Shown here: piece by piece, positions 1 to 64,000 of the stretch
Layout: the number at the start of each line of letters is the position of its first letter
How positions within the stretch are numbered: position 1 is the first letter of the stretch
Source of the DNA: Centipeda felix
GTDB taxonomy: Bacteria; Bacillota; Negativicutes; Selenomonadales; Selenomonadaceae
Direction of reading: 5' to 3'
Assembly (NCBI RefSeq): GCF_900186465.1
Contig: NZ_LT891959.1
Coordinates: forward strand, 62,001-126,000
Length of the DNA stretch: 64,000 nt
Program-made: the position numbers and the translations under genes
Notes under the pieces: generated by a model
Told to the model about the DNA's origin: nothing
Seen by the model: the letters and a program-made list of their open reading frames with translations, nothing else
The model's database searches: none

Positions 1-2
1 GC

Positions 3-566
3 GGCCTAGGGGCAGACGTTATCATTACGGAAGTCGATCCAATCAAAGCAATTGAAGCCGTATTCGATGGATTCAGAGTCATGCCGATGGATGAGGCGGC
101 AAAGGTTGGCGATATCTTCTTAACACTGACAGGCAATAAAGACATTCTTAGAAAGCATCACTTTGATGTGATGAAGGATGGCGCGATGATGGCAAATTCA
201 GGTCATTTTGATGTTGAAATCAACATTCCGGAACTGACCGAAGCCTCTGTATCGAATGCTGTTGTGCGTGAAAATATCCGCGAATTTGTTCAGAAGGATG
301 GTCGACGCCTCTACCTCTTGGCAGAAGGGCGCCTGGTCAACCTCGCAGCAGGGGATGGACACCCGGCAGAGATCATGGATCTTTCCTTCGGCGTTCAATT
401 TTTCTCAGCCCTTCATTTGATTCGTCATGGACGGGAAATGGAAAAAGGCGTTCATCTCATGCCGGAGGAGATCAACGTGGAGATTGCAAATATCAAACTG
501 AAATCGCTTGGTATCGCAATCGATGAACTCAGTGCAGACCAGAAGAGCTATCTTGGCCTGGCATAA
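3..566 (+). CDS. ahcY: Adenosylhomocysteinase, C-terminal part (5' end outside window)
   Basis: The frame is open from the first bases of the window and stops at 566, so only the last 187 residues are seen. The family hydrolyses S-adenosylhomocysteine to adenosine and homocysteine in the cytoplasm, using bound NAD. The visible part holds the end of the NAD-binding domain (GLGADVIITEVDPIKA, then TLTGNKDIL) and the conserved C-terminal segments SGHFDVEI and SFGVQFFSALHLI. The gene lies 11 nt before mtaD, whose product deaminates the same metabolite, so the two probably form one operon for SAH removal. The tail ends SYLGLA, as in short bacterial forms. Confidence 0.95.
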   Translation, partial: GLGADVIITEVDPIKAIEAVFDGFRVMPMDEAAKVGDIFLTLTGNKDILRKHHFDVMKDGAMMANSGHFDVEINIPELTEASVSNAVVRENIREFVQKDGRRLYLLAEGRLVNLAAGDGHPAEIMDLSFGVQFFSALHLIRHGREMEKGVHLMPEEINVEIANIKLKSLGIAIDELSADQKSYLGLA

Positions 567-577
567 GGAGATATACC

Positions 578-1855
578 TTGAATACGCTGATTCAGAATGT
601 AACGGCACTTCTCCCGGATGGGACAACGGATGTTGTCAATATTGCCGTCGCCAACGATGAAATCTTTTCTGTCGGTGATGTTCCTGATGACTTCAGCGTA
701 CAGAAAGTGATCGATGGAACGAAACACTTTGCCGTTCCAGGATTTGTCAATGCCCATACACATGCTTCGATGACACTGCTCCGCAGTTACGCAGATGACA
801 TGAAGCTAATGGACTGGCTGCAGCAGATGATATGGCCAATAGAGGCGAAGCTTTGCTCAGATGATATATACTGGGGCGCGATGCTTGCTGCTGTCGAGAT
901 GATTCGCAGCGGAACAACGACGTTTGCCGATATGTATGGTCCGGATATGGAACGTGTTGCTGAAGTCGTTGAGATTTCCGGCTTGCGCGGCGTACTATCC
1001 AGAGGGCTCATCGGGCTTGCTCCCGATGCTGAGCAAAAACTCGATGAAAACGCGCATCTCTACGAAAATTTTCACGGCACAGCAGATGGACGCATCACGG
1101 TCATGTTTGGTCCTCATGCGCTTTATACATGTCCGCCGGACTATCTAAAAAAAGTTGCTGAAAAAGCACAGTCTCTCGGTGCTGAGGTTCACATCCACAT
1201 GTCAGAGACCATCGGAGAAGTTGAAGATTGCATGAAGAAATACGGGAAACGCCCGTTTGCCCATGTGGCTTCTACCGGTCTCTTTGAAAATGGAACACTG
1301 GCAGCACATTGTGTGCATTTGGATGATGAGGACATTGATATCATCAAAAAGTATCACATTCGTGTGGCACACAACCCGGGCAGCAATATGAAGCTGGCGA
1401 GTGGAACGGCACCTGTTCCACGGCTTCTAGTAGAGGGTGTCTGCGTTGCACTCGGCACAGATGGCGCATCCAGCAACAATAATCTGGATATGCTCGATGA
1501 GATCCAGCTGGCAGCGCTCCTTCATAAGGTAAATACATTAGATCCATTGGCTGTCCCGGCATTGACCGCCATAAAAATGGGGACGGAATATGGTGCTCAA
1601 GCACTCTCCCTTCCTCGCGTTGGAAAGCTTCAAAAGGGGTATAAAGCAGATATCGTGCTCTTCTCGATGCACGGTGCAGAGTGGACGCCATGTTATCATC
1701 CGGCTTCCCTTCTTGCCTATTCGGCAAAGTCCTCATCGATTGACACAGTGATGGTCAATGGCTCACTTCTGATGGAAAAGGGCGCTCTGACAACACTCGA
1801 TGAAGAGCGTATTCTCTATGAGGCGCAAAGGGTTGCAGATCGCCTGACAAAATAG
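578..1855 (+). CDS. mtaD: 5-methylthioadenosine / S-adenosylhomocysteine deaminase
   Basis: This 425-residue protein is an amidohydrolase-fold deaminase that converts methylthioadenosine or S-adenosylhomocysteine to the inosine form. The metal ligands are visible as NAHTH (His60, His62), EVHIHMSET, AAHCVHL and LGTDGASSNNNLDM. The start is TTG at 578, chosen because AAGGAG sits at 565-570, 7 nt upstream, and overlaps the ahcY stop region. It is coupled to ahcY and probably shares its promoter outside the window. Length is normal for MtaD. Substrate preference between MTA, SAH and adenosine cannot be decided from sequence. Confidence 0.93.
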   Translation: MNTLIQNVTALLPDGTTDVVNIAVANDEIFSVGDVPDDFSVQKVIDGTKHFAVPGFVNAHTHASMTLLRSYADDMKLMDWLQQMIWPIEAKLCSDDIYWGAMLAAVEMIRSGTTTFADMYGPDMERVAEVVEISGLRGVLSRGLIGLAPDAEQKLDENAHLYENFHGTADGRITVMFGPHALYTCPPDYLKKVAEKAQSLGAEVHIHMSETIGEVEDCMKKYGKRPFAHVASTGLFENGTLAAHCVHLDDEDIDIIKKYHIRVAHNPGSNMKLASGTAPVPRLLVEGVCVALGTDGASSNNNLDMLDEIQLAALLHKVNTLDPLAVPALTAIKMGTEYGAQALSLPRVGKLQKGYKADIVLFSMHGAEWTPCYHPASLLAYSAKSSSIDTVMVNGSLLMEKGALTTLDEERILYEAQRVADRLTK

Positions 1856-1885
1856 TATACTGTTTCCCAGATCAATGGGGTATGC

Positions 1886-1921
1886 ATTATGCCTCCGTTC
1901 TGTCAAGAACGGAGGCATAAT
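1886..1921 (+). terminator. Perfect hairpin after mtaD, no T-tract
   Basis: A perfect 16-bp stem (arms 1886-1901 and 1906-1921) with a 4-nt loop GTCA lies between mtaD and ftsK. Its right arm ends only 5 nt before the ATG at 1927. There is no run of T after it, so it is not a standard intrinsic terminator. It may terminate inefficiently, protect the mtaD 3' end, or lie in the ftsK leader. Confidence 0.55.
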
Positions 1922-1926
1922 ATGAT

Positions 1927-4554
1927 ATGGGGGGATTCTTTTTGAAAAAGAAAAGTTCTGGTCGGCGACCGTCTAAATCTGTTTCTGCAAAACGTGGAAA
2001 TACGACGACCAATGGATCAGGACGGAAATACGAACTCATCGGTCTTATCCTGCTTTCCTTCGCACTGATCTCCGGCATAGGGCTGCTCGGTCTTAACGTG
2101 GGGTTCGTTGGATTCTTTTTTGCTGATATATTTCGTTATCTATTTGGCTGGGGGGCATTCTTTGCCATCCTTATCGTTCTGCTGATCAGTACACAATATA
2201 TCACGCATCATCGTGGCGTACAGTACACCAAAAAGTTCTTCGGTGTGATCAGTTTATTCATCTCCCTTTTGGCAATATGGCATCATTTTGTCATTCCTGT
2301 GGGTGAAGAAATCCTTCCGCAAAGCCTTTCGGAAGGTGGTGGACTTCTTGGCGGTGGGGTTTTATTTGTGTTGCGCGCTCTCTTCGGCGTAGACGGTGCG
2401 GTCATTCTATTGGGTACATTCGTCGTCGGCTCGATACTCCTATCGACGACATGGTCGTTGGCATCCGGCTACATGAAAACGCGTGAACAGGCAAAGAAAA
2501 GTGCTCAGGCGGCGGGGGCTGCCCTTCATACGACACGTGAGACAATTGAAACAGTCGCAGAAAAATTTGAGCAGCGGACAACACAGATGGTCCATCAGAT
2601 GACCGACACGATGCCGTACAATCAGGAAAAAGACCCACTCTTTGTAGAGCAGCACAGTCAGATGGAGGATCCGAAATATCATCCAGATGACACCGAAGAA
2701 AAGATACAGGATAGCGTATCAGCGGATCTGGAAATACATACTCCTATCGCCGAGGAGGAATCTGTTCCTGTCGCTCCTCCCATAGAAAGCATGGTGGCAG
2801 AGAAGGAGATAAGTTCCGACGCCTATTTGACAACGCTGAAACAAGAAAACGAGAACACCCCCATTCAATTCTCCATACAAAAAAGCGAAGAGAATTTACC
2901 AGAGGAAATTCCATCTGTGCCGCACGAGCAGGTCATTGAGGTGCTAAGAATTGCGCCAGATGAAATCGAGGAAACAGACGATACGATATCCGACGCAGAG
3001 GAACAGGAAGCGTCAGACGAAGAGGAGCGACAGGACGATACTGAGACAGCTACGGCACTGCATTCTGAGCAGATTAGCTCCCCGGACGCTGAGACAGCAG
3101 GGCAAACAGCTTATATAATTCCTAAAGTCACACATATACTTTCTAAGCATGTGAAGAAAGAGAATGAGTCACTTGACCAAGAAATCGAAGAAAATGCACA
3201 TACCCTCCAACATACACTGGAGAGCTTTCATGTGAATGCAAAGGTGGTTAGTGCATGTCACGGTCCTGCTGTAACGCGTTATGATTTGGAACCTGCTCCC
3301 GGCGTGAAGGTTAGCAAAATCACGAATTTAGCTGAAGATATCGCTTTACAGCTTGCCACCACATCGGTTCGTATTGAACCAGTGCCGGGAAAAGCCGCCA
3401 TTGGTATTGAGATTCCTAACCGTATCCTGGAAAGTGTTCAGCTGCGTGATGTTTTGGAGAATCCTGCCTTCCAAGAGGCGCAGTCAAAGCTGACCGTTGG
3501 TCTTGGCATGGATATCAGTGGGCAGGCGATCTTTGCAGATATTGGGAAAATGCCTCATCTATTGGTCGCCGGGGCTACTGGTTCAGGTAAATCGGTATGC
3601 ATCAATACGCTGATTTCCAGTATTCTGTTCAAAGCTGCTCCGGATGAAGTTAAGTTCATCCTCATCGATCCGAAAATGGTCGAGCTTTCTAATTACAATG
3701 GAATCCCACACCTCATGGTTCCCGTTGTGACGGATCCTAAGAAGGCGTCGTCCGTACTGAACTGGGCCGTGCAGGAGATGGAGAAGCGATACGCTGTCTT
3801 TGCATCACACAGTGTGCGTGACATCAAGTCGTTCAATCGTCGTTATGTCGAAGAAAAGATGCCGCTCATCGTCATCGTGATTGATGAGTTGGCGGATCTT
3901 ATGATGGTATCCCCACGCGATGTGGAAGATTCCATTTGCAGAATCCTACAGAAAGCGCGTGCCGCTGGAATTCACATGATTCTAGCGACACAGCGGCCGT
4001 CCGTCAATGTCATTACGGGCATCATCAAGGCGAATCTTCCTTCTCGCATCTCGTTTGCAGTCTCCTCACAGGTCGACTCTCGTACGATTTTGGACCGCGG
4101 TGGCGCAGAAACCTTGCTTGGTAAGGGGGATATGCTCTTTTCTCCACAGGGAGCCCCGAAACCGATTCGTGTGCAGGGAGCGTTCATCAGTGACGAAGAA
4201 GTTGAAATGCTTCTGGACTACATCCGCGCACAAGGACAAGAGGTCAGTGAAAACGAAGAGCTCATTGATTTTATTGAGAATGACTCCAAAGAAGAAGATT
4301 CTTCCGAAGAGGATGAATTCCTCGTCAAGCAGGACAAACTGCTCCCAGATGCCGTAGAGCTAGTCATGTCCACGGGGCAGGCCTCATCATCCAGTATACA
4401 GAGGAGATTTCGTGTTGGGTACTCCAGAGCGGCACGACTGGTGGATACGATGGAGGAACTGCGTATCATTGGCCCGAGCGGGGGAGGGAATAAACCGAGA
4501 GAAATCCTCATGTCACAGGAACAGGCCATGGAATTGGTTAAAAGTCTGATGTAA
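1927..4554 (+). CDS. ftsK: DNA translocase FtsK/SpoIIIE
   Basis: The 875-residue product is a septal DNA translocase that pumps chromosome ends through the closing division site. The N-terminus has about four membrane segments (roughly residues 35-180). A long acidic linker follows, then the alpha/beta motor with Walker A GATGSGKSV near residue 550 and Walker B VIVIDELADLMM near 660. A C-terminal gamma winged-helix domain (SSSSIQRRFRVGYSRAARL) reads KOPS-type sites. The start could be ATG 1927 or TTG 1942. The G-run at 1929-1934 is a plausible ribosome site for TTG 1942, and the ATG at 1927 has no clear site, so the true N-terminus may be five residues shorter. Confidence 0.95.
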   Translation: MGGFFLKKKSSGRRPSKSVSAKRGNTTTNGSGRKYELIGLILLSFALISGIGLLGLNVGFVGFFFADIFRYLFGWGAFFAILIVLLISTQYITHHRGVQYTKKFFGVISLFISLLAIWHHFVIPVGEEILPQSLSEGGGLLGGGVLFVLRALFGVDGAVILLGTFVVGSILLSTTWSLASGYMKTREQAKKSAQAAGAALHTTRETIETVAEKFEQRTTQMVHQMTDTMPYNQEKDPLFVEQHSQMEDPKYHPDDTEEKIQDSVSADLEIHTPIAEEESVPVAPPIESMVAEKEISSDAYLTTLKQENENTPIQFSIQKSEENLPEEIPSVPHEQVIEVLRIAPDEIEETDDTISDAEEQEASDEEERQDDTETATALHSEQISSPDAETAGQTAYIIPKVTHILSKHVKKENESLDQEIEENAHTLQHTLESFHVNAKVVSACHGPAVTRYDLEPAPGVKVSKITNLAEDIALQLATTSVRIEPVPGKAAIGIEIPNRILESVQLRDVLENPAFQEAQSKLTVGLGMDISGQAIFADIGKMPHLLVAGATGSGKSVCINTLISSILFKAAPDEVKFILIDPKMVELSNYNGIPHLMVPVVTDPKKASSVLNWAVQEMEKRYAVFASHSVRDIKSFNRRYVEEKMPLIVIVIDELADLMMVSPRDVEDSICRILQKARAAGIHMILATQRPSVNVITGIIKANLPSRISFAVSSQVDSRTILDRGGAETLLGKGDMLFSPQGAPKPIRVQGAFISDEEVEMLLDYIRAQGQEVSENEELIDFIENDSKEEDSSEEDEFLVKQDKLLPDAVELVMSTGQASSSSIQRRFRVGYSRAARLVDTMEELRIIGPSGGGNKPREILMSQEQAMELVKSLM

Positions 4555-4574
4555 TATATTTTTCCGATGAAATG

Positions 4575-4583
4575 TGCTATACT
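4575..4583 (+). promoter_or_regulatory. Extended -10 promoter for alaS
   Basis: TGCTATACT at 4575-4583 matches an extended -10 (TGN-TATACT). No good -35 is seen at the usual distance. Transcription would start near 4590, which rules out the upstream ATG at 4572 and supports the later alaS start. Confidence 0.5.
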
Positions 4584-4616
4584 TACAAACGAATTGATGC
4601 TGGGAGGGCGATTGAA

Positions 4617-7244
4617 TTGAAATATATGACGGGAAAAGAACTGCGGGAAGCATATCTTAATTTTTTTGCAGAGAAAAAGGGGCATCTTCGTTTGCCAAGC
4701 TATTCTCTTGTCCCGGAGAATGATCCGACGTTGCTTTTGATCGGTGCCGGCATGGCCCCACTCAAGCCCTTTTTTACCGGTAAGGTAAAGCCGCCGCGTC
4801 ATCGCATCGTTACCTGTCAGCGCTGTGTGCGTACAGGAGATATCGAAAACGTCGGACGTACAGCGCGGCATCAGACATTTTTTGAGATGCTTGGAAACTT
4901 CTCCTTTGGAGACTATTTCAAGAAAGAAGCGATTCCTTGGGCATGGGAGTTTCTGACCGAAGTCATCGAACTGCCCAAAGAGAAGCTTTGGGTAACCATC
5001 TATCCAAACGATGACGAAGCACGACAGATTTGGTTGGAGCAGCCTGGTCTTTCCCCGGATCATATTGTCCCGTTGGAAGATAATTTCTGGGAGATCGGCC
5101 CGGGGCCATGTGGTCCTGATTCTGAGATATATATTGATCTCGGAGCGGAACGTGGCTGTGGCAGTCCGACCTGCAGTGTAGGATGCGATTGTGATCGATT
5201 CCTCGAAATCTGGAATCTCGTCTTTACGCAATATGACCGCACCGAGGATGGTGAGTATAACCTCCTTGCCCATAAAAACATCGATACAGGCTGCGGACTT
5301 GAGCGTCTTGCTTCTGTCGTACAAAATAAGAAGACGAATTTCGAGACAGATTTGCTCTATCCTGTTATCGAGTATGCTGCCAATGTATCTCAGACGGAGT
5401 ATGGCGCTGATCCACAAAAAGATATATCCCTCAAGGTCATCGCCGATCATGCGCGTTCTGTTGTCATTATGATCATGGACGGAATTCTGCCATCCAATGA
5501 GGGAAGAGGATATGTATTGCGCCGTACGATACGGCGTGCGATCCGTCATGGACGAATGTTGGGAATCACAAAGCCATTCCTGGACGGAGCGGTTGATGCT
5601 GTCATCGAAATTTTTGGTGATGTAAAAGACTTTAGCGAACTCGTATCGAAAGAGGAATACATTAAGCGTGTCATACGCATTGAAGAAGAACGGTTTGCTG
5701 CGACGCTCGTCCAGGGCATTGATCTCCTGAATGAAGAGATTGACTCGCTGAAAGCGAATGCACAGCAGATACTTCCCGGAGAAGTCGGATTCAAACTCTA
5801 TGATACCTATGGGTTTCCCCGTGAACTTACTGAGGAAATTCTTCATGAGAATGGCCTCAAGTTGGACGATGCTGGATTTGCGCAAGAGATGGAAAAACAG
5901 CGCAACCGGGCAAGAAGTGCACGGGCTGAGAACCAGGCTGTGGCTGTTCCGGATCTTTCCGGATTGGATACATCAGCCCTGACCGAAAATGCAGAGGTGC
6001 GCGAGGCCAACGTTGTCGCCATTTGGCGTGATGGGGCTCTGGTCGACATGCTGCATGATGGAGAAAGCGCCGGAATCATCCTGAGCACCACGCCGTTCCA
6101 CGCGGAGGGCGGCGGACAGGTGGGAGATGCTGGGCTTCTCCTCAGTGATGTCGGACGAATTGTTATCCGTAATACGAAAAGACTTCCTGATGGGACAGTT
6201 TATCATCTGGCGTATGTTGAGGAAGGTCAGATTCAGCGAGGAGAGACAGTTCAAATTCAGCTGGATGAGGTGCATAAGCTATCATCCGCACGTAATCATA
6301 CAGCAACACATCTTCTTCAGGCAGCACTTCAGAGAATTGTCGGAGATCATGTGCATCAGGCAGGGTCTTTGGTGACACCTGAGCGACTTCGCTTCGATTT
6401 TACGAACTTTGAACCTTTGACACAGCAGCAGGTGCAGGATATCGAGGATTTGGTCAACGAAGAAATTCTTAGCTCAATCGATCTCGATATTTCGACGATG
6501 CCAATTGCAGTGGCGAAAGAACGCGGTGCAATGGCTCTCTTTGGAGAGAAGTACGGTGATATTGTCCGTGTGGTTGAGGTTCCGAATTTCAGCATCGAGC
6601 TGTGTGGCGGTTCTCATGTATCCAACACAGGACAGATCGGTCTTTTTAAGATCATTGGCGAATCTGGTGTTGCTGCAGGCGTACGCCGTATCGAAGCAAT
6701 TACCGGCCGAGCAGCATATCAGTATGTGTCAGAAACGGATGTGCTGATCCGTACACTTTCTCAACGGCTGAAAGTAAAGGCGGGAGACCTGCCCACGCAA
6801 GTCGATAAACTGATCGACGAGAAGAAGAATATGCAGGAGCAGTTACGTGCGTTCGCAGACTCCCGCGATCAAGCAGACGCACAAAAACTGCTGTCAGATG
6901 TCCAGGAAATTGGAAAATTCCACGTCATTGTTGGAAAATTAAATGTGGATTCCATGGAGGAACTTCGCAATATTGCAGATCTCGCCTGTGAAAAGCTCAG
7001 TGCGGGCATTGTCGTTCTTGGTATGGCGGCCAACGATAAGGTGAATCTTGTCGTTAAGGCAGACCAAGATGCTGTAGCCTATGGTGCCCATGCCGGCAAC
7101 ATCATTAAGGCGGCTGCTAAAGCTGTTGGCGGCGGCGGTGGTGGACGCCCCGACATGGCACAGGCAGGGGGGAAAATACCGCAGAACTTGCCGCAGGCCT
7201 TTGACGAGGCAGTTCTTGTCATACGTCAGCAGGCAGGAAAATAA
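4617..7244 (+). CDS. alaS: Alanyl-tRNA synthetase
   Basis: This 875-residue cytoplasmic enzyme charges tRNA-Ala. It has the class II catalytic domain (N-terminal TGKELREAYLNFF, GAGMAPLKPFF, RFLEIWNLVF), the editing domain with zinc-binding NHTATHLL and CGGSHVSNTG, and the C-Ala domain ending in a glycine-rich GGGGGGRPDMAQAGG stretch. The start was set to TTG 4617 because GGGAGG at 4602-4607 is 9 nt upstream. The ATG at 4626 is too far from that site, and the ATG at 4572 precedes the probable transcription start. A strong terminator follows at 7261, so alaS is probably monocistronic. Confidence 0.96.
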   Translation: MKYMTGKELREAYLNFFAEKKGHLRLPSYSLVPENDPTLLLIGAGMAPLKPFFTGKVKPPRHRIVTCQRCVRTGDIENVGRTARHQTFFEMLGNFSFGDYFKKEAIPWAWEFLTEVIELPKEKLWVTIYPNDDEARQIWLEQPGLSPDHIVPLEDNFWEIGPGPCGPDSEIYIDLGAERGCGSPTCSVGCDCDRFLEIWNLVFTQYDRTEDGEYNLLAHKNIDTGCGLERLASVVQNKKTNFETDLLYPVIEYAANVSQTEYGADPQKDISLKVIADHARSVVIMIMDGILPSNEGRGYVLRRTIRRAIRHGRMLGITKPFLDGAVDAVIEIFGDVKDFSELVSKEEYIKRVIRIEEERFAATLVQGIDLLNEEIDSLKANAQQILPGEVGFKLYDTYGFPRELTEEILHENGLKLDDAGFAQEMEKQRNRARSARAENQAVAVPDLSGLDTSALTENAEVREANVVAIWRDGALVDMLHDGESAGIILSTTPFHAEGGGQVGDAGLLLSDVGRIVIRNTKRLPDGTVYHLAYVEEGQIQRGETVQIQLDEVHKLSSARNHTATHLLQAALQRIVGDHVHQAGSLVTPERLRFDFTNFEPLTQQQVQDIEDLVNEEILSSIDLDISTMPIAVAKERGAMALFGEKYGDIVRVVEVPNFSIELCGGSHVSNTGQIGLFKIIGESGVAAGVRRIEAITGRAAYQYVSETDVLIRTLSQRLKVKAGDLPTQVDKLIDEKKNMQEQLRAFADSRDQADAQKLLSDVQEIGKFHVIVGKLNVDSMEELRNIADLACEKLSAGIVVLGMAANDKVNLVVKADQDAVAYGAHAGNIIKAAAKAVGGGGGGRPDMAQAGGKIPQNLPQAFDEAVLVIRQQAGK

Positions 7245-7260
7245 TACAACCATGATGATC

Positions 7261-7290
7261 GGGCTGTCACGTGCTGACAGCCCTTTTTTT
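7261..7290 (+). terminator. Rho-independent terminator of alaS
   Basis: Stem GGGCTGTCA / TGACAGCCC (7261-7269, 7275-7283) with a 5-nt loop is followed by seven T (7284-7290). Confidence 0.92.
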
Positions 7291-7303
7291 AGAAGGCAGA
7301 GAC

Positions 7304-8260
7304 ATGGAACAGGATATAACACAAAAAATCAAGGGCAAAAGTATTCGTTATCTTATTGTATTTATCTGCATGATCCTTTTGGCCTCTGGCATATTGATTT
7401 ATGCAAAAAGTACGAGCAGTGGCTTTCATGTTTCTCAAGCGTATATTTCCTACGAAAAAAAATACCTGCAGTCTTCGGATCGCATGATGGTACAGGAACT
7501 CCATGTCAGCACCGGAGATCATGTAAAACAAGGAGATCTCCTAGTAACAGTACAAAAGACTTTTTCTGACGAGGACATCCAACGATTACAGCAGAGCGTG
7601 ACACTCGCTCAAAACAATGTTAACCAGCTTCGCGCTGGTGCAGCTGTTTCTGATCAGCCAGAGATTTCACCGATTTCCAACGAAGCTGTTGATGCTGCAC
7701 GTAGTAAAGTGGAACGTATGTCTGCGTTATATGAGATGGGGGCAGTCAGTGCAGCAAAAAAAGAGGAAGCGATTCGGGAGTATGAGGAAATACAGTCTTC
7801 CGTGCAAGAAAATAGGGGAACTTCATCGATAGCGTTCAACTCTGCTGCCCTAAAAGGAGCAGAAGATCAATTAAACCAGGCAGAAACACTGTTAAAAAAA
7901 GCAAAAGAACCATCTTCATCCACTGATATCTATGCAAAATGGGATGGCGTCGTTTCTCAATTATATGTTCAGAATGGAGATGTCCTCGAACCGGACAGCA
8001 ACATTATGGAAGTAGAATGCACGGATCGTATACGAATCGAAGCAGAAGTCTCCTCCGATACGGCAAAACAAATCTATCTCGGGCAAATCGTTACTTATTC
8101 ACTCGATGGAATAAAGAGGGAAGGTACGGTAGAAGATATCACCCCTGCAGATGATTCAGGAGAGGAAGATGTCCCTGTCTTAATTTCCGTCTCTATGCCG
8201 AACACGGATTGGTCTGATCTTCATCAGACGGATCAAATCGAATTATACTTTTCTTTGTAG
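7304..8260 (+). CDS. HlyD/MFP-type membrane fusion (adaptor) protein
   Basis: The 318-residue protein has one N-terminal membrane helix (about residues 14-34) and then a periplasmic adaptor. A split biotinyl-lipoyl-like domain is present (VQELHVSTGDHVKQGDLLVTV and WDGVVSQLYVQNGDVLEP) around a coiled coil at about residues 85-195, and a beta-barrel end follows. Such proteins link an inner-membrane exporter to the outer membrane or cell surface. No exporter gene is adjacent, so the partner is unknown. The start is ATG 7304 with AAGG at 7293-7296. An upstream in-frame GTG at 7271 lies inside the alaS terminator hairpin and is rejected. Confidence 0.85.
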   Translation: MEQDITQKIKGKSIRYLIVFICMILLASGILIYAKSTSSGFHVSQAYISYEKKYLQSSDRMMVQELHVSTGDHVKQGDLLVTVQKTFSDEDIQRLQQSVTLAQNNVNQLRAGAAVSDQPEISPISNEAVDAARSKVERMSALYEMGAVSAAKKEEAIREYEEIQSSVQENRGTSSIAFNSAALKGAEDQLNQAETLLKKAKEPSSSTDIYAKWDGVVSQLYVQNGDVLEPDSNIMEVECTDRIRIEAEVSSDTAKQIYLGQIVTYSLDGIKREGTVEDITPADDSGEEDVPVLISVSMPNTDWSDLHQTDQIELYFSL

Positions 8261-8302
8261 GGAATGTATGTTTTGTTCATTCTTTTCGTGAGCATGAATC
8301 TA

Positions 8303-8311
8303 TGCTATACT
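8303..8311 (+). promoter_or_regulatory. Extended -10 promoter of the yerC-hisZ group
   Basis: TGCTATACT at 8303-8311 is an extended -10, the same nine bases as before alaS. A weak TTTTCG lies 17 bp upstream. Transcription would start near 8318, ahead of the yerC start at 8344. Confidence 0.5.
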
Positions 8312-8343
8312 GTTGCTGAACATACTATGAAAGGAAACGGCAA

Positions 8344-8670
8344 ATGATAGATCAAAGACGAAAGGATCCTTCCACTGATCAGTTGTTTCGTGCGGTTCTC
8401 TCTCTGCAGACCGTTGATGAATGCTATCAATTTTTTGAAGATCTGTGCACCATTGGCGAACTTCGTGCCATGGCACAAAGACTTGATGTTGCCCGTATGT
8501 TATACGGGGGGAATACCTATGATGAGGTTGTTGCCCATACAGGTGCAAGCACGGCAACAATCAGTCGTGTGAAGCGCTGCCTAAATTACGGTGCAGATGG
8601 ATACACACTCGTTCTGAAGAATGGATGTCTTTCGGTGAATGCGGACGGAGGAGATACAGATGAATGCTAA
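8344..8670 (+). CDS. yerC: YerC/YecD-type TrpR-family DNA-binding protein
   Basis: The 108-residue protein is a small TrpR-fold helix-turn-helix protein. The motif is seen in LRAMAQRLDVARMLYGG and YDEVVAHTGASTATISRVKRC. A possible ribosome site AAAGGAAA lies 6 nt before ATG 8344. The gene overlaps hisZ by 11 nt, which suggests co-expression. By family analogy it is a regulator. Its position before hisZ suggests a role in histidine or purine/histidine control, but this is inference. Confidence 0.85.
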   Translation: MIDQRRKDPSTDQLFRAVLSLQTVDECYQFFEDLCTIGELRAMAQRLDVARMLYGGNTYDEVVAHTGASTATISRVKRCLNYGADGYTLVLKNGCLSVNADGGDTDEC

Positions 8671-9838
8671 AAACGCTATCCTAGAAACCCCATATGGGAC
8701 AAGAGATCTGCTTCCTGCTGATGTCATTGAAATGCGTTACCTCGATCAAATCCTATCGCAGATCTTTTCCTCATGGGGATATGACGAGATCGCTACGCCG
8801 ACAATCGAGCATTTGGAAACTCTTGTTTCGCGCATTCAGGAAGAGAATGACCTCTTTATTCTTTCTGGAAATAAAAATAGACTTCTCGCCTTGCGCAATG
8901 AAATGACGACGCCGATTGCGCGTTTGGTCAGCAGTCGATTAAAAGATTTTCCTGCACCGCTTAAATTATCGTATATCGGCAACGTATTTCGCATTGAGCA
9001 GACGCAGGAAGGTCGTCAATGCGAGTTCCATCAAGCAGGTGTAGAGCTGATGGGATGCAATACTGCGGCAGCAGATGCAGAGATCATTGCGCTTGCCATC
9101 GAGGCTGTTCTGGCATGTGGAATCAAGGAATTCCAGATTCATATTGGGCAGGTGAACTTCCTCAAAGGAATGATGACGGCCTTTGGGATCGATGATGCGC
9201 ATCGTGAAGCATTAAAGAATGCGATGGAATCTCACGACATTGTGCAAACGAATCAGCTCATTGACACACTCGCTATCTCTTCTGCCTCTAAAGAGCTCCT
9301 AAAGAGTATTCCTCTTTTGAATGGAAAGGAGGATGTCATTGAACATATTTACAAACTCCCATTGAACCAAGAAAGTCAACATGCAACGAATAATTTGGTG
9401 GAAATATACTCGATTTTGAAAGACTATCACTTGGCAGACTACGTGCATTTTGATTTTGGCGTCATTCGTGATTTTCACTATTATACGGGCATGGTCTTTG
9501 AAGGATATTCCCCGGGACTTGGCTTTCCTTTGTGCGGGGGCGGTCGCTATGATGATCTGTTGGGGAAATATGGAGCTCCAATGCCTGCGACCGGATTCGC
9601 CCTTGGGATGGAACGTGTTATACTGGCACGAAAGCGACAGAACGTCAATGCACAAATGGCACAGAAGGACGTATATATCGGATATGGGGAAGGACAGATC
9701 CAGTCGGCGATCACACGTGCAAAAGCCCTCCGAAATGATGGCAATGTCGTAGAGCTTGCTGTCGTTCCGCAGACAAAGAATGAAGCGGCATCCTCAGGAA
9801 AACAAAAGGGATACGTTGCTTTTGAGTATTTCGCATGA
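8660..9838 (+). CDS. hisZ: ATP phosphoribosyltransferase regulatory subunit HisZ
   Basis: The 392-residue protein has a histidyl-tRNA-synthetase-like catalytic fold (ETPYGTRDLLP, GNVFRIEQTQEGRQCEFHQAG, YTGMVFEGYSPGLGFPLCGGGRYDDLL) but lacks a full anticodon-binding domain. It therefore fits HisZ better than HisS. HisZ combines with the short HisG to form the active, histidine-sensitive first enzyme of histidine synthesis. The downstream hisG is the short 221-residue form, which requires HisZ. The start is ATG 8660 with GGAGGAG at about 8646-8652. An upstream in-frame ATG at 8639 has no such site. It is coupled to yerC before it and the HD gene after it. Confidence 0.9.
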   Translation: MNAKNAILETPYGTRDLLPADVIEMRYLDQILSQIFSSWGYDEIATPTIEHLETLVSRIQEENDLFILSGNKNRLLALRNEMTTPIARLVSSRLKDFPAPLKLSYIGNVFRIEQTQEGRQCEFHQAGVELMGCNTAAADAEIIALAIEAVLACGIKEFQIHIGQVNFLKGMMTAFGIDDAHREALKNAMESHDIVQTNQLIDTLAISSASKELLKSIPLLNGKEDVIEHIYKLPLNQESQHATNNLVEIYSILKDYHLADYVHFDFGVIRDFHYYTGMVFEGYSPGLGFPLCGGGRYDDLLGKYGAPMPATGFALGMERVILARKRQNVNAQMAQKDVYIGYGEGQIQSAITRAKALRNDGNVVELAVVPQTKNEAASSGKQKGYVAFEYFA

Positions 9839-10365
9839 TACAGCGTATACGGCAGTTTCTATATGCTGTATTCGGACGTTTGGATGCAGAGGCAAACACA
9901 TTCGTTCGTTGCTACTTATCCAAAGAAGAGCAGACGTTGTTTTATGCCATGCACGAAGCGGATCAATTTCATGCATGGCGTGTCGCACGTAGTGCGCAAA
10001 AAAAATATCTGCAATATGACGTCGTCCATTCCGATGCGTATATCCTGTTGACGCGATGTGCTCTATTGCATGATATCGGGCGCGAAAAGGGGATGGCTGA
10101 TGTATGGGGGAAGGTACTGTCCGTCCTTGTATATCGTTTCCTACCACATCTCGTTGAATACTTCATCCGGGAAACGAACGGACATCGCGGAAGAATTGGT
10201 ACAGCGCTGTATATCTGCCAATACCATCCCATCCTTGGGGCAAATAAATTGCGGAAAATAGGAGCGATAAAAGAAGCAGAAATCATCTCACAGCATCAAA
10301 AAAAACCAGCACCGGAGGATTCACTGGTGCTGGCTATTCTGAAGGAAGCAGATGGAGAGAACTGA
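9835..10365 (+). CDS. HD-domain phosphohydrolase-like protein
   Basis: The 176-residue protein contains an HD-domain signature: an early His in DQFHAWRVA, then CALLHDIGREKG, which gives the HD metal pair. The domain usually hydrolyses nucleotides or phosphate esters, and the substrate here is unknown. The ATG overlaps the hisZ stop by 4 nt (ATGA), so the two are translationally coupled. The last 70 nt of the gene also encode a terminator for the convergent gene on the other strand. Family assignment is good; function is open. Confidence 0.75.
   Translation: MIQRIRQFLYAVFGRLDAEANTFVRCYLSKEEQTLFYAMHEADQFHAWRVARSAQKKYLQYDVVHSDAYILLTRCALLHDIGREKGMADVWGKVLSVLVYRFLPHLVEYFIRETNGHRGRIGTALYICQYHPILGANKLRKIGAIKEAEIISQHQKKPAPEDSLVLAILKEADGEN
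10298..10333 (-). terminator. Minus-strand terminator inside the HD gene
   Basis: Arms CCAGCACC (10306-10313) and GGTGCTGG (10326-10333) are preceded on + by eight A (10298-10305). Read on the minus strand this is a stem followed by eight T. It fits as the terminator of the convergent dehydrogenase at 10444-11397 and lies within the last codons of the HD gene. Confidence 0.75.
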
Positions 10366-10443
10366 GAGTATGCTATCAGTTCGTTTGATCATAACAAGGT
10401 AAAAAACGGGACGCAGGGATGTGCGCCATGGAGGATCATGCCA

Positions 10444-11397
10444 TTAATATCCGCGCATCTTATCTACGACATTGAGCATTCCAATTCGCTGCGGAAAGAT
10501 TTGCAAATTGTTGCGGAAAATTTTGAGAGAACGATCCAGATACATGGGGGAGATTGATGAGTGGTGTGGAGTGATATAAAGATTTTCCACATCCCATAGC
10601 GGTGAATCCTCCGGCAGTGGTTCCTCTGCAAATACGTCTAAGGAAGCCCCACGAATCCGCTTTGAGGACAGGGCATCAACAAGGTCATCTTCATTGACCA
10701 CGTCACCTCTGGATACGTTGATAAAGAATGCAGTCTCCTTCATCATATTGAATGCTCTGCAGTCAAAGAGCTGATGTGTCTGTGGAGTCAGAGGAAGTGC
10801 AACGATCACATAATCTGCCTTGGACAACGCCTCTCCCAGATGCTCCGTGTCGAACAGTTCATCTACAAAGGGCTCGGTCGTTTTCTTTCGCTTGACGGCA
10901 ACGACACGCATTCCAACGTTCTTTAGATGCTTTGCCACCTCTCGACCAATGCTTCCTAGGCCAACGACAGCAGCAGTCTTCCCATAGAGCTCATCAGGGG
11001 CTGTGAGCCTCTTCCACTGGTGTGCTTTTTGATTCTCCCACGCTTCGATGAGACAGCGACTGAACGAGAGCATCGTCCCTAGGATGTGTTCAGCCATGGG
11101 AATACCGTGAATCCCGCGTGAGTTGGTCAATAAAATATCGGAACGTCGGAAGTTCTCGTTGGAAAGAAGACGCTCTACACCAGCACTGTATGTATGGATC
11201 CACTTTAAATTGGGCATTTGTGGAAGAAATGCGTCCATATCCATCTGCGCATCATATCCCAAGAGGACGTCGATTTGTCCAAAATGAACAGCAGCTTCTT
11301 TGGGGCGCAGACAGTTAATATGGCAGTCGCCGCTTTTATGGATGAGATCCTTTTGTGAATCACTTAATTGGATAAATGATAATATCTGAAGCGTCAT
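10444..11397 (-). CDS. D-isomer-specific 2-hydroxyacid dehydrogenase
   Basis: The 317-residue protein belongs to the NAD(P)-dependent D-2-hydroxyacid dehydrogenase family. It shows the Rossmann motif AVVGLGSIGREVAKHL, catalytic Arg in NVSRGDVV, catalytic Glu in FAEEPLP and the His in YITPHHSS. The exact 2-keto acid substrate is not clear. The start was set at ATG 11397 because AAGGAG lies 6 nt upstream; another ATG at 11403 touches the ribosome site. The gene is convergent with the HD gene and divergent from hisG. It separates hisZ from the other his genes. Confidence 0.85.
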   Translation of the reverse strand: MTLQILSFIQLSDSQKDLIHKSGDCHINCLRPKEAAVHFGQIDVLLGYDAQMDMDAFLPQMPNLKWIHTYSAGVERLLSNENFRRSDILLTNSRGIHGIPMAEHILGTMLSFSRCLIEAWENQKAHQWKRLTAPDELYGKTAAVVGLGSIGREVAKHLKNVGMRVVAVKRKKTTEPFVDELFDTEHLGEALSKADYVIVALPLTPQTHQLFDCRAFNMMKETAFFINVSRGDVVNEDDLVDALSSKRIRGASLDVFAEEPLPEDSPLWDVENLYITPHHSSISPMYLDRSLKIFRNNLQIFPQRIGMLNVVDKMRGY

Positions 11398-11474
11398 CTG
11401 CATCTCCTTCTCATAAAATGAATCCTTTGCATAGGGATTATTCTAGATTCCCCGGAAAAATCCTTTTTTAGGCA

Positions 11475-11503
11475 TTGACCATCATGAATTTAAGTGCTAG
11501 TAT
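11475..11503 (+). promoter_or_regulatory. Promoter of the his operon
   Basis: TTGACC (11475-11480) and TAGTAT (11498-11503) are 17 bp apart, with a TGC extended -10 just before. The leader to hisG is only about 40 nt, too short for a T-box or a his leader peptide. Confidence 0.8.
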
Positions 11504-11551
11504 GTGCTCATATTAGTTCTTTAATGGACTAAAGGATTGGAGCTGTTTTCT

Positions 11552-12217
11552 ATGGAAAATTACATGAATGATTATTTGACGATAGCTTTGCCAAAAGGGA
11601 AATTGTTTACCATCTCTAAGAATCTTCTTCATCGTGTTGGACTTTCAGCGGATCACCTGAGTGAAAAATCTCGTAAACTTGTCATCGAAAACGAAGATCT
11701 AAAGGTACGATTTATCATTGCCAAAACATCGGATGTTCCGACCTATGTCGAATATGGCGCTGCGGATATCGGAATCATAGGGAAGGATGTTCTGCTGGAA
11801 TCCCAAAAAGATGTGTATGAAATTTTGGATCTTGGCTTTGGAAAATGTCATTTGATGATGGCTGTTCCCCAAAAGGAAAAGCGTCGACGTTTGCTCGATT
11901 ACTCCTATACAAGAGTCGCAACCAAATACCCTCATATTGCAGAAAGTTTTTTTGCAAGGCAGGGGATGCAGATGGAGTACATCAAGTTAAACGGCTCCAT
12001 TGAACTCGGTCCCATTGTTGGGCTGTCCGAGAGCATCGTAGATATTGTTGAAACGGGAACGACGCTGGCAGAAAACGATCTGGAAGAGATCGCACACATC
12101 TTGGATGTGAGTGCACGCCTTATTGTCAACCGCGTGAGCTTCAAACTGAAATTTCATCGAATCAATGAGATTGTCAATAACCTGAGACCAATCATAGAGA
12201 GTGGGGAAATCCTATGA
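11552..12217 (+). CDS. hisG: ATP phosphoribosyltransferase catalytic subunit (short form)
   Basis: The 221-residue protein catalyses the first step of histidine synthesis, ATP plus PRPP to phosphoribosyl-ATP. Motifs include TIALPKGKLF, YVEYGAADIGIIGKDVLLE and the PRPP loop DIVETGTTLAEN. It lacks the C-terminal regulatory domain of the long form and therefore needs HisZ (8660-9838). The start is ATG 11552 with TTGGAG 9 nt before; a TTG at 11537 lies inside that ribosome site. The stop overlaps the hisD start by 4 nt. Confidence 0.95.
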   Translation: MENYMNDYLTIALPKGKLFTISKNLLHRVGLSADHLSEKSRKLVIENEDLKVRFIIAKTSDVPTYVEYGAADIGIIGKDVLLESQKDVYEILDLGFGKCHLMMAVPQKEKRRRLLDYSYTRVATKYPHIAESFFARQGMQMEYIKLNGSIELGPIVGLSESIVDIVETGTTLAENDLEEIAHILDVSARLIVNRVSFKLKFHRINEIVNNLRPIIESGEIL

Positions 12218-13560
12218 AGATAATTTCTGTTGCTGATGTCGGAATAAAAGAGGCTGAATTACAGCTCACGAAAAAAGCCTTTGACGAAATTGAGCTGGGG
12301 GCGTCCATGCGGGCGAAGAATCAAGAGATTTTCGGCGAAGACCTGACCGCAAGTGAATTGGTTCATCGCATTGTTCGTGATGTACGTAGTGGGGGGGATC
12401 AAACACTTCTTCGTTATACTAAATTACTGGATGGTCTTGACCTAAACAGCAAGGACATTATGGTGTCTGAATCAGAGTTACAGGCGGCAGCGGATCAGGT
12501 GGATGCAGCCGTTCTTGCTTCACTGGAGCGGGCAGCAAAGAATATCTTCGCCTTTCACGAAGAACAAAAGCCGAAATCGTGGATGACCTATCGCGCCCAT
12601 GGATCGATCTTGGGGCAGGAAGTGATTCCACTCTCGCGTGTTGGAATTTATGTTCCGGGAGGGACGGCGGCGTATCCGTCATCTGTGCTCATGAACGCCA
12701 TACCTGCCATTGTCGCTGGCGTTGATGACATTATTATGTCAGTTCCGACCAAAGGCGGCATTCTCAATCCATATGTATTGGCCGCAGCACACATGCTTGG
12801 CATCAAGAAAATATTCAGAGTTGGCGGCGCACAAGCCATTGCCGCTATGGCATACGGAACAGAAAGTATCCCTCGTGTCGATAAAATCACGGGGCCTGGG
12901 AATCTTTTTGTCACCTTGGCGAAGAAAGAAGTATACGGGCATGTAGATATCGATATGCTCGCGGGCCCCAGTGAAATTCTGATTCTAGCGGATGCGGAGG
13001 CTTCTCCAAAATATATTGCGGCAGATATGCTCAGCCAGGCCGAACATGACCCTCTGGCATCCAGCATCTTAATCACCGATAGCGCGGACTTGGCATCGAA
13101 CGTTCACTGTGAAATACAAGATCAGCTGCAGAGTCTGCCGCGAAGGGAGACCGCTTCTGCCTCACTGGAACGTAACGGACGCATCATCGTGACGGAAAAT
13201 ATTCAGCAATCCGTTCATCTTGCGAACTATTCTGGACCTGAACATATTGAACTTCTCGTAAAGGATGCCTTTCACTTACTTCCAGAGATCCGATGTGCAG
13301 GTGCCGTCTTTGTTGGCGCGTATTCTCCGGAGCCATTGGGGGATTATTTCGCAGGACCGAATCATGTCCTTCCGACAGGAGGAACAGCGCGGTTTTATTC
13401 CGTCCTCAATGTAGAAACCTTTATGAAGCGAACCAGCATCATATCTTATACGAAAAAAGCGCTTGATGAAGTGAGTGATGACATCATCCGTCTGGCAGAA
13501 ACAGAGGGGCTGGAAGCCCATGCAAGAGCCATTCGGACAAGGAGAGACAATATATGTTGA
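12214..13560 (+). CDS. hisD: Histidinol dehydrogenase
   Basis: The 448-residue enzyme performs the last two oxidation steps, L-histidinol to L-histidine, with NAD and zinc. Family motifs are [57 protein letters not shown] and [12 protein letters not shown]. It is about 20 residues longer than typical because of an N-terminal extension of the kind often seen. It overlaps hisG by 4 nt (ATGA) and the next gene by 7 nt, so the operon is tightly coupled. Confidence 0.96.
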
Positions 13561-14618
13561 ACTACCGAAACGGATTGGATCGCATGCCATCCTATGACAC
13601 GACAGAACAGGATTGGAAGATCAAAGTAAATGCCAATGAATCGAACCTTGGACTTCCTCCATTGGTCGAGGAACGTGTGCTTTCCCGATTATCACGCGTT
13701 GCATTCCAACGCTATCCAAATCTGGAATACGATATGTTATGTGAACAGATAGGATGCGCCTACGGATGGGGGAAAGAAAACGTTATTCTTGGGAATGGAT
13801 CCAGTGAGATCATCGAAAAGATATTCAATGCCTTTGGTGGTGATGCCACGCATAAGATCGTTTACCCGGCTCCTTCCTTTTCTATGTATAAAATCTATGC
13901 AGCTGCATCCGGGGCGCAGGATGTTGTTGTCCCGCTGCAAGAGGATTATTCTCTTGATGCAGATGCATTCATTCAGGCCGTAAATCAAAACAATGCATCC
14001 CTTGCCGTTCTTTGTAATCCAAACAACCCCACCGGCAATGCCCTGTCGATTGAAACCATAGATTATATTGCCGGGCGAATTCGCTGCGCTTTTCTCATTG
14101 ATGAGGCATACACAGAATTCTGTGATCAGAGTGCCGTTTCGCTTCTAAAAAAATATGACCACTTGATGATTGCACGTACCTTCTCCAAGGCCTATTCCTT
14201 GGCTTCGTGTCGTGTCGGCTATATGTTGGCACATCGCGATATCATTGACATGGCTGCGAAAACATATATGCCGTATCATATCAATACGTTATCCTTGACC
14301 ACGGCAGACACAGTCTTTCAAATGCGCGTTGAATTTGAACCACAGATCCAAATGATCTGCGGAGAACGTGATCGTATGCAGGAAAAATACAAACATCTGC
14401 GCGGTGTAACGGTATATCCGTCATATACTAATTTTATCCTGATTCATTATGCAGGAGCATGCGCGCTAAATGATGAATTGATCCATCAGGGAATTGGCGT
14501 GCGTAGTTTTCACAATGCACCTCGGCTGGAGGATACGCTGCGCATTTCCATGGGAAGGCCCGATGAAAATGACGCCATTTTTCGCGCAATAAAAGATTAT
14601 GTGGAGGCACGTACATGA
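13554..14618 (+). CDS. hisC: Histidinol-phosphate aminotransferase
   Basis: The 354-residue PLP enzyme converts imidazole acetol phosphate to histidinol phosphate. It shows the N-terminal KVNANESNLGLPP, CNPNNPTGN, LIDEAYTEF and the PLP lysine in RTFSKAYSLASCRVGYM. ATG 13554 lies inside the end of hisD (7-nt overlap), and AAGGAG precedes it. The gene is followed by a 4-nt overlap with hisB. Confidence 0.95.
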   Translation: MLNYRNGLDRMPSYDTTEQDWKIKVNANESNLGLPPLVEERVLSRLSRVAFQRYPNLEYDMLCEQIGCAYGWGKENVILGNGSSEIIEKIFNAFGGDATHKIVYPAPSFSMYKIYAAASGAQDVVVPLQEDYSLDADAFIQAVNQNNASLAVLCNPNNPTGNALSIETIDYIAGRIRCAFLIDEAYTEFCDQSAVSLLKKYDHLMIARTFSKAYSLASCRVGYMLAHRDIIDMAAKTYMPYHINTLSLTTADTVFQMRVEFEPQIQMICGERDRMQEKYKHLRGVTVYPSYTNFILIHYAGACALNDELIHQGIGVRSFHNAPRLEDTLRISMGRPDENDAIFRAIKDYVEART

Positions 14619-15214
14619 GTACACGACACGCAGAGATTCATCGGACAACAGCGGAGACCGATGTCGTTGTATCCATGGAGCTCGACGGCAGCGGAACATC
14701 TCATATTGATACGGGGATTGGATTTTTTGATCACATGCTCACGCTGTTTGCTGCACATGCTCGTGTCGATTTGACTGTTACGTGTCATGGGGATATCGAG
14801 GTCGATGGACATCATACGGTGGAGGATATCGGCATCAGCATAGGCGATGCATTTCGGACAGCCATTGGAGAAAAGCGTGGTATTTCCAGATACGGTACCT
14901 TCTTCCTGCCAATGGACGAAACGTTGGCAATGGTCTCCTTGGACATCAGTGGACGTCCGTTTTTGTGTTATGACCCGGGAACTGAGCCAATGACGCCGAT
15001 GATCGGAACCTATGACACAGAACTCACCGAGGAGTTTCTGCGTGCTTTTTCCTTCCATGCAGGAATCACACTTCATGTGAAAATTTTATACGGAAAAAAT
15101 TCACATCACCGTGTAGAAGCCGTGTTCAAAGCACTTGCACATGCACTGCGTATTGCCATAGAGAAGGACGCACGAGCAGGTGACGAGATTCCTTCCACGA
15201 AGGGGCTTCTGTAA
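14615..15214 (+). CDS. hisB: Imidazoleglycerol-phosphate dehydratase
   Basis: This 199-residue, monofunctional HisB lacks the phosphatase domain of enteric bacteria. Its metal-binding repeats are GFFDHMLTLFAAHAR, DGHHTVEDIGI, SFHAGITLHV and NSHHRVEAVFKA. It removes water from imidazole glycerol phosphate. The ATG overlaps the hisC stop by 4 nt. No separate histidinol phosphatase gene is seen in this operon, although the HD-domain gene behind hisZ is one candidate for such an activity (inference only). Confidence 0.95.
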   Translation: MSTRHAEIHRTTAETDVVVSMELDGSGTSHIDTGIGFFDHMLTLFAAHARVDLTVTCHGDIEVDGHHTVEDIGISIGDAFRTAIGEKRGISRYGTFFLPMDETLAMVSLDISGRPFLCYDPGTEPMTPMIGTYDTELTEEFLRAFSFHAGITLHVKILYGKNSHHRVEAVFKALAHALRIAIEKDARAGDEIPSTKGLL

Positions 15215-15223
15215 GGAGAGTAC

Positions 15224-15835
15224 ATGATTACCGTAATAGATTATGGGGCAGGTAATTTATTTAGTGTCGAAAAAGCATTTTCGGCAATCGGAGCAGAGGT
15301 ATGTGTAAGCGAAAGAGCAGAGGATCTTACATCTGCAGATAAAATTGTCCTGCCAGGCGTGGGTGCATTTGGAGACTGCATGACAAGACTCAATGCGTCG
15401 GGACTGGTTCCTTTGCTAAAAGAGCGTATTGCCGAAGGAGTACCGCTCCTTGGAATATGTGTTGGGCTTCAGATCCTATTTGAGGGCAGTGAGGAATCAC
15501 CGGATGTGCAGGGGCTGGGACTACTGCGCGGACATGTGAAAAAAATCTGTGCAAAAAATGAGAAAATACCGCATATGGGCTGGAATGCCGTGCATATCGA
15601 AGAGAATTATAGGAGGAGTGGACTGCTCAAAAACATCCCGGATGCCTCTTATGTTTATTTTGTACACAGCTACCATGCGGTTCCTTCAGATCCTTCGATG
15701 ATTTCATCGACATGTTGCTATGGAGAGAAGATCACCGCATCGATTGCTTCCAACCACATCATGGCAACGCAGTTTCATCCGGAAAAATCCGGGAAAATCG
15801 GGTTGGCGATGATAAGAAATTTTGCAAACTGTTGA
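15224..15835 (+). CDS. hisH: Imidazole glycerol phosphate synthase, glutamine amidotransferase subunit
   Basis: The 203-residue class I amidotransferase supplies ammonia to HisF. Visible motifs are DYGAGNLFS, LPGVGAFGD, the nucleophile Cys in LGICVGLQILFEGS, and the His-Glu pair in TQFHPEKSGKIG. It starts 9 nt after hisB with AAGGAG upstream. Confidence 0.96.
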   Translation: MITVIDYGAGNLFSVEKAFSAIGAEVCVSERAEDLTSADKIVLPGVGAFGDCMTRLNASGLVPLLKERIAEGVPLLGICVGLQILFEGSEESPDVQGLGLLRGHVKKICAKNEKIPHMGWNAVHIEENYRRSGLLKNIPDASYVYFVHSYHAVPSDPSMISSTCCYGEKITASIASNHIMATQFHPEKSGKIGLAMIRNFANC

Positions 15836-15849
15836 TAGGAAGGGTTTTT

Positions 15850-16572
15850 ATGCTGATTCTCCCTGCTATTGATTTACGCGGCGGGAACTGTGTCCGCCTT
15901 GTTAAAGGAGATTTCAAACAAGAAACGATCTACAGTGAACATCCCGAAGAAATTGCTCTTCACTTGGAAGGAGAAGGTGCAGAATTTCTTCACGTCGTCG
16001 ACTTGGATGGAGCTCTTGCTGGAGAGCCGCAGAATATGGACGCGATAAAGCGTATTCTTCAGGCGGTGACAATACCCGTTGAGGTCGGAGGCGGCATACG
16101 GTCAATGGAATCGATTGATCGTCTCCTTTCCATCGGCGTTTCGCGTGTTATCTTAGGCTCTGTTGCCGTGCATAAAGAGGAACTGGTACAGGAGGCATGC
16201 AGCTCATACGGAAATCGTATCGTCGTTGGCATTGATGCGAAGAAGGGAATTGTCGCAACGGATGGATGGAAAAAATCAGGCGGCATATCGGCAGTAGAGC
16301 TTGCGAAAAAACTCGGCGCATTTGGTCTGGAGACGATCATCTATACTGATATATCACGTGATGGGACACTTTCCGGTGTGAACGTCACAGAAACGGCACA
16401 TTTGGCTCGTTCCTCCGGGATCAAGGTGATTGCCTCGGGCGGAGTGAAATCCATCAGCGATATTGAGAAACTCAAGAAAAGGGAATGTGATGGCATCATC
16501 GGGGTGATTGTCGGAAAATCCATTTATGAAGGAACACTATCGCTCACTGAAGCAATTGCAGCATCGCGCTGA
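15850..16572 (+). CDS. hisA: ProFAR isomerase
   Basis: The 240-residue TIM-barrel isomerase opens the ribose of the ProFAR intermediate. Motifs are [32 protein letters not shown], the C-terminal phosphate site [11 protein letters not shown] and the catalytic Asp in [12 protein letters not shown]. The true start is ATG 15850, preceded by GGAAGGG. A longer in-frame start at 15712 inside hisH would add 46 residues with no family likeness and is rejected. Confidence 0.95.
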
Positions 16573-16608
16573 CATATACGTGTATCTTTCGAAAGGATTG
16601 ATTTCATC

Positions 16609-17376
16609 ATGCAAACAACCTTTGCAAAACGTGTCATCCCATGTCTGGATGTCAAAGACGGACGAGTTGTCAAAGGAACAAATTTTGTTGGACTAAGGGA
16701 TGCAGGAGATCCTGTCGAATTAGCCAAACGATACGATGAAGAAGGTGCTGATGAAATTGTATTTCTGGACATCACAGCATCTCATGAAAAACGGAAGACG
16801 ATGGATCACGTCGTCTCTAGCTGTGCGTCCGAGGTATTCATTCCGCTCACCGTTGGCGGCGGAATAAGCACCCTAGATGATATGCAGCATATACTCAAGG
16901 CGGGAGCCGATAAGACCGCAGTCAATACCGCCGGCGTAAAAAATCCAGAATTGATCCGAGAGGGTGCTTTACGATTTGGCCGTCAGTGTATTGTCGCCGC
17001 AATCGATGCACGTCGTACCGGAAGAGATACATGGGAAGTGTATATCAATGGTGGGCGTACGGCAACGGGACTTGACTGTGTAGCGTGGGCAAAGGATGCA
17101 GTACGTCTTGGAGCCGGTGAAATTCTGCTGACGAGCATGGATGCAGATGGGACAAAAAACGGCTATGATATAGAACTTACACGTGCTGTATCAGAAAGCG
17201 TCAACGTTCCTGTGATTGCTTCCGGAGGAGCAGGAACACTGCAGCATTTTTACGATGTTCTCACAAAAGGAAAAGCGGATGCTGTTCTTGCTGCGTCGCT
17301 GTTCCACTATGGTGAGTTCACGATAGAAGAGGTAAAAACATATCTTAGGTCACATGGACTGGGGGTTCGATTATGA
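16609..17376 (+). CDS. hisF: Imidazole glycerol phosphate synthase, cyclase subunit
   Basis: The 255-residue TIM barrel closes the imidazole ring with ammonia from HisH. It begins with [19 protein letters not shown] and has [21 protein letters not shown] and [15 protein letters not shown]. The catalytic Asp residues are in CLDV and DADG. It starts 36 nt after hisA and overlaps the next gene by 4 nt. Confidence 0.96.
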
Positions 17377-18080
17377 TGAATGTAGATATGTCAATGATTC
17401 AATTTGACGACCGAGGGCTGGTGCCGGCAATTGTACAGGAAGAAAACAATCAAGTCCTGATGCTGGCATATATGAATCGGGAATCGCTTGAAAAAACAAT
17501 AGAGACCGGATTTGCATGGTATTACAGCCGCAGCCGCCAAAAACTATGGAAAAAAGGCGAAACATCAGGTAATGTCCAACGCGTAAAAGAAATCTCTTAC
17601 GATTGTGACGGTGACACCATATTGCTGCGTGTCAAGCAGTCAGGCGTAGCGTGTCATACAGGCACCTACTCATGTTTTAGCGGCCGTAAACTCTATGACG
17701 CAGACAGTAAGAGTATTATCCCTCTAACAGAAAAAGAAGAGCATCCATTGACTGAAGTTTTGGCGTCCCTTTATCAGGTCATTCAGAGCCGACGCCTGCA
17801 TCCAGTCGAAGGATCCTATACCAACTATCTATTTGATAAAGGACAGGATAAGATCCTGAAGAAACTCGCCGAAGAAACGGCAGAGACGATCATTGCCTCC
17901 AAGAATAACATTCGCGAAGATGTCCTCTATGAGATGGGAGATTTGTGGTATCACTGTCTCGTCTTGTTGGCGTATCACAACATGACGCCGGAAGATCTGC
18001 TGGAAGAATTGAAGCGGAGAAACAGCGGAGGAAAATATCATAAATTTGCCGGCAAGACAGGCATACGTCCAGATATGTGA
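17373..18080 (+). CDS. hisIE: Bifunctional phosphoribosyl-AMP cyclohydrolase / phosphoribosyl-ATP pyrophosphohydrolase
   Basis: The 235-residue fusion performs the second and third steps of the pathway. Residues up to about 115 are HisI ([25 protein letters not shown], and Cys ligands in [12 protein letters not shown]). The C-terminal 110 residues are HisE ([42 protein letters not shown]). It is the last gene of the operon and is followed by a long hairpin at 18091. The overlap with hisF (ATGA) indicates coupling. Confidence 0.95.
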
Positions 18081-18090
18081 TCCCTCTGTT

Positions 18091-18134
18091 TTTCACCAGC
18101 TATCCATAATGGTAATTATGGATAGCTGGTGAAA
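18091..18134 (+). terminator. Perfect 20-bp hairpin after hisIE
   Basis: Arms 18091-18110 and 18115-18134 pair perfectly around the loop GGTA. The stem begins with TTT and ends with AAA, so there is no external T-run on either strand. It probably ends or protects the his transcript, but it is not a standard intrinsic terminator. It has the same design as the hairpin at 1886. Confidence 0.6.
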
Positions 18135-18180
18135 TAAAGAAAAACTGGAGCAAAAGATATGTGAATCTTATAACTTGTCA

Positions 18181-18209
18181 TTGACAATAACGCAATTTGA
18201 AACTATAAT
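18181..18209 (+). promoter_or_regulatory. Consensus sigma-70 promoter of the carboxyltransferase gene
   Basis: TTGACA (18181-18186) and TATAAT (18204-18209) are both perfect matches to consensus and are spaced by 17 bp. This predicts very strong transcription starting near 18216. Confidence 0.93.
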
Positions 18210-18220
18210 TTAGATATTGG

Positions 18221-18244
18221 GTTATATAACTATAGATTATAGTT
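18221..18244. promoter_or_regulatory. Palindromes in the leader just after the promoter
   Basis: GTTATATAAC (18221-18230) is a perfect palindrome, and AACTATA / TATAGTT arms with spacer GAT (18228-18244) overlap it. They lie around +6 to +29 of the predicted transcript, a position suited to a repressor operator or a leader hairpin. No binding protein can be named. Confidence 0.4.
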
Positions 18245-18267
18245 TTAATCAAGGAGAGTGTTCTTTT

Positions 18268-19656
18268 ATGGCAAAGAATCCGGTCAAAATTACCGAGACT
18301 GTCCTCCGCGACGGACATCAGTCGTTGGTAGCAACGCGCATGCGCATTTCGGACATGCTTCCGCAGCTTGCGGCGCTTGATGCCATCGGCTACAATGCTC
18401 TTGAGGCATGGGGCGGTGCCACATTTGACACATGCCTTCGCTTCCTCGATGAGGACCCGTGGGAGCGCTTGGATATTCTGAAGAAGAATCTTAAGACGCC
18501 AATTCAGATGCTCCTTCGTGGCCAGAACCTGCTTGGATACAATCATTATTCCAACGATGTTGTTGAGAAATTTGTCCAGAAAGCATCTGCACACGGCGTC
18601 GGTGTCTTCCGCATCTTTGATGCATTGAACGATATCCGCAACCTGAGGGTTGCTATTGATTCGGCTCTGAAATGCCCGGAGAAACCGCATGTCCAGGGTT
18701 GCCTTGTATATACGATCAGCCCGGTTCACACAAACGAAAGCTTTGTTGAATTGGCTGTCGAGCTCGAGAAGATGGGATGTCATTCCGTCTGCATCAAGGA
18801 CATGTCAGGCCTGCTGAAGCCATATGTTGCTGAGGATCTGGTCAAGAAGCTCAAAGCAGCGGTGAAGATCCCCATCGATCTCCATACACACTGCACCTCT
18901 GGATTTGGTCATGCAACGTATCTGAAAGCCATCGAGGCGGGTGTTGATATCATCGATACAGCACTGGCTCCCTTCTCCAGCGACACATCTCAGCCGTGTA
19001 CTGAAACGATGGTTGCGATGCTGGAAGGAGAAGAGCGTGATACCGGACTTGACCGTCAGGCAATGACGCCGATCTCCAAGTACTTCCTCAAGGTAAAGCA
19101 GGATCTCATTAAGACGTTCAACCTTAAGGGATACTTTGACGTCAATCCGAACGTGTTGGATTTCCAGATTCCTGGCGGTATGCTTTCCAATCTTGCGAAC
19201 CAGCTCAAAGAAGCCGGCATGGAAGACAAGTACCAGGATCTTCTCGACGAGATGCCGCGCGTACGCAAAGATGTCGGCTATCCGCCGCTCGTTACACCCT
19301 CTTCGCAGATCGTTGGAACCATGGCAACGTTTAACGTTATGAGCGGCCAGCGTTACAAGATGGTGCCGAATGAGTTCAAGGATCTTGCTCGCGGAAAATT
19401 CGGCAGAACCCCCGTTGAGGTCGATCGTAAGTTCCTGACCGATACACTTGGGATTGCTCCGGAAGATATCATCGAAGACTGCTCGATCGAAGATGCAAAG
19501 GCAAAGACATTCGCCGAGTTTAAGGAAGAACTGAAAGGAAAGGGATATCTCAATCCGACCGATGAGGATGTTCTCTCCTATGCCCTCTTCCCGCAAGTTG
19601 CAGAGGAGTTCTTCAAGGCACACTACAAGCCGATTACAGCATACGTAAAAGAATAA
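18268..19656 (+). CDS. Carboxyltransferase subunit (oxaloacetate decarboxylase alpha / pyruvate carboxylase subunit B / transcarboxylase 5S type)
   Basis: The 462-residue protein is an HMG-CoA-lyase-like carboxyltransferase. It shows the metal/substrate motif ITETVLRDGHQSLVATRM, GGATFDTCLRFL, LRGQNLLGY, IKDMSGLL and the DLHTHCTSG metal site. It ends without a biotin-carrier (MKM) domain, so biotin must sit on a separate protein as in transcarboxylase or the OAD/pyruvate carboxylase B types of anaerobes. In Negativicutes this enzyme serves propionate or succinate metabolism. No partner subunit is adjacent. ATG 18268 has AAGGAGAG at 18251-18258. The very strong promoter fits a central catabolic enzyme. 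Exact enzyme identity is undecided. Confidence 0.85.
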   Translation: MAKNPVKITETVLRDGHQSLVATRMRISDMLPQLAALDAIGYNALEAWGGATFDTCLRFLDEDPWERLDILKKNLKTPIQMLLRGQNLLGYNHYSNDVVEKFVQKASAHGVGVFRIFDALNDIRNLRVAIDSALKCPEKPHVQGCLVYTISPVHTNESFVELAVELEKMGCHSVCIKDMSGLLKPYVAEDLVKKLKAAVKIPIDLHTHCTSGFGHATYLKAIEAGVDIIDTALAPFSSDTSQPCTETMVAMLEGEERDTGLDRQAMTPISKYFLKVKQDLIKTFNLKGYFDVNPNVLDFQIPGGMLSNLANQLKEAGMEDKYQDLLDEMPRVRKDVGYPPLVTPSSQIVGTMATFNVMSGQRYKMVPNEFKDLARGKFGRTPVEVDRKFLTDTLGIAPEDIIEDCSIEDAKAKTFAEFKEELKGKGYLNPTDEDVLSYALFPQVAEEFFKAHYKPITAYVKE

Positions 19657-19664
19657 GCTCAGAC

Positions 19665-19710
19665 ATAAAAGAAGGTGGAACGCGACTCCTCGCGTTCCAC
19701 CTTCTTTTAT
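19665..19710. terminator. Bidirectional terminator
   Basis: A 20-bp stem (19665-19684 and 19691-19710) with a 6-nt loop has A-run and T-run flanks (AAAAG / CTTTT followed by ATTTTT). It serves the carboxyltransferase gene (+) and the convergent kinase gene (-), whose stop at 19707 lies in its right arm. Confidence 0.9.
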
Positions 19711-21329
19711 TTTTCCTTGAAGAATACCGATTTTCCAATAAATTCTCGAAAGATGGAATTATTGGGGATATCATCGATGTCATGAATTTCATCGACATAT
19801 TGAAGAAAACGCAGAATCAATCGCGCTTCTGTATATCCCTCTTCCCCTCTGCCTATCGCCTCTAAAAGAGGTACTGCATATTTTTTTAACACACCAATTT
19901 CATAGATCAGCGCGGAATTGAACAAAACATCGGCTTCTTCCTGAAATGGGAAAATATATTTTTCCTCCCCCGCCCTGACGTCCGGCCACTGCTTAATCGT
20001 CTTAATGGCCTTCGCACCACGAAATTGATGATCTCGAACCAATCTGCGAAGAAACCGCACATCTGTAGTCGGAATACGATTATGCGCATCAATATTCAGT
20101 TGTGTTAATGCACTAATATATATTTTGTATTTGTTTTTTCGTGCTATATCGGCCGTAAGCCGTTCATTCAGGCCATGAATTCCTTCAATAATAATTGGTT
20201 GATCTTCTTTCATCAACAAGAAATTATCGTCATGCCATTCCCTCTTTCCTGTAATAAAATTGTAGTAAGGGATTTGTACCCTATGTCCATTTAAGAGTTC
20301 CAGCATATTTCGATTGAAGAGAGCCGTATCGATGGCGTCAATCGACTCATAGTCATACTGTCCTTTTTCATTTCGAGGCGTATCCTCACGATTCAAAAAA
20401 TAATCATCCAATGAGATCATGATGGGATGCAGCCCATTGACGCGAAGCTGTATCCGCAGTCTCTGAGCAAACGATGTCTTCCCGGAAGATGATGGTCCGG
20501 CAATCAAAATAAGCCGTATATTGTTTCGATGTGAAGCGATGTGATCCGCAATTTGTCCGATACGTTTCTCCTGCAATGCTTCAGATACGCGTATAAGTTC
20601 TCCCATACGATGTTCTGTATTGATCTGATTCAGACTCGAGATATATGGGCACTCCAAGATCCTCGCCCATTCCTTCGCTTCAGAAAGAATGTGTCCAAAC
20701 TTCGGCTGTTCTACACGTGTTCTTATTTTCCCGTCTGTCATTTCATCTGGCGTACGTATCAATACACCGGATTGTTCCACATCTAATGCAAACTGTCCGA
20801 GGAGTTTTGTCTCTGGGAGCATCGCTCCATACAGATAATCCGGGTAGTTACAGCACGTATATATACTGATCATAGGGTGTGGAAGTGACGCAATCAGTGC
20901 AGCTTTTCCCCTATTACCGCGCGCCTGAAAGAGTTCAATTGCTTCTTGACGCGGAATACCGTGTTTAAGAATAGGCACGTTGTTTGCAATCATCCCCCGC
21001 ATCTCTTGTTCGATGTCTTGAATTAATCGAGGATTGATGGATTGTCCTGGGATTTTAACTTCACAATATAGGCCTTTATTGACCGTAAACTCGGCGACGA
21101 CCTCTGCTTCTTTGTTCATATTGGATACGGCCACGATAAAGAGAAAGAGGATGGAGCGCTGATAGATTCTCCATCCAAGGGCAGTATTTAGCTCGATAAA
21201 TGAAATTTCATCATCATGATCATATTCTGACTGTATATCTCGTACTTCACCGTTGATTTTAGCTGCAACAATCGGACTAGAGTAATTCTGCTCTTCCTCT
21301 TGTGCAAGCTGCATCAATGTTTTTTTCAT
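19707..21329 (-). CDS. Nucleoside (uridine-kinase-like) kinase with N-terminal TGS/ThrRS-like domain
   Basis: The 540-residue protein joins an N-terminal part resembling the TGS and second additional domains of threonyl-tRNA synthetase (AKINGEVRDI, FVNKG-like segment, AIELFQARG) to a C-terminal P-loop kinase of the uridine kinase type. The P-loop is IAGPSSSGKTSFAQRL near residue 270, followed by SLDDYFLNREDTP. The likely reaction is phosphorylation of a nucleoside or related compound; the substrate is unknown. Such fusions are widespread in Firmicutes. The gene stands alone between two terminators. Confidence 0.8.
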   Translation of the reverse strand: MKKTLMQLAQEEEQNYSSPIVAAKINGEVRDIQSEYDHDDEISFIELNTALGWRIYQRSILFLFIVAVSNMNKEAEVVAEFTVNKGLYCEVKIPGQSINPRLIQDIEQEMRGMIANNVPILKHGIPRQEAIELFQARGNRGKAALIASLPHPMISIYTCCNYPDYLYGAMLPETKLLGQFALDVEQSGVLIRTPDEMTDGKIRTRVEQPKFGHILSEAKEWARILECPYISSLNQINTEHRMGELIRVSEALQEKRIGQIADHIASHRNNIRLILIAGPSSSGKTSFAQRLRIQLRVNGLHPIMISLDDYFLNREDTPRNEKGQYDYESIDAIDTALFNRNMLELLNGHRVQIPYYNFITGKREWHDDNFLLMKEDQPIIIEGIHGLNERLTADIARKNKYKIYISALTQLNIDAHNRIPTTDVRFLRRLVRDHQFRGAKAIKTIKQWPDVRAGEEKYIFPFQEEADVLFNSALIYEIGVLKKYAVPLLEAIGRGEEGYTEARLILRFLQYVDEIHDIDDIPNNSIFREFIGKSVFFKEK

Positions 21330-21353
21330 CAGAACCCTCTTCTCTCTTTACAG

Positions 21354-21380
21354 AAAAACCTGCCCATTGCGAGCAGGTTA
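21354..21380 (-). terminator. Terminator of the phosphate transport operon
   Basis: On the minus strand AACCTGC and GCAGGTT form a stem around about 9 nt, followed by a run of T (the + strand A-run 21354-21358). It lies 4 nt beyond the pit stop. Confidence 0.75.
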
Positions 21381-21383
21381 TCA

Positions 21384-22382
21384 TCAGATAAAGAATGTAA
21401 CAATTTTGTAGGTGATTGCCCCCATGGCGGCTGTGCATGGGATTGTCAGCACCCACGCTACTACCATTTGCTGTGCGACACCCCATCGAACGGCGTTAAT
21501 GCGTTTTGCCGCTCCTACCCCCATAATGGAGCCGGAGACGACATGTGTTGTACTCACAGGAAGATGCAGCAAAGTTGCACCAAATATAATAATGGATGAG
21601 TTCAAATCCGCCGAAAAGCCTGAAATCGGCTGTAACTTAAATATCTTACCTCCGATTGTCTTAATAATGCGCCAACCGCCGACGGCCGTTCCACAAGCCA
21701 TTGCAGTTGCGGCAAGGATTTTGACATAAGTGGGAACCTCGAACGCATCAATGTATCCACCGGCCAATAAGGCGAGTGTAATGATGCCCATAGACTTCTG
21801 TGCATCGTTGGAGCCGTGAGAAAATGCCATTGTAGCAGCTGATAGGATCTGCATCTTCTTGAACTTCCCATTGATGGATGTCGGACGCGAATGCCCAAAC
21901 ACGCGGAATAGAAGCAACATGATGATGCATCCAGAAACCATACCAACCAAAGGGGATAAAATCAACGAGAGAACAATTTTTCCGATTCCCGTGAAGTTTA
22001 ATCCGTCGACGCCCGAGGACGTCATCAGAACAGCACCGATCACCCCACCGACAAGTGCATGTGAACTACTGGAAGGCATCGAAAACTTCCATGTAATCAC
22101 ATTCCATACGATAGAGCCGAAGAGCGCAGCAATAAGAACGTGTTCATCTACATGAGAGGCTGATTTTACGATATCTGAACCGATGGTCTTTGCCACACCG
22201 GTGCTGTACATTGCACCGAAAAAATTAAGGACCGCGGCCATAATAATGGCATGCTGCGGATGAATCGCTCTCGTGGAAACGGAAGTGGCAATTGCATTCG
22301 CTGTATCATGAAAACCATTGATAAAGTCAAATATCAAGGCCAACAGAATGACCAGAAAGATCAATAGCTGCAAATCAGGCAT
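21384..22382 (-). CDS. pit: Low-affinity inorganic phosphate transporter, PiT family
   Basis: The 332-residue inner-membrane protein carries the two inverted PiT signatures, FINGFHDTANAIAT near the N-terminus and MAFSHGSNDAQKSMGI in the second half, among about ten membrane helices. It moves phosphate, usually as a metal-phosphate complex, by cation symport. The start overlaps the end of the DUF47 gene by 8 nt, so the pair is translationally coupled, as is common for this transporter. Confidence 0.93.
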   Translation of the reverse strand: MPDLQLLIFLVILLALIFDFINGFHDTANAIATSVSTRAIHPQHAIIMAAVLNFFGAMYSTGVAKTIGSDIVKSASHVDEHVLIAALFGSIVWNVITWKFSMPSSSSHALVGGVIGAVLMTSSGVDGLNFTGIGKIVLSLILSPLVGMVSGCIIMLLLFRVFGHSRPTSINGKFKKMQILSAATMAFSHGSNDAQKSMGIITLALLAGGYIDAFEVPTYVKILAATAMACGTAVGGWRIIKTIGGKIFKLQPISGFSADLNSSIIIFGATLLHLPVSTTHVVSGSIMGVGAAKRINAVRWGVAQQMVVAWVLTIPCTAAMGAITYKIVTFFI

Positions 22383-23001
22383 ACTTCATTACCACTCCTC
22401 GCAGCATATCAGCAATATGTTCACAATGATCCAGCGTGTCTTCCAGCTGCTCCAGAACATCTTTCCAGCGAATGAGCTCAATCGGATCCTTCTCGTGTTC
22501 AAACAGGTAGGCAACTTCACGACGGTAGATGAGATCGCCTTCACTTTCAAAGCGTTCAATCTTGTGCGATGCGTCCAATATACCCACTTGATTTTTGCGG
22601 ATGTTCCCCAAAAAGGATACCGCACGAACGATCTCCTCCGTTGCAGAGAGCAATAACTTGGTCAGGTTTACTGCTCCCGTCATTGGTTCCCCCATATGGT
22701 ACATGTCGTATCGCTGTAGTATTCCTTGGAGGAGATCAACGCCGTCATCGAGGTTATTTGCCAATGCGTATATGTCTTCACGATCAATCGGTGTAATGAA
22801 AGTGAGGTTCAGCTTGTCAATAATACGGTCGTTGATAGTATCTGCTTCGTGTTCAATTTTATTGATTTCTTCTACCTTAACCGCCGTCGTTTTGTAATCC
22901 TGGATGACCTCGTCCAGAATCAAAGCTCCTGCATGAAAGAATTTCGCACTTTCAAGGAATAGATCAAAGAACTCATCATCCTTCTGTTTGAAATTAAACA
23001 T
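22375..23001 (-). CDS. DUF47 family protein (PhoU-like Pit accessory)
   Basis: The 208-residue, mostly helical protein belongs to the DUF47/PhoU-like family (FFDLFLESAKFFHAGALIL, INKIEHEADTINDRI, ALANNLDDGVDLLQ). It is thought to regulate the adjacent Pit transporter. The ATG at 23001 was chosen because GGGGAGG lies 10 nt upstream; an upstream start at 23028 would precede that site. It is the first gene of a two-gene operon driven by the promoter at 23064-23092. Confidence 0.9.
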   Translation of the reverse strand: MFNFKQKDDEFFDLFLESAKFFHAGALILDEVIQDYKTTAVKVEEINKIEHEADTINDRIIDKLNLTFITPIDREDIYALANNLDDGVDLLQGILQRYDMYHMGEPMTGAVNLTKLLLSATEEIVRAVSFLGNIRKNQVGILDASHKIERFESEGDLIYRREVAYLFEHEKDPIELIRWKDVLEQLEDTLDHCEHIADMLRGVVMKYA

Positions 23002-23063
23002 AAATCCAGATCCTCCCCAGGAATACATTTACTTGGAGGTACATACAGAAAAATCACACCCCA

Positions 23064-23092
23064 ATAATATCATTATTTCAGATTGACAGCAA
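23064..23092 (-). promoter_or_regulatory. Promoter of the DUF47-pit operon
   Basis: On the minus strand TTGCTG (23092-23087) and TATTAT (23069-23064) are 17 bp apart. This is a good sigma-70 match 60 nt before the gene start. No Pho-box-like direct repeat was evident. Confidence 0.65.
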
Positions 23093-23110
23093 GCCAAAAT
23101 TTGACTGTAC

Positions 23111-25282
23111 TCAAATCCTTTCGGCGAGTCGCTCCGCGAGGAGTGTATAGCGTCGTCTTGTTCGATCATTGCTTACAGCGGTAAAGAGTGCTATGCGATC
23201 TCCTACAAGAATCACACGTTTCTTTGCGCGTGTGACAGCCGTATAGAGGAGGTTACGCTGCAGCATAATATGATGCGCACGTACAAGCGGTAAAATGACA
23301 GTACTATATTCGCTGCCCTGACTCTTGTGTACACTCATCACATAGGCGAGTGTAAGCGATGCGAACTCATCCCGTGTATACGTAACATCCACATCATCTG
23401 TGTATTGTACGATAAGTTTCTCTGTATCAATCCATACAATACGGCCAACATCACCGTTGAAAACATTTTTAGTATAGTCGTTTCGTATCTGCATGACCTT
23501 ATCGCCGCTGTGAAATCCGGCGATTGACGCATTGTCTTCCGTTTCTGGGTTGAGTGCTTCCTGCAGTGTGCGGTTTAGTGCATCTACGCCACATGCTTCG
23601 CGACGCATGGGCGAAAGCACTTGCATGTCCATCACAGAGTGCCCCGCTTCGATCAACGATTGGCAAATTGATAGGACTTGTTTTGCAGCTTCCTCGGCGG
23701 ATACTGCCGAAACAAAGGAGAAATCGTTTCCTGTAAATGTCGGCATAGATCCTGTGTTGATTGCGTGTGCATTGAGCGCGATCGTTCCTCTGTTATTCTG
23801 ACGAAAAATCTGTGTCAGACGCACACATGGAAAAACGCCCGAACGAAGAATATCTTTTAATACCGATCCTGGCCCGACTGCCGGAAGTTGATCTGCATCT
23901 CCAACGAAGACGATGTGTGAGCCTGGAAGGACAGCGGAAAGCAGATGCTGCATAAGCACAATATCCATCATGGATACCTCATCGATGATGACAACATCTG
24001 CCTCAAGCATACATTCCGCATCACGTGCAAAATGCATATTGCCGTCTTCACGTCCTTGTGCTTCGAGCATACGATGTACAGTGGCTGCGGGAGCCCCAGT
24101 CGCTTCTGAAAGACGTTTTGCCGCACGGCCTGTTGGCGCAGCGAGAAGGATTTCCAGCCCTTGCTTTCCCATTATATCAATCATGCTTCGAATTACTGTT
24201 GTCTTTCCTGTGCCAGGGCCGCCGGTAAGTATGACAACGCCATGAAGCAGGGATGCAATCACGGCATCTCGCTGCTGCTGTGCGAGTGTTACCTCATGCT
24301 CTTCCTCCCATTTTCTGACAAGTGCTGCAGGGTTGTGAACGTGAATTGGTTCTGCCTTATGCTTGAGCATGCGGAGAAGATCCGCGGTTTCCACCTCTGC
24401 ATGATACAATTGAGGCAAATAAATCAGACGCTCTCCCATTTCGTCCACGGCATAGACGCGATGCATTTTCACTTCGCGTCGGAGTACATCCATAATCTCA
24501 ACATGCTCAACACCGAGGCGCTTGGTGGTATGCTCAATCAGCAGAGCCTCCGGAATGCAGCAATGCCCATTGGATGCAATTTGTGCCAGTTCAAAAAGGA
24601 TGCCTGCTGCAATCCGTTCCGTTGAGTTTTTTTCCCACCCACATGCTGCAGCAATCGTATCCGCCGTGATAAACCCAATACCATCCACTTCTTGTGCCAG
24701 CTGATATGGATTTGTCTCCATCACCTTCAGAGAGAGTGAGCCATATTTTTTGAAGATACGGGCGGCATAGCCCCCAGTCACACCGTGCTCTTCCAGCCAA
24801 AGCATAATATCACGCAGTTCGCTTTGCCTAAGATAGGATGCTGTAATTTTTTCTGCCGTTTTAGGTCCAATTCCGGTAACTTCCGTTAGACGACGTGGTG
24901 TGCTCTCTATGACCTTTAGTGTGTCTGTACCAAAACGTTCAACGATGCGACGTGCCATCGCCGAGCCGATTCCTTCGATCACGCCGGAAGACAAAAACCG
25001 TTCGATGCCATGTGTTGTCGTCGGTGCACTAACGTGCATTTGCACAGCTCGAAACTGTCTCCCAAAGCGAGGATGTACAAACCATGTTCCGCTTAAATGC
25101 ACTTCCTGTCCGAGAAGCGGTGCGGGAAGGTTCACCGTTGCCGTACATTTTGACTGACCTTGCAGCCGCAGGCGAAAAACAGAAAATTCATCATTTGCAG
25201 CCGAAAAAATGATATGATCTACAATACCGGTTAGTCGTTCTTCCTTGTTATTGAAATCAAGATCTTGCTGAAGCTGCATCAT
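23111..25282 (-). CDS. recD2: ATP-dependent 5'-3' DNA helicase RecD2
   Basis: The 723-residue SF1B helicase has the N-terminal OB-like part and helix-hairpin-helix repeats (VIEGIGSAMARRI, VTGIGPKTAEKI). Walker A is ILTGGPGTGKTTVI near residue 350, followed by VIIDEVSMMD and the C-terminal motif MSVHKSQGSEYSTVILP. It is the RecD2 form that acts without RecBC in DNA repair. Two ATG codons (25282 and 25279) follow GGAGG at 3 and 6 nt; the second may be the real start. The gene overlaps the upstream ABC-F gene by about 26 nt. Confidence 0.93.
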   Translation of the reverse strand: MMQLQQDLDFNNKEERLTGIVDHIIFSAANDEFSVFRLRLQGQSKCTATVNLPAPLLGQEVHLSGTWFVHPRFGRQFRAVQMHVSAPTTTHGIERFLSSGVIEGIGSAMARRIVERFGTDTLKVIESTPRRLTEVTGIGPKTAEKITASYLRQSELRDIMLWLEEHGVTGGYAARIFKKYGSLSLKVMETNPYQLAQEVDGIGFITADTIAAACGWEKNSTERIAAGILFELAQIASNGHCCIPEALLIEHTTKRLGVEHVEIMDVLRREVKMHRVYAVDEMGERLIYLPQLYHAEVETADLLRMLKHKAEPIHVHNPAALVRKWEEEHEVTLAQQQRDAVIASLLHGVVILTGGPGTGKTTVIRSMIDIMGKQGLEILLAAPTGRAAKRLSEATGAPAATVHRMLEAQGREDGNMHFARDAECMLEADVVIIDEVSMMDIVLMQHLLSAVLPGSHIVFVGDADQLPAVGPGSVLKDILRSGVFPCVRLTQIFRQNNRGTIALNAHAINTGSMPTFTGNDFSFVSAVSAEEAAKQVLSICQSLIEAGHSVMDMQVLSPMRREACGVDALNRTLQEALNPETEDNASIAGFHSGDKVMQIRNDYTKNVFNGDVGRIVWIDTEKLIVQYTDDVDVTYTRDEFASLTLAYVMSVHKSQGSEYSTVILPLVRAHHIMLQRNLLYTAVTRAKKRVILVGDRIALFTAVSNDRTRRRYTLLAERLAERI

Positions 25283-27185
25283 CGACCTCCGTCAGCTGCT
25301 CCCACTTAGCATAACGCTGTATAATTTCCTGCTCCTTTTCTGCATACGCTGCAGCAACAGTACGGCTGCGTTCGGGGTCACATTGTGTTTCCGGCAAATT
25401 CATCTCATACTCCAACCCTTTTAGCTCTGCCTCCGCCATAGCGATCTCTGCTTCAGCACGTTCAATCATTTCCTGACGGCGGCCCGTAGGCAGCGTGCTT
25501 GCTGACGACTGTCTATGGGAATTGTTTTTTTGCGCAGGAGGTTGTTCTGCTTTCTTCTTTTGGGAGACATGTTCTTGCTCTTGTGGCCGTGAAGACTCCT
25601 CTTCTTTTTTCATCAAATAGTAACTGTATCCACCGAGATACTCTGTGATCGTTCCTTGGTTCAATACCAATGTGCAGTTTGCTGTCTTATCCAAAAAATA
25701 ACGATCGTGAGATACGGCAATGAATGTTCCAGGGAAGGCCATAAGAGCCTCCTCTACTGCCTCACGTGCCGGGATATCCAGATGGTTCGTCGGCTCATCC
25801 AGAACGAGAAAATTAGCGCCTGTCAGCATCAGTTTCAGAAATGCGACGCGCGCCTGTTCACCGCCGGACAATTCCCCAATACGCCGGAGCACATCATCTC
25901 CGTGAAAGAGAAATGCACCGAGATAGCTACGTGCAGTCTCCTCACTTAATCCGTAGGTATAGCTGATTTCATCTAGTATCGTATTATTAGGGTTAAGGCC
26001 TTCGTGCTGCTGGGAAAAATATCCGATCTTGACACGGCTGCCGATCTTGACACGGCCTTCTGCTTCACGTTCTCCCACCAGAATTTGAAGGAGTGTCGTC
26101 TTCCCTGCACCATTTTCTCCGATTAGTGCCACACCGTCTCCTTTTCGTATCAAAAGGGAGATGTGATCAAGAATACGATGCCCATCCTGATAGGAAAACG
26201 AGACATCCTCAAGTTCCGCAACACGCTGTGCGCACTCCTCCGGGGGAGCAAAGGAAAAGAATTGAAACTGTGCTGCTTCAGGCGGAAGTATGATGCGTTC
26301 CAACCGATTGAGCTGACTCTGTCTGCCGCGTGCCTGTTTGGCTTTTATCCCTGCTTTATACTTGCGAATGAATTCTTCTGTCTTACGGATATGGTCCTGT
26401 TGTTTTTCATAAGCATGCTGAAGTGCTGTGCGGCGCTCATTTTTTATGCGTATGTAATGTGTATAATTTCCTGTATACGACGTAATAGTCTGATGTTCGA
26501 GCTCGAGAATATGTGAGGCGACACGATCAAGAAAATAACGATCGTGAGAAATTAAAAGAACACCGCCTCTGTAGGAGCGGATAAATTCCTCCAGCCATTC
26601 GATCATGCCGATATCCAGATGATTGGTCGGCTCGTCTAAAAAAAGAAAATCTGGTTCACGCAAAAGTGCTTTGGCAAGACATATACGTGTTGTCTGACCA
26701 CCGGAAAAATGATGAACATCCTTAGTCAAATCCGGTTCTGAAAAACCAAGACCAAATGCAACGCGCCGAATATGTCGTTCAAAATCATAACCATTCATGG
26801 ACTCAAATCGATTTACAAGATTTCCATAGGCTTTGAGATCTTCTTCGCTGCTCTGTCCGGAGGAGATACGACGTTCCATCCGTTCTTTTTCTTCACGAAG
26901 TAAAATGATATCAGAGAAGGCACTGTATAATTCATTATACAGTGTTTCCGAAGAAAATACTGCCTGCTGCTCAACGTAGCCGATAGTATCGGTCGGATCG
27001 ACAGACACTGTACCATCATCCGCTTCTTCCCGTCCAAGGAGAACACGCATCAGTGTTGTTTTACCGCTTCCGTTGGCGCCAACAAGACCTATTTTATTAC
27101 CGCGCATAATTTCAAGGTTCACATGAGAAAAAAGTGTATGTATCCCATACGATTTTTCCAGCCCGACCGCCTTAAAACTCCCCAT
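25257..27185 (-). CDS. ABC-F family ATPase (ribosome-associated)
   Basis: The 642-residue protein has two ABC domains and no membrane segments. Walker A copies are VGANGSGKTTLM and IGENGAGKTTLL. Signatures are FSGGQTTRICLAKAL and LSGGEQARVAFLKLM, each followed by LDEPTNHLDI. The linker between the domains is lysine/arginine-rich (KYKAGIKAKQARGRQSQL), and a C-terminal acidic coiled coil is present. ABC-F proteins act on ribosomes during translation stress or antibiotic exposure. ATG 27185 was chosen with GGAG upstream; a longer start at 27320 would overlap the LCP gene with unrelated residues. Its subfamily (Uup, YdiF or other) is not fixed. Confidence 0.9.
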   Translation of the reverse strand: MGSFKAVGLEKSYGIHTLFSHVNLEIMRGNKIGLVGANGSGKTTLMRVLLGREEADDGTVSVDPTDTIGYVEQQAVFSSETLYNELYSAFSDIILLREEKERMERRISSGQSSEEDLKAYGNLVNRFESMNGYDFERHIRRVAFGLGFSEPDLTKDVHHFSGGQTTRICLAKALLREPDFLFLDEPTNHLDIGMIEWLEEFIRSYRGGVLLISHDRYFLDRVASHILELEHQTITSYTGNYTHYIRIKNERRTALQHAYEKQQDHIRKTEEFIRKYKAGIKAKQARGRQSQLNRLERIILPPEAAQFQFFSFAPPEECAQRVAELEDVSFSYQDGHRILDHISLLIRKGDGVALIGENGAGKTTLLQILVGEREAEGRVKIGSRVKIGYFSQQHEGLNPNNTILDEISYTYGLSEETARSYLGAFLFHGDDVLRRIGELSGGEQARVAFLKLMLTGANFLVLDEPTNHLDIPAREAVEEALMAFPGTFIAVSHDRYFLDKTANCTLVLNQGTITEYLGGYSYYLMKKEEESSRPQEQEHVSQKKKAEQPPAQKNNSHRQSSASTLPTGRRQEMIERAEAEIAMAEAELKGLEYEMNLPETQCDPERSRTVAAAYAEKEQEIIQRYAKWEQLTEVDDAASARS

Positions 27186-27186
27186 A

Positions 27187-28617
27187 TTACGTTTCTCCGT
27201 CCTTGTGTTTTGGCGTTGACTGATAGTCACGCCCAATGTATATGATTGCCTGCTGTTCTCCGGCTCCCTCCACCGGCATAATAACGCATGGAAACGGCAT
27301 GCCATAAAAAAGATTGACATGCGAATTCGCCGTCATGACTGCAGTTTTTGGGCGATCTGACGATCGTCCCGTCTCGACACTTGAAATCCGAAACCCTTTT
27401 GCCTGCAGAATATCTGCTACATCTGCCCCTGCCCCGTCAATTCCGCTGGAATTGACGATGAGGACGGAAATACGATCCGTTGAATCTTGGCGCTTTTCCG
27501 CGCCAGATTCTTTTGATTCTTTTTTTTCGGCTGTACGATGTGCGCCGATCACGCGATCGCCCTCCGCCAGCAGTTCATCAGCAGAAGGAAAATTGACTTT
27601 TGCGTTGTTCTCCATCATCCTGCGCAGCCGTTCCGGCATATCGGCACGGTATTTATCGGCATCCCGTTCGGCTTCTTCGCGCATGGGGGCTGACAGCTCT
27701 CTGCCAACGCCTTCCATGAGCAGTGATCTTGACGTGACAATGTCTGGAATCCAATAGCTCACATCGCCAAGATATGCAGGGGTTCCTGCAGCCATAGCCA
27801 TCGAAAGTCCATCTGCATCAATGGTTTTAAACCGTTTTGCCAGCGCAATCAACTGACGCAGAGAAAGATCGGTCTGAACAGCATTCTTTACTTCCCCTAT
27901 GATGGCAGAGATGCGGGGAAGAATCTCAGGGGATATAAGACGCGTAAAAAAAGCCCGCATAAAGCGTTGTTGGCGTGAAATGCGCCCAATATCCCCTTCC
28001 CCATCTCGATAACGCACATACTGAATGGCATGAGCACCATCCATGTGCTGTATGCCAGGCTGAAGGTCAATGATAAGACCGCCATTGTCGTCCCAAGGAT
28101 CTTCATAATACATTCGTTTCTCTACGTCGATATCGACACCGCCGACGGCATCGACAATACGCTCAAACGCTGACGTGTCAATCAAAATATAGTGCGAGAC
28201 AGGAACACCAAGCAGCTTGCGAATGGAGGCAATTGTCAGATCATGACCGCCAAATGCATACGCATGGTTGATTTTATCATATCCATAGTTTCCAATTTCA
28301 ACGCGTGTGTCGCGAGGGATGGACAGCAGTGATATCCGATCTTTTTTTTCATCGACGGCGGCAAGCATCAGCGTATCACTTCGTCCAATATCGTTATCTC
28401 TGCGATCTACTCCCATGAGCAGCACATAACCGAGATCGTCGGAAACACTGGTGCCGACATCTGCATCCTTTAATGAACTGGAAAAAAAATATCCTCCTGC
28501 ATAATAAATCACACACACCAGTACAAATGAAAACGTAAATATAATTCCCGCATACTTAATGAACATACGATCTGTTGTTTTCTTGTCTGATGGAGTTATT
28601 TCTGGTTCTTGTGCCAT
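27187..28617 (-). CDS. LytR-CpsA-Psr (LCP) family cell-wall ligase with LytR C-terminal domain
   Basis: The 476-residue protein has a cytoplasmic head, one membrane helix (about residues 22-44) and an external LCP domain. The LCP motifs are VLLMGVDRRDNDIGRSDTL, RDTRVEIGNYGYDKIN and VRYRDGEGDIGRISRQQ, holding the conserved Asp and Arg residues. A C-terminal LytR_C domain follows (ISVLIVNSSGIDGAG). LCP enzymes attach glycopolymers to the cell envelope. The gene ends one base before the ABC-F gene begins, so they probably share a transcript. Confidence 0.9.
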   Translation of the reverse strand: MAQEPEITPSDKKTTDRMFIKYAGIIFTFSFVLVCVIYYAGGYFFSSSLKDADVGTSVSDDLGYVLLMGVDRRDNDIGRSDTLMLAAVDEKKDRISLLSIPRDTRVEIGNYGYDKINHAYAFGGHDLTIASIRKLLGVPVSHYILIDTSAFERIVDAVGGVDIDVEKRMYYEDPWDDNGGLIIDLQPGIQHMDGAHAIQYVRYRDGEGDIGRISRQQRFMRAFFTRLISPEILPRISAIIGEVKNAVQTDLSLRQLIALAKRFKTIDADGLSMAMAAGTPAYLGDVSYWIPDIVTSRSLLMEGVGRELSAPMREEAERDADKYRADMPERLRRMMENNAKVNFPSADELLAEGDRVIGAHRTAEKKESKESGAEKRQDSTDRISVLIVNSSGIDGAGADVADILQAKGFRISSVETGRSSDRPKTAVMTANSHVNLFYGMPFPCVIMPVEGAGEQQAIIYIGRDYQSTPKHKDGET

Positions 28618-28769
28618 CGATTCGTAAATCTCCCTCTCCGCTTATACCAATCGGCTCCAGTATAGCAAAAACAGGCGTTCCGCGCAAATTCTCTACGTAT
28701 GAATAAGTGGGAGCAATATAATGCTTGCAATAAAACATACCTTCTACAACCATGCTGTTTTAATCCTTC

Positions 28770-28798
28770 TTTACAAAAAAAGACATATCATGTAAACT
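28770..28798 (+). promoter_or_regulatory. Possible promoter of the HD-GYP gene
   Basis: TTTACA (28770-28775) and TAAACT (28793-28798) are 17 bp apart in the 274-bp space between the divergent LCP and HD-GYP genes. The leader to ATG 28892 would be about 87 nt. Nothing else was recognised in this gap. Confidence 0.45.
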
Positions 28799-28891
28799 AT
28801 GATTTATACTTACATATGGATTTGTAACGGTATATCGGCATAGTGCAATACAGATGGGGATGTTGCCTAATGCTGCAAGGGAGAGGGAATT

Positions 28892-30103
28892 ATGCTTCGA
28901 CTTCCTGTATCGAAATTAAAAGACGGGATGGTTCTTGGGCAAAGCTTGTTCAATACGGCAGGAGGAAGCTATCTTGTCAAGGGACAGCCGGTAACCATTG
29001 ACTATATTCGGAAACTGCGTCAGATTGGCATTCAATCTGTAACGGTTACCTCCATGGATCCGGCACATAAACTGCCGCCTCCTCCCGATGTCATTGAAGA
29101 AAAGACACGAATCAATGCAATCAGTACGGTCTACAATACGTTTCAATCCATTGAAGAGAACGGAACACTTGATACGACGGCATTGCAGAGGGTGACAGAC
29201 TCCATTGTCTTTGATCTCTTTGAAAACCGGAATAACCTCGTCCAGCTGACCGATATACGCGCCCATGATGCTTATACTTTCGCGCACAGCGTCAATGTGG
29301 CCGTACTCTCTGCCATGATGGGCATGCTCTGTCATATGCCAAGGGATGAAATCTCTCTGATTACACTCGGCGGTCTCTTGCACGATCTTGGCAAAGTAGA
29401 CGTGAGCTCAGCTATCCTGACAAAAAATCGAGGACTCTCTGACCGTGAGTTCAAGATTATGAAAAACCATCCACTCGATGGGTCTCGCCGCATCCTCAAT
29501 GTCAGTGACCTTCCCAAGAAAAGTATTCTGGCAGCCATTGCTGCGCAGCATCACGAACACATTGATGGATCAGGCTACCCCAATGGGATTACAGGCAATG
29601 AGATGCATCATTATGCAAAGATCACGGCAATCGCCGATGTCTATGATGCACTAACCAGTGAACGTCCTTACAAAAAGGCGTACATGCCAAATATCGCCTA
29701 CAATATCATGCATAATATCAACAAGGGACAATTTGACCAAGATTTGCTGGATACATTTTTCAACAACGTCGCACTCTATCCAGAAGGTGCCGTGTTAAAG
29801 ACAACATTTGGCTTTGCCGTTGTGAAAGAGAGTAGGTTCGGACGCACAACAACGCCGATCATCATTCTTTTTGCCGATACAAACGGAAAATTATTGAATG
29901 AGCGAAGTGTCATCGATCTCTATGAGACACCAAATGGAGCAAAATCCATACAGGTCGTTCCTACAGGAAATGAGCTCTATCACTTCATCCATGAACTAGG
30001 CGTCGACCCATCTTACTACCTCGAAGAGGAACGAAAAAAGGATGCGGCCGCTGGGATAAAATCCTCCGGTGTGTCGATGGCACCGCGTGCGAAGTTGAAT
30101 TAA
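28892..30103 (+). CDS. HD-GYP domain protein (probable c-di-GMP phosphodiesterase)
   Basis: The 403-residue protein has an N-terminal DUF3391-like or unknown region (residues 1-110) and a central HD-GYP domain. In that domain TLGGLLHDLGKVDV gives the HD pair and AAQHHEHIDGSGYPNG gives the GYP signature, with DVYDALTSERPYK behind it. The family degrades cyclic di-GMP. No sensor or membrane segment is seen, so it is probably cytoplasmic. ATG 28892 follows GGGAGAGGG. The gene is a single unit with a terminator at 30113. Confidence 0.9.
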   Translation: MLRLPVSKLKDGMVLGQSLFNTAGGSYLVKGQPVTIDYIRKLRQIGIQSVTVTSMDPAHKLPPPPDVIEEKTRINAISTVYNTFQSIEENGTLDTTALQRVTDSIVFDLFENRNNLVQLTDIRAHDAYTFAHSVNVAVLSAMMGMLCHMPRDEISLITLGGLLHDLGKVDVSSAILTKNRGLSDREFKIMKNHPLDGSRRILNVSDLPKKSILAAIAAQHHEHIDGSGYPNGITGNEMHHYAKITAIADVYDALTSERPYKKAYMPNIAYNIMHNINKGQFDQDLLDTFFNNVALYPEGAVLKTTFGFAVVKESRFGRTTTPIIILFADTNGKLLNERSVIDLYETPNGAKSIQVVPTGNELYHFIHELGVDPSYYLEEERKKDAAAGIKSSGVSMAPRAKLN

Positions 30104-30112
30104 TATAAAACG

Positions 30113-30165
30113 AAGTCCGTTAGCGTATGGTAGATCTCGTGCATCTATCATACACTAATGGACTT
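30113..30165. terminator. Bidirectional terminator between HD-GYP and ecfA2
   Basis: A long stem with a few G-T pairs (arms 30113-30135 and 30143-30165, loop CTCGTGC) ends in GGACTTTTG on + and in AAGTCC with A-rich flanks on the other side. It sits between two convergent genes. Confidence 0.75.
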
Positions 30166-30172
30166 TTGTTGC

Positions 30173-31027
30173 TTATCTTTGCGTTCTCAGGATTACATCG
30201 GCCATCTCTCTTACTGTATTGCAACGACCGACGGGATAGCCGATCTCTTCGATTTGCTTTCCAAGCAGCAGGAGATGCGGTGCTGTAAGCGAGGCTTGCT
30301 CCAACAGTTCTGTATTGCGAAATATATCACATGGAGCACCTTCTCCGATGACACGACCATTCGCCAGCAGGATTAAACGCTCGGCAGAACGAAGGATATC
30401 CTCCATGCTGTGTGAGACGAGAACAATGGACATACCGCGCTCACGGTGAAGTGTCGAGAGCATCGACAATAGTTCTTCGCGACCACGTGGATCAAGACCG
30501 GCTGCCGGTTCGTCCAAAACGAGATAGCGTGGTGCAAGAGCCAATACACCGGCAATCGCCGTACGTCTGCGCTCTCCTCCGGAGAGCGCAAATGGAGAAC
30601 GCTCCCGATAGATCTGTGGGAGATGGACAAGCTCCATTGACTCTTGCACACGTTGCTCAACCTCGGCTTCGGACAAGCCCTGGTTGTGCGGACCAAAGGC
30701 AATATCCTCGTAGACAGTTTCTTCAAAAAGCTGATGCTCAGGGTACTGAAAAACCATGCCTACGCGAAAGCGAGCGGAACGATCCTTCATATTGTTTTTG
30801 GGAGTTCGCTTCCCAAGAGGCACGCCATCTACGGAGACTGTGCCGGAAGTGGGCTGAATCAGCCCGCCGATCAGCTGCATAAGCGTAGATTTTCCCGCGC
30901 CTGTTTCCCCTGCTATTGCAGTAAATTCTCCCTCGTTAATGACAAGTGAAACGTCGTAAAGTGCTGTATGGGAGAGAGGTGTGTTCTCCATATAGGTATA
31001 GGAAACAGAACCTATTTCGATAGACAA
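30173..31027 (-). CDS. ecfA2: Energy-coupling factor transporter ATPase EcfA2
   Basis: The 284-residue ABC ATPase powers vitamin or metal uptake by ECF transporters. Walker A is AGETGAGKSTLMQLI, the signature is FALSGGERRRTAIAGVL and Walker B is YLVLDEPAAGLD. The start is TTG 31027 (then SIEIGSVSYTYMENT), preceded by GAGGAG 8 nt away. The longer open frame upstream is a shadow of ecfA1. It overlaps the ecfA1 end by 16 nt. EcfT, which usually follows, is absent: the next gene is convergent. Confidence 0.9.
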   Translation of the reverse strand: MSIEIGSVSYTYMENTPLSHTALYDVSLVINEGEFTAIAGETGAGKSTLMQLIGGLIQPTSGTVSVDGVPLGKRTPKNNMKDRSARFRVGMVFQYPEHQLFEETVYEDIAFGPHNQGLSEAEVEQRVQESMELVHLPQIYRERSPFALSGGERRRTAIAGVLALAPRYLVLDEPAAGLDPRGREELLSMLSTLHRERGMSIVLVSHSMEDILRSAERLILLANGRVIGEGAPCDIFRNTELLEQASLTAPHLLLLGKQIEEIGYPVGRCNTVREMADVILRTQR

Positions 31028-31851
31028 TGGATCAACTCCTCGTCTGTTAAGATATTTTCCGATAGATGCTCTCCAGCACGACGCAAGTGTTGTGCAATAT
31101 CGGCAGCAAGGGGGAGATCGAGTCCCAGCTGCTGTATACGTTCCGTGTGAGAGAATACGTAATGCGGCGTTCCATCCATGACAATCTTCCCCTGATCCAT
31201 CAGAATAATGCGATCCGCAGCAATTGCCTCCTCCATGAAGTGCGTGATATAGATGATCGTTGTCCCTTGCTCTTCGTGCAGTTTTTTCACGGCAGAAAGA
31301 ACTTCCGAGCGTCCGCGCGGGTCCAGCATAGCTGTGGGCTCGTCCAGGACAATACACTGCGTTTGCATAGCGATAGCACCCGCGATAGCAATACGCTGCT
31401 TCTGTCCTCCGGAAAGCAGATGCGGCGCATCCGTCGCATGATTACTCATCCCGACCAATGCAAGCGAATCCTCGACGCGTGTCCGTATTTCGCATGGGGA
31501 AATACCAAGGTTTTCTGGGCCAAATGCTACATCGTCTTCAACGACAGCGGCGATCAGTTGATTGTCAGGATTCTGAAATACCATACTGACTTTTTGGCGT
31601 ATCTTCCACCATTGGGATTCGTCCCGCGTATCCATGCCATCGACGAGACAGATTCCTGATGATGGCAGAAGAAGTGCATTCAGATGACGTGCTAGTGTAG
31701 ACTTCCCTGAGCCGTTAGCGCCAAGGATAGCGATAAACGCACCGGTCGGAATTTCCAGAGATACATCACGGAGTGCCTCGTGGTTTTCGTTATCCGTGCC
31801 TTGATAGATATGCGTCACATGGTCAAGTGAAAAAAAAGATTGTGCTTCCAT
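31012..31851 (-). CDS. ecfA1: Energy-coupling factor transporter ATPase EcfA1
   Basis: The 279-residue ABC ATPase pairs with EcfA2. Walker A is LGANGSGKSTLARHL, the Q-loop is VFQNPDNQLIAAVVEDDVAFG, the signature is LLSGGQKQRIAIAGAI and Walker B is CIVLDEPTAMLDP. Its ATG overlaps the stop of the sensor kinase by one base (TAATG), so it is coupled to a two-component system, which is an unusual setting. Confidence 0.92.
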   Translation of the reverse strand: MEAQSFFSLDHVTHIYQGTDNENHEALRDVSLEIPTGAFIAILGANGSGKSTLARHLNALLLPSSGICLVDGMDTRDESQWWKIRQKVSMVFQNPDNQLIAAVVEDDVAFGPENLGISPCEIRTRVEDSLALVGMSNHATDAPHLLSGGQKQRIAIAGAIAMQTQCIVLDEPTAMLDPRGRSEVLSAVKKLHEEQGTTIIYITHFMEEAIAADRIILMDQGKIVMDGTPHYVFSHTERIQQLGLDLPLAADIAQHLRRAGEHLSENILTDEELIHCLSK

Positions 31852-33173
31852 TAGTCTTTATCATCCCGTATGTTTTTCGACTTTGTTTTCAGGCGAACAT
31901 GGAATGTCGTACCTTTGCCAAGTTCGCTGTTGAGTGTAATTGAACCGTGGTGTGCCTCAACTATCTCGCGTGCAATGGCGAGGCCGAGCCCATTGCCGCC
32001 CATACGGCGCGAACGCGCTTTATCAACACGATAAAATCGATCAAAGATGCGTTCCTGATGTTCTTTTGCAATACCGATTCCCGAATCTGTGACAGAAAGG
32101 CATACCGTGCCGCGTTCCTCTGTGCTCAGGGAAACTTCAATGTGACCATGCTCCGGTGTATATTTCACTGCATTGTCGACGAGAATCAGTATAAGTTGAC
32201 GTATTTTCTGTTCATCCGCATATATCTCTGCACGTTTGGGCAGGAGCTCTTGGATCGCAATATCTTTCTTCTCGGCAAACGGGCGCATCATGCGTACCGT
32301 CTGTCTGGCTGCTGCAGCGATATCCATGCGTACCGGTTTGAACTGTGTTGCCCGTCCATCTGTGCGCGCAACTGTAAGCAGATCACTTACGAGTTTTGTC
32401 ATTTTTTTTACTTCATCACGTACATCTTCAATGACTTGTTTTAAAAATGGTGATGTTATTGTTGGATCACTGTGAAGAAGATCAGCAGAAGCTAGGACAA
32501 CAGCGAGAGGGGTGCGCAGTTCATGGGAAGCGTCTGCTGCAAATTGACGTTGGCGCTCATACGCCTCACGGATTGGCTGCATGGCGCCACCCGAAAGAAT
32601 ATAGCCGATTGCAGCGGCAAAGATGATGGCGATAACGCCCAATGCCGCTAGTGCTGATGTTGCTTTTTCTAGTCCATTATACATGGCGGTAACGTCTTTT
32701 CCTACGTATACCGTTTGCATTGGCATGGGGGGGCTGGATACCGTTTGTGAGATCATCATCACTTTCGTCTGAACGCCGCGCTCACTCGTCTTTGTAAATA
32801 CGCGTACCTCACGGTCAGACGGATTCCATGTGCCGACGATGTCCAAGACAAAGGATTCGATACGGGATGAGGCACGCGAAAAATTTATGAGACGTCCACG
32901 ATCATCAAACACATAATAAAAGAGACGATCATTGGTACTGCGATACAGCTGTGCCTCATCTGCATCTGTTCCCGTATGTAGTTCATGATACACCTGAGAC
33001 TCTGCGACGCTGTTCGCTGTATCCAAAAGTTCCCGCGCCTGCTCAGAAGTAATCGCCCACTGCATCGTCTTGTGCATAGCAAAAAGGAGGACAATAACTA
33101 GCCCTCCCATAACCAGTGCATAGCGCAGCATCAACAGCAAGCGGCTGCGTCCAAACAGATTCTGTTCGCTCAA
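31851..33173 (-). CDS. Sensor histidine kinase
   Basis: The 440-residue membrane kinase has a helix near residues 10-32, an extracytoplasmic part (about 33-165) and a second helix (about 170-195). The dimerization helix with the phosphoacceptor His (FAADASHELRTPLAVVL, near residue 220) follows. The ATPase part has DNAVKYT (N box), DSGIGIAKEHQERIFDRF and GGNGLGLAIAREI (G boxes). It overlaps the response regulator by 4 nt. The signal is unknown. Confidence 0.92.
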   Translation of the reverse strand: MSEQNLFGRSRLLLMLRYALVMGGLVIVLLFAMHKTMQWAITSEQARELLDTANSVAESQVYHELHTGTDADEAQLYRSTNDRLFYYVFDDRGRLINFSRASSRIESFVLDIVGTWNPSDREVRVFTKTSERGVQTKVMMISQTVSSPPMPMQTVYVGKDVTAMYNGLEKATSALAALGVIAIIFAAAIGYILSGGAMQPIREAYERQRQFAADASHELRTPLAVVLASADLLHSDPTITSPFLKQVIEDVRDEVKKMTKLVSDLLTVARTDGRATQFKPVRMDIAAAARQTVRMMRPFAEKKDIAIQELLPKRAEIYADEQKIRQLILILVDNAVKYTPEHGHIEVSLSTEERGTVCLSVTDSGIGIAKEHQERIFDRFYRVDKARSRRMGGNGLGLAIAREIVEAHHGSITLNSELGKGTTFHVRLKTKSKNIRDDKD

Positions 33174-33847
33174 TTCGGTGCCTCCAGCTTATATCCGACA
33201 CCACGTATCGTTTTGATGGAGGCCCCCTCTCCCGCTGCGTCTAACTTCTTTCGCAGCATTTTCATATAGGAGTCGATATTATTCGAGCTGACGTCTGCCT
33301 CCAAGCCCCAGATTCGATCGAGGATGATATCGCGCGGAACCACGATTCCGATATTCTGTGCTAGGAGATCAAACAGCTGAAATTCTCGTGGAGAGAGTTG
33401 AATGATCTTTCCATTCTTTTCGAGAATATTTGCCGTACGATTCAACTTAAAACCGCCGATTTCATCAACCTCATGCTGTATACGCTGCGTTGATCGTCTG
33501 CCAAGTGCACGCAGGCGCGCCAAAAGCTCAGAAAACTCGAATGGCTTTACGAGATAATCATCCGCACCAGCATCGAGTCCCTTCACTCGATCCTCCACAG
33601 AGTCCCGTGCTGTCAGCATGAGAATGGCACGATCATAGCCGTTTCGGCGCAGGCGTGCACAGGCATCGACTCCTGACTCGCCCGGCATCATCCAGTCCAA
33701 GATCAGAATATCGTACTCTGTGTAGGTTGCATACGCATAAATATCACTGCCGTCTGTCACCCACTCAACACTGATGTCGTTTTGTTCAAGCATATATTGG
33801 ATGAGCTTGCCAAGGCGCAGATCATCTTCTGCCAAAAGCACACGCAT
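33170..33847 (-). CDS. OmpR-family response regulator
   Basis: The 225-residue regulator has a receiver domain with acidic pair EDD, the phosphoacceptor Asp in DILILDWMMPGESG and the Lys in YLVKPFEFSELL. A winged-helix DNA-binding domain follows (LSPREFQLFDLLAQ, DSYMKMLRKKL, TIRGVGYKLE). It is the first gene of a run RR-HK-ecfA1-ecfA2. A -10-like TATAAT lies at 33882-33877 on the minus strand without a clear -35. Confidence 0.93.
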   Translation of the reverse strand: MRVLLAEDDLRLGKLIQYMLEQNDISVEWVTDGSDIYAYATYTEYDILILDWMMPGESGVDACARLRRNGYDRAILMLTARDSVEDRVKGLDAGADDYLVKPFEFSELLARLRALGRRSTQRIQHEVDEIGGFKLNRTANILEKNGKIIQLSPREFQLFDLLAQNIGIVVPRDIILDRIWGLEADVSSNNIDSYMKMLRKKLDAAGEGASIKTIRGVGYKLEAPN

Positions 33848-33915
33848 AATACCATCTCCCTGCTATATCGAATAGAATTATAGATAAGGGGGGTGAAAGA
33901 TAGCTGAAAAAGGAG

Positions 33916-35109
33916 CTAACGCATCGCTATGTGCACTGATGCAATCATGCGATAAAAGACAAACATCCCAAGCCCGTAGCAAGTCAGCATAATGACTCCC
34001 ATCGGAATGGCAGTATAATCACCTGCGATGCCTACCACAGGCATCATGCAGGCTCCCAGCAGCATCGAGAAACACCCGATCAATGCAGAAGCACTGCCCG
34101 CATTTTTCCCCTGTCGTGAAAGCGCGAGAGAAAAGCTCGCCGCACCCATCACCGAGAGTGGTATGATGGTAATAAAGAGTAGAATAAAGATCACAGGAAG
34201 CGGTGCGGAAACAAAAAATCCAATCAGAAGCAAGCTGCTCCCGATCAGTGGAACAAGTACGGCATATTTCAACATAACGATATCCGGCACACGTCCGGCA
34301 AAACGGGCCGGTAAAATTCCGGCAAGGAGAAGCCCCGCTCCAATTACGGCAAAAATCATACTAAATCCCTGTGGAGAGACACCATAGATATTCTGAAAGA
34401 CGAATGAAGAGCCAGAGAGGTAGGAAAAGAAACCACCAAATACGAAGCACTGCAACAGACAATGTCCGAGAAAATAACGATCATGTAAAAGGATGGGGAA
34501 TTTCTTCAGAGAATCCATCACGTTCTTGCTGCGCTGTTCTTTGGGGAGCGTCTCTTGATAAGCGAGAGTTGCACCAGCCAGCACTACGCCGATGAGTGTC
34601 AATAAAATGAAAGTGGCGCGCCAATTTGCAAAAAGAAGAATCTGTCCGCCGATCACAGGCGCAATAATGGGGGCAAATCCGTTGACCATCATGAGTACAG
34701 AAAAGAACCGTGTGAGCTCTGAGCCTTCGCAAACATCACGTGCGATTGCACGTGAGATAACAATTCCGCTCGCCCCAGCGAAACCGGCAAAGAAGCGAAA
34801 GAAGAGGAAAAGATATATATTCTGCGCGAGTACGCAGCCGAGCGTTGCACCGACAAAGACAAGCATTCCGATCAGAAGAGGCCTGCGGCGTCCCCAGAGA
34901 TCACTCAATGGACCAGCAAGAATCTGTCCAAGTGCCATGCCCAGCGTTGTCATAGTAAGCGTCATCTGTACCAATGACGTTGGGACAGAAAAGGCTTCCT
35001 GCACCTCAGGCAGTGCCGGGAGATACATATCCGTTGAGAGCGGTGCAATTGCCGTCATAACACCAAGGAATATGGTCAGCCAAAGCCGCGTACGCGCATT
35101 CATGTCCAT
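33916..35109 (-). CDS. MFS multidrug exporter, Bcr/CflA type
   Basis: The 397-residue protein has about 12 membrane helices. It carries the Bcr/CflA features PLSTDMYLPALPEVQ in the first loop and GQILAGPLSDLWGRRRPLLIG between helices 2 and 3, then SGIVISRAIARDVCEG. It probably exports drugs or metabolites with proton exchange; the substrate is unknown. ATG 35109 has GGGAG 7 nt upstream. The gene is separate from the two-component genes by 68 nt. Confidence 0.88.
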   Translation of the reverse strand: MDMNARTRLWLTIFLGVMTAIAPLSTDMYLPALPEVQEAFSVPTSLVQMTLTMTTLGMALGQILAGPLSDLWGRRRPLLIGMLVFVGATLGCVLAQNIYLFLFFRFFAGFAGASGIVISRAIARDVCEGSELTRFFSVLMMVNGFAPIIAPVIGGQILLFANWRATFILLTLIGVVLAGATLAYQETLPKEQRSKNVMDSLKKFPILLHDRYFLGHCLLQCFVFGGFFSYLSGSSFVFQNIYGVSPQGFSMIFAVIGAGLLLAGILPARFAGRVPDIVMLKYAVLVPLIGSSLLLIGFFVSAPLPVIFILLFITIIPLSVMGAASFSLALSRQGKNAGSASALIGCFSMLLGACMMPVVGIAGDYTAIPMGVIMLTCYGLGMFVFYRMIASVHIAMR

Positions 35110-35152
35110 TGTATTTCTCCCTGATCCTCGTTTGCTGTATGTACCAATTGTT

Positions 35153-36409
35153 TCAAGCAGCGTTTGCAGCAGTTGATTTCTTTCCGCGGCTCATCAGCCA
35201 TGCTTTTATCGTTTCCCATATTGCAGTTGCGATGACGATTCCCGCTGCGATGGATGCCGCATAGAGAAAGGTCTTTATCCCCTGCGTACCAAATTTATCC
35301 CAGTCAGCAGCAACCGCATAGAACATTGTTCGGTAGAGCGAACCACCGGGAACCATGGCAATAACACCGATGATCAAAAAAATTGTTGCGGGGCATTTAT
35401 AAAAACGTGCCAGAATTTCTGCGGCAAGTGTCGCAAATACAGCTCCAGCAAAGTAACCGGCATACTCATTCCAATCGAGTGCTATGAACAGGATGGTGAA
35501 TCCCCAGGCAATCATACAGACTACAGCTCCTACACAGGCATCTTTGATATGCCCATGCCAAAGCAGATGAAAAAAGAATCCACCGATGAGAGACGTGAGG
35601 AGATAGACCCACCACGTTGTTTGAAAAGCGATGATGGTTCCTGATGAACTAAACGCAAAGCCGGTAGCGATCAGCAGGCTCAGAATAAATGCCTCTGCAC
35701 TCTTGAGCAGCCCGGAAATCGTTTCCTGACTGAACATATCGCGAATCGAGTTCATGAGGGCAAGCCCTGGGATCACCGGCATAATGTTGCCCATATTTAT
35801 CGCAGCTGGATGAATATCCATCCCCATCCACATGAATGAGTTGGCAAAAACACCACCGATAAAACTAAGCAAAACGAGGGCACAGTATGGATTCAGTTTT
35901 GTTCTGCCAAGCAAATATTGAATGAGCCGAAGAAAAACACCAACGATCCCGGCACATACGGCATCTTCTAAACGCCCACCGAAAAAAGCAGAAAAACTGC
36001 CCGCGATAATGGCCCAATAAAATACAGACGCTTTGAGAGAAATCTCACCCATCGTATCAATGTCGCGTATACGCGCCTTTATTTCATCCGAAGTGATGGG
36101 ACGTGCACAAATTTCTCGTGAAAGTTGATTTAATGCGATCAATCGCTGAAAATCAAAGTTCTGGCCCGGAACACGACGCATCTGTGTAATGACGCCGATG
36201 TCCTCCCCACGTATCGTCACAACAATGCTGGAGGTAATGACCATGACATCCACATGGCGAACTCCGTAGGCGCGACATATAAATTTGATCGTTCGCTCTA
36301 CGCGGCTTACCTCCGCACCCGTTACGAGCATGCGCTGTCCAATATCGATGGCACGTTCCAGAATCTTGTTGATGTTAATTCGTGCTGTTTCGTTTATCAT
36401 AATGAACAT
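35153..36409 (-). CDS. ThrE-type threonine/serine exporter family protein (fused YjjP/YjjB form)
   Basis: The 418-residue protein has an N-terminal soluble DUF1212-like part (GAEVSRVERTIKFICRAYG, then MVITSSIVVTI) and ten or so membrane helices in two halves. The second half is DUF3815-like (IGVIAMVPGGSLYRTMFYAV). This is the single-chain layout of ThrE, thought to export threonine, serine or similar metabolites. No good ribosome site precedes ATG 36409; the ATG three codons later is equally possible. Confidence 0.82.
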   Translation of the reverse strand: MFIMINETARININKILERAIDIGQRMLVTGAEVSRVERTIKFICRAYGVRHVDVMVITSSIVVTIRGEDIGVITQMRRVPGQNFDFQRLIALNQLSREICARPITSDEIKARIRDIDTMGEISLKASVFYWAIIAGSFSAFFGGRLEDAVCAGIVGVFLRLIQYLLGRTKLNPYCALVLLSFIGGVFANSFMWMGMDIHPAAINMGNIMPVIPGLALMNSIRDMFSQETISGLLKSAEAFILSLLIATGFAFSSSGTIIAFQTTWWVYLLTSLIGGFFFHLLWHGHIKDACVGAVVCMIAWGFTILFIALDWNEYAGYFAGAVFATLAAEILARFYKCPATIFLIIGVIAMVPGGSLYRTMFYAVAADWDKFGTQGIKTFLYAASIAAGIVIATAIWETIKAWLMSRGKKSTAANAA

Positions 36410-36461
36410 AGTTATAACATGTCTTTATTGCTATGTCACGCTTTTTCAAAGAAAAACAGCA

Positions 36462-36484
36462 GAACCGTTTTCACAGTCCTGCTG
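36462..36484 (-). terminator. Terminator of glmS
   Basis: On the minus strand CAGCAG and CTGCTG close a stem-loop (36484-36467), followed by five T (the + strand A-run 36462-36466). It lies 19 nt past the glmS stop. Confidence 0.7.
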
Positions 36485-36502
36485 CATACACCATGTACAA
36501 TA

Positions 36503-38332
36503 TTATTCTACGGTAACAGACTTTGCGAGATTCCGCGGCTTATCTACATCGCAGCCGCGTGTGATTGCAGCATAGTAGGCAAGCAGCTGAAGCGGGATAA
36601 CCGAGAGAATCGGCATAATGAACTCGTCGGATGCCGGTACGTGCATCACATGATCCACGTACTTTTTCAATTCGGTATCCCCTTCGGCGGCGATACCGAT
36701 AACAACAGCATCACGCGCCTTGACCTCCTTGATGTTGGAGAGCGTTTTCTCGTAGACATTCCGCTGGGTTGCCAGTGCGATGACCGGAACGCCTTCTACA
36801 ATCAGAGCAAGCGTACCATGCTTCAGCTCGCCCGCAGCATAGGCTTCCGCATGAATGTACGAAATCTCCTTGAGTTTGAGTGCTCCCTCGAGGGATACGG
36901 AATAGTCAAGACCACGGCCAATGTAGAAAACATCCTCATTGAACCCGTACTGCTTGGCAAAGGTCTTGATGGGATCAACATCAGACAAGATCTCTGAAAT
37001 CTGCGAGGGAATCTCCTGCAGATGCTCTACCAATTCCGCCGTACGCTTTGGCGCAATCATTCCCTTGATCTCTGCCATATAGAGTGCAAGCATGAAGAAG
37101 AGAACAAGCTGTGTTGTGTATGCTTTCGTCGATGCGACGGCAATCTCAGGTCCTGCCCATGTGTAAACGACCTGATCTGCCTCGCGTGCGATGGAGGATC
37201 CGACCACGTTCGTAATCGCAAGTGTCTTCGCTCCACGACGCTTGGACTCCTTGAGTGCTGCAAGAGTGTCACTTGTCTCGCCGGACTGCGATACAACGAT
37301 CAGCAGCGTCTTGTCATCGACAATTGGGTCACGATAACGGAACTCTGATGCGACATCCACTTCGACCATGACGCGAGCCATTTTCTCAATATAGTATTTC
37401 CCAACGAGTCCTGCATGATATGCCGTACCACAGGCGACAATATAGATCTTGTTGAAGGAATTGAGATACTCGGGGGTCCAAGAAAGTTCTTCAAAAGAAA
37501 TACTTTTTTTGTCACTCGTAATACGCTGGCTCATCGTGTCACGAACGGCTTTCGGCTGTTCATGAATTTCCTTGAGCATGAAATGCTCATAGCCGCCCTT
37601 TTCTGCTGCCTCAGCATTCCATGTGACTTCAAATACCTTCTTGGCAACGGGCTCGCCCTTGCGGTCAGTGATCTCGACACTGTCCTTGTGTACAATGGCA
37701 AGTTCGCCGTCCCCCATGATGTAGGTGCGGCGTGTACGGGAGATAATCGCGGGGATATCCGAGGCGATATAGTTCTCCCCTTCGCCGAGGCCAATGATCA
37801 GTGGGTTGTCCTGCTTTGTGCAGACAAGCATATCCGGGTGTTTGCGGCTCATAAATGCCAGAGCATAAGACCCTTCGATACGACGCAGAACCTCGCGAAC
37901 AGCTGCAACGAAATCGCCTTGATATACGTCCTCCAGAAGATGAACAACTACCTCTGTATCCGTTTCGGACTTAAATACATGACCTTTTTCGATGAGCTCT
38001 TCCTTCAGTGAAAGATAATTTTCGATAATGCCGTTATGGACAATGGCAAAATCGTTGTGACAATCCACATGGGGATGTGCATTCACATCCGACGGACGAC
38101 CGTGCGTCGCCCAACGTGTATGACCGATACCGATGTTGCCAACGGGGACGTTTCCCTTGATCTTGTCACGAAGTGCAGATAGGCGTCCAACGCTCTTCTC
38201 GACACGAATGCTTCCGTTGTCGTAAACAGCGATTCCGGCTGAGTCATAACCACGATACTCCAGTTTGGACAGACCATCCAGCAGGAACTTTGCTGCCTGA
38301 CGATCACCGACATAACCAACAATTCCACACAT
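36503..38332 (-). CDS. glmS: Glutamine-fructose-6-phosphate aminotransferase
   Basis: The 609-residue enzyme makes glucosamine-6-phosphate, the entry step to UDP-GlcNAc for peptidoglycan and LPS. It begins with MCGIVGYVG, whose Cys is the glutaminase nucleophile. The conserved GHTRWATHG follows, then two SIS domains (VACGTAYHAG, VSQSGETSDTL, STKAYTTQL), and the chain ends with PRNLAKSVTVE. The leader contains a glmS ribozyme (38361-38515), so the mRNA is cleaved when GlcN6P accumulates. The ribosome site AGGAGG lies close before the ATG. Confidence 0.97.
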   Translation of the reverse strand: MCGIVGYVGDRQAAKFLLDGLSKLEYRGYDSAGIAVYDNGSIRVEKSVGRLSALRDKIKGNVPVGNIGIGHTRWATHGRPSDVNAHPHVDCHNDFAIVHNGIIENYLSLKEELIEKGHVFKSETDTEVVVHLLEDVYQGDFVAAVREVLRRIEGSYALAFMSRKHPDMLVCTKQDNPLIIGLGEGENYIASDIPAIISRTRRTYIMGDGELAIVHKDSVEITDRKGEPVAKKVFEVTWNAEAAEKGGYEHFMLKEIHEQPKAVRDTMSQRITSDKKSISFEELSWTPEYLNSFNKIYIVACGTAYHAGLVGKYYIEKMARVMVEVDVASEFRYRDPIVDDKTLLIVVSQSGETSDTLAALKESKRRGAKTLAITNVVGSSIAREADQVVYTWAGPEIAVASTKAYTTQLVLFFMLALYMAEIKGMIAPKRTAELVEHLQEIPSQISEILSDVDPIKTFAKQYGFNEDVFYIGRGLDYSVSLEGALKLKEISYIHAEAYAAGELKHGTLALIVEGVPVIALATQRNVYEKTLSNIKEVKARDAVVIGIAAEGDTELKKYVDHVMHVPASDEFIMPILSVIPLQLLAYYAAITRGCDVDKPRNLAKSVTVE

Positions 38333-38360
38333 AAAAATACCTCCTGATCGAGTAAAACAT

Positions 38361-38515
38361 CGCTCAGGGATTTCACTCTGACTGCAGCTTTGTCCACGCG
38401 GTCACCCGCATGATTTGACCACAGCCTATCGGCAGAGTATGCCGGAAGGCATCCGCTGACGGCTCGACAACCTTCTCCTCGTCCTCTGAGAAAACATCTT
38501 CCCAGAGCCAGCGCT
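38361..38515 (-). ncRNA. glmS ribozyme (GlcN6P-activated self-cleaving riboswitch)
   Basis: Read on the minus strand, the leader has the hallmarks of the class in the right order. These are AGCGC at the cleavage site (scissile bond between 38515 and 38514), GACGAGGAGAAGGTTGTCGA (P2/P2.1 core), GCGGATGCC, then a P3 stem, GGGTGACC and the closing GAAATCCC segment. It ends about 25 nt before the glmS ribosome site. The ligand GlcN6P is the cleavage cofactor in the known class. The 3' boundary is approximate. Confidence 0.93.
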
Positions 38516-38544
38516 AAGATTAATTCTTTTTTATAAATGAAATC

Positions 38545-38570
38545 CCCCATGCATCAGATGATGCATGGGG
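38545..38570. promoter_or_regulatory. 12-bp-arm palindrome at the glmS transcription start
   Basis: CCCCATGCATCA and TGATGCATGGGG flank a 2-bp centre. The palindrome begins 2 bp after the -10 of the glmS promoter, so it covers the predicted +1. It could be an operator, or a terminator for the upstream radical SAM gene; there is no T-run directly after it. Confidence 0.6.
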
Positions 38571-38572
38571 AC

Positions 38573-38601
38573 ATTCTATCCGATATAGCGCAATAAGTCA
38601 A
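38573..38601 (-). promoter_or_regulatory. Promoter of glmS
   Basis: On the minus strand TTGACT (38601-38596) and TAGAAT (38578-38573) are 17 bp apart. The start site is expected near 38566, about 50 nt upstream of the ribozyme cleavage point. Confidence 0.82.
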
Positions 38602-38636
38602 TCGTTCATATCTGCGAGCAAAAAAATACTGTTGAT

Positions 38637-39920
38637 TCATGGCATCTTGGCAACATAGTGACTGAAACTCCCAATGACGAGCTGCGGAAATTCTTCATGA
38701 AGAAGATGCATAAAATTTTTCGTCCCAACGGGCATCCCTTCCGCCCCCGGCATGACTTGCAGAAATTGTGTCGGATCAATATTGAGATTTCTCATCTGAA
38801 TCATCTGAACCGGAAGCTCGCGGAAAAATTGCTGCCACGCATGGAGTTCCTCGGGGCGATCGGTAAATCCCGGAAAATGCAGCAAGTTGATGGAGACATA
38901 TACTTGGTGTTTCAATGCATAATGGATGGACTCCTTAACAGAGTCCAGCTGATAGCTTGCGCGATAGTATGCATTGTAGCTTTCAGGCCGTGCGCTAATC
39001 ATGGATACACGCAAAGAATCAAGCCCTGCATCGACAATTTTTCTCATGCCTTCCGGATATCCGGCGTTGGAGTTCATATTGATTTGACCGCGCGTGGTAA
39101 CGCTGCGTATTTTACGGATTCCATCAGAAATCCGATCCGCGGCAAGTGACGGTTCACCTTCACAGCCCTGTCCAAAGCTGATGATTCCATCCGGGGCGAG
39201 CGAGAGATGATAGATGCCGACCTCAGCGATTTCATCTGCTGTCGGTGCGAATGTAATTCGTTCTTGCGGAGACGGACAGCATTCTGAGCTCTGTAGGGAT
39301 ATGCAGCCGAGACAGTTGGCATTACAGACGGGTGATGTCGGCACACCGCATTCCCAGCGCCGGTAGAACAGGTTCTGTGCCGTGAGACAATGATAGTTCA
39401 GCGAGCAGTTCCCCACCTGCTCTACAATGCGGTTATGGGGGAGCTCTTTCATCGTGCGGCGCACCAGCTTCTTGAGTCCAGTGCTATTATAGTTGGATGG
39501 ATCCCATTTGTCATTTTCGTCCGTATATACGGCAGCCACCCACAGCTGTCCGCGATAGGACAATACGGCAGTATAGCCATATAATGGGAGTAGAGATGCA
39601 TCATCTTTGCGATGAAAAGCAGGAAGATGGGTTCGCGTGTAGCCCTGTGGAAGAATGGCAGCTACGGCAGTGCCATTGATCTCTTCCTCACATCCATCCA
39701 CACGCAGACCCACTGCCTTATGCGAAGGCATAAACATAAGATCAGCACTGTCAGGAAGCGGAATGAGTTCATCGGGATGAAGTAAAACATTTGATGTGCC
39801 AACCCGACCTAACCCCTGCAGATTCACTGCCTCACAGATGTTGCCGTGATGGTCGGCATAGACTGCGGTAATCCTATCTTTCTTCTCATGCAGAAGTGTC
39901 GTCGTTCTCGTTCGTTTCAT
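38637..39920 (-). CDS. Radical SAM protein
   Basis: The 427-residue protein has the cluster-binding CX3CX2C motif CNANCLGC (Cys199, 203, 206) unusually far from the N-terminus, after a separate domain of about 190 residues. The barrel continues with GIISFGQGCEGEPSL, QINMNSNAGYPEGM and LDSLRVSMISARPE. This layout is seen in a conserved but poorly described radical SAM group. The reaction is unknown. The gene start lies inside the end of pth (35-nt overlap), so the two are co-transcribed. Confidence 0.82.
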   Translation of the reverse strand: MKRTRTTTLLHEKKDRITAVYADHHGNICEAVNLQGLGRVGTSNVLLHPDELIPLPDSADLMFMPSHKAVGLRVDGCEEEINGTAVAAILPQGYTRTHLPAFHRKDDASLLPLYGYTAVLSYRGQLWVAAVYTDENDKWDPSNYNSTGLKKLVRRTMKELPHNRIVEQVGNCSLNYHCLTAQNLFYRRWECGVPTSPVCNANCLGCISLQSSECCPSPQERITFAPTADEIAEVGIYHLSLAPDGIISFGQGCEGEPSLAADRISDGIRKIRSVTTRGQINMNSNAGYPEGMRKIVDAGLDSLRVSMISARPESYNAYYRASYQLDSVKESIHYALKHQVYVSINLLHFPGFTDRPEELHAWQQFFRELPVQMIQMRNLNIDPTQFLQVMPGAEGMPVGTKNFMHLLHEEFPQLVIGSFSHYVAKMP

Positions 39921-40512
39921 GATTGCCCTCTTGACGATCTTTCTTCTTTCTATGTAGATTATAGCGGTTCATTGCAAAATCTATCCCCTCCGTTACGATA
40001 CACGTCACTGCGGGCAAAAGATATGCTATCGCCTCGCGAATCTTTGGCAGATCCTCCGGTGCAAATGAAGCGAGAACGTGGTTGATGACGGTCCGTCCGA
40101 CTGGCGGACGCCCGATACCAATACGGACACGAGCAAATGCCTCGCTGCCAACATGAGAAAGGATGGATTTAATCCCGTTATGGCCGCCTGAGCTCCCTTT
40201 CTTTCGAATACGTACCGTCCCAACAGGAATATCCATATCATCGTGGACAACGATCAAATCTTCACTGCTCAGTTTGTAGTAGGAAAGCATGGGCCCGATC
40301 GCTTCCCCGCTGTTATTCATATAAGTCAATGGTTTGACAAGGAAAATTTTTTCTCCGCCGATACGTGCTTCTGCAACAGATGAAGAGAAATCTTCTTTCC
40401 ATGCAGAAGCGTTTAGATGCTCTGCCAGAGCATCGATCAGCATGAAGCCGACATTGTGCTTGGTATTGGCATACTCTGCTCCGGGATTCCCAAGCCCCGC
40501 AATAAGTTTCAT
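39886..40512 (-). CDS. pth: Peptidyl-tRNA hydrolase
   Basis: The 208-residue enzyme frees tRNA from peptidyl-tRNA that has fallen off ribosomes. It starts KLIAGLGNPGAEYANTKHNVGF, with the catalytic His in KHNVG, then PLTYMNNSGEA and VHDDMDIPVG with the conserved Asp, and GGHNGIKSI. The C-terminus has an extra lysine-rich and acidic tail (HRKKKDRQEGN). It lies 3 nt after uppP and overlaps the radical SAM gene. Confidence 0.96.
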   Translation of the reverse strand: MKLIAGLGNPGAEYANTKHNVGFMLIDALAEHLNASAWKEDFSSSVAEARIGGEKIFLVKPLTYMNNSGEAIGPMLSYYKLSSEDLIVVHDDMDIPVGTVRIRKKGSSGGHNGIKSILSHVGSEAFARVRIGIGRPPVGRTVINHVLASFAPEDLPKIREAIAYLLPAVTCIVTEGIDFAMNRYNLHRKKKDRQEGNHETNENDDTSA

Positions 40513-40515
40513 TCA

Positions 40516-41361
40516 CTACTCCTTCGTCGGATCACCAACCATAAAGAGATAGGCAAGTACTAAGATGCCAAGAGCAATACGATACCAGCCGAACGCGGTA
40601 AAGTCGTTGCGCTTTATGTATCGTAAGAGGAACTGAATCGAGAGAATCGACACGACGAATGCAGTGACCATGCCAACGGCGAGAATAAACAGCTCTGCTC
40701 CCGTGTAGTGCCAGCCAAATTTGACAAGTTTCAGAAAGGATGCGCCAAACATGACAGGAATGGCGAGAAAGAAGGTGAATTCCGTTGCAACATAGCGGCT
40801 GGCCCCAAAGATAATACCGCCAAGTATTGTTGCCCCCGAGCGGCTCGTCCCCGGAACGAGAGAAAGCACCTGAAAGACGCCAATGATGAATGCCGTACGA
40901 TAGTCCAGTGCGGCAAGACTCTCGACACGCGGCGTCCGACGTTTATTCCAACGCTCCACGACGATGAAAAGAATACCGTATAGAATTAGCATGGAAGCGA
41001 CAACAGGCGCGTTCATGAAATGTTCTTCCATATATTTGTTGAACGCGAGCCCGACCACCGCAGCAGGAAGACAGGCAACGATGACCTTCCCCCATAGATC
41101 CAATGTCTCACGACGCTCTGCTCTAGACTTACTTCCAAGGAACGGATTCAGCTTCTTTGCATTCAGTACCACAACAGCAAGAATGGCGCCGAGCTGGATG
41201 ACCACCAAAAACATATCCATAAAGGCAGTTGATACATTCAGTCGAATGAATTCATCAACGAGGATCATGTGCCCTGTGCTGGACACAGGAAGCCACTCGG
41301 TGAGTCCCTCAACAATTCCCAGAATAACGACCTTTAGCATCTCCGCCAATGATATTTCCAC
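40516..41361 (-). CDS. uppP: Undecaprenyl-diphosphatase UppP/BacA
   Basis: The 281-residue membrane phosphatase recycles the undecaprenyl carrier and gives bacitracin tolerance. Its motifs are [18 protein letters not shown] near the N-terminus and the [12 protein letters not shown] loop. The start is GTG 41361 (then EISLAEMLK), since AAGGAGG lies 11 nt upstream; the frame extends to 41394 but would then contain that ribosome site. ATG 41340 is another option. A TATAAT at about 41423-41418 on the minus strand may be its -10. The gene marks the left chromosomal flank of the island. Confidence 0.92.
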
Positions 41362-41570
41362 AGTATTTAAATCCTCCTTCGACCATATCAGCAAAACTAC
41401 AGCAGTTTAACATTATATCTCAAACTGTGTATTTCGCCTACTCTTTTTCTCTCAGTTCTCCATATTACACATATTCTACGTCTTTTTCAATCTCTTAGGG
41501 GGCAAATTAGGGGCAAAAATAGAAGAGAATAGATCGTAGTGACGGATCAACCAACAACGAGATTACAGTC

Positions 41571-41609
41571 AAAAGACGAGCCCTGCGATTTGCACAACTC
41601 GTCTTTTTT
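41571..41609. terminator. Bidirectional terminator near the left end of the island
   Basis: Arms AAAAGACGAG (41571-41580) and CTCGTCTTTT (41598-41607) with a 17-nt loop end in six T on +. On the minus strand the stem ends in AAAAGAC-derived T-run, so it can also stop a transcript that starts near 41765. Confidence 0.75.
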
Positions 41610-41685
41610 CATGCAGCGGGTATTCAAAAAGGCAGAGCGTCTTTGTGATTGGCAAAGGATGACCGGCGCATGCCCAGAAGTTCCC

Positions 41686-41742
41686 TTACTTCCCCTTGCG
41701 CAGCCGCATCACTTTACCCCAGTCTTGGCAGACAGGTCGCAT
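41686..41742 (-). CDS. Possible 18-residue peptide with strong ribosome site
   Basis: ATG 41742 is preceded by AAAGGAGG with an 8-nt gap. The frame encodes MRPVCQDWGKVMRLRKGK and stops at 41686. It lies between a promoter box of the island type (41768-41806) and the terminator at 41571. It resembles no known peptide. It may be a real small protein, or the start of a gene lost by deletion. Confidence 0.35.
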   Translation of the reverse strand: MRPVCQDWGKVMRLRKGK

Positions 41743-41755
41743 AGATAAAGCCTCC

Positions 41756-41781
41756 TTTCAAGACATACCTATATCTTGAAA
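41756..41781. repeat. Inverted repeat in the promoter region
   Basis: TTTCAAGA (41756-41763) and TCTTGAAA (41774-41781) with a 10-bp spacer flank the likely -10 of the short minus-strand unit. It is placed like an operator. Confidence 0.45.
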
Positions 41782-41806
41782 CGAGGAAAAAACCTATCTT
41801 TTGTAC
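41768..41806 (-). promoter_or_regulatory. Island promoter box, copy E
   Basis: On the minus strand GTACAAAAGATAGGT (41806-41792) is followed after 18 nt by TATAGG (41773-41768). Six of seven bases match GATAGGA, but the spacing is shorter than in copies A-D, so this copy is less certain. Confidence 0.4.
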
Positions 41807-41828
41807 TACCCTGCACATTAGTGATCCA

Positions 41829-42176
41829 TCAGATTATACCGCGTTCCTTCAAACGCTCAATGCCCATGCTCTGATCAATGTAATGACTTTCATCATAATC
41901 GAGCGGCATCAGTTGTTTTTTCTTTATTGCAGCAAGATCATCTGTCCCATCGCCTTCTTCCATCTTGCATTTCACAAATTCTGGACTGGGGACGTTGATT
42001 GCCCGACCAATCTCACCGATCAAAAAGAACTCACGCGTCGGTCCCCCCTCTGTTACCAAACGTTGGAAAACGTCATGTCGTCCTTTCGTACTGCATTCCG
42101 CTTCGACATCATCAATCGTCATTCCACGGAGTGTGATGAAGTCATTCAATCGTTTTGCATCTACCCAATACTGCAT
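41829..42176 (-). CDS. Hypothetical protein
   Basis: The 115-residue protein is not recognised. It begins MQYWVDAKRLNDFITLRG. A segment ITLRGMTIDDVEAECS, with EIGRAINVP further on, loosely recalls a helix-turn-helix, but this is weak. ATG 42176 was chosen because GGAGG lies 7 nt upstream; a longer frame reaches 42212. It directly follows the pentapeptide-like gene on the same strand. Confidence 0.6.
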   Translation of the reverse strand: MQYWVDAKRLNDFITLRGMTIDDVEAECSTKGRHDVFQRLVTEGGPTREFFLIGEIGRAINVPSPEFVKCKMEEGDGTDDLAAIKKKQLMPLDYDESHYIDQSMGIERLKERGII

Positions 42177-42189
42177 CGTAATACCTCCA

Positions 42190-42393
42190 TCATCTGACAT
42201 AATCAGCTCCACGAAAATTCATGGAACGAAACTCATGTAGCTCCCCGCGTTTCTCATAATAAAAATCGAAGCTGCGAAAATCGCAGTTGGAGAAATCTGC
42301 CTGAGTACCAGACTGATGATTTGTGTCCAACCATCGCTGATGTTCCTTTAACGCGCGTTGTATCTCGTCCATAGAAAGCTGTCGCTTATCCAT
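42190..42393 (-). CDS. Short pentapeptide-repeat-like protein
   Basis: The 67-residue protein has the N-terminal helix often seen in front of pentapeptide repeats (MDEIQRALKEHQRWLDTN). A few repeat units follow (ADFSNCDFRSFDF and SMNFRGADY). It is much shorter than usual family members, so it may be a truncated copy. Its role is unknown. It is transcribed with the hypothetical gene downstream. Confidence 0.6.
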   Translation of the reverse strand: MDKRQLSMDEIQRALKEHQRWLDTNHQSGTQADFSNCDFRSFDFYYEKRGELHEFRSMNFRGADYVR

Positions 42394-42425
42394 ATACTAC
42401 CATCCTCGTCGTATCTCTGTCAAAG

Positions 42426-42560
42426 TCACTGCACAGCAGATTCGGAACGGAATGTCTCCTCCGGTGTGGTCGCTTGACTCACGTTACCAGAAGGATTTCC
42501 CTCGGCATTTTCATGCACAGATGCTTCCGAAACCAATCCCCCAAATGTCGTCGATTTTCC
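42426..42560 (-). pseudogene. C-terminal fragment of an unknown protein
   Basis: The minus-strand frame ending at 42426 reads like the hydrophilic tail of a protein (GLVSEASVHENAEGNPSGN, then TPEETFRSESAVQ, stop). Further upstream the same frame becomes a low-likelihood shadow of the + strand gene starting at 42561. The boundary near 42550-42560 looks like a rearrangement junction. Confidence 0.35.
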
Positions 42561-43193
42561 ATGGATCGCGCCTTGCAGATGGGGGCAAATATCTACACAA
42601 AGGGAGGACTCAAAAAGCTGCGAGAAGCTCTTCGTGCTTGGAAGAAGAAAGAAGGTTATCTGCAAAATGATCGGACAAAACTGGATCAGGAAATCGTAGC
42701 TTTTCAAAGGCGGCCGATCCCATCTCCTGATGATCGGGATGCCTATGCGGAGTATCAGGATCGCAAGCGTGCACTCGACGAACGAAGTGATGCGCTGACG
42801 AAAAAAGCACAGGAACTGGCCGAGCAGAAAGCAAAACTGGCCGCATGGCAAAAACGTCTGCCCGCACAGATTGACGCCCCACAGGGAAAGGAAAAAATCA
42901 AAGAAATCGCCCTCGGCATCATACGGAAAAATGCGCCGTATCAGAAACGATACGATGCACTAAAAGCACGGCTGGATCGTGCAGCGAAAAGAATGAACCG
43001 TGCCAAAGTGCAAATGGATGCGCTCGCCAAAGCGGTAAAAACAGATCGGAACGACGTGAGACGCTACAAGATCGCTGCGCCGGAAAAAGTAAAAGACAGG
43101 CCCGGTATTATCGCCGAGGCTGTCTCTGGAAATGAACATTATGCGAGCCTTGTCGCCACCATGCGGGACGATAATTCTGCACTCAAAACATAG
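42561..43193 (+). CDS. Coiled-coil protein, probably a truncated or decayed gene
   Basis: The frame from ATG 42561 encodes 210 charged residues with strong heptad character (KKLREALRAWKKKEG, KRALDERSDALTKKAQELAE, YDALKARLDRAAKRM). No family was recognised; the tail of a mobilisation protein is one possibility. No ribosome site precedes the start, and the frame opens close to the probable junction. After the TAG at 43191 the same frame continues sensibly for 20 codons (MSDAAKEEEANKRMYRDL) to a second TAG at 43254. This suggests a nonsense mutation in a once longer gene. Confidence 0.45.
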   Translation: MDRALQMGANIYTKGGLKKLREALRAWKKKEGYLQNDRTKLDQEIVAFQRRPIPSPDDRDAYAEYQDRKRALDERSDALTKKAQELAEQKAKLAAWQKRLPAQIDAPQGKEKIKEIALGIIRKNAPYQKRYDALKARLDRAAKRMNRAKVQMDALAKAVKTDRNDVRRYKIAAPEKVKDRPGIIAEAVSGNEHYASLVATMRDDNSALKT

Positions 43194-43329
43194 ACACTCA
43201 TGTCTGATGCAGCAAAAGAGGAAGAGGCAAATAAGCGGATGTATCGTGATCTATAGACGCTCATTCGTTGACAGCAAGCATCATTTTCCGATAAGATATG
43301 ACTAAGACATAGAAGGAGGGATGAGGACA

Positions 43330-43746
43330 ATGGCAATATACACATATAATGACTATCTGCGCGATCTGCTGAAGGATGCTCCCTGCATCTTGGCATACGA
43401 CACCGCTGCGGACTACTTAGGTCTATCCAACGGAAGCAGTTTTCATGAGGCGGCCGACATCTACGTACTATCGCCATTGAACTTGAAGGGAACGCGGGAG
43501 CATATAATCCCATCCTTCGATACGGTAGACTATGAGCGGCGCAATGGCCTTCTATGCACAACTGTGAATCAAACCATCAATGATCTTTTACGTGCTGATG
43601 GCGACAACCAAGTGATACAAGAGAGCCTGGCCGACGTGTACTTTTCCAATGGAGAATCCTTCGATTCACTGCATATTGAAAAGGAACTGCTCCCGCGATT
43701 CGAAAAGTACAAGGTATGGGCTATGGAATATTACGACGAGGAATAA
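43330..43746 (+). CDS. AbiEi-like protein (type IV antitoxin/regulator-like)
   Basis: The 138-residue protein resembles AbiEi-type transcriptional regulators of abortive infection systems. The segments DTAADYLGLSNGSS, DIYVLSPLN and GLLCTTVNQTINDLL are the basis, and the likeness is moderate. It lacks the AbiEii nucleotidyltransferase partner in its neighbourhood. ATG 43330 was chosen, with GAAGGAGGG ending 9 nt before it; ATG 43321 is too close. It is a single + strand gene with its own terminator. Confidence 0.5.
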   Translation: MAIYTYNDYLRDLLKDAPCILAYDTAADYLGLSNGSSFHEAADIYVLSPLNLKGTREHIIPSFDTVDYERRNGLLCTTVNQTINDLLRADGDNQVIQESLADVYFSNGESFDSLHIEKELLPRFEKYKVWAMEYYDEE

Positions 43747-43760
43747 TTGAGATGATAATA

Positions 43761-43787
43761 GGGACTGCACCAAGTTGGTGCAGTCCC
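43761..43787. terminator. Terminator after the AbiEi-like gene
   Basis: GGGACTGCACCAA and TTGGTGCAGTCCC form a 13-bp arm pair around one base (43761-43787), followed by TATTTAT. It stands between convergent genes. Confidence 0.75.
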
Positions 43788-43808
43788 TATTTATCATCGT
43801 TATGTGTG

Positions 43809-44324
43809 CTAAAGCATAATCGTAACCCGATACGTCTTTCCGCCCCGTTCGACGGAACCGCGTGTCAGCATTACAGGATGTCCCGGCCATGTGATAAACG
43901 TCGGATAATTCATGTCGATGACTTGGCACCCTTCAACTTCTCCCGGATTGCCAAATTTGATGGCCAACCGGTTTCGCGTATAGTTAAAGATCCAGTCCAT
44001 CAGCTTCTTGTCATCAGTCAGGAAGGAAACCTCCATGTGTATGACGCTCGTACGTTCACCGAGCACGGTGAACGTCTCCCGCAGCGGCGGCGTTCCTTCC
44101 ATGATCTTCTCAAATATCTGCCGACGCGGCTTTTTATCCTTACAGCTCCAGTTCGGTACATTTTCCCATGTCTGTTCAAAGTCTTCATAAGGCATTCCGC
44201 AATACACTTCATAGACTTTCTCCGGATGGCTTGTAACGGCCTCCACGTCCTCCTGCCATGTCGAGGCAAACGCCGCCGGCGTATAGGCCAGCATACAGAG
44301 GAGCAACAACAACAATCGCTTCAT
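43809..44324 (-). CDS. Hypothetical secreted or periplasmic protein
   Basis: The 171-residue product starts with a clear signal peptide (MKRLLLLLLCMLAYTPAAFAS). The mature part has no recognised domain; Cys residues in YCGMPYEDF and NWSCKDK may form a disulfide. ATG 44324 overlaps the recombinase stop by 4 nt (ATGA), so it is coupled to that gene. A longer frame to 44426 only extends into the recombinase gene. Confidence 0.7.
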   Translation of the reverse strand: MKRLLLLLLCMLAYTPAAFASTWQEDVEAVTSHPEKVYEVYCGMPYEDFEQTWENVPNWSCKDKKPRRQIFEKIMEGTPPLRETFTVLGERTSVIHMEVSFLTDDKKLMDWIFNYTRNRLAIKFGNPGEVEGCQVIDMNYPTFITWPGHPVMLTRGSVERGGKTYRVTIML

Positions 44325-44929
44325 CGTAACTCTTCCTTCCATTCTTCTACGCGGCGATAGAAGGTCGACGGGCTCATACGGCAAATGCGCATCGCTTCCC
44401 TTGCCGTCACTTCCCCGTTCCTCCATCGTTCTATGGTCTCTCTGAAATCCTTTGTCGTTTCGACCCGTGGCCGGCCAAAACGCACGCCTTTCCGACGTGC
44501 GAGATCAATCCCCTCCCGCTGCCGCGTGCGTATTTTTTTACGCTCCTGCGCAGCAACGTAACTGAGCAGACTGAGAAACTGGTCTTCCATCAGTTTTCCC
44601 AGTTCCCCCATCTCTCGAAACTTGCGGCTGTCAAACAGTGATTCCTGCTCCAGAACGACAATATCGGCACCGATGTTTCGTGTCATATCTTTCCACTCAT
44701 CGATGATCCCGTCGTAATCGCGCCCCAAGCGATCAAGCGCATCCAGGTAGAGCAGATCCCCTGCGCGGAGAACCCGCTTCATGGATTGGTAGGCCGGCCG
44801 TGAAAAGTCTTTTCCGCTCTGTCGATCCACAAAGATAAACCGCTCCTCGATTCCGATCTCTTTCATCTTTTCAATCTGCCGATCAGGATTCTGACTTTTG
44901 TCGGAGACACGAATGTATCCTATGTTCAT
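44321..44929 (-). CDS. Serine recombinase (resolvase/invertase family)
   Basis: The 202-residue enzyme has the catalytic N-terminus MNIGYIRVSDKSQNPDRQ (nucleophile Ser9) and conserved Arg residues in DALDRLGRD and ERKKIRTRQREGI. A C-terminal helix-turn-helix follows (TAREAMRICRMSPSTFYRRV). Such small enzymes resolve cointegrates or invert DNA segments. The ribosome site AGGAGGG is just upstream. The 60-bp region before the gene has repeated half-sites that could be its recombination site. Confidence 0.9.
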   Translation of the reverse strand: MNIGYIRVSDKSQNPDRQIEKMKEIGIEERFIFVDRQSGKDFSRPAYQSMKRVLRAGDLLYLDALDRLGRDYDGIIDEWKDMTRNIGADIVVLEQESLFDSRKFREMGELGKLMEDQFLSLLSYVAAQERKKIRTRQREGIDLARRKGVRFGRPRVETTKDFRETIERWRNGEVTAREAMRICRMSPSTFYRRVEEWKEELR

Positions 44930-44964
44930 CTTGCCCTCCTTCCCTTCATCATTCGATCAATCTG

Positions 44965-45025
44965 TTTCAAAACCTCTATGTTACTTTTGAGATGTTTCAA
45001 AATGATATACATGATATTTTGAGAT
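44965..45025. repeat. Repeated half-sites upstream of the recombinase (possible res/inversion site)
   Basis: TTTCAAAA occurs at 44965-44972 and 44995-45002. TTTTGAGAT occurs at 44985-44993 and 45017-45025. The two middle copies form an inverted pair TTTTGA / TCAAAA, and a partial palindrome centred near 45009 joins the last two. The rest of the 44930-45111 gap holds nothing else recognised. Confidence 0.45.
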
Positions 45026-45111
45026 ACTTTTTCATGCCAGCTGCCACTCTCCTAAAAAGTATACCTTTTGAAAAAGCTGCACACATTTCTGTGCGCAGCT
45101 GCATCCCCATA

Positions 45112-46026
45112 TTACCGGGCAAAGCCCCGCGACTCGTCTCTCTTGTTGCATTTTTTAAGAGCTGGAAGCAGGATCAGCTCCCTTCTGAGCAGCAGGGACT
45201 TTTTCATATACTCTTTGGAGATGTCCGATAGTCCTTCCGTGCTGTCAATCAGCCTGTCGATCTGTGCGGATGCCGTCTTGATTCTCGGCACGATGCGCTG
45301 GATCGCACGATGCAGGTCTTCCGGCGGATTCTTGAAGATTTCGTGGTAAAGAACACGCTCGTTATTCATTCGATAAACCGAGTTCAGATTGTACTCTTCC
45401 CGCTTAAATGCCGTTCCATTTTCCAATAAATATGCCTTTTCATTATCTGATTTAAGTGGTGAAAGGGATGACCCACAATCGTAAATCGGTGCAGGGGATA
45501 ATGTCCCATCTGTCATCTCAATGAGTCCCCAGTTATCCAGATGACGATCTCCGTTGCCAATGAACGCATCTACAACGAACATATCCCAGAAGTAGTCTTT
45601 GATCTTTTCTCGATCTAGGCGCAGCGGTGAATGGTCGAGAACATCCATCACATCTTCAACGGTTGTTGTCCTGCGGGAGGTACTGTCTGTGTCGTTGAGA
45701 AGGAACTTGCTGAATTCAACCAAATTCCCTTCGCCATTTTGACAAAAGAGCTTACAGGCAACAACAATCTTTTCCATCTTATTCATAGGGTCTATGCACG
45801 TTGCGAGGAATGTCTCCTGTGCCGGGATACCTAGATGGCGAAAGATGCTGCATCCGATGTGTTCGGAAAACTGGTTGTTAATATAGCTAAGTGATGTTTT
45901 CTTTGTCGAACGAACGGGATCAGGAAATTTCACCATGTAGGTGTTCCCGTCATAGATCAATGTGCGTTTTCGTTCTGAACCGCCAAAGCGATTGCTGCGC
46001 CATGTTGCATTTGTAATGTCAATCAT
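45112..46026 (-). CDS. HipA/CtkA-like protein kinase
   Basis: The 304-residue protein has the HipA-type kinase core. It shows the beta-strand Lys in YMVKFPDP (Lys33), the catalytic loop FIGNGDRHLDNWGLI (Asp160, Asn165) and a metal-binding APIYDCGSSLSP (Asp183). The family phosphorylates cellular targets such as tRNA synthetases and often acts as a toxin. No HipB-type helix-turn-helix gene is adjacent. Instead its start overlaps by 8 nt a small gene that has a duplicate upstream, which suggests the small proteins are its partners. Confidence 0.8.
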   Translation of the reverse strand: MIDITNATWRSNRFGGSERKRTLIYDGNTYMVKFPDPVRSTKKTSLSYINNQFSEHIGCSIFRHLGIPAQETFLATCIDPMNKMEKIVVACKLFCQNGEGNLVEFSKFLLNDTDSTSRRTTTVEDVMDVLDHSPLRLDREKIKDYFWDMFVVDAFIGNGDRHLDNWGLIEMTDGTLSPAPIYDCGSSLSPLKSDNEKAYLLENGTAFKREEYNLNSVYRMNNERVLYHEIFKNPPEDLHRAIQRIVPRIKTASAQIDRLIDSTEGLSDISKEYMKKSLLLRRELILLPALKKCNKRDESRGFAR

Positions 46027-46237
46027 CTATCAGCCCTCCAAAATACATCAACATTTCCTCACGGTCAGCAGATGTAATATCTCCTTCCTTCATAGCATAT
46101 TTCGTCTCGGAAAAAAGATGGCTCATTTCAGAAATCATGAAAGCACGGTTCTTCTCCTCATACGCCCGGTAGAATGCCGTCATATATTCACAAAGCACCT
46201 CTTCATAGTCTTCCGGATTATATTTGTACTCCATCAT
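46019..46237 (-). CDS. Small acidic protein, copy 2 of a duplicated pair
   Basis: The 72-residue protein begins MMEYKYNPEDYEEVLCEYM and shares its plan with the neighbour at 46287-46508. The common pattern is YKYNPxDY, LCExMTxFY, a T-K-AMKE segment and a final YFG-LI. No known domain was recognised. AGGAGG lies 5 nt before ATG 46237. It overlaps the kinase gene by 8 nt, which makes it the best candidate for a kinase partner or antitoxin. Confidence 0.65.
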   Translation of the reverse strand: MMEYKYNPEDYEEVLCEYMTAFYRAYEEKNRAFMISEMSHLFSETKYAMKEGDITSADREEMLMYFGGLIDD

Positions 46238-46286
46238 TATCGCCTCCTATAGGATTCATAAGCCTGATTGCGCCTCATGATAAAGC

Positions 46287-46508
46287 TCAATCCTCCGGTA
46301 TCAACGCCCCAAAATAATCAAGGATATCATCACGTTCATCAGGAGATATAAAGCGCTCCTTCATCGCCTGTTTCGTGTCGAAAAAAATCCGTTGCCAGAT
46401 ACAAGATAAGTCAATAGCATTCGCCGTTGGAAGTGCCGCGTAAAAATTCGTCATGCTCTCACAGAGATAATCAACGTAGTCACTCGGATTATATTTGTAC
46501 TGCTCCAT
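46287..46508 (-). CDS. Small acidic protein, copy 1 of a duplicated pair
   Basis: The 73-residue protein (MEQYKYNPSDYVDYLCESM) is a paralogue of the next gene downstream. GGAGG lies 8 nt before ATG 46508. A good promoter (46557-46529) precedes it, so this copy, the second copy and the kinase form a three-gene operon. Function unknown. Confidence 0.65.
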   Translation of the reverse strand: MEQYKYNPSDYVDYLCESMTNFYAALPTANAIDLSCIWQRIFFDTKQAMKERFISPDERDDILDYFGALIPED

Positions 46509-46528
46509 GCGCCTCGCCTCCTACCTCA

Positions 46529-46557
46529 ATTATACCGCAGAGCGGATGCCGCGACAA
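46529..46557 (-). promoter_or_regulatory. Promoter of the small-protein/kinase operon
   Basis: On the minus strand TTGTCG (46557-46552) and TATAAT (46534-46529) are 17 bp apart. The start would be near 46522, 14 nt before the ATG. Confidence 0.7.
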
Positions 46558-46564
46558 CAGCTTC

Positions 46565-46915
46565 TTACTGGTACCCCTCGGGGATGCTGTCATCTCCCTG
46601 TGATGCCGTTGGTTCTTCCCTCCGGTGCTCCTCCTCGGCAGGAATCGTCGGATTTTCATCGACGAGGAACAGTCCCCCTTCGCTCTCCTCCATTGTTTTT
46701 GAGAGCGCGCTGATTTGACGTCGGAACACGATGTCCCTGCTCACGCTTTCATACTCCTCCAGCACATCAACGATCTTACCGCCGTGCTGAAAGATGGACT
46801 GCTGAACCAGGATGCACATTGTCCGACTGAAATTCTTCTGTTTTGCGACAAACTCCTCAAATTCCGCTGTCCGTGGGAAGCAGACAGACTTTGTAATCAC
46901 ATTCTTCTCTGCCAT
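46565..46915 (-). CDS. ParR-like partition adaptor (putative)
   Basis: The 116-residue protein follows the actin-like gene by 5 nt. Its N-terminal half (KNVITKSVCFPRTAEFEEFV, then RTMCILVQQSIF) could form a ribbon-helix-helix DNA-binding fold. Its C-terminal half is acidic and disordered. This is the layout of ParR/StbB adaptors that bind the centromere and the filament. The assignment rests mainly on position and size. Confidence 0.55.
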   Translation of the reverse strand: MAEKNVITKSVCFPRTAEFEEFVAKQKNFSRTMCILVQQSIFQHGGKIVDVLEEYESVSRDIVFRRQISALSKTMEESEGGLFLVDENPTIPAEEEHRREEPTASQGDDSIPEGYQ

Positions 46916-46920
46916 TTCCG

Positions 46921-48075
46921 TTATCCTTTCTCTCCACTACGCGCCTTATCGCCCAGCAGCTGAAAGAGCGGGCTGTTGATAAATGCGTTCAGCCCCTCTG
47001 CCTCGAGGAACACGGCATCGCTTGGATCGTCGATGTAGGCGAGCTCAATCTTCGCCCGCGTGCAGAATGCCATGAGTCGCTTTTCCAGTGCCTCACGCAT
47101 CAGGATAGAGCCGCCTCCATAGACAGCAACAACATCCACTTCGTTGTTGGCTCTTGAGATGACCTGCTCGGCCATCGTCAGAATTTCCTCCGCCTCATCT
47201 TCGAGTGCCAGCATGAAATAGGACATGGCCGCATCATAATACTTGTGTGAAGCATCACGCAGATAGCGGGAGAAATCCTGCCGTGTCACACTCTGCAATC
47301 CGAAGTCCCTCTTAAAGGGATCCAGCACCCGCTCAATCGCGTGGCCGTTTCCGTTATGCGTCCCCATGATAAAGTCGGGCTTAAAGGAGATTCCCGTCGT
47401 GATGGGAAACTCCGTCGTGCCCTCACCGATGGCGATATGAAGGACACGCAGCGTCTTGAACTTCCCGGCGGAAAGGTTCTCGGGCTGATGAATCAGTGTC
47501 GGACGATGCATAAAGGCGTGTGCGGCCGTGACGCCCTCGGGGATCGCCTTGACGAAATCAAACTGAATAAAAACGACATACTCCTTTGCCCCGACATACA
47601 CGGTAACCTTATGCTGCTTGTGCATGAACTTCTCGGCGAATGCGGCCGCCTTTGCCTTCGTGTAATAGGACACGGGAATCGCTGTCGCCATATCCACATG
47701 CACCTTGATCGCGTCTCCCGTATCAGGAACAGCCCCGCTCTCCCGATAGCACGCAGCGACTGCCTCTCCGGCGATATGTGCGAGCGTATTCACATAGACA
47801 ATATCGCTGGACACCTTGTCATTATCTACGCCGACGGTGATCGACCGGCACCGCTGCCCGCTCGAGAGTGCATACGCGCCGACGTAGTAGATTGCTCCTT
47901 CCACGGAGACAATGAGGTTGTCGTGGATGTGCTTCAGCACATACTCCGGGTTCAGTTCGTCCAAATTCACCAGTTTTCCGACACGCGCAAAAACATTCGG
48001 TGCACTGATCCGCTGGCCGTTAATCACCAGATCCTGTTCGGCGTTTCCATTGTCATTTGCCACCAAAAACTGCAT
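46921..48075 (-). CDS. Actin-like plasmid segregation protein (ParM/StbA type)
   Basis: The 384-residue protein has an actin-type ATPase fold. Phosphate loop 1 is FLVANDNGNAEQDL, the second motif is VLHIAIGEGTTEFP and the adenosine motif is VVAVYGGGSILM. ParM-type filaments push plasmid copies apart. Its presence implies that the island is, or once was, a low-copy plasmid or an element with a circular phase. The gene is preceded by promoter box copy A and a leader of about 120 nt. Confidence 0.8.
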   Translation of the reverse strand: MQFLVANDNGNAEQDLVINGQRISAPNVFARVGKLVNLDELNPEYVLKHIHDNLIVSVEGAIYYVGAYALSSGQRCRSITVGVDNDKVSSDIVYVNTLAHIAGEAVAACYRESGAVPDTGDAIKVHVDMATAIPVSYYTKAKAAAFAEKFMHKQHKVTVYVGAKEYVVFIQFDFVKAIPEGVTAAHAFMHRPTLIHQPENLSAGKFKTLRVLHIAIGEGTTEFPITTGISFKPDFIMGTHNGNGHAIERVLDPFKRDFGLQSVTRQDFSRYLRDASHKYYDAAMSYFMLALEDEAEEILTMAEQVISRANNEVDVVAVYGGGSILMREALEKRLMAFCTRAKIELAYIDDPSDAVFLEAEGLNAFINSPLFQLLGDKARSGEKG

Positions 48076-48134
48076 GACCGTTCCTCCTCGTCGTTCCTAT
48101 ACTCTTACCATTCATTCAGAAACAGATATGATTT

Positions 48135-48206
48135 CTATGCGATGTGCCGCATAAACACATGCGGATGTTCACGTAAATCTTTCACATCCATTTCATATTT
48201 AGTATA
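48135..48206 (-). other. Leader of the partition operon with an 18-codon frame
   Basis: From the predicted start near 48194 the leader contains an ATG at 48191 that opens MDVKDLREHPHVFMRHIA (stop at 48135), almost at the 5' end, and a stem CCGCAT / ATGCGG. No ribosome site is possible, so it would have to be read leaderless. The leader could also hold the partition centromere, but no direct repeats were seen. Confidence 0.25.
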
Positions 48207-48243
48207 TGTGACAGGAAATGGAAAAAATTCCTATCTTTTTTAC
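48201..48243 (-). promoter_or_regulatory. Island promoter box, copy A (partition operon)
   Basis: On the minus strand GTAAAAAAGATAGGA (48243-48229) is followed after 22 bp by TATACT (48206-48201). There is no normal -35; the box occupies that place. Confidence 0.6.
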
Positions 48244-48271
48244 TTTCCTGTTAGAACTTGATGAGAAACAC

Positions 48272-48299
48272 AAAAGCCGGATGCAAAACATCCGACTTT
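48272..48299 (-). terminator. Terminator of the ArdC-like gene group
   Basis: On the minus strand AAAGTCGGATG and CATCCGGCTTTT pair around TTTTG and are followed by GTGTTT. It lies 30 nt past the 26-codon gene. Confidence 0.65.
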
Positions 48300-48328
48300 C
48301 GTTCATGATTCACTTGCTGCAGGTGCGC

Positions 48329-48409
48329 TCAGTCTTCCATCAGCGCATCGTCTGCGGGCATGTCGTCAACATCTCCGCAGTACATTTCGTAGATTTCTTC
48401 ATCCGTCAT
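48329..48409 (-). CDS. 26-residue acidic peptide
   Basis: ATG 48409 is preceded by AAGGAGGTG, a full anti-16S match, 6 nt away, overlapping the stop of the ArdC-like gene. The frame encodes MTDEEIYEMYCGDVDDMPAD followed by DALMED. It is the last gene before the terminator at 48272. Such strong translation signals favour a real small protein of unknown role. Confidence 0.6.
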   Translation of the reverse strand: MTDEEIYEMYCGDVDDMPADDALMED

Positions 48410-48423
48410 TGTGTTCACCTCCT

Positions 48424-49866
48424 TCAGCGGGCGGCCTCCTGTGCCTTATTCTGCTCCACACCCTTGACTGCGATGATAAAGAGTGTCTGCGACGGCATCT
48501 TCCCGCTGCGTGCCAGCGAATCGAACGCCGCCTCTGGGACAAGAGCCTTCATCGCCGCTTTTACGTGGCTCTGCTGCCATTTCAGCTCATTCAGTGCCTT
48601 ACGTGCCGCACGAATGACATAGTTCGTCTCTTTGGACGGCTCGCGGATCTCTTTTGCCAGCAGCTGGATGAAGGTCTTTTCATAGTCCTTCGCGGGAACG
48701 ACTTCCTGGACATCCGCGCCCAGGATCGCGTCCAGCCGTCGATTGGCTTCAAGGCGTGCCTTCATGTATGTACCGTAGTCGAGGTTCTGGAAGTCGTAGA
48801 CTTCCTTTTTCGCCTGATAGCTCTTGTTGGCCGCTTCCTTTGCGTCCATGACCATCAGGAAGTAGTTGTCCCCCTTGAACGTGCCGCGCTCGGTGCGTCG
48901 TGCAAGATAGTCGATCATATCGTGCAGATAGGCATCCCGCCGCAGTTCCGGTGTCGGCGCGAGTGCGGGAACGCCTTTCCCTGACACGTCGGCCATATTG
49001 AAGAATTTCTTCGTATACGGCTGCTTGTCTTTGGTAAAGAGCACAAAGGTAACGGCTTTCGCATCCTTACGGATGGTGATGTCGGGGTTCGCTCCCGCCT
49101 CCTTTGCAGGAATCCAGCGATTATCCTGACTGCCAATATCCAGCTGATGCTGAACGGCGGGCAGCATATTCGCAACAGGCGGATAGAACGACTTATGTTC
49201 TCCATCCCTGCCCTGATAGATCAGGACAGGCACATGGATATTTTGCCGCTCTTCGTACGGTTTCTGCCAGACGGCATTCCCACTGGCGTGGGCTTCCTGC
49301 ATACGGTCACTAAAGGCTTTGCTTGCCTCGCTGACCAGCTCTTTTGTCGTCTTCTTTTCCTGCGGCTTTTTTGCCTGGGTTTCCTTCTCCGGCCGCTTTT
49401 CCTCCTGCTCTGCCATTGGTTTTGCCTCCTCCTGCGCTTCCTTGCGATGTTCCTCCGCGTTCAGCTTGTCGGCGATTGCCTGTGCTTCCTGTGCCGTCAG
49501 TGCCTCCCCGCGTTCCTTCTCCGCCGCATTCAGCTTGTCGACGATTTCCTGCGCCTTGTCTTTGTCCTTAAACCACGCGCCCGCTTCTTCGCGGTTTCCA
49601 CTATAGTCGGCAACATCCGCGTCCTTCCTGCGTTGTGCCTGATATATCATCAGACCCGCAGCCGGATCGATCGTGTTGCTTGAGACAAACCATTCGCTCT
49701 GCATGTTGTTCCTCCTTTGCTCACGCGCGGATGGACGCATTTCCTTTGCTTCGTGCGCCTCAACATCGCGCTCCCCTTCTTTCTGCGGCGCATATATGAC
49801 AGGATCATACAGGCTTGTATAATCCTTCCCGTAGGCAAAATCCTCCCGCTCCTGCAGCGTCTTCAT
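48424..49866 (-). CDS. ArdC-like protein of the conjugative island (putative)
   Basis: The 480-residue protein has a charged, helical N-terminal half (AEKERGEALTAQEAQAIADK). The middle part (EERQNIHVPVLIY, RWIPAKEAGANPDITIRKDA, VTFVLFTKD) resembles the ssDNA-binding N-terminal domain of ArdC antirestriction proteins. The zinc-protease half of ArdC is not evident; instead a helical C-terminus follows. Translation start is uncertain: ATG 49866 follows a stop and has no ribosome site. A perfect site (AGGAGGTG, 49904-49897) drives a different frame from ATG 49891, so a frameshift is likely. Confidence 0.5.
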   Translation of the reverse strand: MKTLQEREDFAYGKDYTSLYDPVIYAPQKEGERDVEAHEAKEMRPSAREQRRNNMQSEWFVSSNTIDPAAGLMIYQAQRRKDADVADYSGNREEAGAWFKDKDKAQEIVDKLNAAEKERGEALTAQEAQAIADKLNAEEHRKEAQEEAKPMAEQEEKRPEKETQAKKPQEKKTTKELVSEASKAFSDRMQEAHASGNAVWQKPYEERQNIHVPVLIYQGRDGEHKSFYPPVANMLPAVQHQLDIGSQDNRWIPAKEAGANPDITIRKDAKAVTFVLFTKDKQPYTKKFFNMADVSGKGVPALAPTPELRRDAYLHDMIDYLARRTERGTFKGDNYFLMVMDAKEAANKSYQAKKEVYDFQNLDYGTYMKARLEANRRLDAILGADVQEVVPAKDYEKTFIQLLAKEIREPSKETNYVIRAARKALNELKWQQSHVKAAMKALVPEAAFDSLARSGKMPSQTLFIIAVKGVEQNKAQEAAR

Positions 49867-49891
49867 TTATATTGTCATGTTCTTTTGGCAT
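49805..49891 (-). other. Out-of-frame start with consensus ribosome site before the ArdC-like gene
   Basis: ATG 49891, 5 nt after AGGAGGTG, opens MPKEHDNINEDAAG and ends at 49805 after 28 codons, overlapping the ArdC-like frame. It may be the true N-terminus joined by a frameshift near 49866, or a short translated leader. Confidence 0.4.
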
Positions 49892-49909
49892 ACGCGCACC
49901 TCCTCTGCA

Positions 49910-50779
49910 TCAAAAATCAGGCATTGGCTGTGACTGATAGAATTTTCGCCCTGTATCCGCCTCGTAGGATTCGAGCATGACCCGATCTCCGGGATCACCG
50001 GGATTAAAGAAGTGATAGGAGCCGTTCATCTGCTGCTCTTCCTGCCGCTGTTTGTCTGCCGTATCCTGCATCTGGCGAACGTTGCGGATCTGGATTTGAT
50101 CCCCCATGGCATTTGAGAGCTGCATGATGGCCATCTGCTTGATCGCTTCGATCTGCGCTCCTGCCTGACGTACCTGTGTCTCTCCGACCGCCTGATTCGA
50201 GTTTTCCAGTGCCGTTTGGAGTGCCGTCATGATCTGATCCATGTCCTGGTAGCGGTTGATGGTGTTCTGCGTTGCCGCTGTGTAGCTGTCCGATATGAAT
50301 TTGCTCGTCTTGCGGTAGTCGATCGCCTTGCCCGCAACACCATCGTCATAGTCCCGCTCAAAGGCTTCCGGATGGAGGTCGATGTTCGTGCGATTTTCTG
50401 CCATGGAGTGATAAAGGATCTTGATGTCCTTCATCCCCTGCTCTCTGCTCTCCGCCGGGAGCTTTCGGGCGTTTTCCTCCTCGATGCCGAGTTTGGCCGT
50501 CAGTTTTTCGAGCCAGGAAACGAACTTCGTCCCATAGAGGATGCTCTTAATATGCCGCGTGTAGTCATAGACATTGCCTCCGTTCGCGGCGAGGTCTTTT
50601 AGGGCAAAGGGGGACGGTGCACTGTCCGCCCAGGAGATGCTTGTGGGGCTGTAATAGTTCGGTGGGTCAAAAGGACGTGTTACGCCTGGAATTGACCACG
50701 CATAACCGATGCCGGCAGCTCCCATAAAGCATACGCAGAGTGCTGCGGTCACTTTCTTTGACCTTTTCCATCGTTTCAT
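49910..50779 (-). CDS. TrbJ/VirB5-like conjugation protein (putative)
   Basis: The 289-residue protein has a signal anchor (KKVTAALCVCFMGAAGIGYA) and a mostly helical periplasmic part with the run QAVGETQVRQAGAQIEAIKQ, typical of TrbJ/VirB5 secretion-channel proteins. ATG 50779 has GGAG 7 nt upstream. It lies 17 nt after the M23/lysozyme fusion gene, in one operon starting at promoter copy B. Confidence 0.6.
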   Translation of the reverse strand: MKRWKRSKKVTAALCVCFMGAAGIGYAWSIPGVTRPFDPPNYYSPTSISWADSAPSPFALKDLAANGGNVYDYTRHIKSILYGTKFVSWLEKLTAKLGIEEENARKLPAESREQGMKDIKILYHSMAENRTNIDLHPEAFERDYDDGVAGKAIDYRKTSKFISDSYTAATQNTINRYQDMDQIMTALQTALENSNQAVGETQVRQAGAQIEAIKQMAIMQLSNAMGDQIQIRNVRQMQDTADKQRQEEQQMNGSYHFFNPGDPGDRVMLESYEADTGRKFYQSQPMPDF

Positions 50780-50796
50780 ATTCAATCTCCTCTCTA

Positions 50797-52749
50797 TTAT
50801 GTGCCAGGCAGGAATTTGAATCCGTTGCCTATGCCAAACTGCTTGATGACCAGCTGGGAGAGCTTGTCACCCATCATGACGAACAGGAAGCAGACCAGTG
50901 CGAGTTTCAGCAAAATAGCGACCTGAAGGACGTGCTTGGTCTTTTGGATGGAGTTTGATGCCGTCACGACCTTGCGCCAATATCCGCCGCTGCGGTCACC
51001 ATTCCATGCCCCCGCTGCTTTTTCCCAGCTGCCGTTTGCATCATAGAGCTCCAGAAGGTGATGACGCGCCACGGCGGTCTGCACATTCTCCGGCCACGGC
51101 GTCGTTGCCGGCGGGAATTGATCTTCCCATGCGCCGCTGTAGGGTCTCGACTGATACCCCGGAACACTCCAGGCCTCCGAATCATCTGCCCATGGCATCG
51201 GCGGCGGCTCGAATCCTGATCTTTCGCACCAGACATTCCAGTACTCGTAGCTGATCTGATACGCACCGTAGCCCCATCCATCCTGTGAAGGGGTCTGGAA
51301 TGGATGCTCCTGTCCGCCGGTCTCGACACGGCGGATTGCCTCGAGTACCTCATCGATGCCCTCGCGCCCGCCGAAGTTCCCATTGCTGTTCTTCATCGCC
51401 TCTTCCACGGGGACGGTCTGCACATGGATGAGATCATCCACCACCATGTTCGACATGACGGACTGGAGCATCAGAGCAAAGAAGCAGAAGAAAAACAGTT
51501 TGATCGAGGCGCTGAAGATGCCGTTCATGCCGTTCTCTGCATAACGACGTGACCACTTGTGTCCCGCAAACATAAAGTTCGCTAGGCTGAACACGGCAAC
51601 GAAGTAAAACTCGAGGTACGCCAGGATGATCTCAAACGCAAAGAGCAGGAACGAGCCAAAGATGATGAGGAGGAAGATGCTCCCGAACAGTCCCGTGACG
51701 ATTTTGTTGAGCCAGTCAAATCCGCTCGAATCCGTTTCGTTGAGAACGGTAAAAATCGGCTCGATGATCTGTGCGCCCTTTGTCACGAGTGCTGTCGGAT
51801 CGACGAGCATCGCCTTTGTCTGAGTGAGATCTACACCGCCCGTGGCTGCGCCCAGGCTGAGGAAGAGGTCGCGTGATCCGTTGATAAGGAACGCGCCCCA
51901 GTAGGTGATGGTATAAAAGAGCAGAAGATAGAGCAGCATCTTGAGTGCCAGCAGCTTAAAGATGCTGAAGCTCGGCTCTTGTCCTTTCTCCCGATCGACG
52001 CTCATCAGGATGTAGGTGAGCGCGAGATCAATCGTCATGAGGATGCCGATCACGTACTTGATGATGTCCTTGAGGAGATCCACTGCCTTGGTGCATGCGA
52101 GGGCAATGGTATCTATCGCTTTCTTGACGGGCTCCATAAAGGCAAATGCCGCATCCCAGACCATGCGCTTTCCCTGGCGGCTCGCTGCAAGGCCGTCATC
52201 TGTCGCATTGTCCGGAAGCCACGGCGCATACGGATGATAGAGCGCCGGACTGATCGGCGAGTCATTGATCCGTACCTCAAAATGCAGATGCGGTCCCGTC
52301 GATACGCTGGTCGCCCATGCTGGCCCCAGATACCCGATCAGCTGCCCGCGCTGCACATGATTGTCAATGCTCTCCTTGATGGCAGCAGCCGGTAGATACC
52401 CATCATTCGGGTCGAGATCGCCATACCATGTCTGGAACTTGCTTCCGTCAGGCGCGGTATGCTGTAGGATGACATATCCATCAAATGAGTCGTCCTGCAC
52501 TGCGAGAACAACTTCTCCATCCGCAACAGCATAGACAGGCTCATGTGCCTCGCCGCCGATGTCGATGCCGTTATGTCGGCGCACTACCCCCGTGATGGGA
52601 TGTGTACGCCCCGCACTAAAGGGACTGGTCACCTGGATCTCGTGGCCGTGCAGCGGCGCATCCATCATTAAGAGCGCGGCCGCACTCACGGATGTGGATG
52701 ATGCCAATAGGAAAAGGACAAGCAGCAGCAAAATGTATCTCGATCTCAT
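50797..52749 (-). CDS. M23 peptidase - polytopic membrane - lysozyme-like fusion (conjugation)
   Basis: The 650-residue protein begins with a signal sequence (MRSRYILLLLVLFLLASSTS). Residues 35-175 form an M23 endopeptidase with zinc ligands in RRHNGID (His59, Asp63) and GPHLHFEV (His154, His156). A membrane region of five or six helices follows (about 220-440), TrbL/VirB6-like. Next comes a lysozyme-like transglycosylase domain (IRRVETGG to GAWNGDRSGG, about 470-590), then a last helix. It would cut both peptide and glycan bonds of the wall within the secretion channel. Start ATG 52749 fits promoter copy B; a longer frame to 52902 runs through that promoter. Confidence 0.75.
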   Translation of the reverse strand: MRSRYILLLLVLFLLASSTSVSAAALLMMDAPLHGHEIQVTSPFSAGRTHPITGVVRRHNGIDIGGEAHEPVYAVADGEVVLAVQDDSFDGYVILQHTAPDGSKFQTWYGDLDPNDGYLPAAAIKESIDNHVQRGQLIGYLGPAWATSVSTGPHLHFEVRINDSPISPALYHPYAPWLPDNATDDGLAASRQGKRMVWDAAFAFMEPVKKAIDTIALACTKAVDLLKDIIKYVIGILMTIDLALTYILMSVDREKGQEPSFSIFKLLALKMLLYLLLFYTITYWGAFLINGSRDLFLSLGAATGGVDLTQTKAMLVDPTALVTKGAQIIEPIFTVLNETDSSGFDWLNKIVTGLFGSIFLLIIFGSFLLFAFEIILAYLEFYFVAVFSLANFMFAGHKWSRRYAENGMNGIFSASIKLFFFCFFALMLQSVMSNMVVDDLIHVQTVPVEEAMKNSNGNFGGREGIDEVLEAIRRVETGGQEHPFQTPSQDGWGYGAYQISYEYWNVWCERSGFEPPPMPWADDSEAWSVPGYQSRPYSGAWEDQFPPATTPWPENVQTAVARHHLLELYDANGSWEKAAGAWNGDRSGGYWRKVVTASNSIQKTKHVLQVAILLKLALVCFLFVMMGDKLSQLVIKQFGIGNGFKFLPGT

Positions 52750-52780
52750 GCGCGGAATCCTCTCATACAGATATATATTC

Positions 52781-52823
52781 ATAGTACCCCAGAACATCTG
52801 TGAATTTTTCCTATCTTTTTTAC
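52781..52823 (-). promoter_or_regulatory. Island promoter box, copy B
   Basis: On the minus strand GTAAAAAAGATAGGA (52823-52809) is followed after 22 bp by TACTAT (52786-52781). The start near 52774 leaves a 25-nt leader to ATG 52749. Confidence 0.55.
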
Positions 52824-52833
52824 ACTTCAACGG

Positions 52834-52860
52834 AAAAGCAACTATATACAGTTGCTTTTT
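52834..52860. repeat. Hairpin between divergent promoters
   Basis: AAAAGCAACT (52834-52843) and AGTTGCTTTT (52850-52859) pair around ATATAC. It overlaps the -35 of the HicB-like gene and lies beside promoter box B, so it may be an operator as well as a terminator-like hairpin. Confidence 0.5.
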
Positions 52861-52879
52861 GTATAGGGCGCGGTATAAT
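52852..52879 (+). promoter_or_regulatory. Promoter of the HicB-like gene
   Basis: TTGCTT (52852-52857) and TATAAT (52874-52879) are 16 bp apart. The -35 lies inside the right arm of the hairpin at 52834-52860. Confidence 0.6.
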
Positions 52880-52901
52880 GAAAGAAGGAGTGAGGTGGAC
52901 A

Positions 52902-53267
52902 ATGAAGAATATATTACGGTACAGAGAGTATGTCGGCTCGATAGAGATCAACGAACACGAGGGCTTCCTCTATGGGCGTGTGCTTGGGATCCAGGAGAAG
53001 CTCACATACCGGGCAGAACGCGCGGACGAACTGGTCAGACGGTTTCGTGCAGAGATCGATGCGTATCTTGACCGCTGTGCACGGGAAAACGATACGCCGG
53101 AGATTCCGTATAAGGGTACCTTTAATATCCGTATCACACCTGCACTCCACCGAGCACTTGCGCTCCACGCTGCACAAACAGGGTTGAGCCTAAACCATCT
53201 GGTTGAGAATATCCTCACGGCCTATGAGCCGCTCTATGAGTCACCAAAGGATACATCAATACGATAA
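52902..53267 (+). CDS. HicB-family antitoxin-like protein
   Basis: The 121-residue protein has the HicB RNase-H-like part (YREYVGSIEINEHEGFLYG, then ADELVRRFRAEIDAYLD) and a C-terminal ribbon-helix-helix (FNIRITPALHRALALHAA, then SLNHLVENIL). HicB proteins neutralise HicA mRNA interferases and repress their own operon. No HicA-sized gene is next to it, so it is an orphan and may act as a regulator. ATG 52902 was chosen with GAGGTGG upstream. Confidence 0.8.
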   Translation: MKNILRYREYVGSIEINEHEGFLYGRVLGIQEKLTYRAERADELVRRFRAEIDAYLDRCARENDTPEIPYKGTFNIRITPALHRALALHAAQTGLSLNHLVENILTAYEPLYESPKDTSIR

Positions 53268-53281
53268 GGAGAGTGATTTCC

Positions 53282-53677
53282 ATGGGAATTTTGTCCAGCC
53301 TGAAACAGTGGAACGATGAGTGCAACGAACGGGGAAAAATCATTGAACAGCAAGAGGCTGAAAAACGTCGCCTGAAGTGGAAACAGGAAATAGAGGATTA
53401 TATCGACAGCTATCCCAATACAGCACACGTTATCAAGCATCTACTCGATGTATTCGCTGAATGCGACTTAGATATACTCATTAAAGGGCAAGCCCCTAAA
53501 ATATCCGCAATGCTCGGAGAAATCTACCGCAATCAAGCCGATGTTTCGCGTTTACACGAACTGGAAGGACGATATGAGGAACTAAAAGAGCGGTATGACG
53601 AGCTCAAAAAAGAATACGATAGGCAAAGCGAACTCATTGCAGAAATTGCAAGGAAGAGCGCCCCTCTAACGAGATAA
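53282..53677 (+). CDS. Hypothetical coiled-coil protein
   Basis: The 131-residue protein has two charged helical parts (GKIIEQQEAEKRRLKWKQEI and LEGRYEELKERYDELKKEYD) around a short hydrophobic segment (HVIKHLLDVFAECDLDIL). No domain was recognised. ATG 53282 has AAGGAG 10 nt upstream, overlapping the HicB stop, so the two genes are one operon ending at the terminator at 53676. Confidence 0.6.
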   Translation: MGILSSLKQWNDECNERGKIIEQQEAEKRRLKWKQEIEDYIDSYPNTAHVIKHLLDVFAECDLDILIKGQAPKISAMLGEIYRNQADVSRLHELEGRYEELKERYDELKKEYDRQSELIAEIARKSAPLTR

Positions 53678-53721
53678 AAAATGCTTCTCCATCCACCAAC
53701 TGGATCGAGAAGCATTTTTTT
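53676..53721. terminator. Bidirectional terminator
   Basis: AATGCTTCTC and GAGAAGCATT with an inner ATCC/GGAT pair form a stem flanked by A5 on the left and T7 on the right. It serves the hypothetical gene (+) and trbL (-). Confidence 0.9.
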
Positions 53722-55444
53722 ATTTGATCGGTGAGATTTTCGAAATATCTCTTGCAACATCATTCGCGACAGTTGCCGCACCGCGTGCCACTGTTGCTAT
53801 GCCGCTGCCCGCGCTTTTTACCCCGTTCTTTGCGCTCTGTGCGATGCTTTTCCCACCGCTTACGGCAAGTCCCGTTGCCGTAGGTGCTTGTTGATTGGCG
53901 CCTACTCCAAAGTATTTTTGTGCTGCCTCAATTCCCGCCTTCGTGGACTTGCCAACCATAGAGTCTCTTGCATAGTGCCCCATACCTCGTCCGGCAGCAG
54001 ACATCATCATGCCAGCCCCAGTATTCATGGCATTCGCGCCAGCGCGTGCGAGACCAGCTATGCCACCGCCACCTTGTCCATATCCCGACACCGCAGATTT
54101 TGCCATATTGCCCGCAACACTTGTTCCGCCAGATGCGATCGCTGCACCGGCAGCGACACCGGCGGAGGTCACATTCTTCGCGGTCTGTGTCATGCTCGCA
54201 CCGTTGAGCGAGGGAGAGCCGCTGAGAAGCCCCTGCACCAAGTCGGGGATCTTCTTGATGAGGAGATACAGCAGAAGACTCACGACAACGGCCTGTATGA
54301 GGACGGGCATATTGCCGATGATACCGCCCTTAGAGGGATCCTGTGCGATCTTTGCAAATTCATCACAGTAGTCCGTGAGGATCCTGCTGCTCATTGCCGT
54401 GAGAAAGGAGATGACAGCGACCTTGATCGCTAGGTTGAACATGGCACCCAGAGCCCGTTCAAAGAGGAACTTCGTCTGCGGAAGCGCAGCGAACGGAATC
54501 AGTGGAATAGTGATCATCGCCATGGTGAAGAACTCAATCTTTGCCATGAGCATCTCAATCCCTGCCAGGACGAGCAGGATGAACATGATGACAAGGCAGA
54601 GGATGGTAAACAGCCCGGAGATCGGCGACCAGATCGAGAATGCCTCCTGTGCTGCACCGTACCCCGTTGTGAACATCGTGACCGCATTTGCAATGAGTGA
54701 GCCGGAGCCCATCCCCTCACTGTAGCCACCCGCGTGATACCCGATCGCCTGGAAGCCGCTGCACAGGCTGCCCATAATATCAATCCCGTGGCCGTACCAG
54801 TTCAGGATGAGGAAGAGATAGAGCCCTGTCTCGAGGAGTGTCTGGACGAGGAATTTCATCTTATCGCCGCTGATGAGATCGAGGGAGATCTTCACGGAGG
54901 CGGAGATTGCCGTCAAGACGATGAGAAGTTTCGCAGCGACAGGCATGATGCTGACTGCGCCGGACTTCGTATAGTCGATATAGGTGCGTGTAAATGGCTG
55001 GAGGAAGTCATACCATTTGCTGTCCTCGTTCGCAGTGACGTGCATCCGGTACTCGAACGGTGTCTGATCTGCGCCGCCGAAGTTCCCGCCGAACGCACTC
55101 ATGAGCACCGTGCCGAAGTTGAGCGCAAGCCCGATGCCGAGGATGATGTTCCATGTGGTCTTGTTGGCCGTCTCGACGTTAAAGGCAATCATGATGCCCG
55201 CGAGTGCAATCATGATGGTCGATATGATCCGCGCAACGGTAAACATTCCGTTCGCCATGGTAGTGAGGTTGTTCTGGAAGGCGTTGTCGCCGCCCTTTAG
55301 ACCGATGTCCGAGCTAAAGCTCGCGGCGGCGGACGCTGTTGTGCTGTCCGCCAGGACGAGAACGGCGACGAGGACAAAGATGCCGAGCGGCAGAACATGC
55401 CGCAGCGTCTCAGTGCATCGGTGCATATCCACCACTCCATTCAT
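53720..55444 (-). CDS. trbL: TrbL/VirB6-type conjugal transfer membrane protein
   Basis: The 574-residue protein starts with a signal sequence and has about seven membrane helices (for instance VARIISTIMIALAGIMIAF and LFTILCLVIMFILLVLAGIE), as in TrbL/VirB6 inner-membrane channel proteins. A long glycine- and alanine-rich hydrophilic tail follows (about 410-574). Its ATG overlaps the trbJ stop by 4 nt (ATGA). The pair trbJ-trbL is typical of P-type conjugation systems. Confidence 0.8.
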   Translation of the reverse strand: MNGVVDMHRCTETLRHVLPLGIFVLVAVLVLADSTTASAAASFSSDIGLKGGDNAFQNNLTTMANGMFTVARIISTIMIALAGIMIAFNVETANKTTWNIILGIGLALNFGTVLMSAFGGNFGGADQTPFEYRMHVTANEDSKWYDFLQPFTRTYIDYTKSGAVSIMPVAAKLLIVLTAISASVKISLDLISGDKMKFLVQTLLETGLYLFLILNWYGHGIDIMGSLCSGFQAIGYHAGGYSEGMGSGSLIANAVTMFTTGYGAAQEAFSIWSPISGLFTILCLVIMFILLVLAGIEMLMAKIEFFTMAMITIPLIPFAALPQTKFLFERALGAMFNLAIKVAVISFLTAMSSRILTDYCDEFAKIAQDPSKGGIIGNMPVLIQAVVVSLLLYLLIKKIPDLVQGLLSGSPSLNGASMTQTAKNVTSAGVAAGAAIASGGTSVAGNMAKSAVSGYGQGGGGIAGLARAGANAMNTGAGMMMSAAGRGMGHYARDSMVGKSTKAGIEAAQKYFGVGANQQAPTATGLAVSGGKSIAQSAKNGVKSAGSGIATVARGAATVANDVARDISKISPIK

Positions 55445-56235
55445 TGCTGTGCCTTGATGCTTGCAAGAGCCGCCTTACCTGCGGCAAGATTGCGCTGTGC
55501 CGCCTGTTGCTCATTCGACTCAATGGTCGCGCGGCGCAGGTTCTCTGCCTGGTAGTGCGATGCCTCAGCGGCAACGGCGTTGCTATACATCTTCGTCATC
55601 TGGAGCAGTGCCAGCACGCTGTTGGCGTTGATGGCGTTGCCCGACTGCATGACCTGCATGGTTCCCTCCGCCTGATTCGACGCATTCAGGGCTTCCTGCG
55701 TGGACTTTGCGATCTCGAGGTTTGCCTGCTGCGTGTTCTGGGCGGACTGTGCTGCATCCTTGAATGTGGCCGCGAGTGTCTCCTCCCGTCGGCGTTCGTT
55801 CAGGATGCCTGTGGCGACAGTCGTGTTGCCGTTGAGGATGGACTGCAGATCGCCAAGACGCTCACGCCAGACGGTATCGAGAGGATTCGGATTCGTCCTG
55901 CCCTTTTTGTCGCCCCAAATCTTGCCGAGCACGCCCTCCTGCCCCATCTTCTCGTCAAAGATCTGTTTCTGCTGTGCACCCTGCATCTGTGCATACTTTT
56001 CGATCTCTGCGCTGCTGATCTTCTTGGAGTTGAGGATCATGAGTGCCAGTTCCTTCTCCTCGGTCGAGAGGATCTTAGCCGTCTGGATGGCCGTTTTGAT
56101 CGCTTCCTCGATGTTCTTTTGGTCAATGACTGCAATCGCCGCCTCGCTGTGATGCCCTGCCGGGATCATGGCGAGCAGCGAGGCAGAGATGCCGAATGCG
56201 ACACCGACGGCAACAGCTGTTTTTCTGATGGTCAT
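55441..56235 (-). CDS. trbJ: TrbJ/VirB5-like conjugal transfer protein
   Basis: The 264-residue protein has a signal peptide (RKTAVAVGVAFGISASLLAM) and a long helical periplasmic region rich in Gln, Ala and Asn (DAAQSAQNTQQANLEIAKST, then LLQMTKMYSNAVAAEAS). This is the TrbJ pattern of a pilus-tip or channel component. ATG 56235 has AAAGGAG about 9 nt upstream; a longer frame to 56268 passes that site. It is the first gene of the trbJ-trbL unit under promoter copy C. Confidence 0.75.
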   Translation of the reverse strand: MTIRKTAVAVGVAFGISASLLAMIPAGHHSEAAIAVIDQKNIEEAIKTAIQTAKILSTEEKELALMILNSKKISSAEIEKYAQMQGAQQKQIFDEKMGQEGVLGKIWGDKKGRTNPNPLDTVWRERLGDLQSILNGNTTVATGILNERRREETLAATFKDAAQSAQNTQQANLEIAKSTQEALNASNQAEGTMQVMQSGNAINANSVLALLQMTKMYSNAVAAEASHYQAENLRRATIESNEQQAAQRNLAAGKAALASIKAQQ

Positions 56236-56273
56236 GGTAAACACTCCTTTTTGACAATTCTCCTCCATAATCT

Positions 56274-56316
56274 ATGGTAATGGAAATTTTTGCCGAAAAA
56301 TCCTATCTTTTTGTAT
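56274..56316 (-). promoter_or_regulatory. Island promoter box, copy C (trbJ-trbL)
   Basis: On the minus strand ATACAAAAAGATAGGA (56316-56301) is followed after 21 bp by TACCAT (56279-56274), a poor -10, leaving a leader of about 30 nt. The box itself is an exact GATAGGA. Confidence 0.5.
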
Positions 56317-56323
56317 TTTGAAG

Positions 56324-56716
56324 TTAATTGGGCAGTTCTTTTGTCATCTGCATCATTTTTCCCTGGTCGATGATGTGAAAAAACGGCTCACGCATCAGGA
56401 TGAAAATGCGCTCATGGTCACTTCCCTTGTCGATCAGTAGACGATTCTCCTGCATCTCAACGCTGTGCCCCGGCTCGTGCATCAGCGAGAGGAGGTCGAC
56501 GGTGGACGCGACACTGTACGTTTCGATCACTTCCTTGACGGCAATTTCGTTTTTTGCTGCATAATAGAGGTTGAGCGTGACGAATAGAAGCAGTGCATTG
56601 ACGAGAAGCAGCAGTTTTGTGAGTGTCCGCACGCCATCGCCGTGGCAGCGCGTGTAGATCCAGCCGCCGATGATGAGGACAAGCAGGGAAATACCTGCGG
56701 TTTGGATTAGATTCAT
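56324..56716 (-). CDS. Hypothetical membrane protein of the island
   Basis: The 130-residue protein has two N-terminal membrane helices (GISLLVLIIGGWIYT and LTKLLLLVNALLLFVTLNLY) and a soluble C-terminal part without recognised domain. ATG 56716 has GGGAGGGAG just upstream and follows the transglycosylase gene by 11 nt, so they share a transcript. It may be a small channel component by context. Confidence 0.65.
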   Translation of the reverse strand: MNLIQTAGISLLVLIIGGWIYTRCHGDGVRTLTKLLLLVNALLLFVTLNLYYAAKNEIAVKEVIETYSVASTVDLLSLMHEPGHSVEMQENRLLIDKGSDHERIFILMREPFFHIIDQGKMMQMTKELPN

Positions 56717-56727
56717 AGCTCCCTCCC

Positions 56728-57270
56728 TCACCCGTATTGATACATCTGATAGAGGTTCATGTAGGCACGATGTACTTTGGCCACATAGTCAATCGTCTCC
56801 TGGTACGGCGGTACTCCACCGTACTGGTAGACGGCAGCACTGCCGGCGTTGTAGGCGGCGACGGCCGTACTTACGCCGTATTCGCCGAGCCCGCCGAAGT
56901 TGTCGAGCTGTGTGCGCAGGTAGATCGTTCCGCCGAGGATGTTGCCGAGCGGATCATAGGGATTCACACCGATGCCGGCCGCCGTAGCGGGCATGAGCTG
57001 CATGAGTCCAATCGCACCGGCAGGGCTGCCCGCTCCCAGGTAGAAGTGGGATTCCGTCTCCATGACGGCCGTGATGAGGAGTGGATCGACGTTGTAGCTT
57101 GCCGAAGCGTACAAGATGGCATTCGTGATCCAGTCGCACTGCGCCGTGTCACCATTATAGAAGCTGGCATCGGTATAGATGACGCTGTAGAGGTCGGCGG
57201 CTTCTCCCCTGCCCGGCAGGAGGACGCTCAGTGAGAGCGCACAAAGGACAAATAATCTGATATAGTGCAT
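56728..57270 (-). CDS. Lytic transglycosylase (conjugation-type, SLT domain)
   Basis: The 180-residue exported enzyme has a signal peptide (MHYIRLFVLCALSLSVLLPG) and an SLT domain with the catalytic Glu in AVMETESHF, then GAIGLMQLMPATAAG and AVAAYNAGSAAV. It opens peptidoglycan locally for the secretion channel, like VirB1. GGAAGGAG lies 6 nt before the ATG. It is the first gene behind promoter copy D. Confidence 0.88.
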   Translation of the reverse strand: MHYIRLFVLCALSLSVLLPGRGEAADLYSVIYTDASFYNGDTAQCDWITNAILYASASYNVDPLLITAVMETESHFYLGAGSPAGAIGLMQLMPATAAGIGVNPYDPLGNILGGTIYLRTQLDNFGGLGEYGVSTAVAAYNAGSAAVYQYGGVPPYQETIDYVAKVHRAYMNLYQMYQYG

Positions 57271-57299
57271 AGCATTCTCCTTCCTCGTCTGTTCTTTTT

Positions 57300-57341
57300 A
57301 GTATAAACGACAGGAAAGGGAAAAAATCCGCTCTTTTGCAC
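57300..57341 (-). promoter_or_regulatory. Island promoter box, copy D (transglycosylase unit)
   Basis: On the minus strand GTGCAAAAGAGCGGA (57341-57327) is followed after 21 bp by TATACT (57305-57300). Two bases differ from GATAGGA, yet spacing and flanks (T-run then CC and CCTGTC) match copy A. Confidence 0.5.
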
Positions 57342-57343
57342 AC

Positions 57344-57380
57344 ATAAAAAGAACTTGCCGTCATGACAAGTTCTTTTTAT
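57344..57380. terminator. Bidirectional terminator
   Basis: ATAAAAAGAACTTG (57344-57357) and CAAGTTCTTTTTAT (57367-57380) pair perfectly around 9 nt. It ends the DUF3990 gene group on the minus strand. Confidence 0.85.
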
Positions 57381-57458
57381 GTATCTATACTGCGGTCAGC
57401 GTGTGTACGCTGCTTGTGGTGTATGCGTATGGTTCTTTGTTTGCGGATGCGCGCCCTT

Positions 57459-57896
57459 TTAGCACATCCATTCGTCCATGATCTCGACGAATTTGCGGAT
57501 GTCGGCTTCATGTAGCGGATAGTAGCTGCGCTCAATCCGCTCCATCGGGACGGCAGCGAGAATTGTCTCAAAAGGGATGCAGCGCAGCCACTGATAATAG
57601 GCAAGTGCCCATCCTGCCCAATATGCGGGTGTTTTCTCCGCATAGAGAGCCGCCGGATAGGGAGGTTTTTCTATGTCCAACTCCCACAGGCAGTCCCAAA
57701 GCAGTTCGCAGCCGGTGCGCCCGGCAACATAGCGGGGGTTCCCTTTGCTAAATTGATCGGCCACACCGGAGTCCACGAAGTACTCTGCCGCCTTCCCGAT
57801 GGGGATATGGCAGGTGTTGACGGCGTAGTCAAACATGTTGCCAAGATTCACCTGTGCGTCCGCGATATAGAGGTCTGAGTAGGATCTCGTCGTCAT
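57459..57896 (-). CDS. Conserved hypothetical partner of the DUF3990 gene
   Basis: The 145-residue protein starts MTTRSYSDLYIADAQVNLG and has FVDSGVADQF, GNPRYVAGRTG and YWAGWALAYYQWL. The reader recalls similar proteins next to DUF3990 and Fic genes in Clostridia, but no domain name can be given. Its first 68 nt overlap the end of the DUF3990 gene in another frame, which indicates tight coupling. It may be the antitoxin or a third component. Confidence 0.65.
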   Translation of the reverse strand: MTTRSYSDLYIADAQVNLGNMFDYAVNTCHIPIGKAAEYFVDSGVADQFSKGNPRYVAGRTGCELLWDCLWELDIEKPPYPAALYAEKTPAYWAGWALAYYQWLRCIPFETILAAVPMERIERSYYPLHEADIRKFVEIMDEWMC

Positions 57897-58788
57897 TCCT
57901 GATGCCCTCCTGAATGATACGCTCGATGGTCAGCTTGTTGGGAACGCGGATCTGTCCCCTGAGAGAACGTCGGTAGTCGTCACGCGCACGTACATCACGC
58001 TCCATATATAAACGGATGTATTTCTGCGCTGTCCGGTAGGCACGTTTGAATGTAAGCCGCTCAAATGCCTGCTCCGATTTTATCGCAACCTGCTCCCCCA
58101 GTTTTCCGAGATGCATTGCTGCACTGAGTTTGTCCAGACTGATGCGGTTCTGCAAAAAATCCGTTGCATACTGAAAGTATGAATCGTCCGCACGATACCC
58201 AACCACAACATCAGCCCGTGACAGGTCTACCGCAAAGTTTTGGATGAGATACTCCCGCGCATCGTCACTGTCATCGTCCAGATTGTTCGGCTGGCGGTGC
58301 TGCAATAGTGTCCCAATCCAGTTAAGCGTATGGTACTGCTCTGAATTTAAGTTGACAATGTGCAGCCCATCTATTTTTAATGTGTAGCCTGAGACGACAC
58401 CGCTCCCCCCACGCTGGCAAGACCACTCTTTCGCAAGTTCCATATCCTCTGTACAGTAAAAGCACTTGCCGAAATCGTTTGCCTCACGGCACTTCGACAG
58501 GCTTGGCCAACCGATGGCATCACGAGCGCCGTGAAAGAGAATAATTTGTCGCTGCGTGATCCGCGCAGGAAGAAACGCCTCGTGAAGATAATGCGCTTTA
58601 AGATATGCGCACGTTCCAGATGATATCTTTCCCGTATCGAGGGTGCATTCGATACTGCCTTTCAGCTCGTGTTGCGCCTTGGGGATCAGCGCGGCCTGTC
58701 CCACAGATTCAAGGGCAGTGATTTTCTCCCGAATTTCCTGCGGCATCTGCTCTTCTGCGTAAATATCCGCTGCATTCTCGTTGCGCAT
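57829..58788 (-). CDS. DUF3990 protein (ADP-ribosyltransferase-like, putative toxin)
   Basis: The 319-residue protein matches the DUF3990 plan. It has LFHGARDAIGWPSL (about residues 84-97), NDFGKCFYCTEDMELAKEW (about 104-122), SGYTLKIDGL and VVVGYRADDSYF (about 195-206). The family is thought to be ADP-ribosyltransferase-like and is found with toxin-antitoxin genes. The ATG at 58788 is preceded by AAAGGAAAG. The C-terminal 80 residues are basic and unassigned. Confidence 0.75.
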   Translation of the reverse strand: MRNENAADIYAEEQMPQEIREKITALESVGQAALIPKAQHELKGSIECTLDTGKISSGTCAYLKAHYLHEAFLPARITQRQIILFHGARDAIGWPSLSKCREANDFGKCFYCTEDMELAKEWSCQRGGSGVVSGYTLKIDGLHIVNLNSEQYHTLNWIGTLLQHRQPNNLDDDSDDAREYLIQNFAVDLSRADVVVGYRADDSYFQYATDFLQNRISLDKLSAAMHLGKLGEQVAIKSEQAFERLTFKRAYRTAQKYIRLYMERDVRARDDYRRSLRGQIRVPNKLTIERIIQEGIRNDDEILLRPLYRGRTGESWQHV

Positions 58789-58866
58789 GGACTTTCCTTT
58801 CCTCAACGAACGGCCGCATCATGGGCGTGACGCAAAATCGCGGATGATCCCATGTTTTGACAAGCT

Positions 58867-59082
58867 CTATTCAAAGATGGTGCGTACATCCTCTGTATAG
58901 TTCGTCACGCCGTCATGATCGAAAATCTCCTGCGTGTCGTTATAGGTGATCTGCGGGTTCTCGATCTTCCCGGAATGATAGGCGAACTGAATCACGTACC
59001 CATTGAGTGCAGTCTCGAGTTCGGCAGCACTCCTGAGCTTTTGATTCTTCCACGCCAAGACGATCTCGTCGTATTTCTCCAT
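58867..59082 (-). CDS. Isolated N-terminal fragment of a Fic-family protein
   Basis: The 71-residue product (MEKYDEIVLAWKNQKL, then FAYHSGKIENPQITYNDT, ending EDVRTIFE) matches the first part of clostridial Fic proteins. It holds SGKIEN (Ser37 to Asn42), which fits the inhibitory motif S/TxxxE(G/N), but has no Fic catalytic motif. It could be a decayed Fic gene or a stand-alone antitoxin like VbhA. GAGGTGG precedes the start. The DUF3990 gene follows 78 nt downstream. Confidence 0.7.
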   Translation of the reverse strand: MEKYDEIVLAWKNQKLRSAAELETALNGYVIQFAYHSGKIENPQITYNDTQEIFDHDGVTNYTEDVRTIFE

Positions 59083-59110
59083 ACATCCACCTCGACTTCT
59101 CTGCTGCCAT

Positions 59111-59119
59111 TATAACATA
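59111..59119 (-). promoter_or_regulatory. Extended -10 promoter of the Fic-fragment/DUF3990 operon
   Basis: On the minus strand TGTTATAAT (59119-59111) is an extended -10; no good -35 is visible. The rest of the 59083-59258 gap has no gene and probably contains the right end of the island. Confidence 0.5.
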
Positions 59120-59258
59120 TATTTCAGCGAGAATTTCTTTTCACGCCATCATAAAATTCATCCAGCAGAAGCATACCATATACGCATACGCCTGCGTGGT
59201 ACCACTAAAATCTCGCCCATGATAGCTCACTTGTCAGGCTTATGAACGATATGCATAG

Positions 59259-59280
59259 AAAAAAGGCTGCCGAAGCAGCC
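59259..59280 (-). terminator. Terminator of gdhA
   Basis: On the minus strand GGCTGC-TTCG-GCAGCC is followed by six T. The TTCG tetraloop makes it a strong terminator. Confidence 0.92.
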
Positions 59281-59299
59281 CTCGTTCAAACGATTTCTT

Positions 59300-60649
59300 T
59301 TAGACCAAACCATGTGCAAGCATGACGTCTGCCACCTTGGAGAATGCAGTGATATTTGCGCCCGCAACGAGATCATCGGAGTCAGCATAAAGCTCTGCAT
59401 TTTTCTTTGCATCACGGTAGATATGGCTCATGATCTTGCGAAGGCGCTTATCCACCTTCTCAAAAGTCCACTGGCGGCGCTCAGAGTTCTGCGACATCTC
59501 AAGGGCGGATACGGCCACACCGCCCGCATTGGCCGCCTTTGCCGGGGCAAAGAGTACCTTGTGGCTCTGGAAATAAGCAATGGCGTCAAGCGTAGACGGC
59601 ATATTTGCACCTTCGCCGACTGCTTGCACTCCATTGGCGACCAGCAGCTTGGCAGAATCCAGATCGATTTCACTCTGTGTCGCGCACGGAAGTGCAATAT
59701 CACACTTCACCGACCAGACGCCGCTGCATCCTTCGTGATACTCTGCATTAGGGTGCGTATCTGCATATTCTTTGATCCGTGCACGACGCACTTCCTTGAT
59801 CTCCTTGAGTGCGGCAAGGTCAATGCCGTCCGGATCATAGATATAGCCGTTCGAATCGGAGCACGTCACAACCTTCGCACCAAATTCCTGCGCCTTCTCA
59901 ATGGCATATGTAGCGACATTTCCAGCGCCGGAGACAACGATTGTTTTGCCTGCGAGGTCGATTCCTTTTGCCGCAAGCATATCCTGCACGAAGTAGAGAA
60001 GACCATAGCCCGTCGCTTCAGTACGCGCAAGACTTCCCCAGTAGTCCGTACGTTTGCCTGTCAGAACACCCGCATCGTAGGAGTCACGAATGCGCTTGTA
60101 CTGTCCAAAAAGATAACCGATTTCACGCCCGCCGACGCCAATATCGCCTGCCGGCACATCCACATTCGGACCGATATGACGATAGAGCTCCGTCATGAAG
60201 CTCTGGCAGAACTTCATCACTTCGTTATCTGAGCGGCCGTGCGGATCAAAATCTGAGCCCCCCTTGCCGCCGCCGATGGGAAGGCCGGTCAGAGCATTCT
60301 TGAAGACCTGCTCGAAAGCAAGGAATTTCAGGATATCAAGCGTAACACTTGGATGGAAGCGAAGACCTCCCTTATAGGGGCCCAAGGTGCTGGACATCTG
60401 GACGCGAAAGCCGCGGTTGACCTGAATTTCCCCCTTGTCGTCTACCCAAGGGACTCGGAAGGAGATGATGCGGTCCGGCTCGATCAGGCGCTCCAAAATC
60501 TTGTGCTCCTTATACTCAGGATGCTTTTCCAAGAGAGGGACAACCGAGGTCAGCACCTCACTGACGGTGTTTTTAAAATGGCTTTGATCGGGATCGCGCT
60601 TCGATACCAGATCCAAAATATCATCCACGTACTGTTTCATGTTCGACAT
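59300..60649 (-). CDS. gdhA: Glutamate dehydrogenase
   Basis: The 449-residue enzyme interconverts glutamate and 2-oxoglutarate plus ammonia. It has the substrate loop LPIGGGKGGSDFDP with the catalytic Lys, PAGDIGVGGREIGYLFGQY, and the Rossmann motif VVSGAGNVATYAIEKAQ. Length and motifs fit the NADP-type hexameric form used for ammonia assimilation. It has its own terminator and marks the right chromosomal flank of the island. Confidence 0.95.
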   Translation of the reverse strand: MSNMKQYVDDILDLVSKRDPDQSHFKNTVSEVLTSVVPLLEKHPEYKEHKILERLIEPDRIISFRVPWVDDKGEIQVNRGFRVQMSSTLGPYKGGLRFHPSVTLDILKFLAFEQVFKNALTGLPIGGGKGGSDFDPHGRSDNEVMKFCQSFMTELYRHIGPNVDVPAGDIGVGGREIGYLFGQYKRIRDSYDAGVLTGKRTDYWGSLARTEATGYGLLYFVQDMLAAKGIDLAGKTIVVSGAGNVATYAIEKAQEFGAKVVTCSDSNGYIYDPDGIDLAALKEIKEVRRARIKEYADTHPNAEYHEGCSGVWSVKCDIALPCATQSEIDLDSAKLLVANGVQAVGEGANMPSTLDAIAYFQSHKVLFAPAKAANAGGVAVSALEMSQNSERRQWTFEKVDKRLRKIMSHIYRDAKKNAELYADSDDLVAGANITAFSKVADVMLAHGLV

Positions 60650-60770
60650 AATAATTCCTCCCTCTTATCCTTCCTGGAGATTATCCAGTGAACGAGAATG
60701 AGTATAGCATAGAGGATGAAGTTTTGTATAGCGGTTGTGGGCATGAATACAATATGCATTTACAAATACA

Positions 60771-60816
60771 AAGAGTGTTCCCCTCCTCCGTTCAATGAGG
60801 AGAAAGGAACACTCTT
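60771..60816 (-). terminator. Terminator after rlmH
   Basis: Arms AAGAGTGTTCC (60771-60781) and GGAACACTCTT (60806-60816) enclose an inner CTCCTC/GAGGAG pair. On the minus strand it is followed by TGTATTTG. Confidence 0.75.
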
Positions 60817-60822
60817 CTCAAG

Positions 60823-61302
60823 TTATAGATGATATGGTTCATGACGGCTGATCTTGAACGAGCGATAGATCTGTTCCATTAAGAACAGCCGTATCAGTTG
60901 ATGCGGCAGGGTAAATTGTGAGAAGGACAGACGCAGATCTGCTCGTTGGCGCAATTCATCGGACAGTCCAAAGGGACCACCAATTAGAAATGCAATATGG
61001 CTTTCTCCCATGAGCATCAGACGATCAATCCGCGCGGAAAATTTCTCGGAAGACATCTCCTCGCCGCCCACATCCAAAACGATCAGGTAAGCCCCCTGTG
61101 GGATTTGCGAAGACAGCCGTTCGCCCTCGTGGCGAAGAACTTCCTCCTTTTCCGCGGGAGAAGGTCGATCCTTCATGCGTTCTTCGATGATCTCGATCGT
61201 ACGCAGATCGGTATAATGGCGGAGACGTTTTTTATACTCTGCAATACCGTCGCGTAAATATTTCTCCTTTAGCTTCCCCGCGCAGACAATCGTAATTTTC
61301 AA
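60823..61302 (-). CDS. rlmH: 23S rRNA (pseudouridine1915-N3)-methyltransferase RlmH
   Basis: The 159-residue SPOUT methyltransferase modifies helix 69 of 23S rRNA. It begins MKITIVCAGKLKEKYLRDGI and has the SAM knot LIGGPFGLSDEL and the C-terminal QLIRLFLMEQIYRSFKISRH. Its start overlaps the protease stop by 4 nt. Length is typical. Confidence 0.96.
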   Translation of the reverse strand: MKITIVCAGKLKEKYLRDGIAEYKKRLRHYTDLRTIEIIEERMKDRPSPAEKEEVLRHEGERLSSQIPQGAYLIVLDVGGEEMSSEKFSARIDRLMLMGESHIAFLIGGPFGLSDELRQRADLRLSFSQFTLPHQLIRLFLMEQIYRSFKISRHEPYHL

Positions 61303-62411
61303 CGATCCTCCTGCGGCATCTCTTCCAGAACGACTTCTGCTTTGTTCTTCGTACTGTTTCGTTCATAGGTTACCGTCACCTTGTCACCGACCTTATAGGA
61401 GGCAATCTTATTTCGCAGGTCAGCAACACTGTTGACTTCCTCTCCGTTAATCTCAAGAATGATGTCTCCGCGTTGGAAGCCCGCTTTACCGCATGGACCG
61501 TCGAGTGTCAGACGGAAGATATAGACCCCCTTATCGATGTTCAGCTGGTAGCCGTAGCGAGCTGCCGTGTCCGGATCGAAGACGGATACACCGAGATAGG
61601 GGCGTGCCACATAACCTTTTTCGATCAGTTCGTTGACGATTGTCTGTACAGTATTGATCGGAATGGAAAAGCCCATTCCCTCTACGCCGCTCGCTGCGAC
61701 CTTCGCACTGTTGATGCCAATGACCTCTCCATCAGCATTGACCAATGCCCCGCCGGAGTTGCCCGGACTGATTGCCGCATCCGTCTGAAAGAGCTTGACG
61801 CGTTTGTCACTGATGTCAAGGGTTCGGTTCAAGGCACTGATCACACCTGCCGTAACGCTGCCCTGAAACTCAAGCCCCATGGGATTGCCAATAGCAATAG
61901 CAGGCTCTCCGACAACCACGCCGTCCGAATCACCGAATACGGCTGTCGGAAGATTGTCCTCATCCACCTTCACCACAGCAAGGTCGGTAAACTCATCCTG
62001 ACCGATCAATTTTCCCTTCAGTGATCGTCCATCTGCGAGAGAAACGATGATTTCCTTTGCCCCACTGATTACGTGATTGTTCGTGACGATATAGCCGTCG
62101 CTGCGAAAAATAACACCGGAGCCGACGCCCTCTGTCTGCACCGGATTATTGAACCAGTCGCGTGCCACAGCCTTGTTCGTAATCCCAACGACAGCAGGAC
62201 CTACAGCTTTTGCCGCACGCACTACGGGTGTATTACGCGCATCGGAGATATTAGAAACATCCACGGTCTGTGCGGGTTTTGTCCCTGTCGTTCGGGTGTC
62301 GGCAGCCGTGCCCATGGAACAACCACCCAAAATTGCAAGGGATGCCAATACTGCGGCGGCGGTCAAAACAACGCCCTTGCGCCGATGGCATTTGAAATGT
62401 AAATTCATCAT
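61299..62411 (-). CDS. HtrA/DegP-type serine protease, lipoprotein-like
   Basis: The 370-residue protease has a lipobox (LGGC near residue 31) after a signal peptide, so it is probably membrane-anchored outside the cytoplasm. The triad is His in VTNNHVISG, Asp in TDLAVVKV and Ser in SPGNSGGALV. One C-terminal PDZ domain follows (KAGFQRGDIILEINGEEV). It degrades or refolds damaged envelope proteins. It lies 12 nt after the yycJ-type gene and overlaps rlmH, an arrangement like the walJ-htrA-rlmH cluster of Firmicutes. Confidence 0.93.
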   Translation of the reverse strand: MMNLHFKCHRRKGVVLTAAAVLASLAILGGCSMGTAADTRTTGTKPAQTVDVSNISDARNTPVVRAAKAVGPAVVGITNKAVARDWFNNPVQTEGVGSGVIFRSDGYIVTNNHVISGAKEIIVSLADGRSLKGKLIGQDEFTDLAVVKVDEDNLPTAVFGDSDGVVVGEPAIAIGNPMGLEFQGSVTAGVISALNRTLDISDKRVKLFQTDAAISPGNSGGALVNADGEVIGINSAKVAASGVEGMGFSIPINTVQTIVNELIEKGYVARPYLGVSVFDPDTAARYGYQLNIDKGVYIFRLTLDGPCGKAGFQRGDIILEINGEEVNSVADLRNKIASYKVGDKVTVTYERNSTKNKAEVVLEEMPQEDR

Positions 62412-62423
62412 AACAGCTCCTCT

Positions 62424-63179
62424 TTACAGCTTAACTTCCGCTCCGCCCTCAGGAAGACAGGATTCGACATCCATCGTCATACCGCGCGTTGCGAGAATAT
62501 CCTTGATCGTATTGAAAGCAAGATCGGGGCCATTGTTTTCCTCCGAAAGGTGCGCCAGAAAAACCTTGTGCGGTATCTTCTTCATGCGCGTCAGTGCCCA
62601 TCCCGCTTCGGCATTGGCAAGATGTCCACGGTTGGAGAGGATTCGCCGTTTGAGCGGCCAAGGGTATTTTCCTTTACGGAGCAAATTTGTATCGTGGTTG
62701 GCCTCGAAGACGAGCACATCAGCCCCCTCCATCGCCTCCTGTACGGTATCTGTCACAACGCCAAGATCGGTAGCAAGTGTACAGCAATATGAGCCCTCTA
62801 CGCGGAATCCGCAGGGATCTGCCGCATCATGGGAAATAGGGAATGGGTGTATGGTAACATCACCGACGCAAAAATCCCCAGAGATACAATGCATATCCTC
62901 CGCGAACACGGCACCCCCGTCAATTCCAGCAAGAGTCCCCCGGGTCGCAAGGATTGGCAGGTGGTATTGCTTCGACAGAGTCTTCAGACCTCGTACATGG
63001 TCGATATGCTCATGGGTAAGGAGTATGGCGTCAATGGTTTGCGGATCGATTTCATTGGCTCTGAGTGCTTTCGTGATCCGTGCCGCACTGATGCCGGCAT
63101 CGATCAGAAGACGCACCCCGTCCAGCTCTATATAGACGGAATTTCCCTTGCTTCCACTCGCTAACACAGTTACCTGCAA
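62424..63179 (-). CDS. YycJ/WalJ-type metallo-beta-lactamase-fold hydrolase
   Basis: The 251-residue protein has the metal site TLTHEHIDHVRGL-like sequence (LLTHEHIDHVRGL), FPISHDAADP and FLAHLSEENN. The family is a probable nuclease linked to cell-wall or DNA-repair functions. The start is TTG 63179 (then QVTVLASGSKGNS) because GGAGGGG lies 7 nt upstream; the longer frame to 63323 is not family-like. It opens the cluster yycJ-htrA-rlmH. Confidence 0.88.
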   Translation of the reverse strand: MQVTVLASGSKGNSVYIELDGVRLLIDAGISAARITKALRANEIDPQTIDAILLTHEHIDHVRGLKTLSKQYHLPILATRGTLAGIDGGAVFAEDMHCISGDFCVGDVTIHPFPISHDAADPCGFRVEGSYCCTLATDLGVVTDTVQEAMEGADVLVFEANHDTNLLRKGKYPWPLKRRILSNRGHLANAEAGWALTRMKKIPHKVFLAHLSEENNGPDLAFNTIKDILATRGMTMDVESCLPEGGAEVKL

Positions 63180-63329
63180 ACTATATCCCCTCCAGTGAAC
63201 ACATCTTATTCTTTCTGTCTGTAAATTTTCTGCATAATTTCTATGGACTGCGTTAATGAAGCACCGATAAAGTCCGGTGATATCTCTTGACGATGTTTCC
63301 AGATCTTGGCTGCAATCCTTCACAGAACA

Positions 63330-64000
63330 TTACTCTTCGTTCAGGGAATCCATCCCAGACGAATCCTGCCATAACATGACTTCCTGTTCGACCCACTTCC
63401 CCTCGTCCAACATCACGCGAATGAGGCTATGCCACGTTGAAAAATCTTTCTGCTCGAGTAGCCCCAAAAGAGGTTTTCTCTGCGCAGGGGTGAGGCTCTG
63501 TGCAAATGGTAAATATGCACGAAATGTCTCTACGTCCATGCGATATTGGCTGAGTGTCGGAAAATACCGTCTTCGCAGGAATTCAAAGATACGGATACCT
63601 CCGTAATCGATGTCTCCCCAGTGGCGTATATGGAAAGTCCGATGGAGGGGGGCAATTTTTAAAAGAAGAGCTTGTACCGTACGGTTTGGGAATCCTGCCG
63701 TATAGATGAGGAGGTGATTGGTATCTACCATTCGTGTCAGAGTTTCTGCATTTGTCAGATTCTCAATGGTCAGAATTTCAGGGGGAAGCACATCTATTTT
63801 CATGGCAGTGATTGTATCATAGGTAAGCATCAATCCACCCGGAAAATCTGCGAGGAAATATCGTCGATCACCAAGCAGAAAAGTTAGATTTCCTGCGATC
63901 CACACCTTTCCTTGCGTCACGGCAATCCCTGCTGCATCCATATACTCTGCGGCCGACGCACATGGCTCATCGACAAATCGACGTAAGAGACGGAGCAGCG
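63330..64000 (-). CDS. DUF2220 / JetD-like protein, C-terminal part (5' end outside window)
   Basis: The minus-strand frame is open to the window end, so only the last 222 residues are seen. It shows a TOPRIM-like core: LTIENLTNAETL with the acidic Glu, IYTAGFPNRTVQALL, and HWGDIDYGGIRIFEFL with the DxD pair. This is the C-terminal domain of DUF2220, the JetD nuclease of Wadjet anti-plasmid systems. Whether jetABC lie upstream cannot be seen. It ends 150 nt before the yycJ-type gene. Confidence 0.7.
   Translation of the reverse strand, partial: LLRLLRRFVDEPCASAAEYMDAAGIAVTQGKVWIAGNLTFLLGDRRYFLADFPGGLMLTYDTITAMKIDVLPPEILTIENLTNAETLTRMVDTNHLLIYTAGFPNRTVQALLLKIAPLHRTFHIRHWGDIDYGGIRIFEFLRRRYFPTLSQYRMDVETFRAYLPFAQSLTPAQRKPLLGLLEQKDFSTWHSLIRVMLDEGKWVEQEVMLWQDSSGMDSLNEE

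Follow-up and report, generated by a model that had tools for sequence, protein, structure and literature searches.

The glmS ribozyme of Bacillus subtilis acts by self-cleavage, after which the message is degraded by RNase J1. Translational riboswitches rely on an expression platform built from a Shine–Dalgarno (SD) sequence, an anti-SD and an anti-anti-SD. The excerpted text of PMC3997798 describes decay of the cleaved B. subtilis glmS RNA from its 5′-OH, and its reference list points to the aprE leader of the same species, the type of 5′ stem–loop that stabilizes mRNA. In the passages available from two reviews (PMC10907184 and PMC2258182), no expression platform is described for the glmS RNA, whose known output is mRNA decay, unlike the instruction to the expression machinery given by other riboswitches. 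Searches of the open-access literature found nothing joining the glmS ribozyme with Selenomonas or the Negativicutes. Among the matches listed for ribozyme leaders and SD sequestration (titles and abstract openings) there was no helix of the kind described below, and among those listed for overlapping promoters and terminators there was nothing close.

The glmS leader and its start-site hairpin

The window, that is, the whole 64,000-nt stretch analysed here, carries on its minus strand, in this order, pth, a radical SAM (rSAM) gene, a promoter, a palindrome, an A+T-rich stretch, the glmS ribozyme and glmS:

38637–39920, minus strand: rSAM gene upstream (427 aa; MoaA-like, NCBIfam matches weak and below cut-off)
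38573–38601, minus strand: promoter TTGACT-17-TAGAAT (10 of 12 consensus matches; common to all 14 genomes of the genus)
38545–38570, minus strand: palindrome CCCCATGCATCA-TC-TGATGCATGGGG (compensatory changes among congeners)
38549–38566, minus strand: predicted 5′-terminal hairpin of the glmS mRNA, seven pairs (from folding, given the predicted +1 at A38566)
38535–38547, minus strand: 5′ strand of the putative long-range helix, GGGGATTTCATTT, overlapping the right arm of the palindrome
38516–38528, minus strand: small hairpin 5′ of the cleavage site, four pairs in the window
38514–38515, minus strand: expected self-cleavage site A/GCGC (cut between A and G), at the position known for this ribozyme
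38370–38526, minus strand: glmS ribozyme, RF00234 (98.4 bits; gathering score 37)
38366–38378, minus strand: 3′ strand of the putative long-range helix, GAGTGAAATCCCT
38364–38371, minus strand: anti-SD arm of the SD hairpin, ATCCCTGA (6 nt shared with the helix 3′ strand)
38339–38347, minus strand: SD arm, TCAGGAGGT (SD AGGAGG at 38345–38340)
36503–38332, minus strand: glmS (TIGR01135, 846.6 bits)

The −35 (TTGACT, 38601–38596) is separated by a 17-nt spacer from the −10 (TAGAAT, 38578–38573). The palindrome begins two bases past the −10, with 12-nt arms that are 100% complementary and 2 nt between them, and spacing puts the predicted +1 at A38566, the seventh base past the −10, within the left arm. 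The initial annotation had described this palindrome over the predicted start and a ribozyme in the glmS leader; the sequence bears out the first and the RF00234 match the second. The glmS start codon lies 38 nt past that match, which places the ribozyme directly upstream of the gene. The closest named relatives of the encoded GlmS are from Selenomonas ruminantium and a Mitsuokella (82% identity), and by sequence the window genus would fall within the Selenomonadaceae.

RF00234 was matched in 95 of 151 genomes of this family and in all 14 of the window genus. The other 56, among them 23 of 98 good assemblies, gave no match, and the ribozyme may be lost or altered in some lineages. We read 91 loci, leaving out G142, G136, G064 and G131. 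One of these loci, L021 (genome G107), had a wrong automatic promoter call and was left out of the tail score, the terminator exclusion, the comparison of structure with shuffles and the leader–flank folding; in the complementarity tests against shuffles or swapped flanks its strand lay past the 95-nt limit and was counted as a miss.

Folded as 12 pairs of a G+C-rich stem, the window palindrome gives −20.1 kcal/mol. This exceeds chance: in 464 kb of the same chromosome (the window plus 400 kb of stretches) it ranks third by stability among 36 strict promoter matches, three of which carry hairpins at or below −18 kcal/mol. All 14 genomes of the genus combine this promoter with a hairpin at an identical offset (13 by scan, L021 by hand). 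The arms come in eight versions among 13 congeners; 87 of 88 cells remain paired, and five of 11 arm pairs (4, 5, 7, 8 and 10) have changed on both sides. Pairing, rather than sequence, has been kept, which points to RNA.

Across the family, the scan finds a TTGAC promoter with a 17-nt spacer ahead of 87 of the 91 ribozyme loci, or 88 with L021; L031 has no recognizable promoter. The hairpin sequences at the glmS start vary from genus to genus. Relative to dinucleotide shuffles, 18 of 21 genera show excess structure (z below −1) in RNA that begins at the predicted +1, compared with 13 of 35 other strong promoters of the window genome. In other families of the class, inspection by eye of 26 loci (L204–L229) found a hairpin after most promoters; a strong SD and a short open reading frame often lie between start hairpin and ribozyme there. 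Comparison thus supports hairpins at the start of glmS, and the most likely role of the window palindrome, judged from sequence, is as RNA structure in the glmS leader rather than as a protein operator.

Several other features were noted around the ribozyme. The small hairpin at 38516–38528 ends one base before the cleavage site; its counterpart has a stem of at least five pairs in 70 of the 91 family loci (14% in shuffles) and is absent from the RF00234 model structure. L021 carries about 170 extra bases between hairpin and ribozyme, whose ends look inverted (GGAATCGCTGATAAA..TTTATCAGTGCTTCC), and at the same place L014 carries a short palindrome similar in sequence. Both may possibly represent a small mobile element; searching the window for the two sequences found neither. 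L172 (G104:C1:1318327-1318641) has a pair of neighbouring RF00234 matches, each scoring about 25 bits and under the cut-off, which could be read as a split, inserted or degenerate ribozyme.

Complementarity between the leader and the ribozyme 3′ flank

The right arm of the palindrome and its tail, GGGATTTC, are complementary to GAAATCCC, or a close variant of it, just 3′ of the ribozyme in all 14 congeners. Several genera carry the leader motif CCTG[CT][TC]G, whose exact complement lies just 3′ of the ribozyme in most of the carrying loci, the two changing together: the 14 distinct pairs of this type have 97.6% of cells paired, and none of 500 shuffles attains their covariation score. With G–U pairs allowed, leader–flank complementarity is present with differing strands in different genera. 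Measured against shuffles, it reaches p<0.05 in 49 of 90 loci and, by the median, in 10 of 21 genera, the other 11 missing this level. Against flanks swapped between genera it does so in 7 of 21, a control that loses force because one motif is common to several genera. In folds, 77 of 89 loci form at least five leader–flank pairs; with shuffled leaders the figure is 227 of 534. In other families the helix is not in clear excess (14 of 28 loci, against 66 of 168 shuffled).

We had considered CCTG[CT]TG as a separate binding hairpin, an idea dropped because its complement was found 3′ of the ribozyme. A model of that hairpin, R1, matched 10 of 41 genomes at E≤0.05; seven of the places were glmS leaders, and the three matches outside them (E 0.016–0.039) look like chance.

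Within the window genus, ATCCCTGA pairs with TCAGG-A-GGT to form a hairpin that covers the SD. Its outer pairs are intact (8 of 8) in 13 of 14 congeners and number 7 of 8 in L020; inner pair 2 is C–G in nine and A–T in three, and inner pair 1 is standard in only one. The 5′ arm of this hairpin and the 3′ strand of the long-range helix overlap by 6 nt in the window, so that both cannot form in full. Both the long-range complementarity and its overlap with the anti-SD are supported by sequence comparison.

Which structure prevails is left ambiguous by the folding energies, modelled in folds that disregard the ribozyme pseudoknots and the order of co-transcriptional folding. With a stand-in hairpin replacing the ribozyme, the SD in this genus has a mean accessibility of 0.22 when the flank is folded by itself, 0.39 when its own leader is added and 0.25 when shuffled leaders are added; the own leader raises it in 7 of 14 congeners and not in the other 7. 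Over 20 genera (83 loci with a start codon within 110 nt and a recognizable SD), the own leader opens the SD more than shuffled leaders do in 14 (p=0.11), and comparison with shuffled flanks gives no significant sequestration of the SD (14 of 20, p=0.41). An SD switch common to the whole family was rejected, as it was not significant over the 20 genera. With the real ribozyme in the fold, 4 of 14 congeners show an SD that is clearly more accessible before cleavage, in the intact RNA, than in the 3′ product; the window RNA has no clear gain (0.18 uncleaved, 0.14 for the 3′ product), and its helix probability varies with the chosen 3′ end (0.95, 0.05, 0.04, 0.12 and 0.89).

The folds also respond to the 5′ end. 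An unconstrained fold from +1 to 38326 gives the 7-bp hairpin followed by the GGGG-ATTTC helix, with pair probabilities of 0.77–0.99. When the RNA begins at 38572, the CCCC arm takes the G's and the first three helix pairs vanish; from 38640, the helix pairs fall below 0.5. These models suggest that the choice of start site selects the fold.

Operator, terminator and stabilizer readings

The initial annotation proposed two layers of control, a repressor at the promoter and self-cleavage of the mRNA, and suggested a search for further copies of the palindrome near other amino-sugar genes. As a perfect dyad just downstream of a −10, the palindrome does resemble L183, a CIRCE site in the control sample that likewise follows a −10, and a repressor with this single target is possible. 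Even with up to three mismatches allowed, however, the 2.4-Mb genome holds a single copy of the 26-mer, and a search with the 18-nt core returned three extra genome sites, each with three mismatches and none of them a convincing second site. Using the CIRCE motif and a pattern that admits at most one mismatch and would miss more diverged sites, we found 28 sites in the same 14 genomes, 28 of 28 without an arm mismatch. They occur at two per genome in every genome of the genus and include L183 and G000:C16:217974-218000. The arms of the glmS palindrome, in contrast, drift with compensation among congeners, and unrelated sequences take its place in other genera. Compared with the CIRCE/HrcA operator, the position just downstream of the −10 is shared, whereas the glmS arms are not sequence-conserved and have no second site. 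An operator for a glmS repressor is thus highly improbable and that layer of the proposal poorly supported, although two layers may still hold in another form, as self-cleavage combined with pairing between leader and anti-SD.

That the palindrome might instead end the upstream transcript was also raised in the initial annotation, and this fares better. It could simply be the intrinsic terminator of the pth–rSAM transcript, lying over the glmS start as the promoter abuts the upstream gene, in which case the glmS RNA would escape termination by starting within the left arm. In the ten congeners with an rSAM gene called directly upstream, its stop lies −4 to +36 nt from the −35, leaving little room for a separate terminator, and U-rich tails follow the start-site hairpin in several genera. 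Scored as at least 7 T in 12, terminators at the start site and upstream largely exclude one another among 88 loci (1 with both, 32 at the start site only, 35 upstream only, 20 with neither), with p=4e-9 over loci, which are related, and p=0.05 over genus combinations. Relaxing the rule to at least 6 T in 12 changes the counts to 11, 36, 34 and 7 (p=2e-8 when loci are counted, p=0.30 for genus combinations), and this version also flags L016 upstream, inside the coding end of its rSAM gene. The window shares with intrinsic terminators a G+C-rich stem, after which comes a partly U-rich stretch; it differs in that its tail, GATTTCATTTAT, with 7 T in 12, is interrupted and failed the decaying tail score, that a promoter lies upstream and that the +1 is predicted inside the stem. 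The tail ATTTC is, moreover, already explained by the long-range helix, and L032 and L021 keep the start-site hairpin despite an upstream terminator of their own (in L021 a tRNA and, by eye, a terminator-like hairpin). Stop position and mutual exclusion make a terminator role plausible, but not as the whole story; as the sole explanation we hold it to be doubtful.

The hairpin might otherwise serve only to shield the glmS mRNA from decay at its 5′ end, the long-range complementarity having no function of its own. Start hairpins recur across the family and, by eye, at most promoters of the 26 loci from other families; B. subtilis mRNA is stabilized by a 5′ hairpin or a bound ribosome, according to the excerpt of PMC3997798; and the window genome encodes RNase J (658.7 bits, cut-off 400). 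Against this, the leader–flank complementarity covaries and exceeds shuffles in 10 of 21 genera, and we consider protection by itself somewhat less probable again than termination by itself.

A proposed leader switch and known systems

The best explanation as a whole is, to our mind, that the palindrome is an element of the leader RNA, in which the leader strand could hold the anti-SD and self-cleavage could let the SD hairpin close; we see this account as evenly poised between right and wrong. To call it a glmS ribozyme with a translational expression platform, in the genus and perhaps in other Selenomonadaceae, goes further and is tentative, the odds lying against it. The start site, the pairing that prevails in vivo and all consequences for expression are inferences.

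Under this leader-RNA account, transcription would begin within the left arm, as predicted, and the glmS mRNA would consequently open with the 7-bp hairpin, leaving the GGGG of the right arm and ATTTC free. These bases could then reach over the entire ribozyme to pair with GAAATCCC on its immediate 3′ side, so that the leader strand would hold the anti-SD arm and the ribosome site of glmS would stay open. Self-cleavage driven by GlcN6P would detach the leader strand: the helix becomes intermolecular and can be lost, allowing the SD hairpin to close. In co-folding, the two cleavage pieces gain only 2.5 kcal/mol by staying together. Cleavage would also expose a 5′-OH end for decay as in B. subtilis which, with RNase J present, would add to SD closing. 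Read-through RNA from the upstream gene contains the CCCC arm, and there the full palindrome would form and may stop that RNA. The position of the start, inside the arm or upstream, would thereby decide whether the strand frees the ribosome site or helps to terminate.

Were the switch real, it would be a new variant of the glmS ribozyme; should only the hairpin and helix hold, they would be an elaboration of its leader. If a conserved helix linked the leader that is lost on cleavage to the anti-SD, the glmS RNA would gain a direct translational output, and the distinction that sets it apart from other riboswitches, output by decay, would become testable. One strand would also be seen in three roles, as start-site hairpin, possible terminator and part of a long-range helix.

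Among the nearest parallels is the B. subtilis glmS ribozyme, with which the window shares a ribozyme scoring above cut-off directly before glmS and RNase J in the genome; it differs in a leader strand 5′ of the cut that is complementary to the 3′ flank and, in the window genus, in a flank that overlaps the anti-SD. The stem–loop with which the glmS mRNA is predicted to begin recalls stabilizers of the aprE type, except that here it precedes a self-cleaving ribozyme. Like a translational expression platform, the window genus has an SD hairpin and a strand competing for the anti-SD arm, but here self-cleavage, rather than the refolding of an aptamer, would take the competing strand away.
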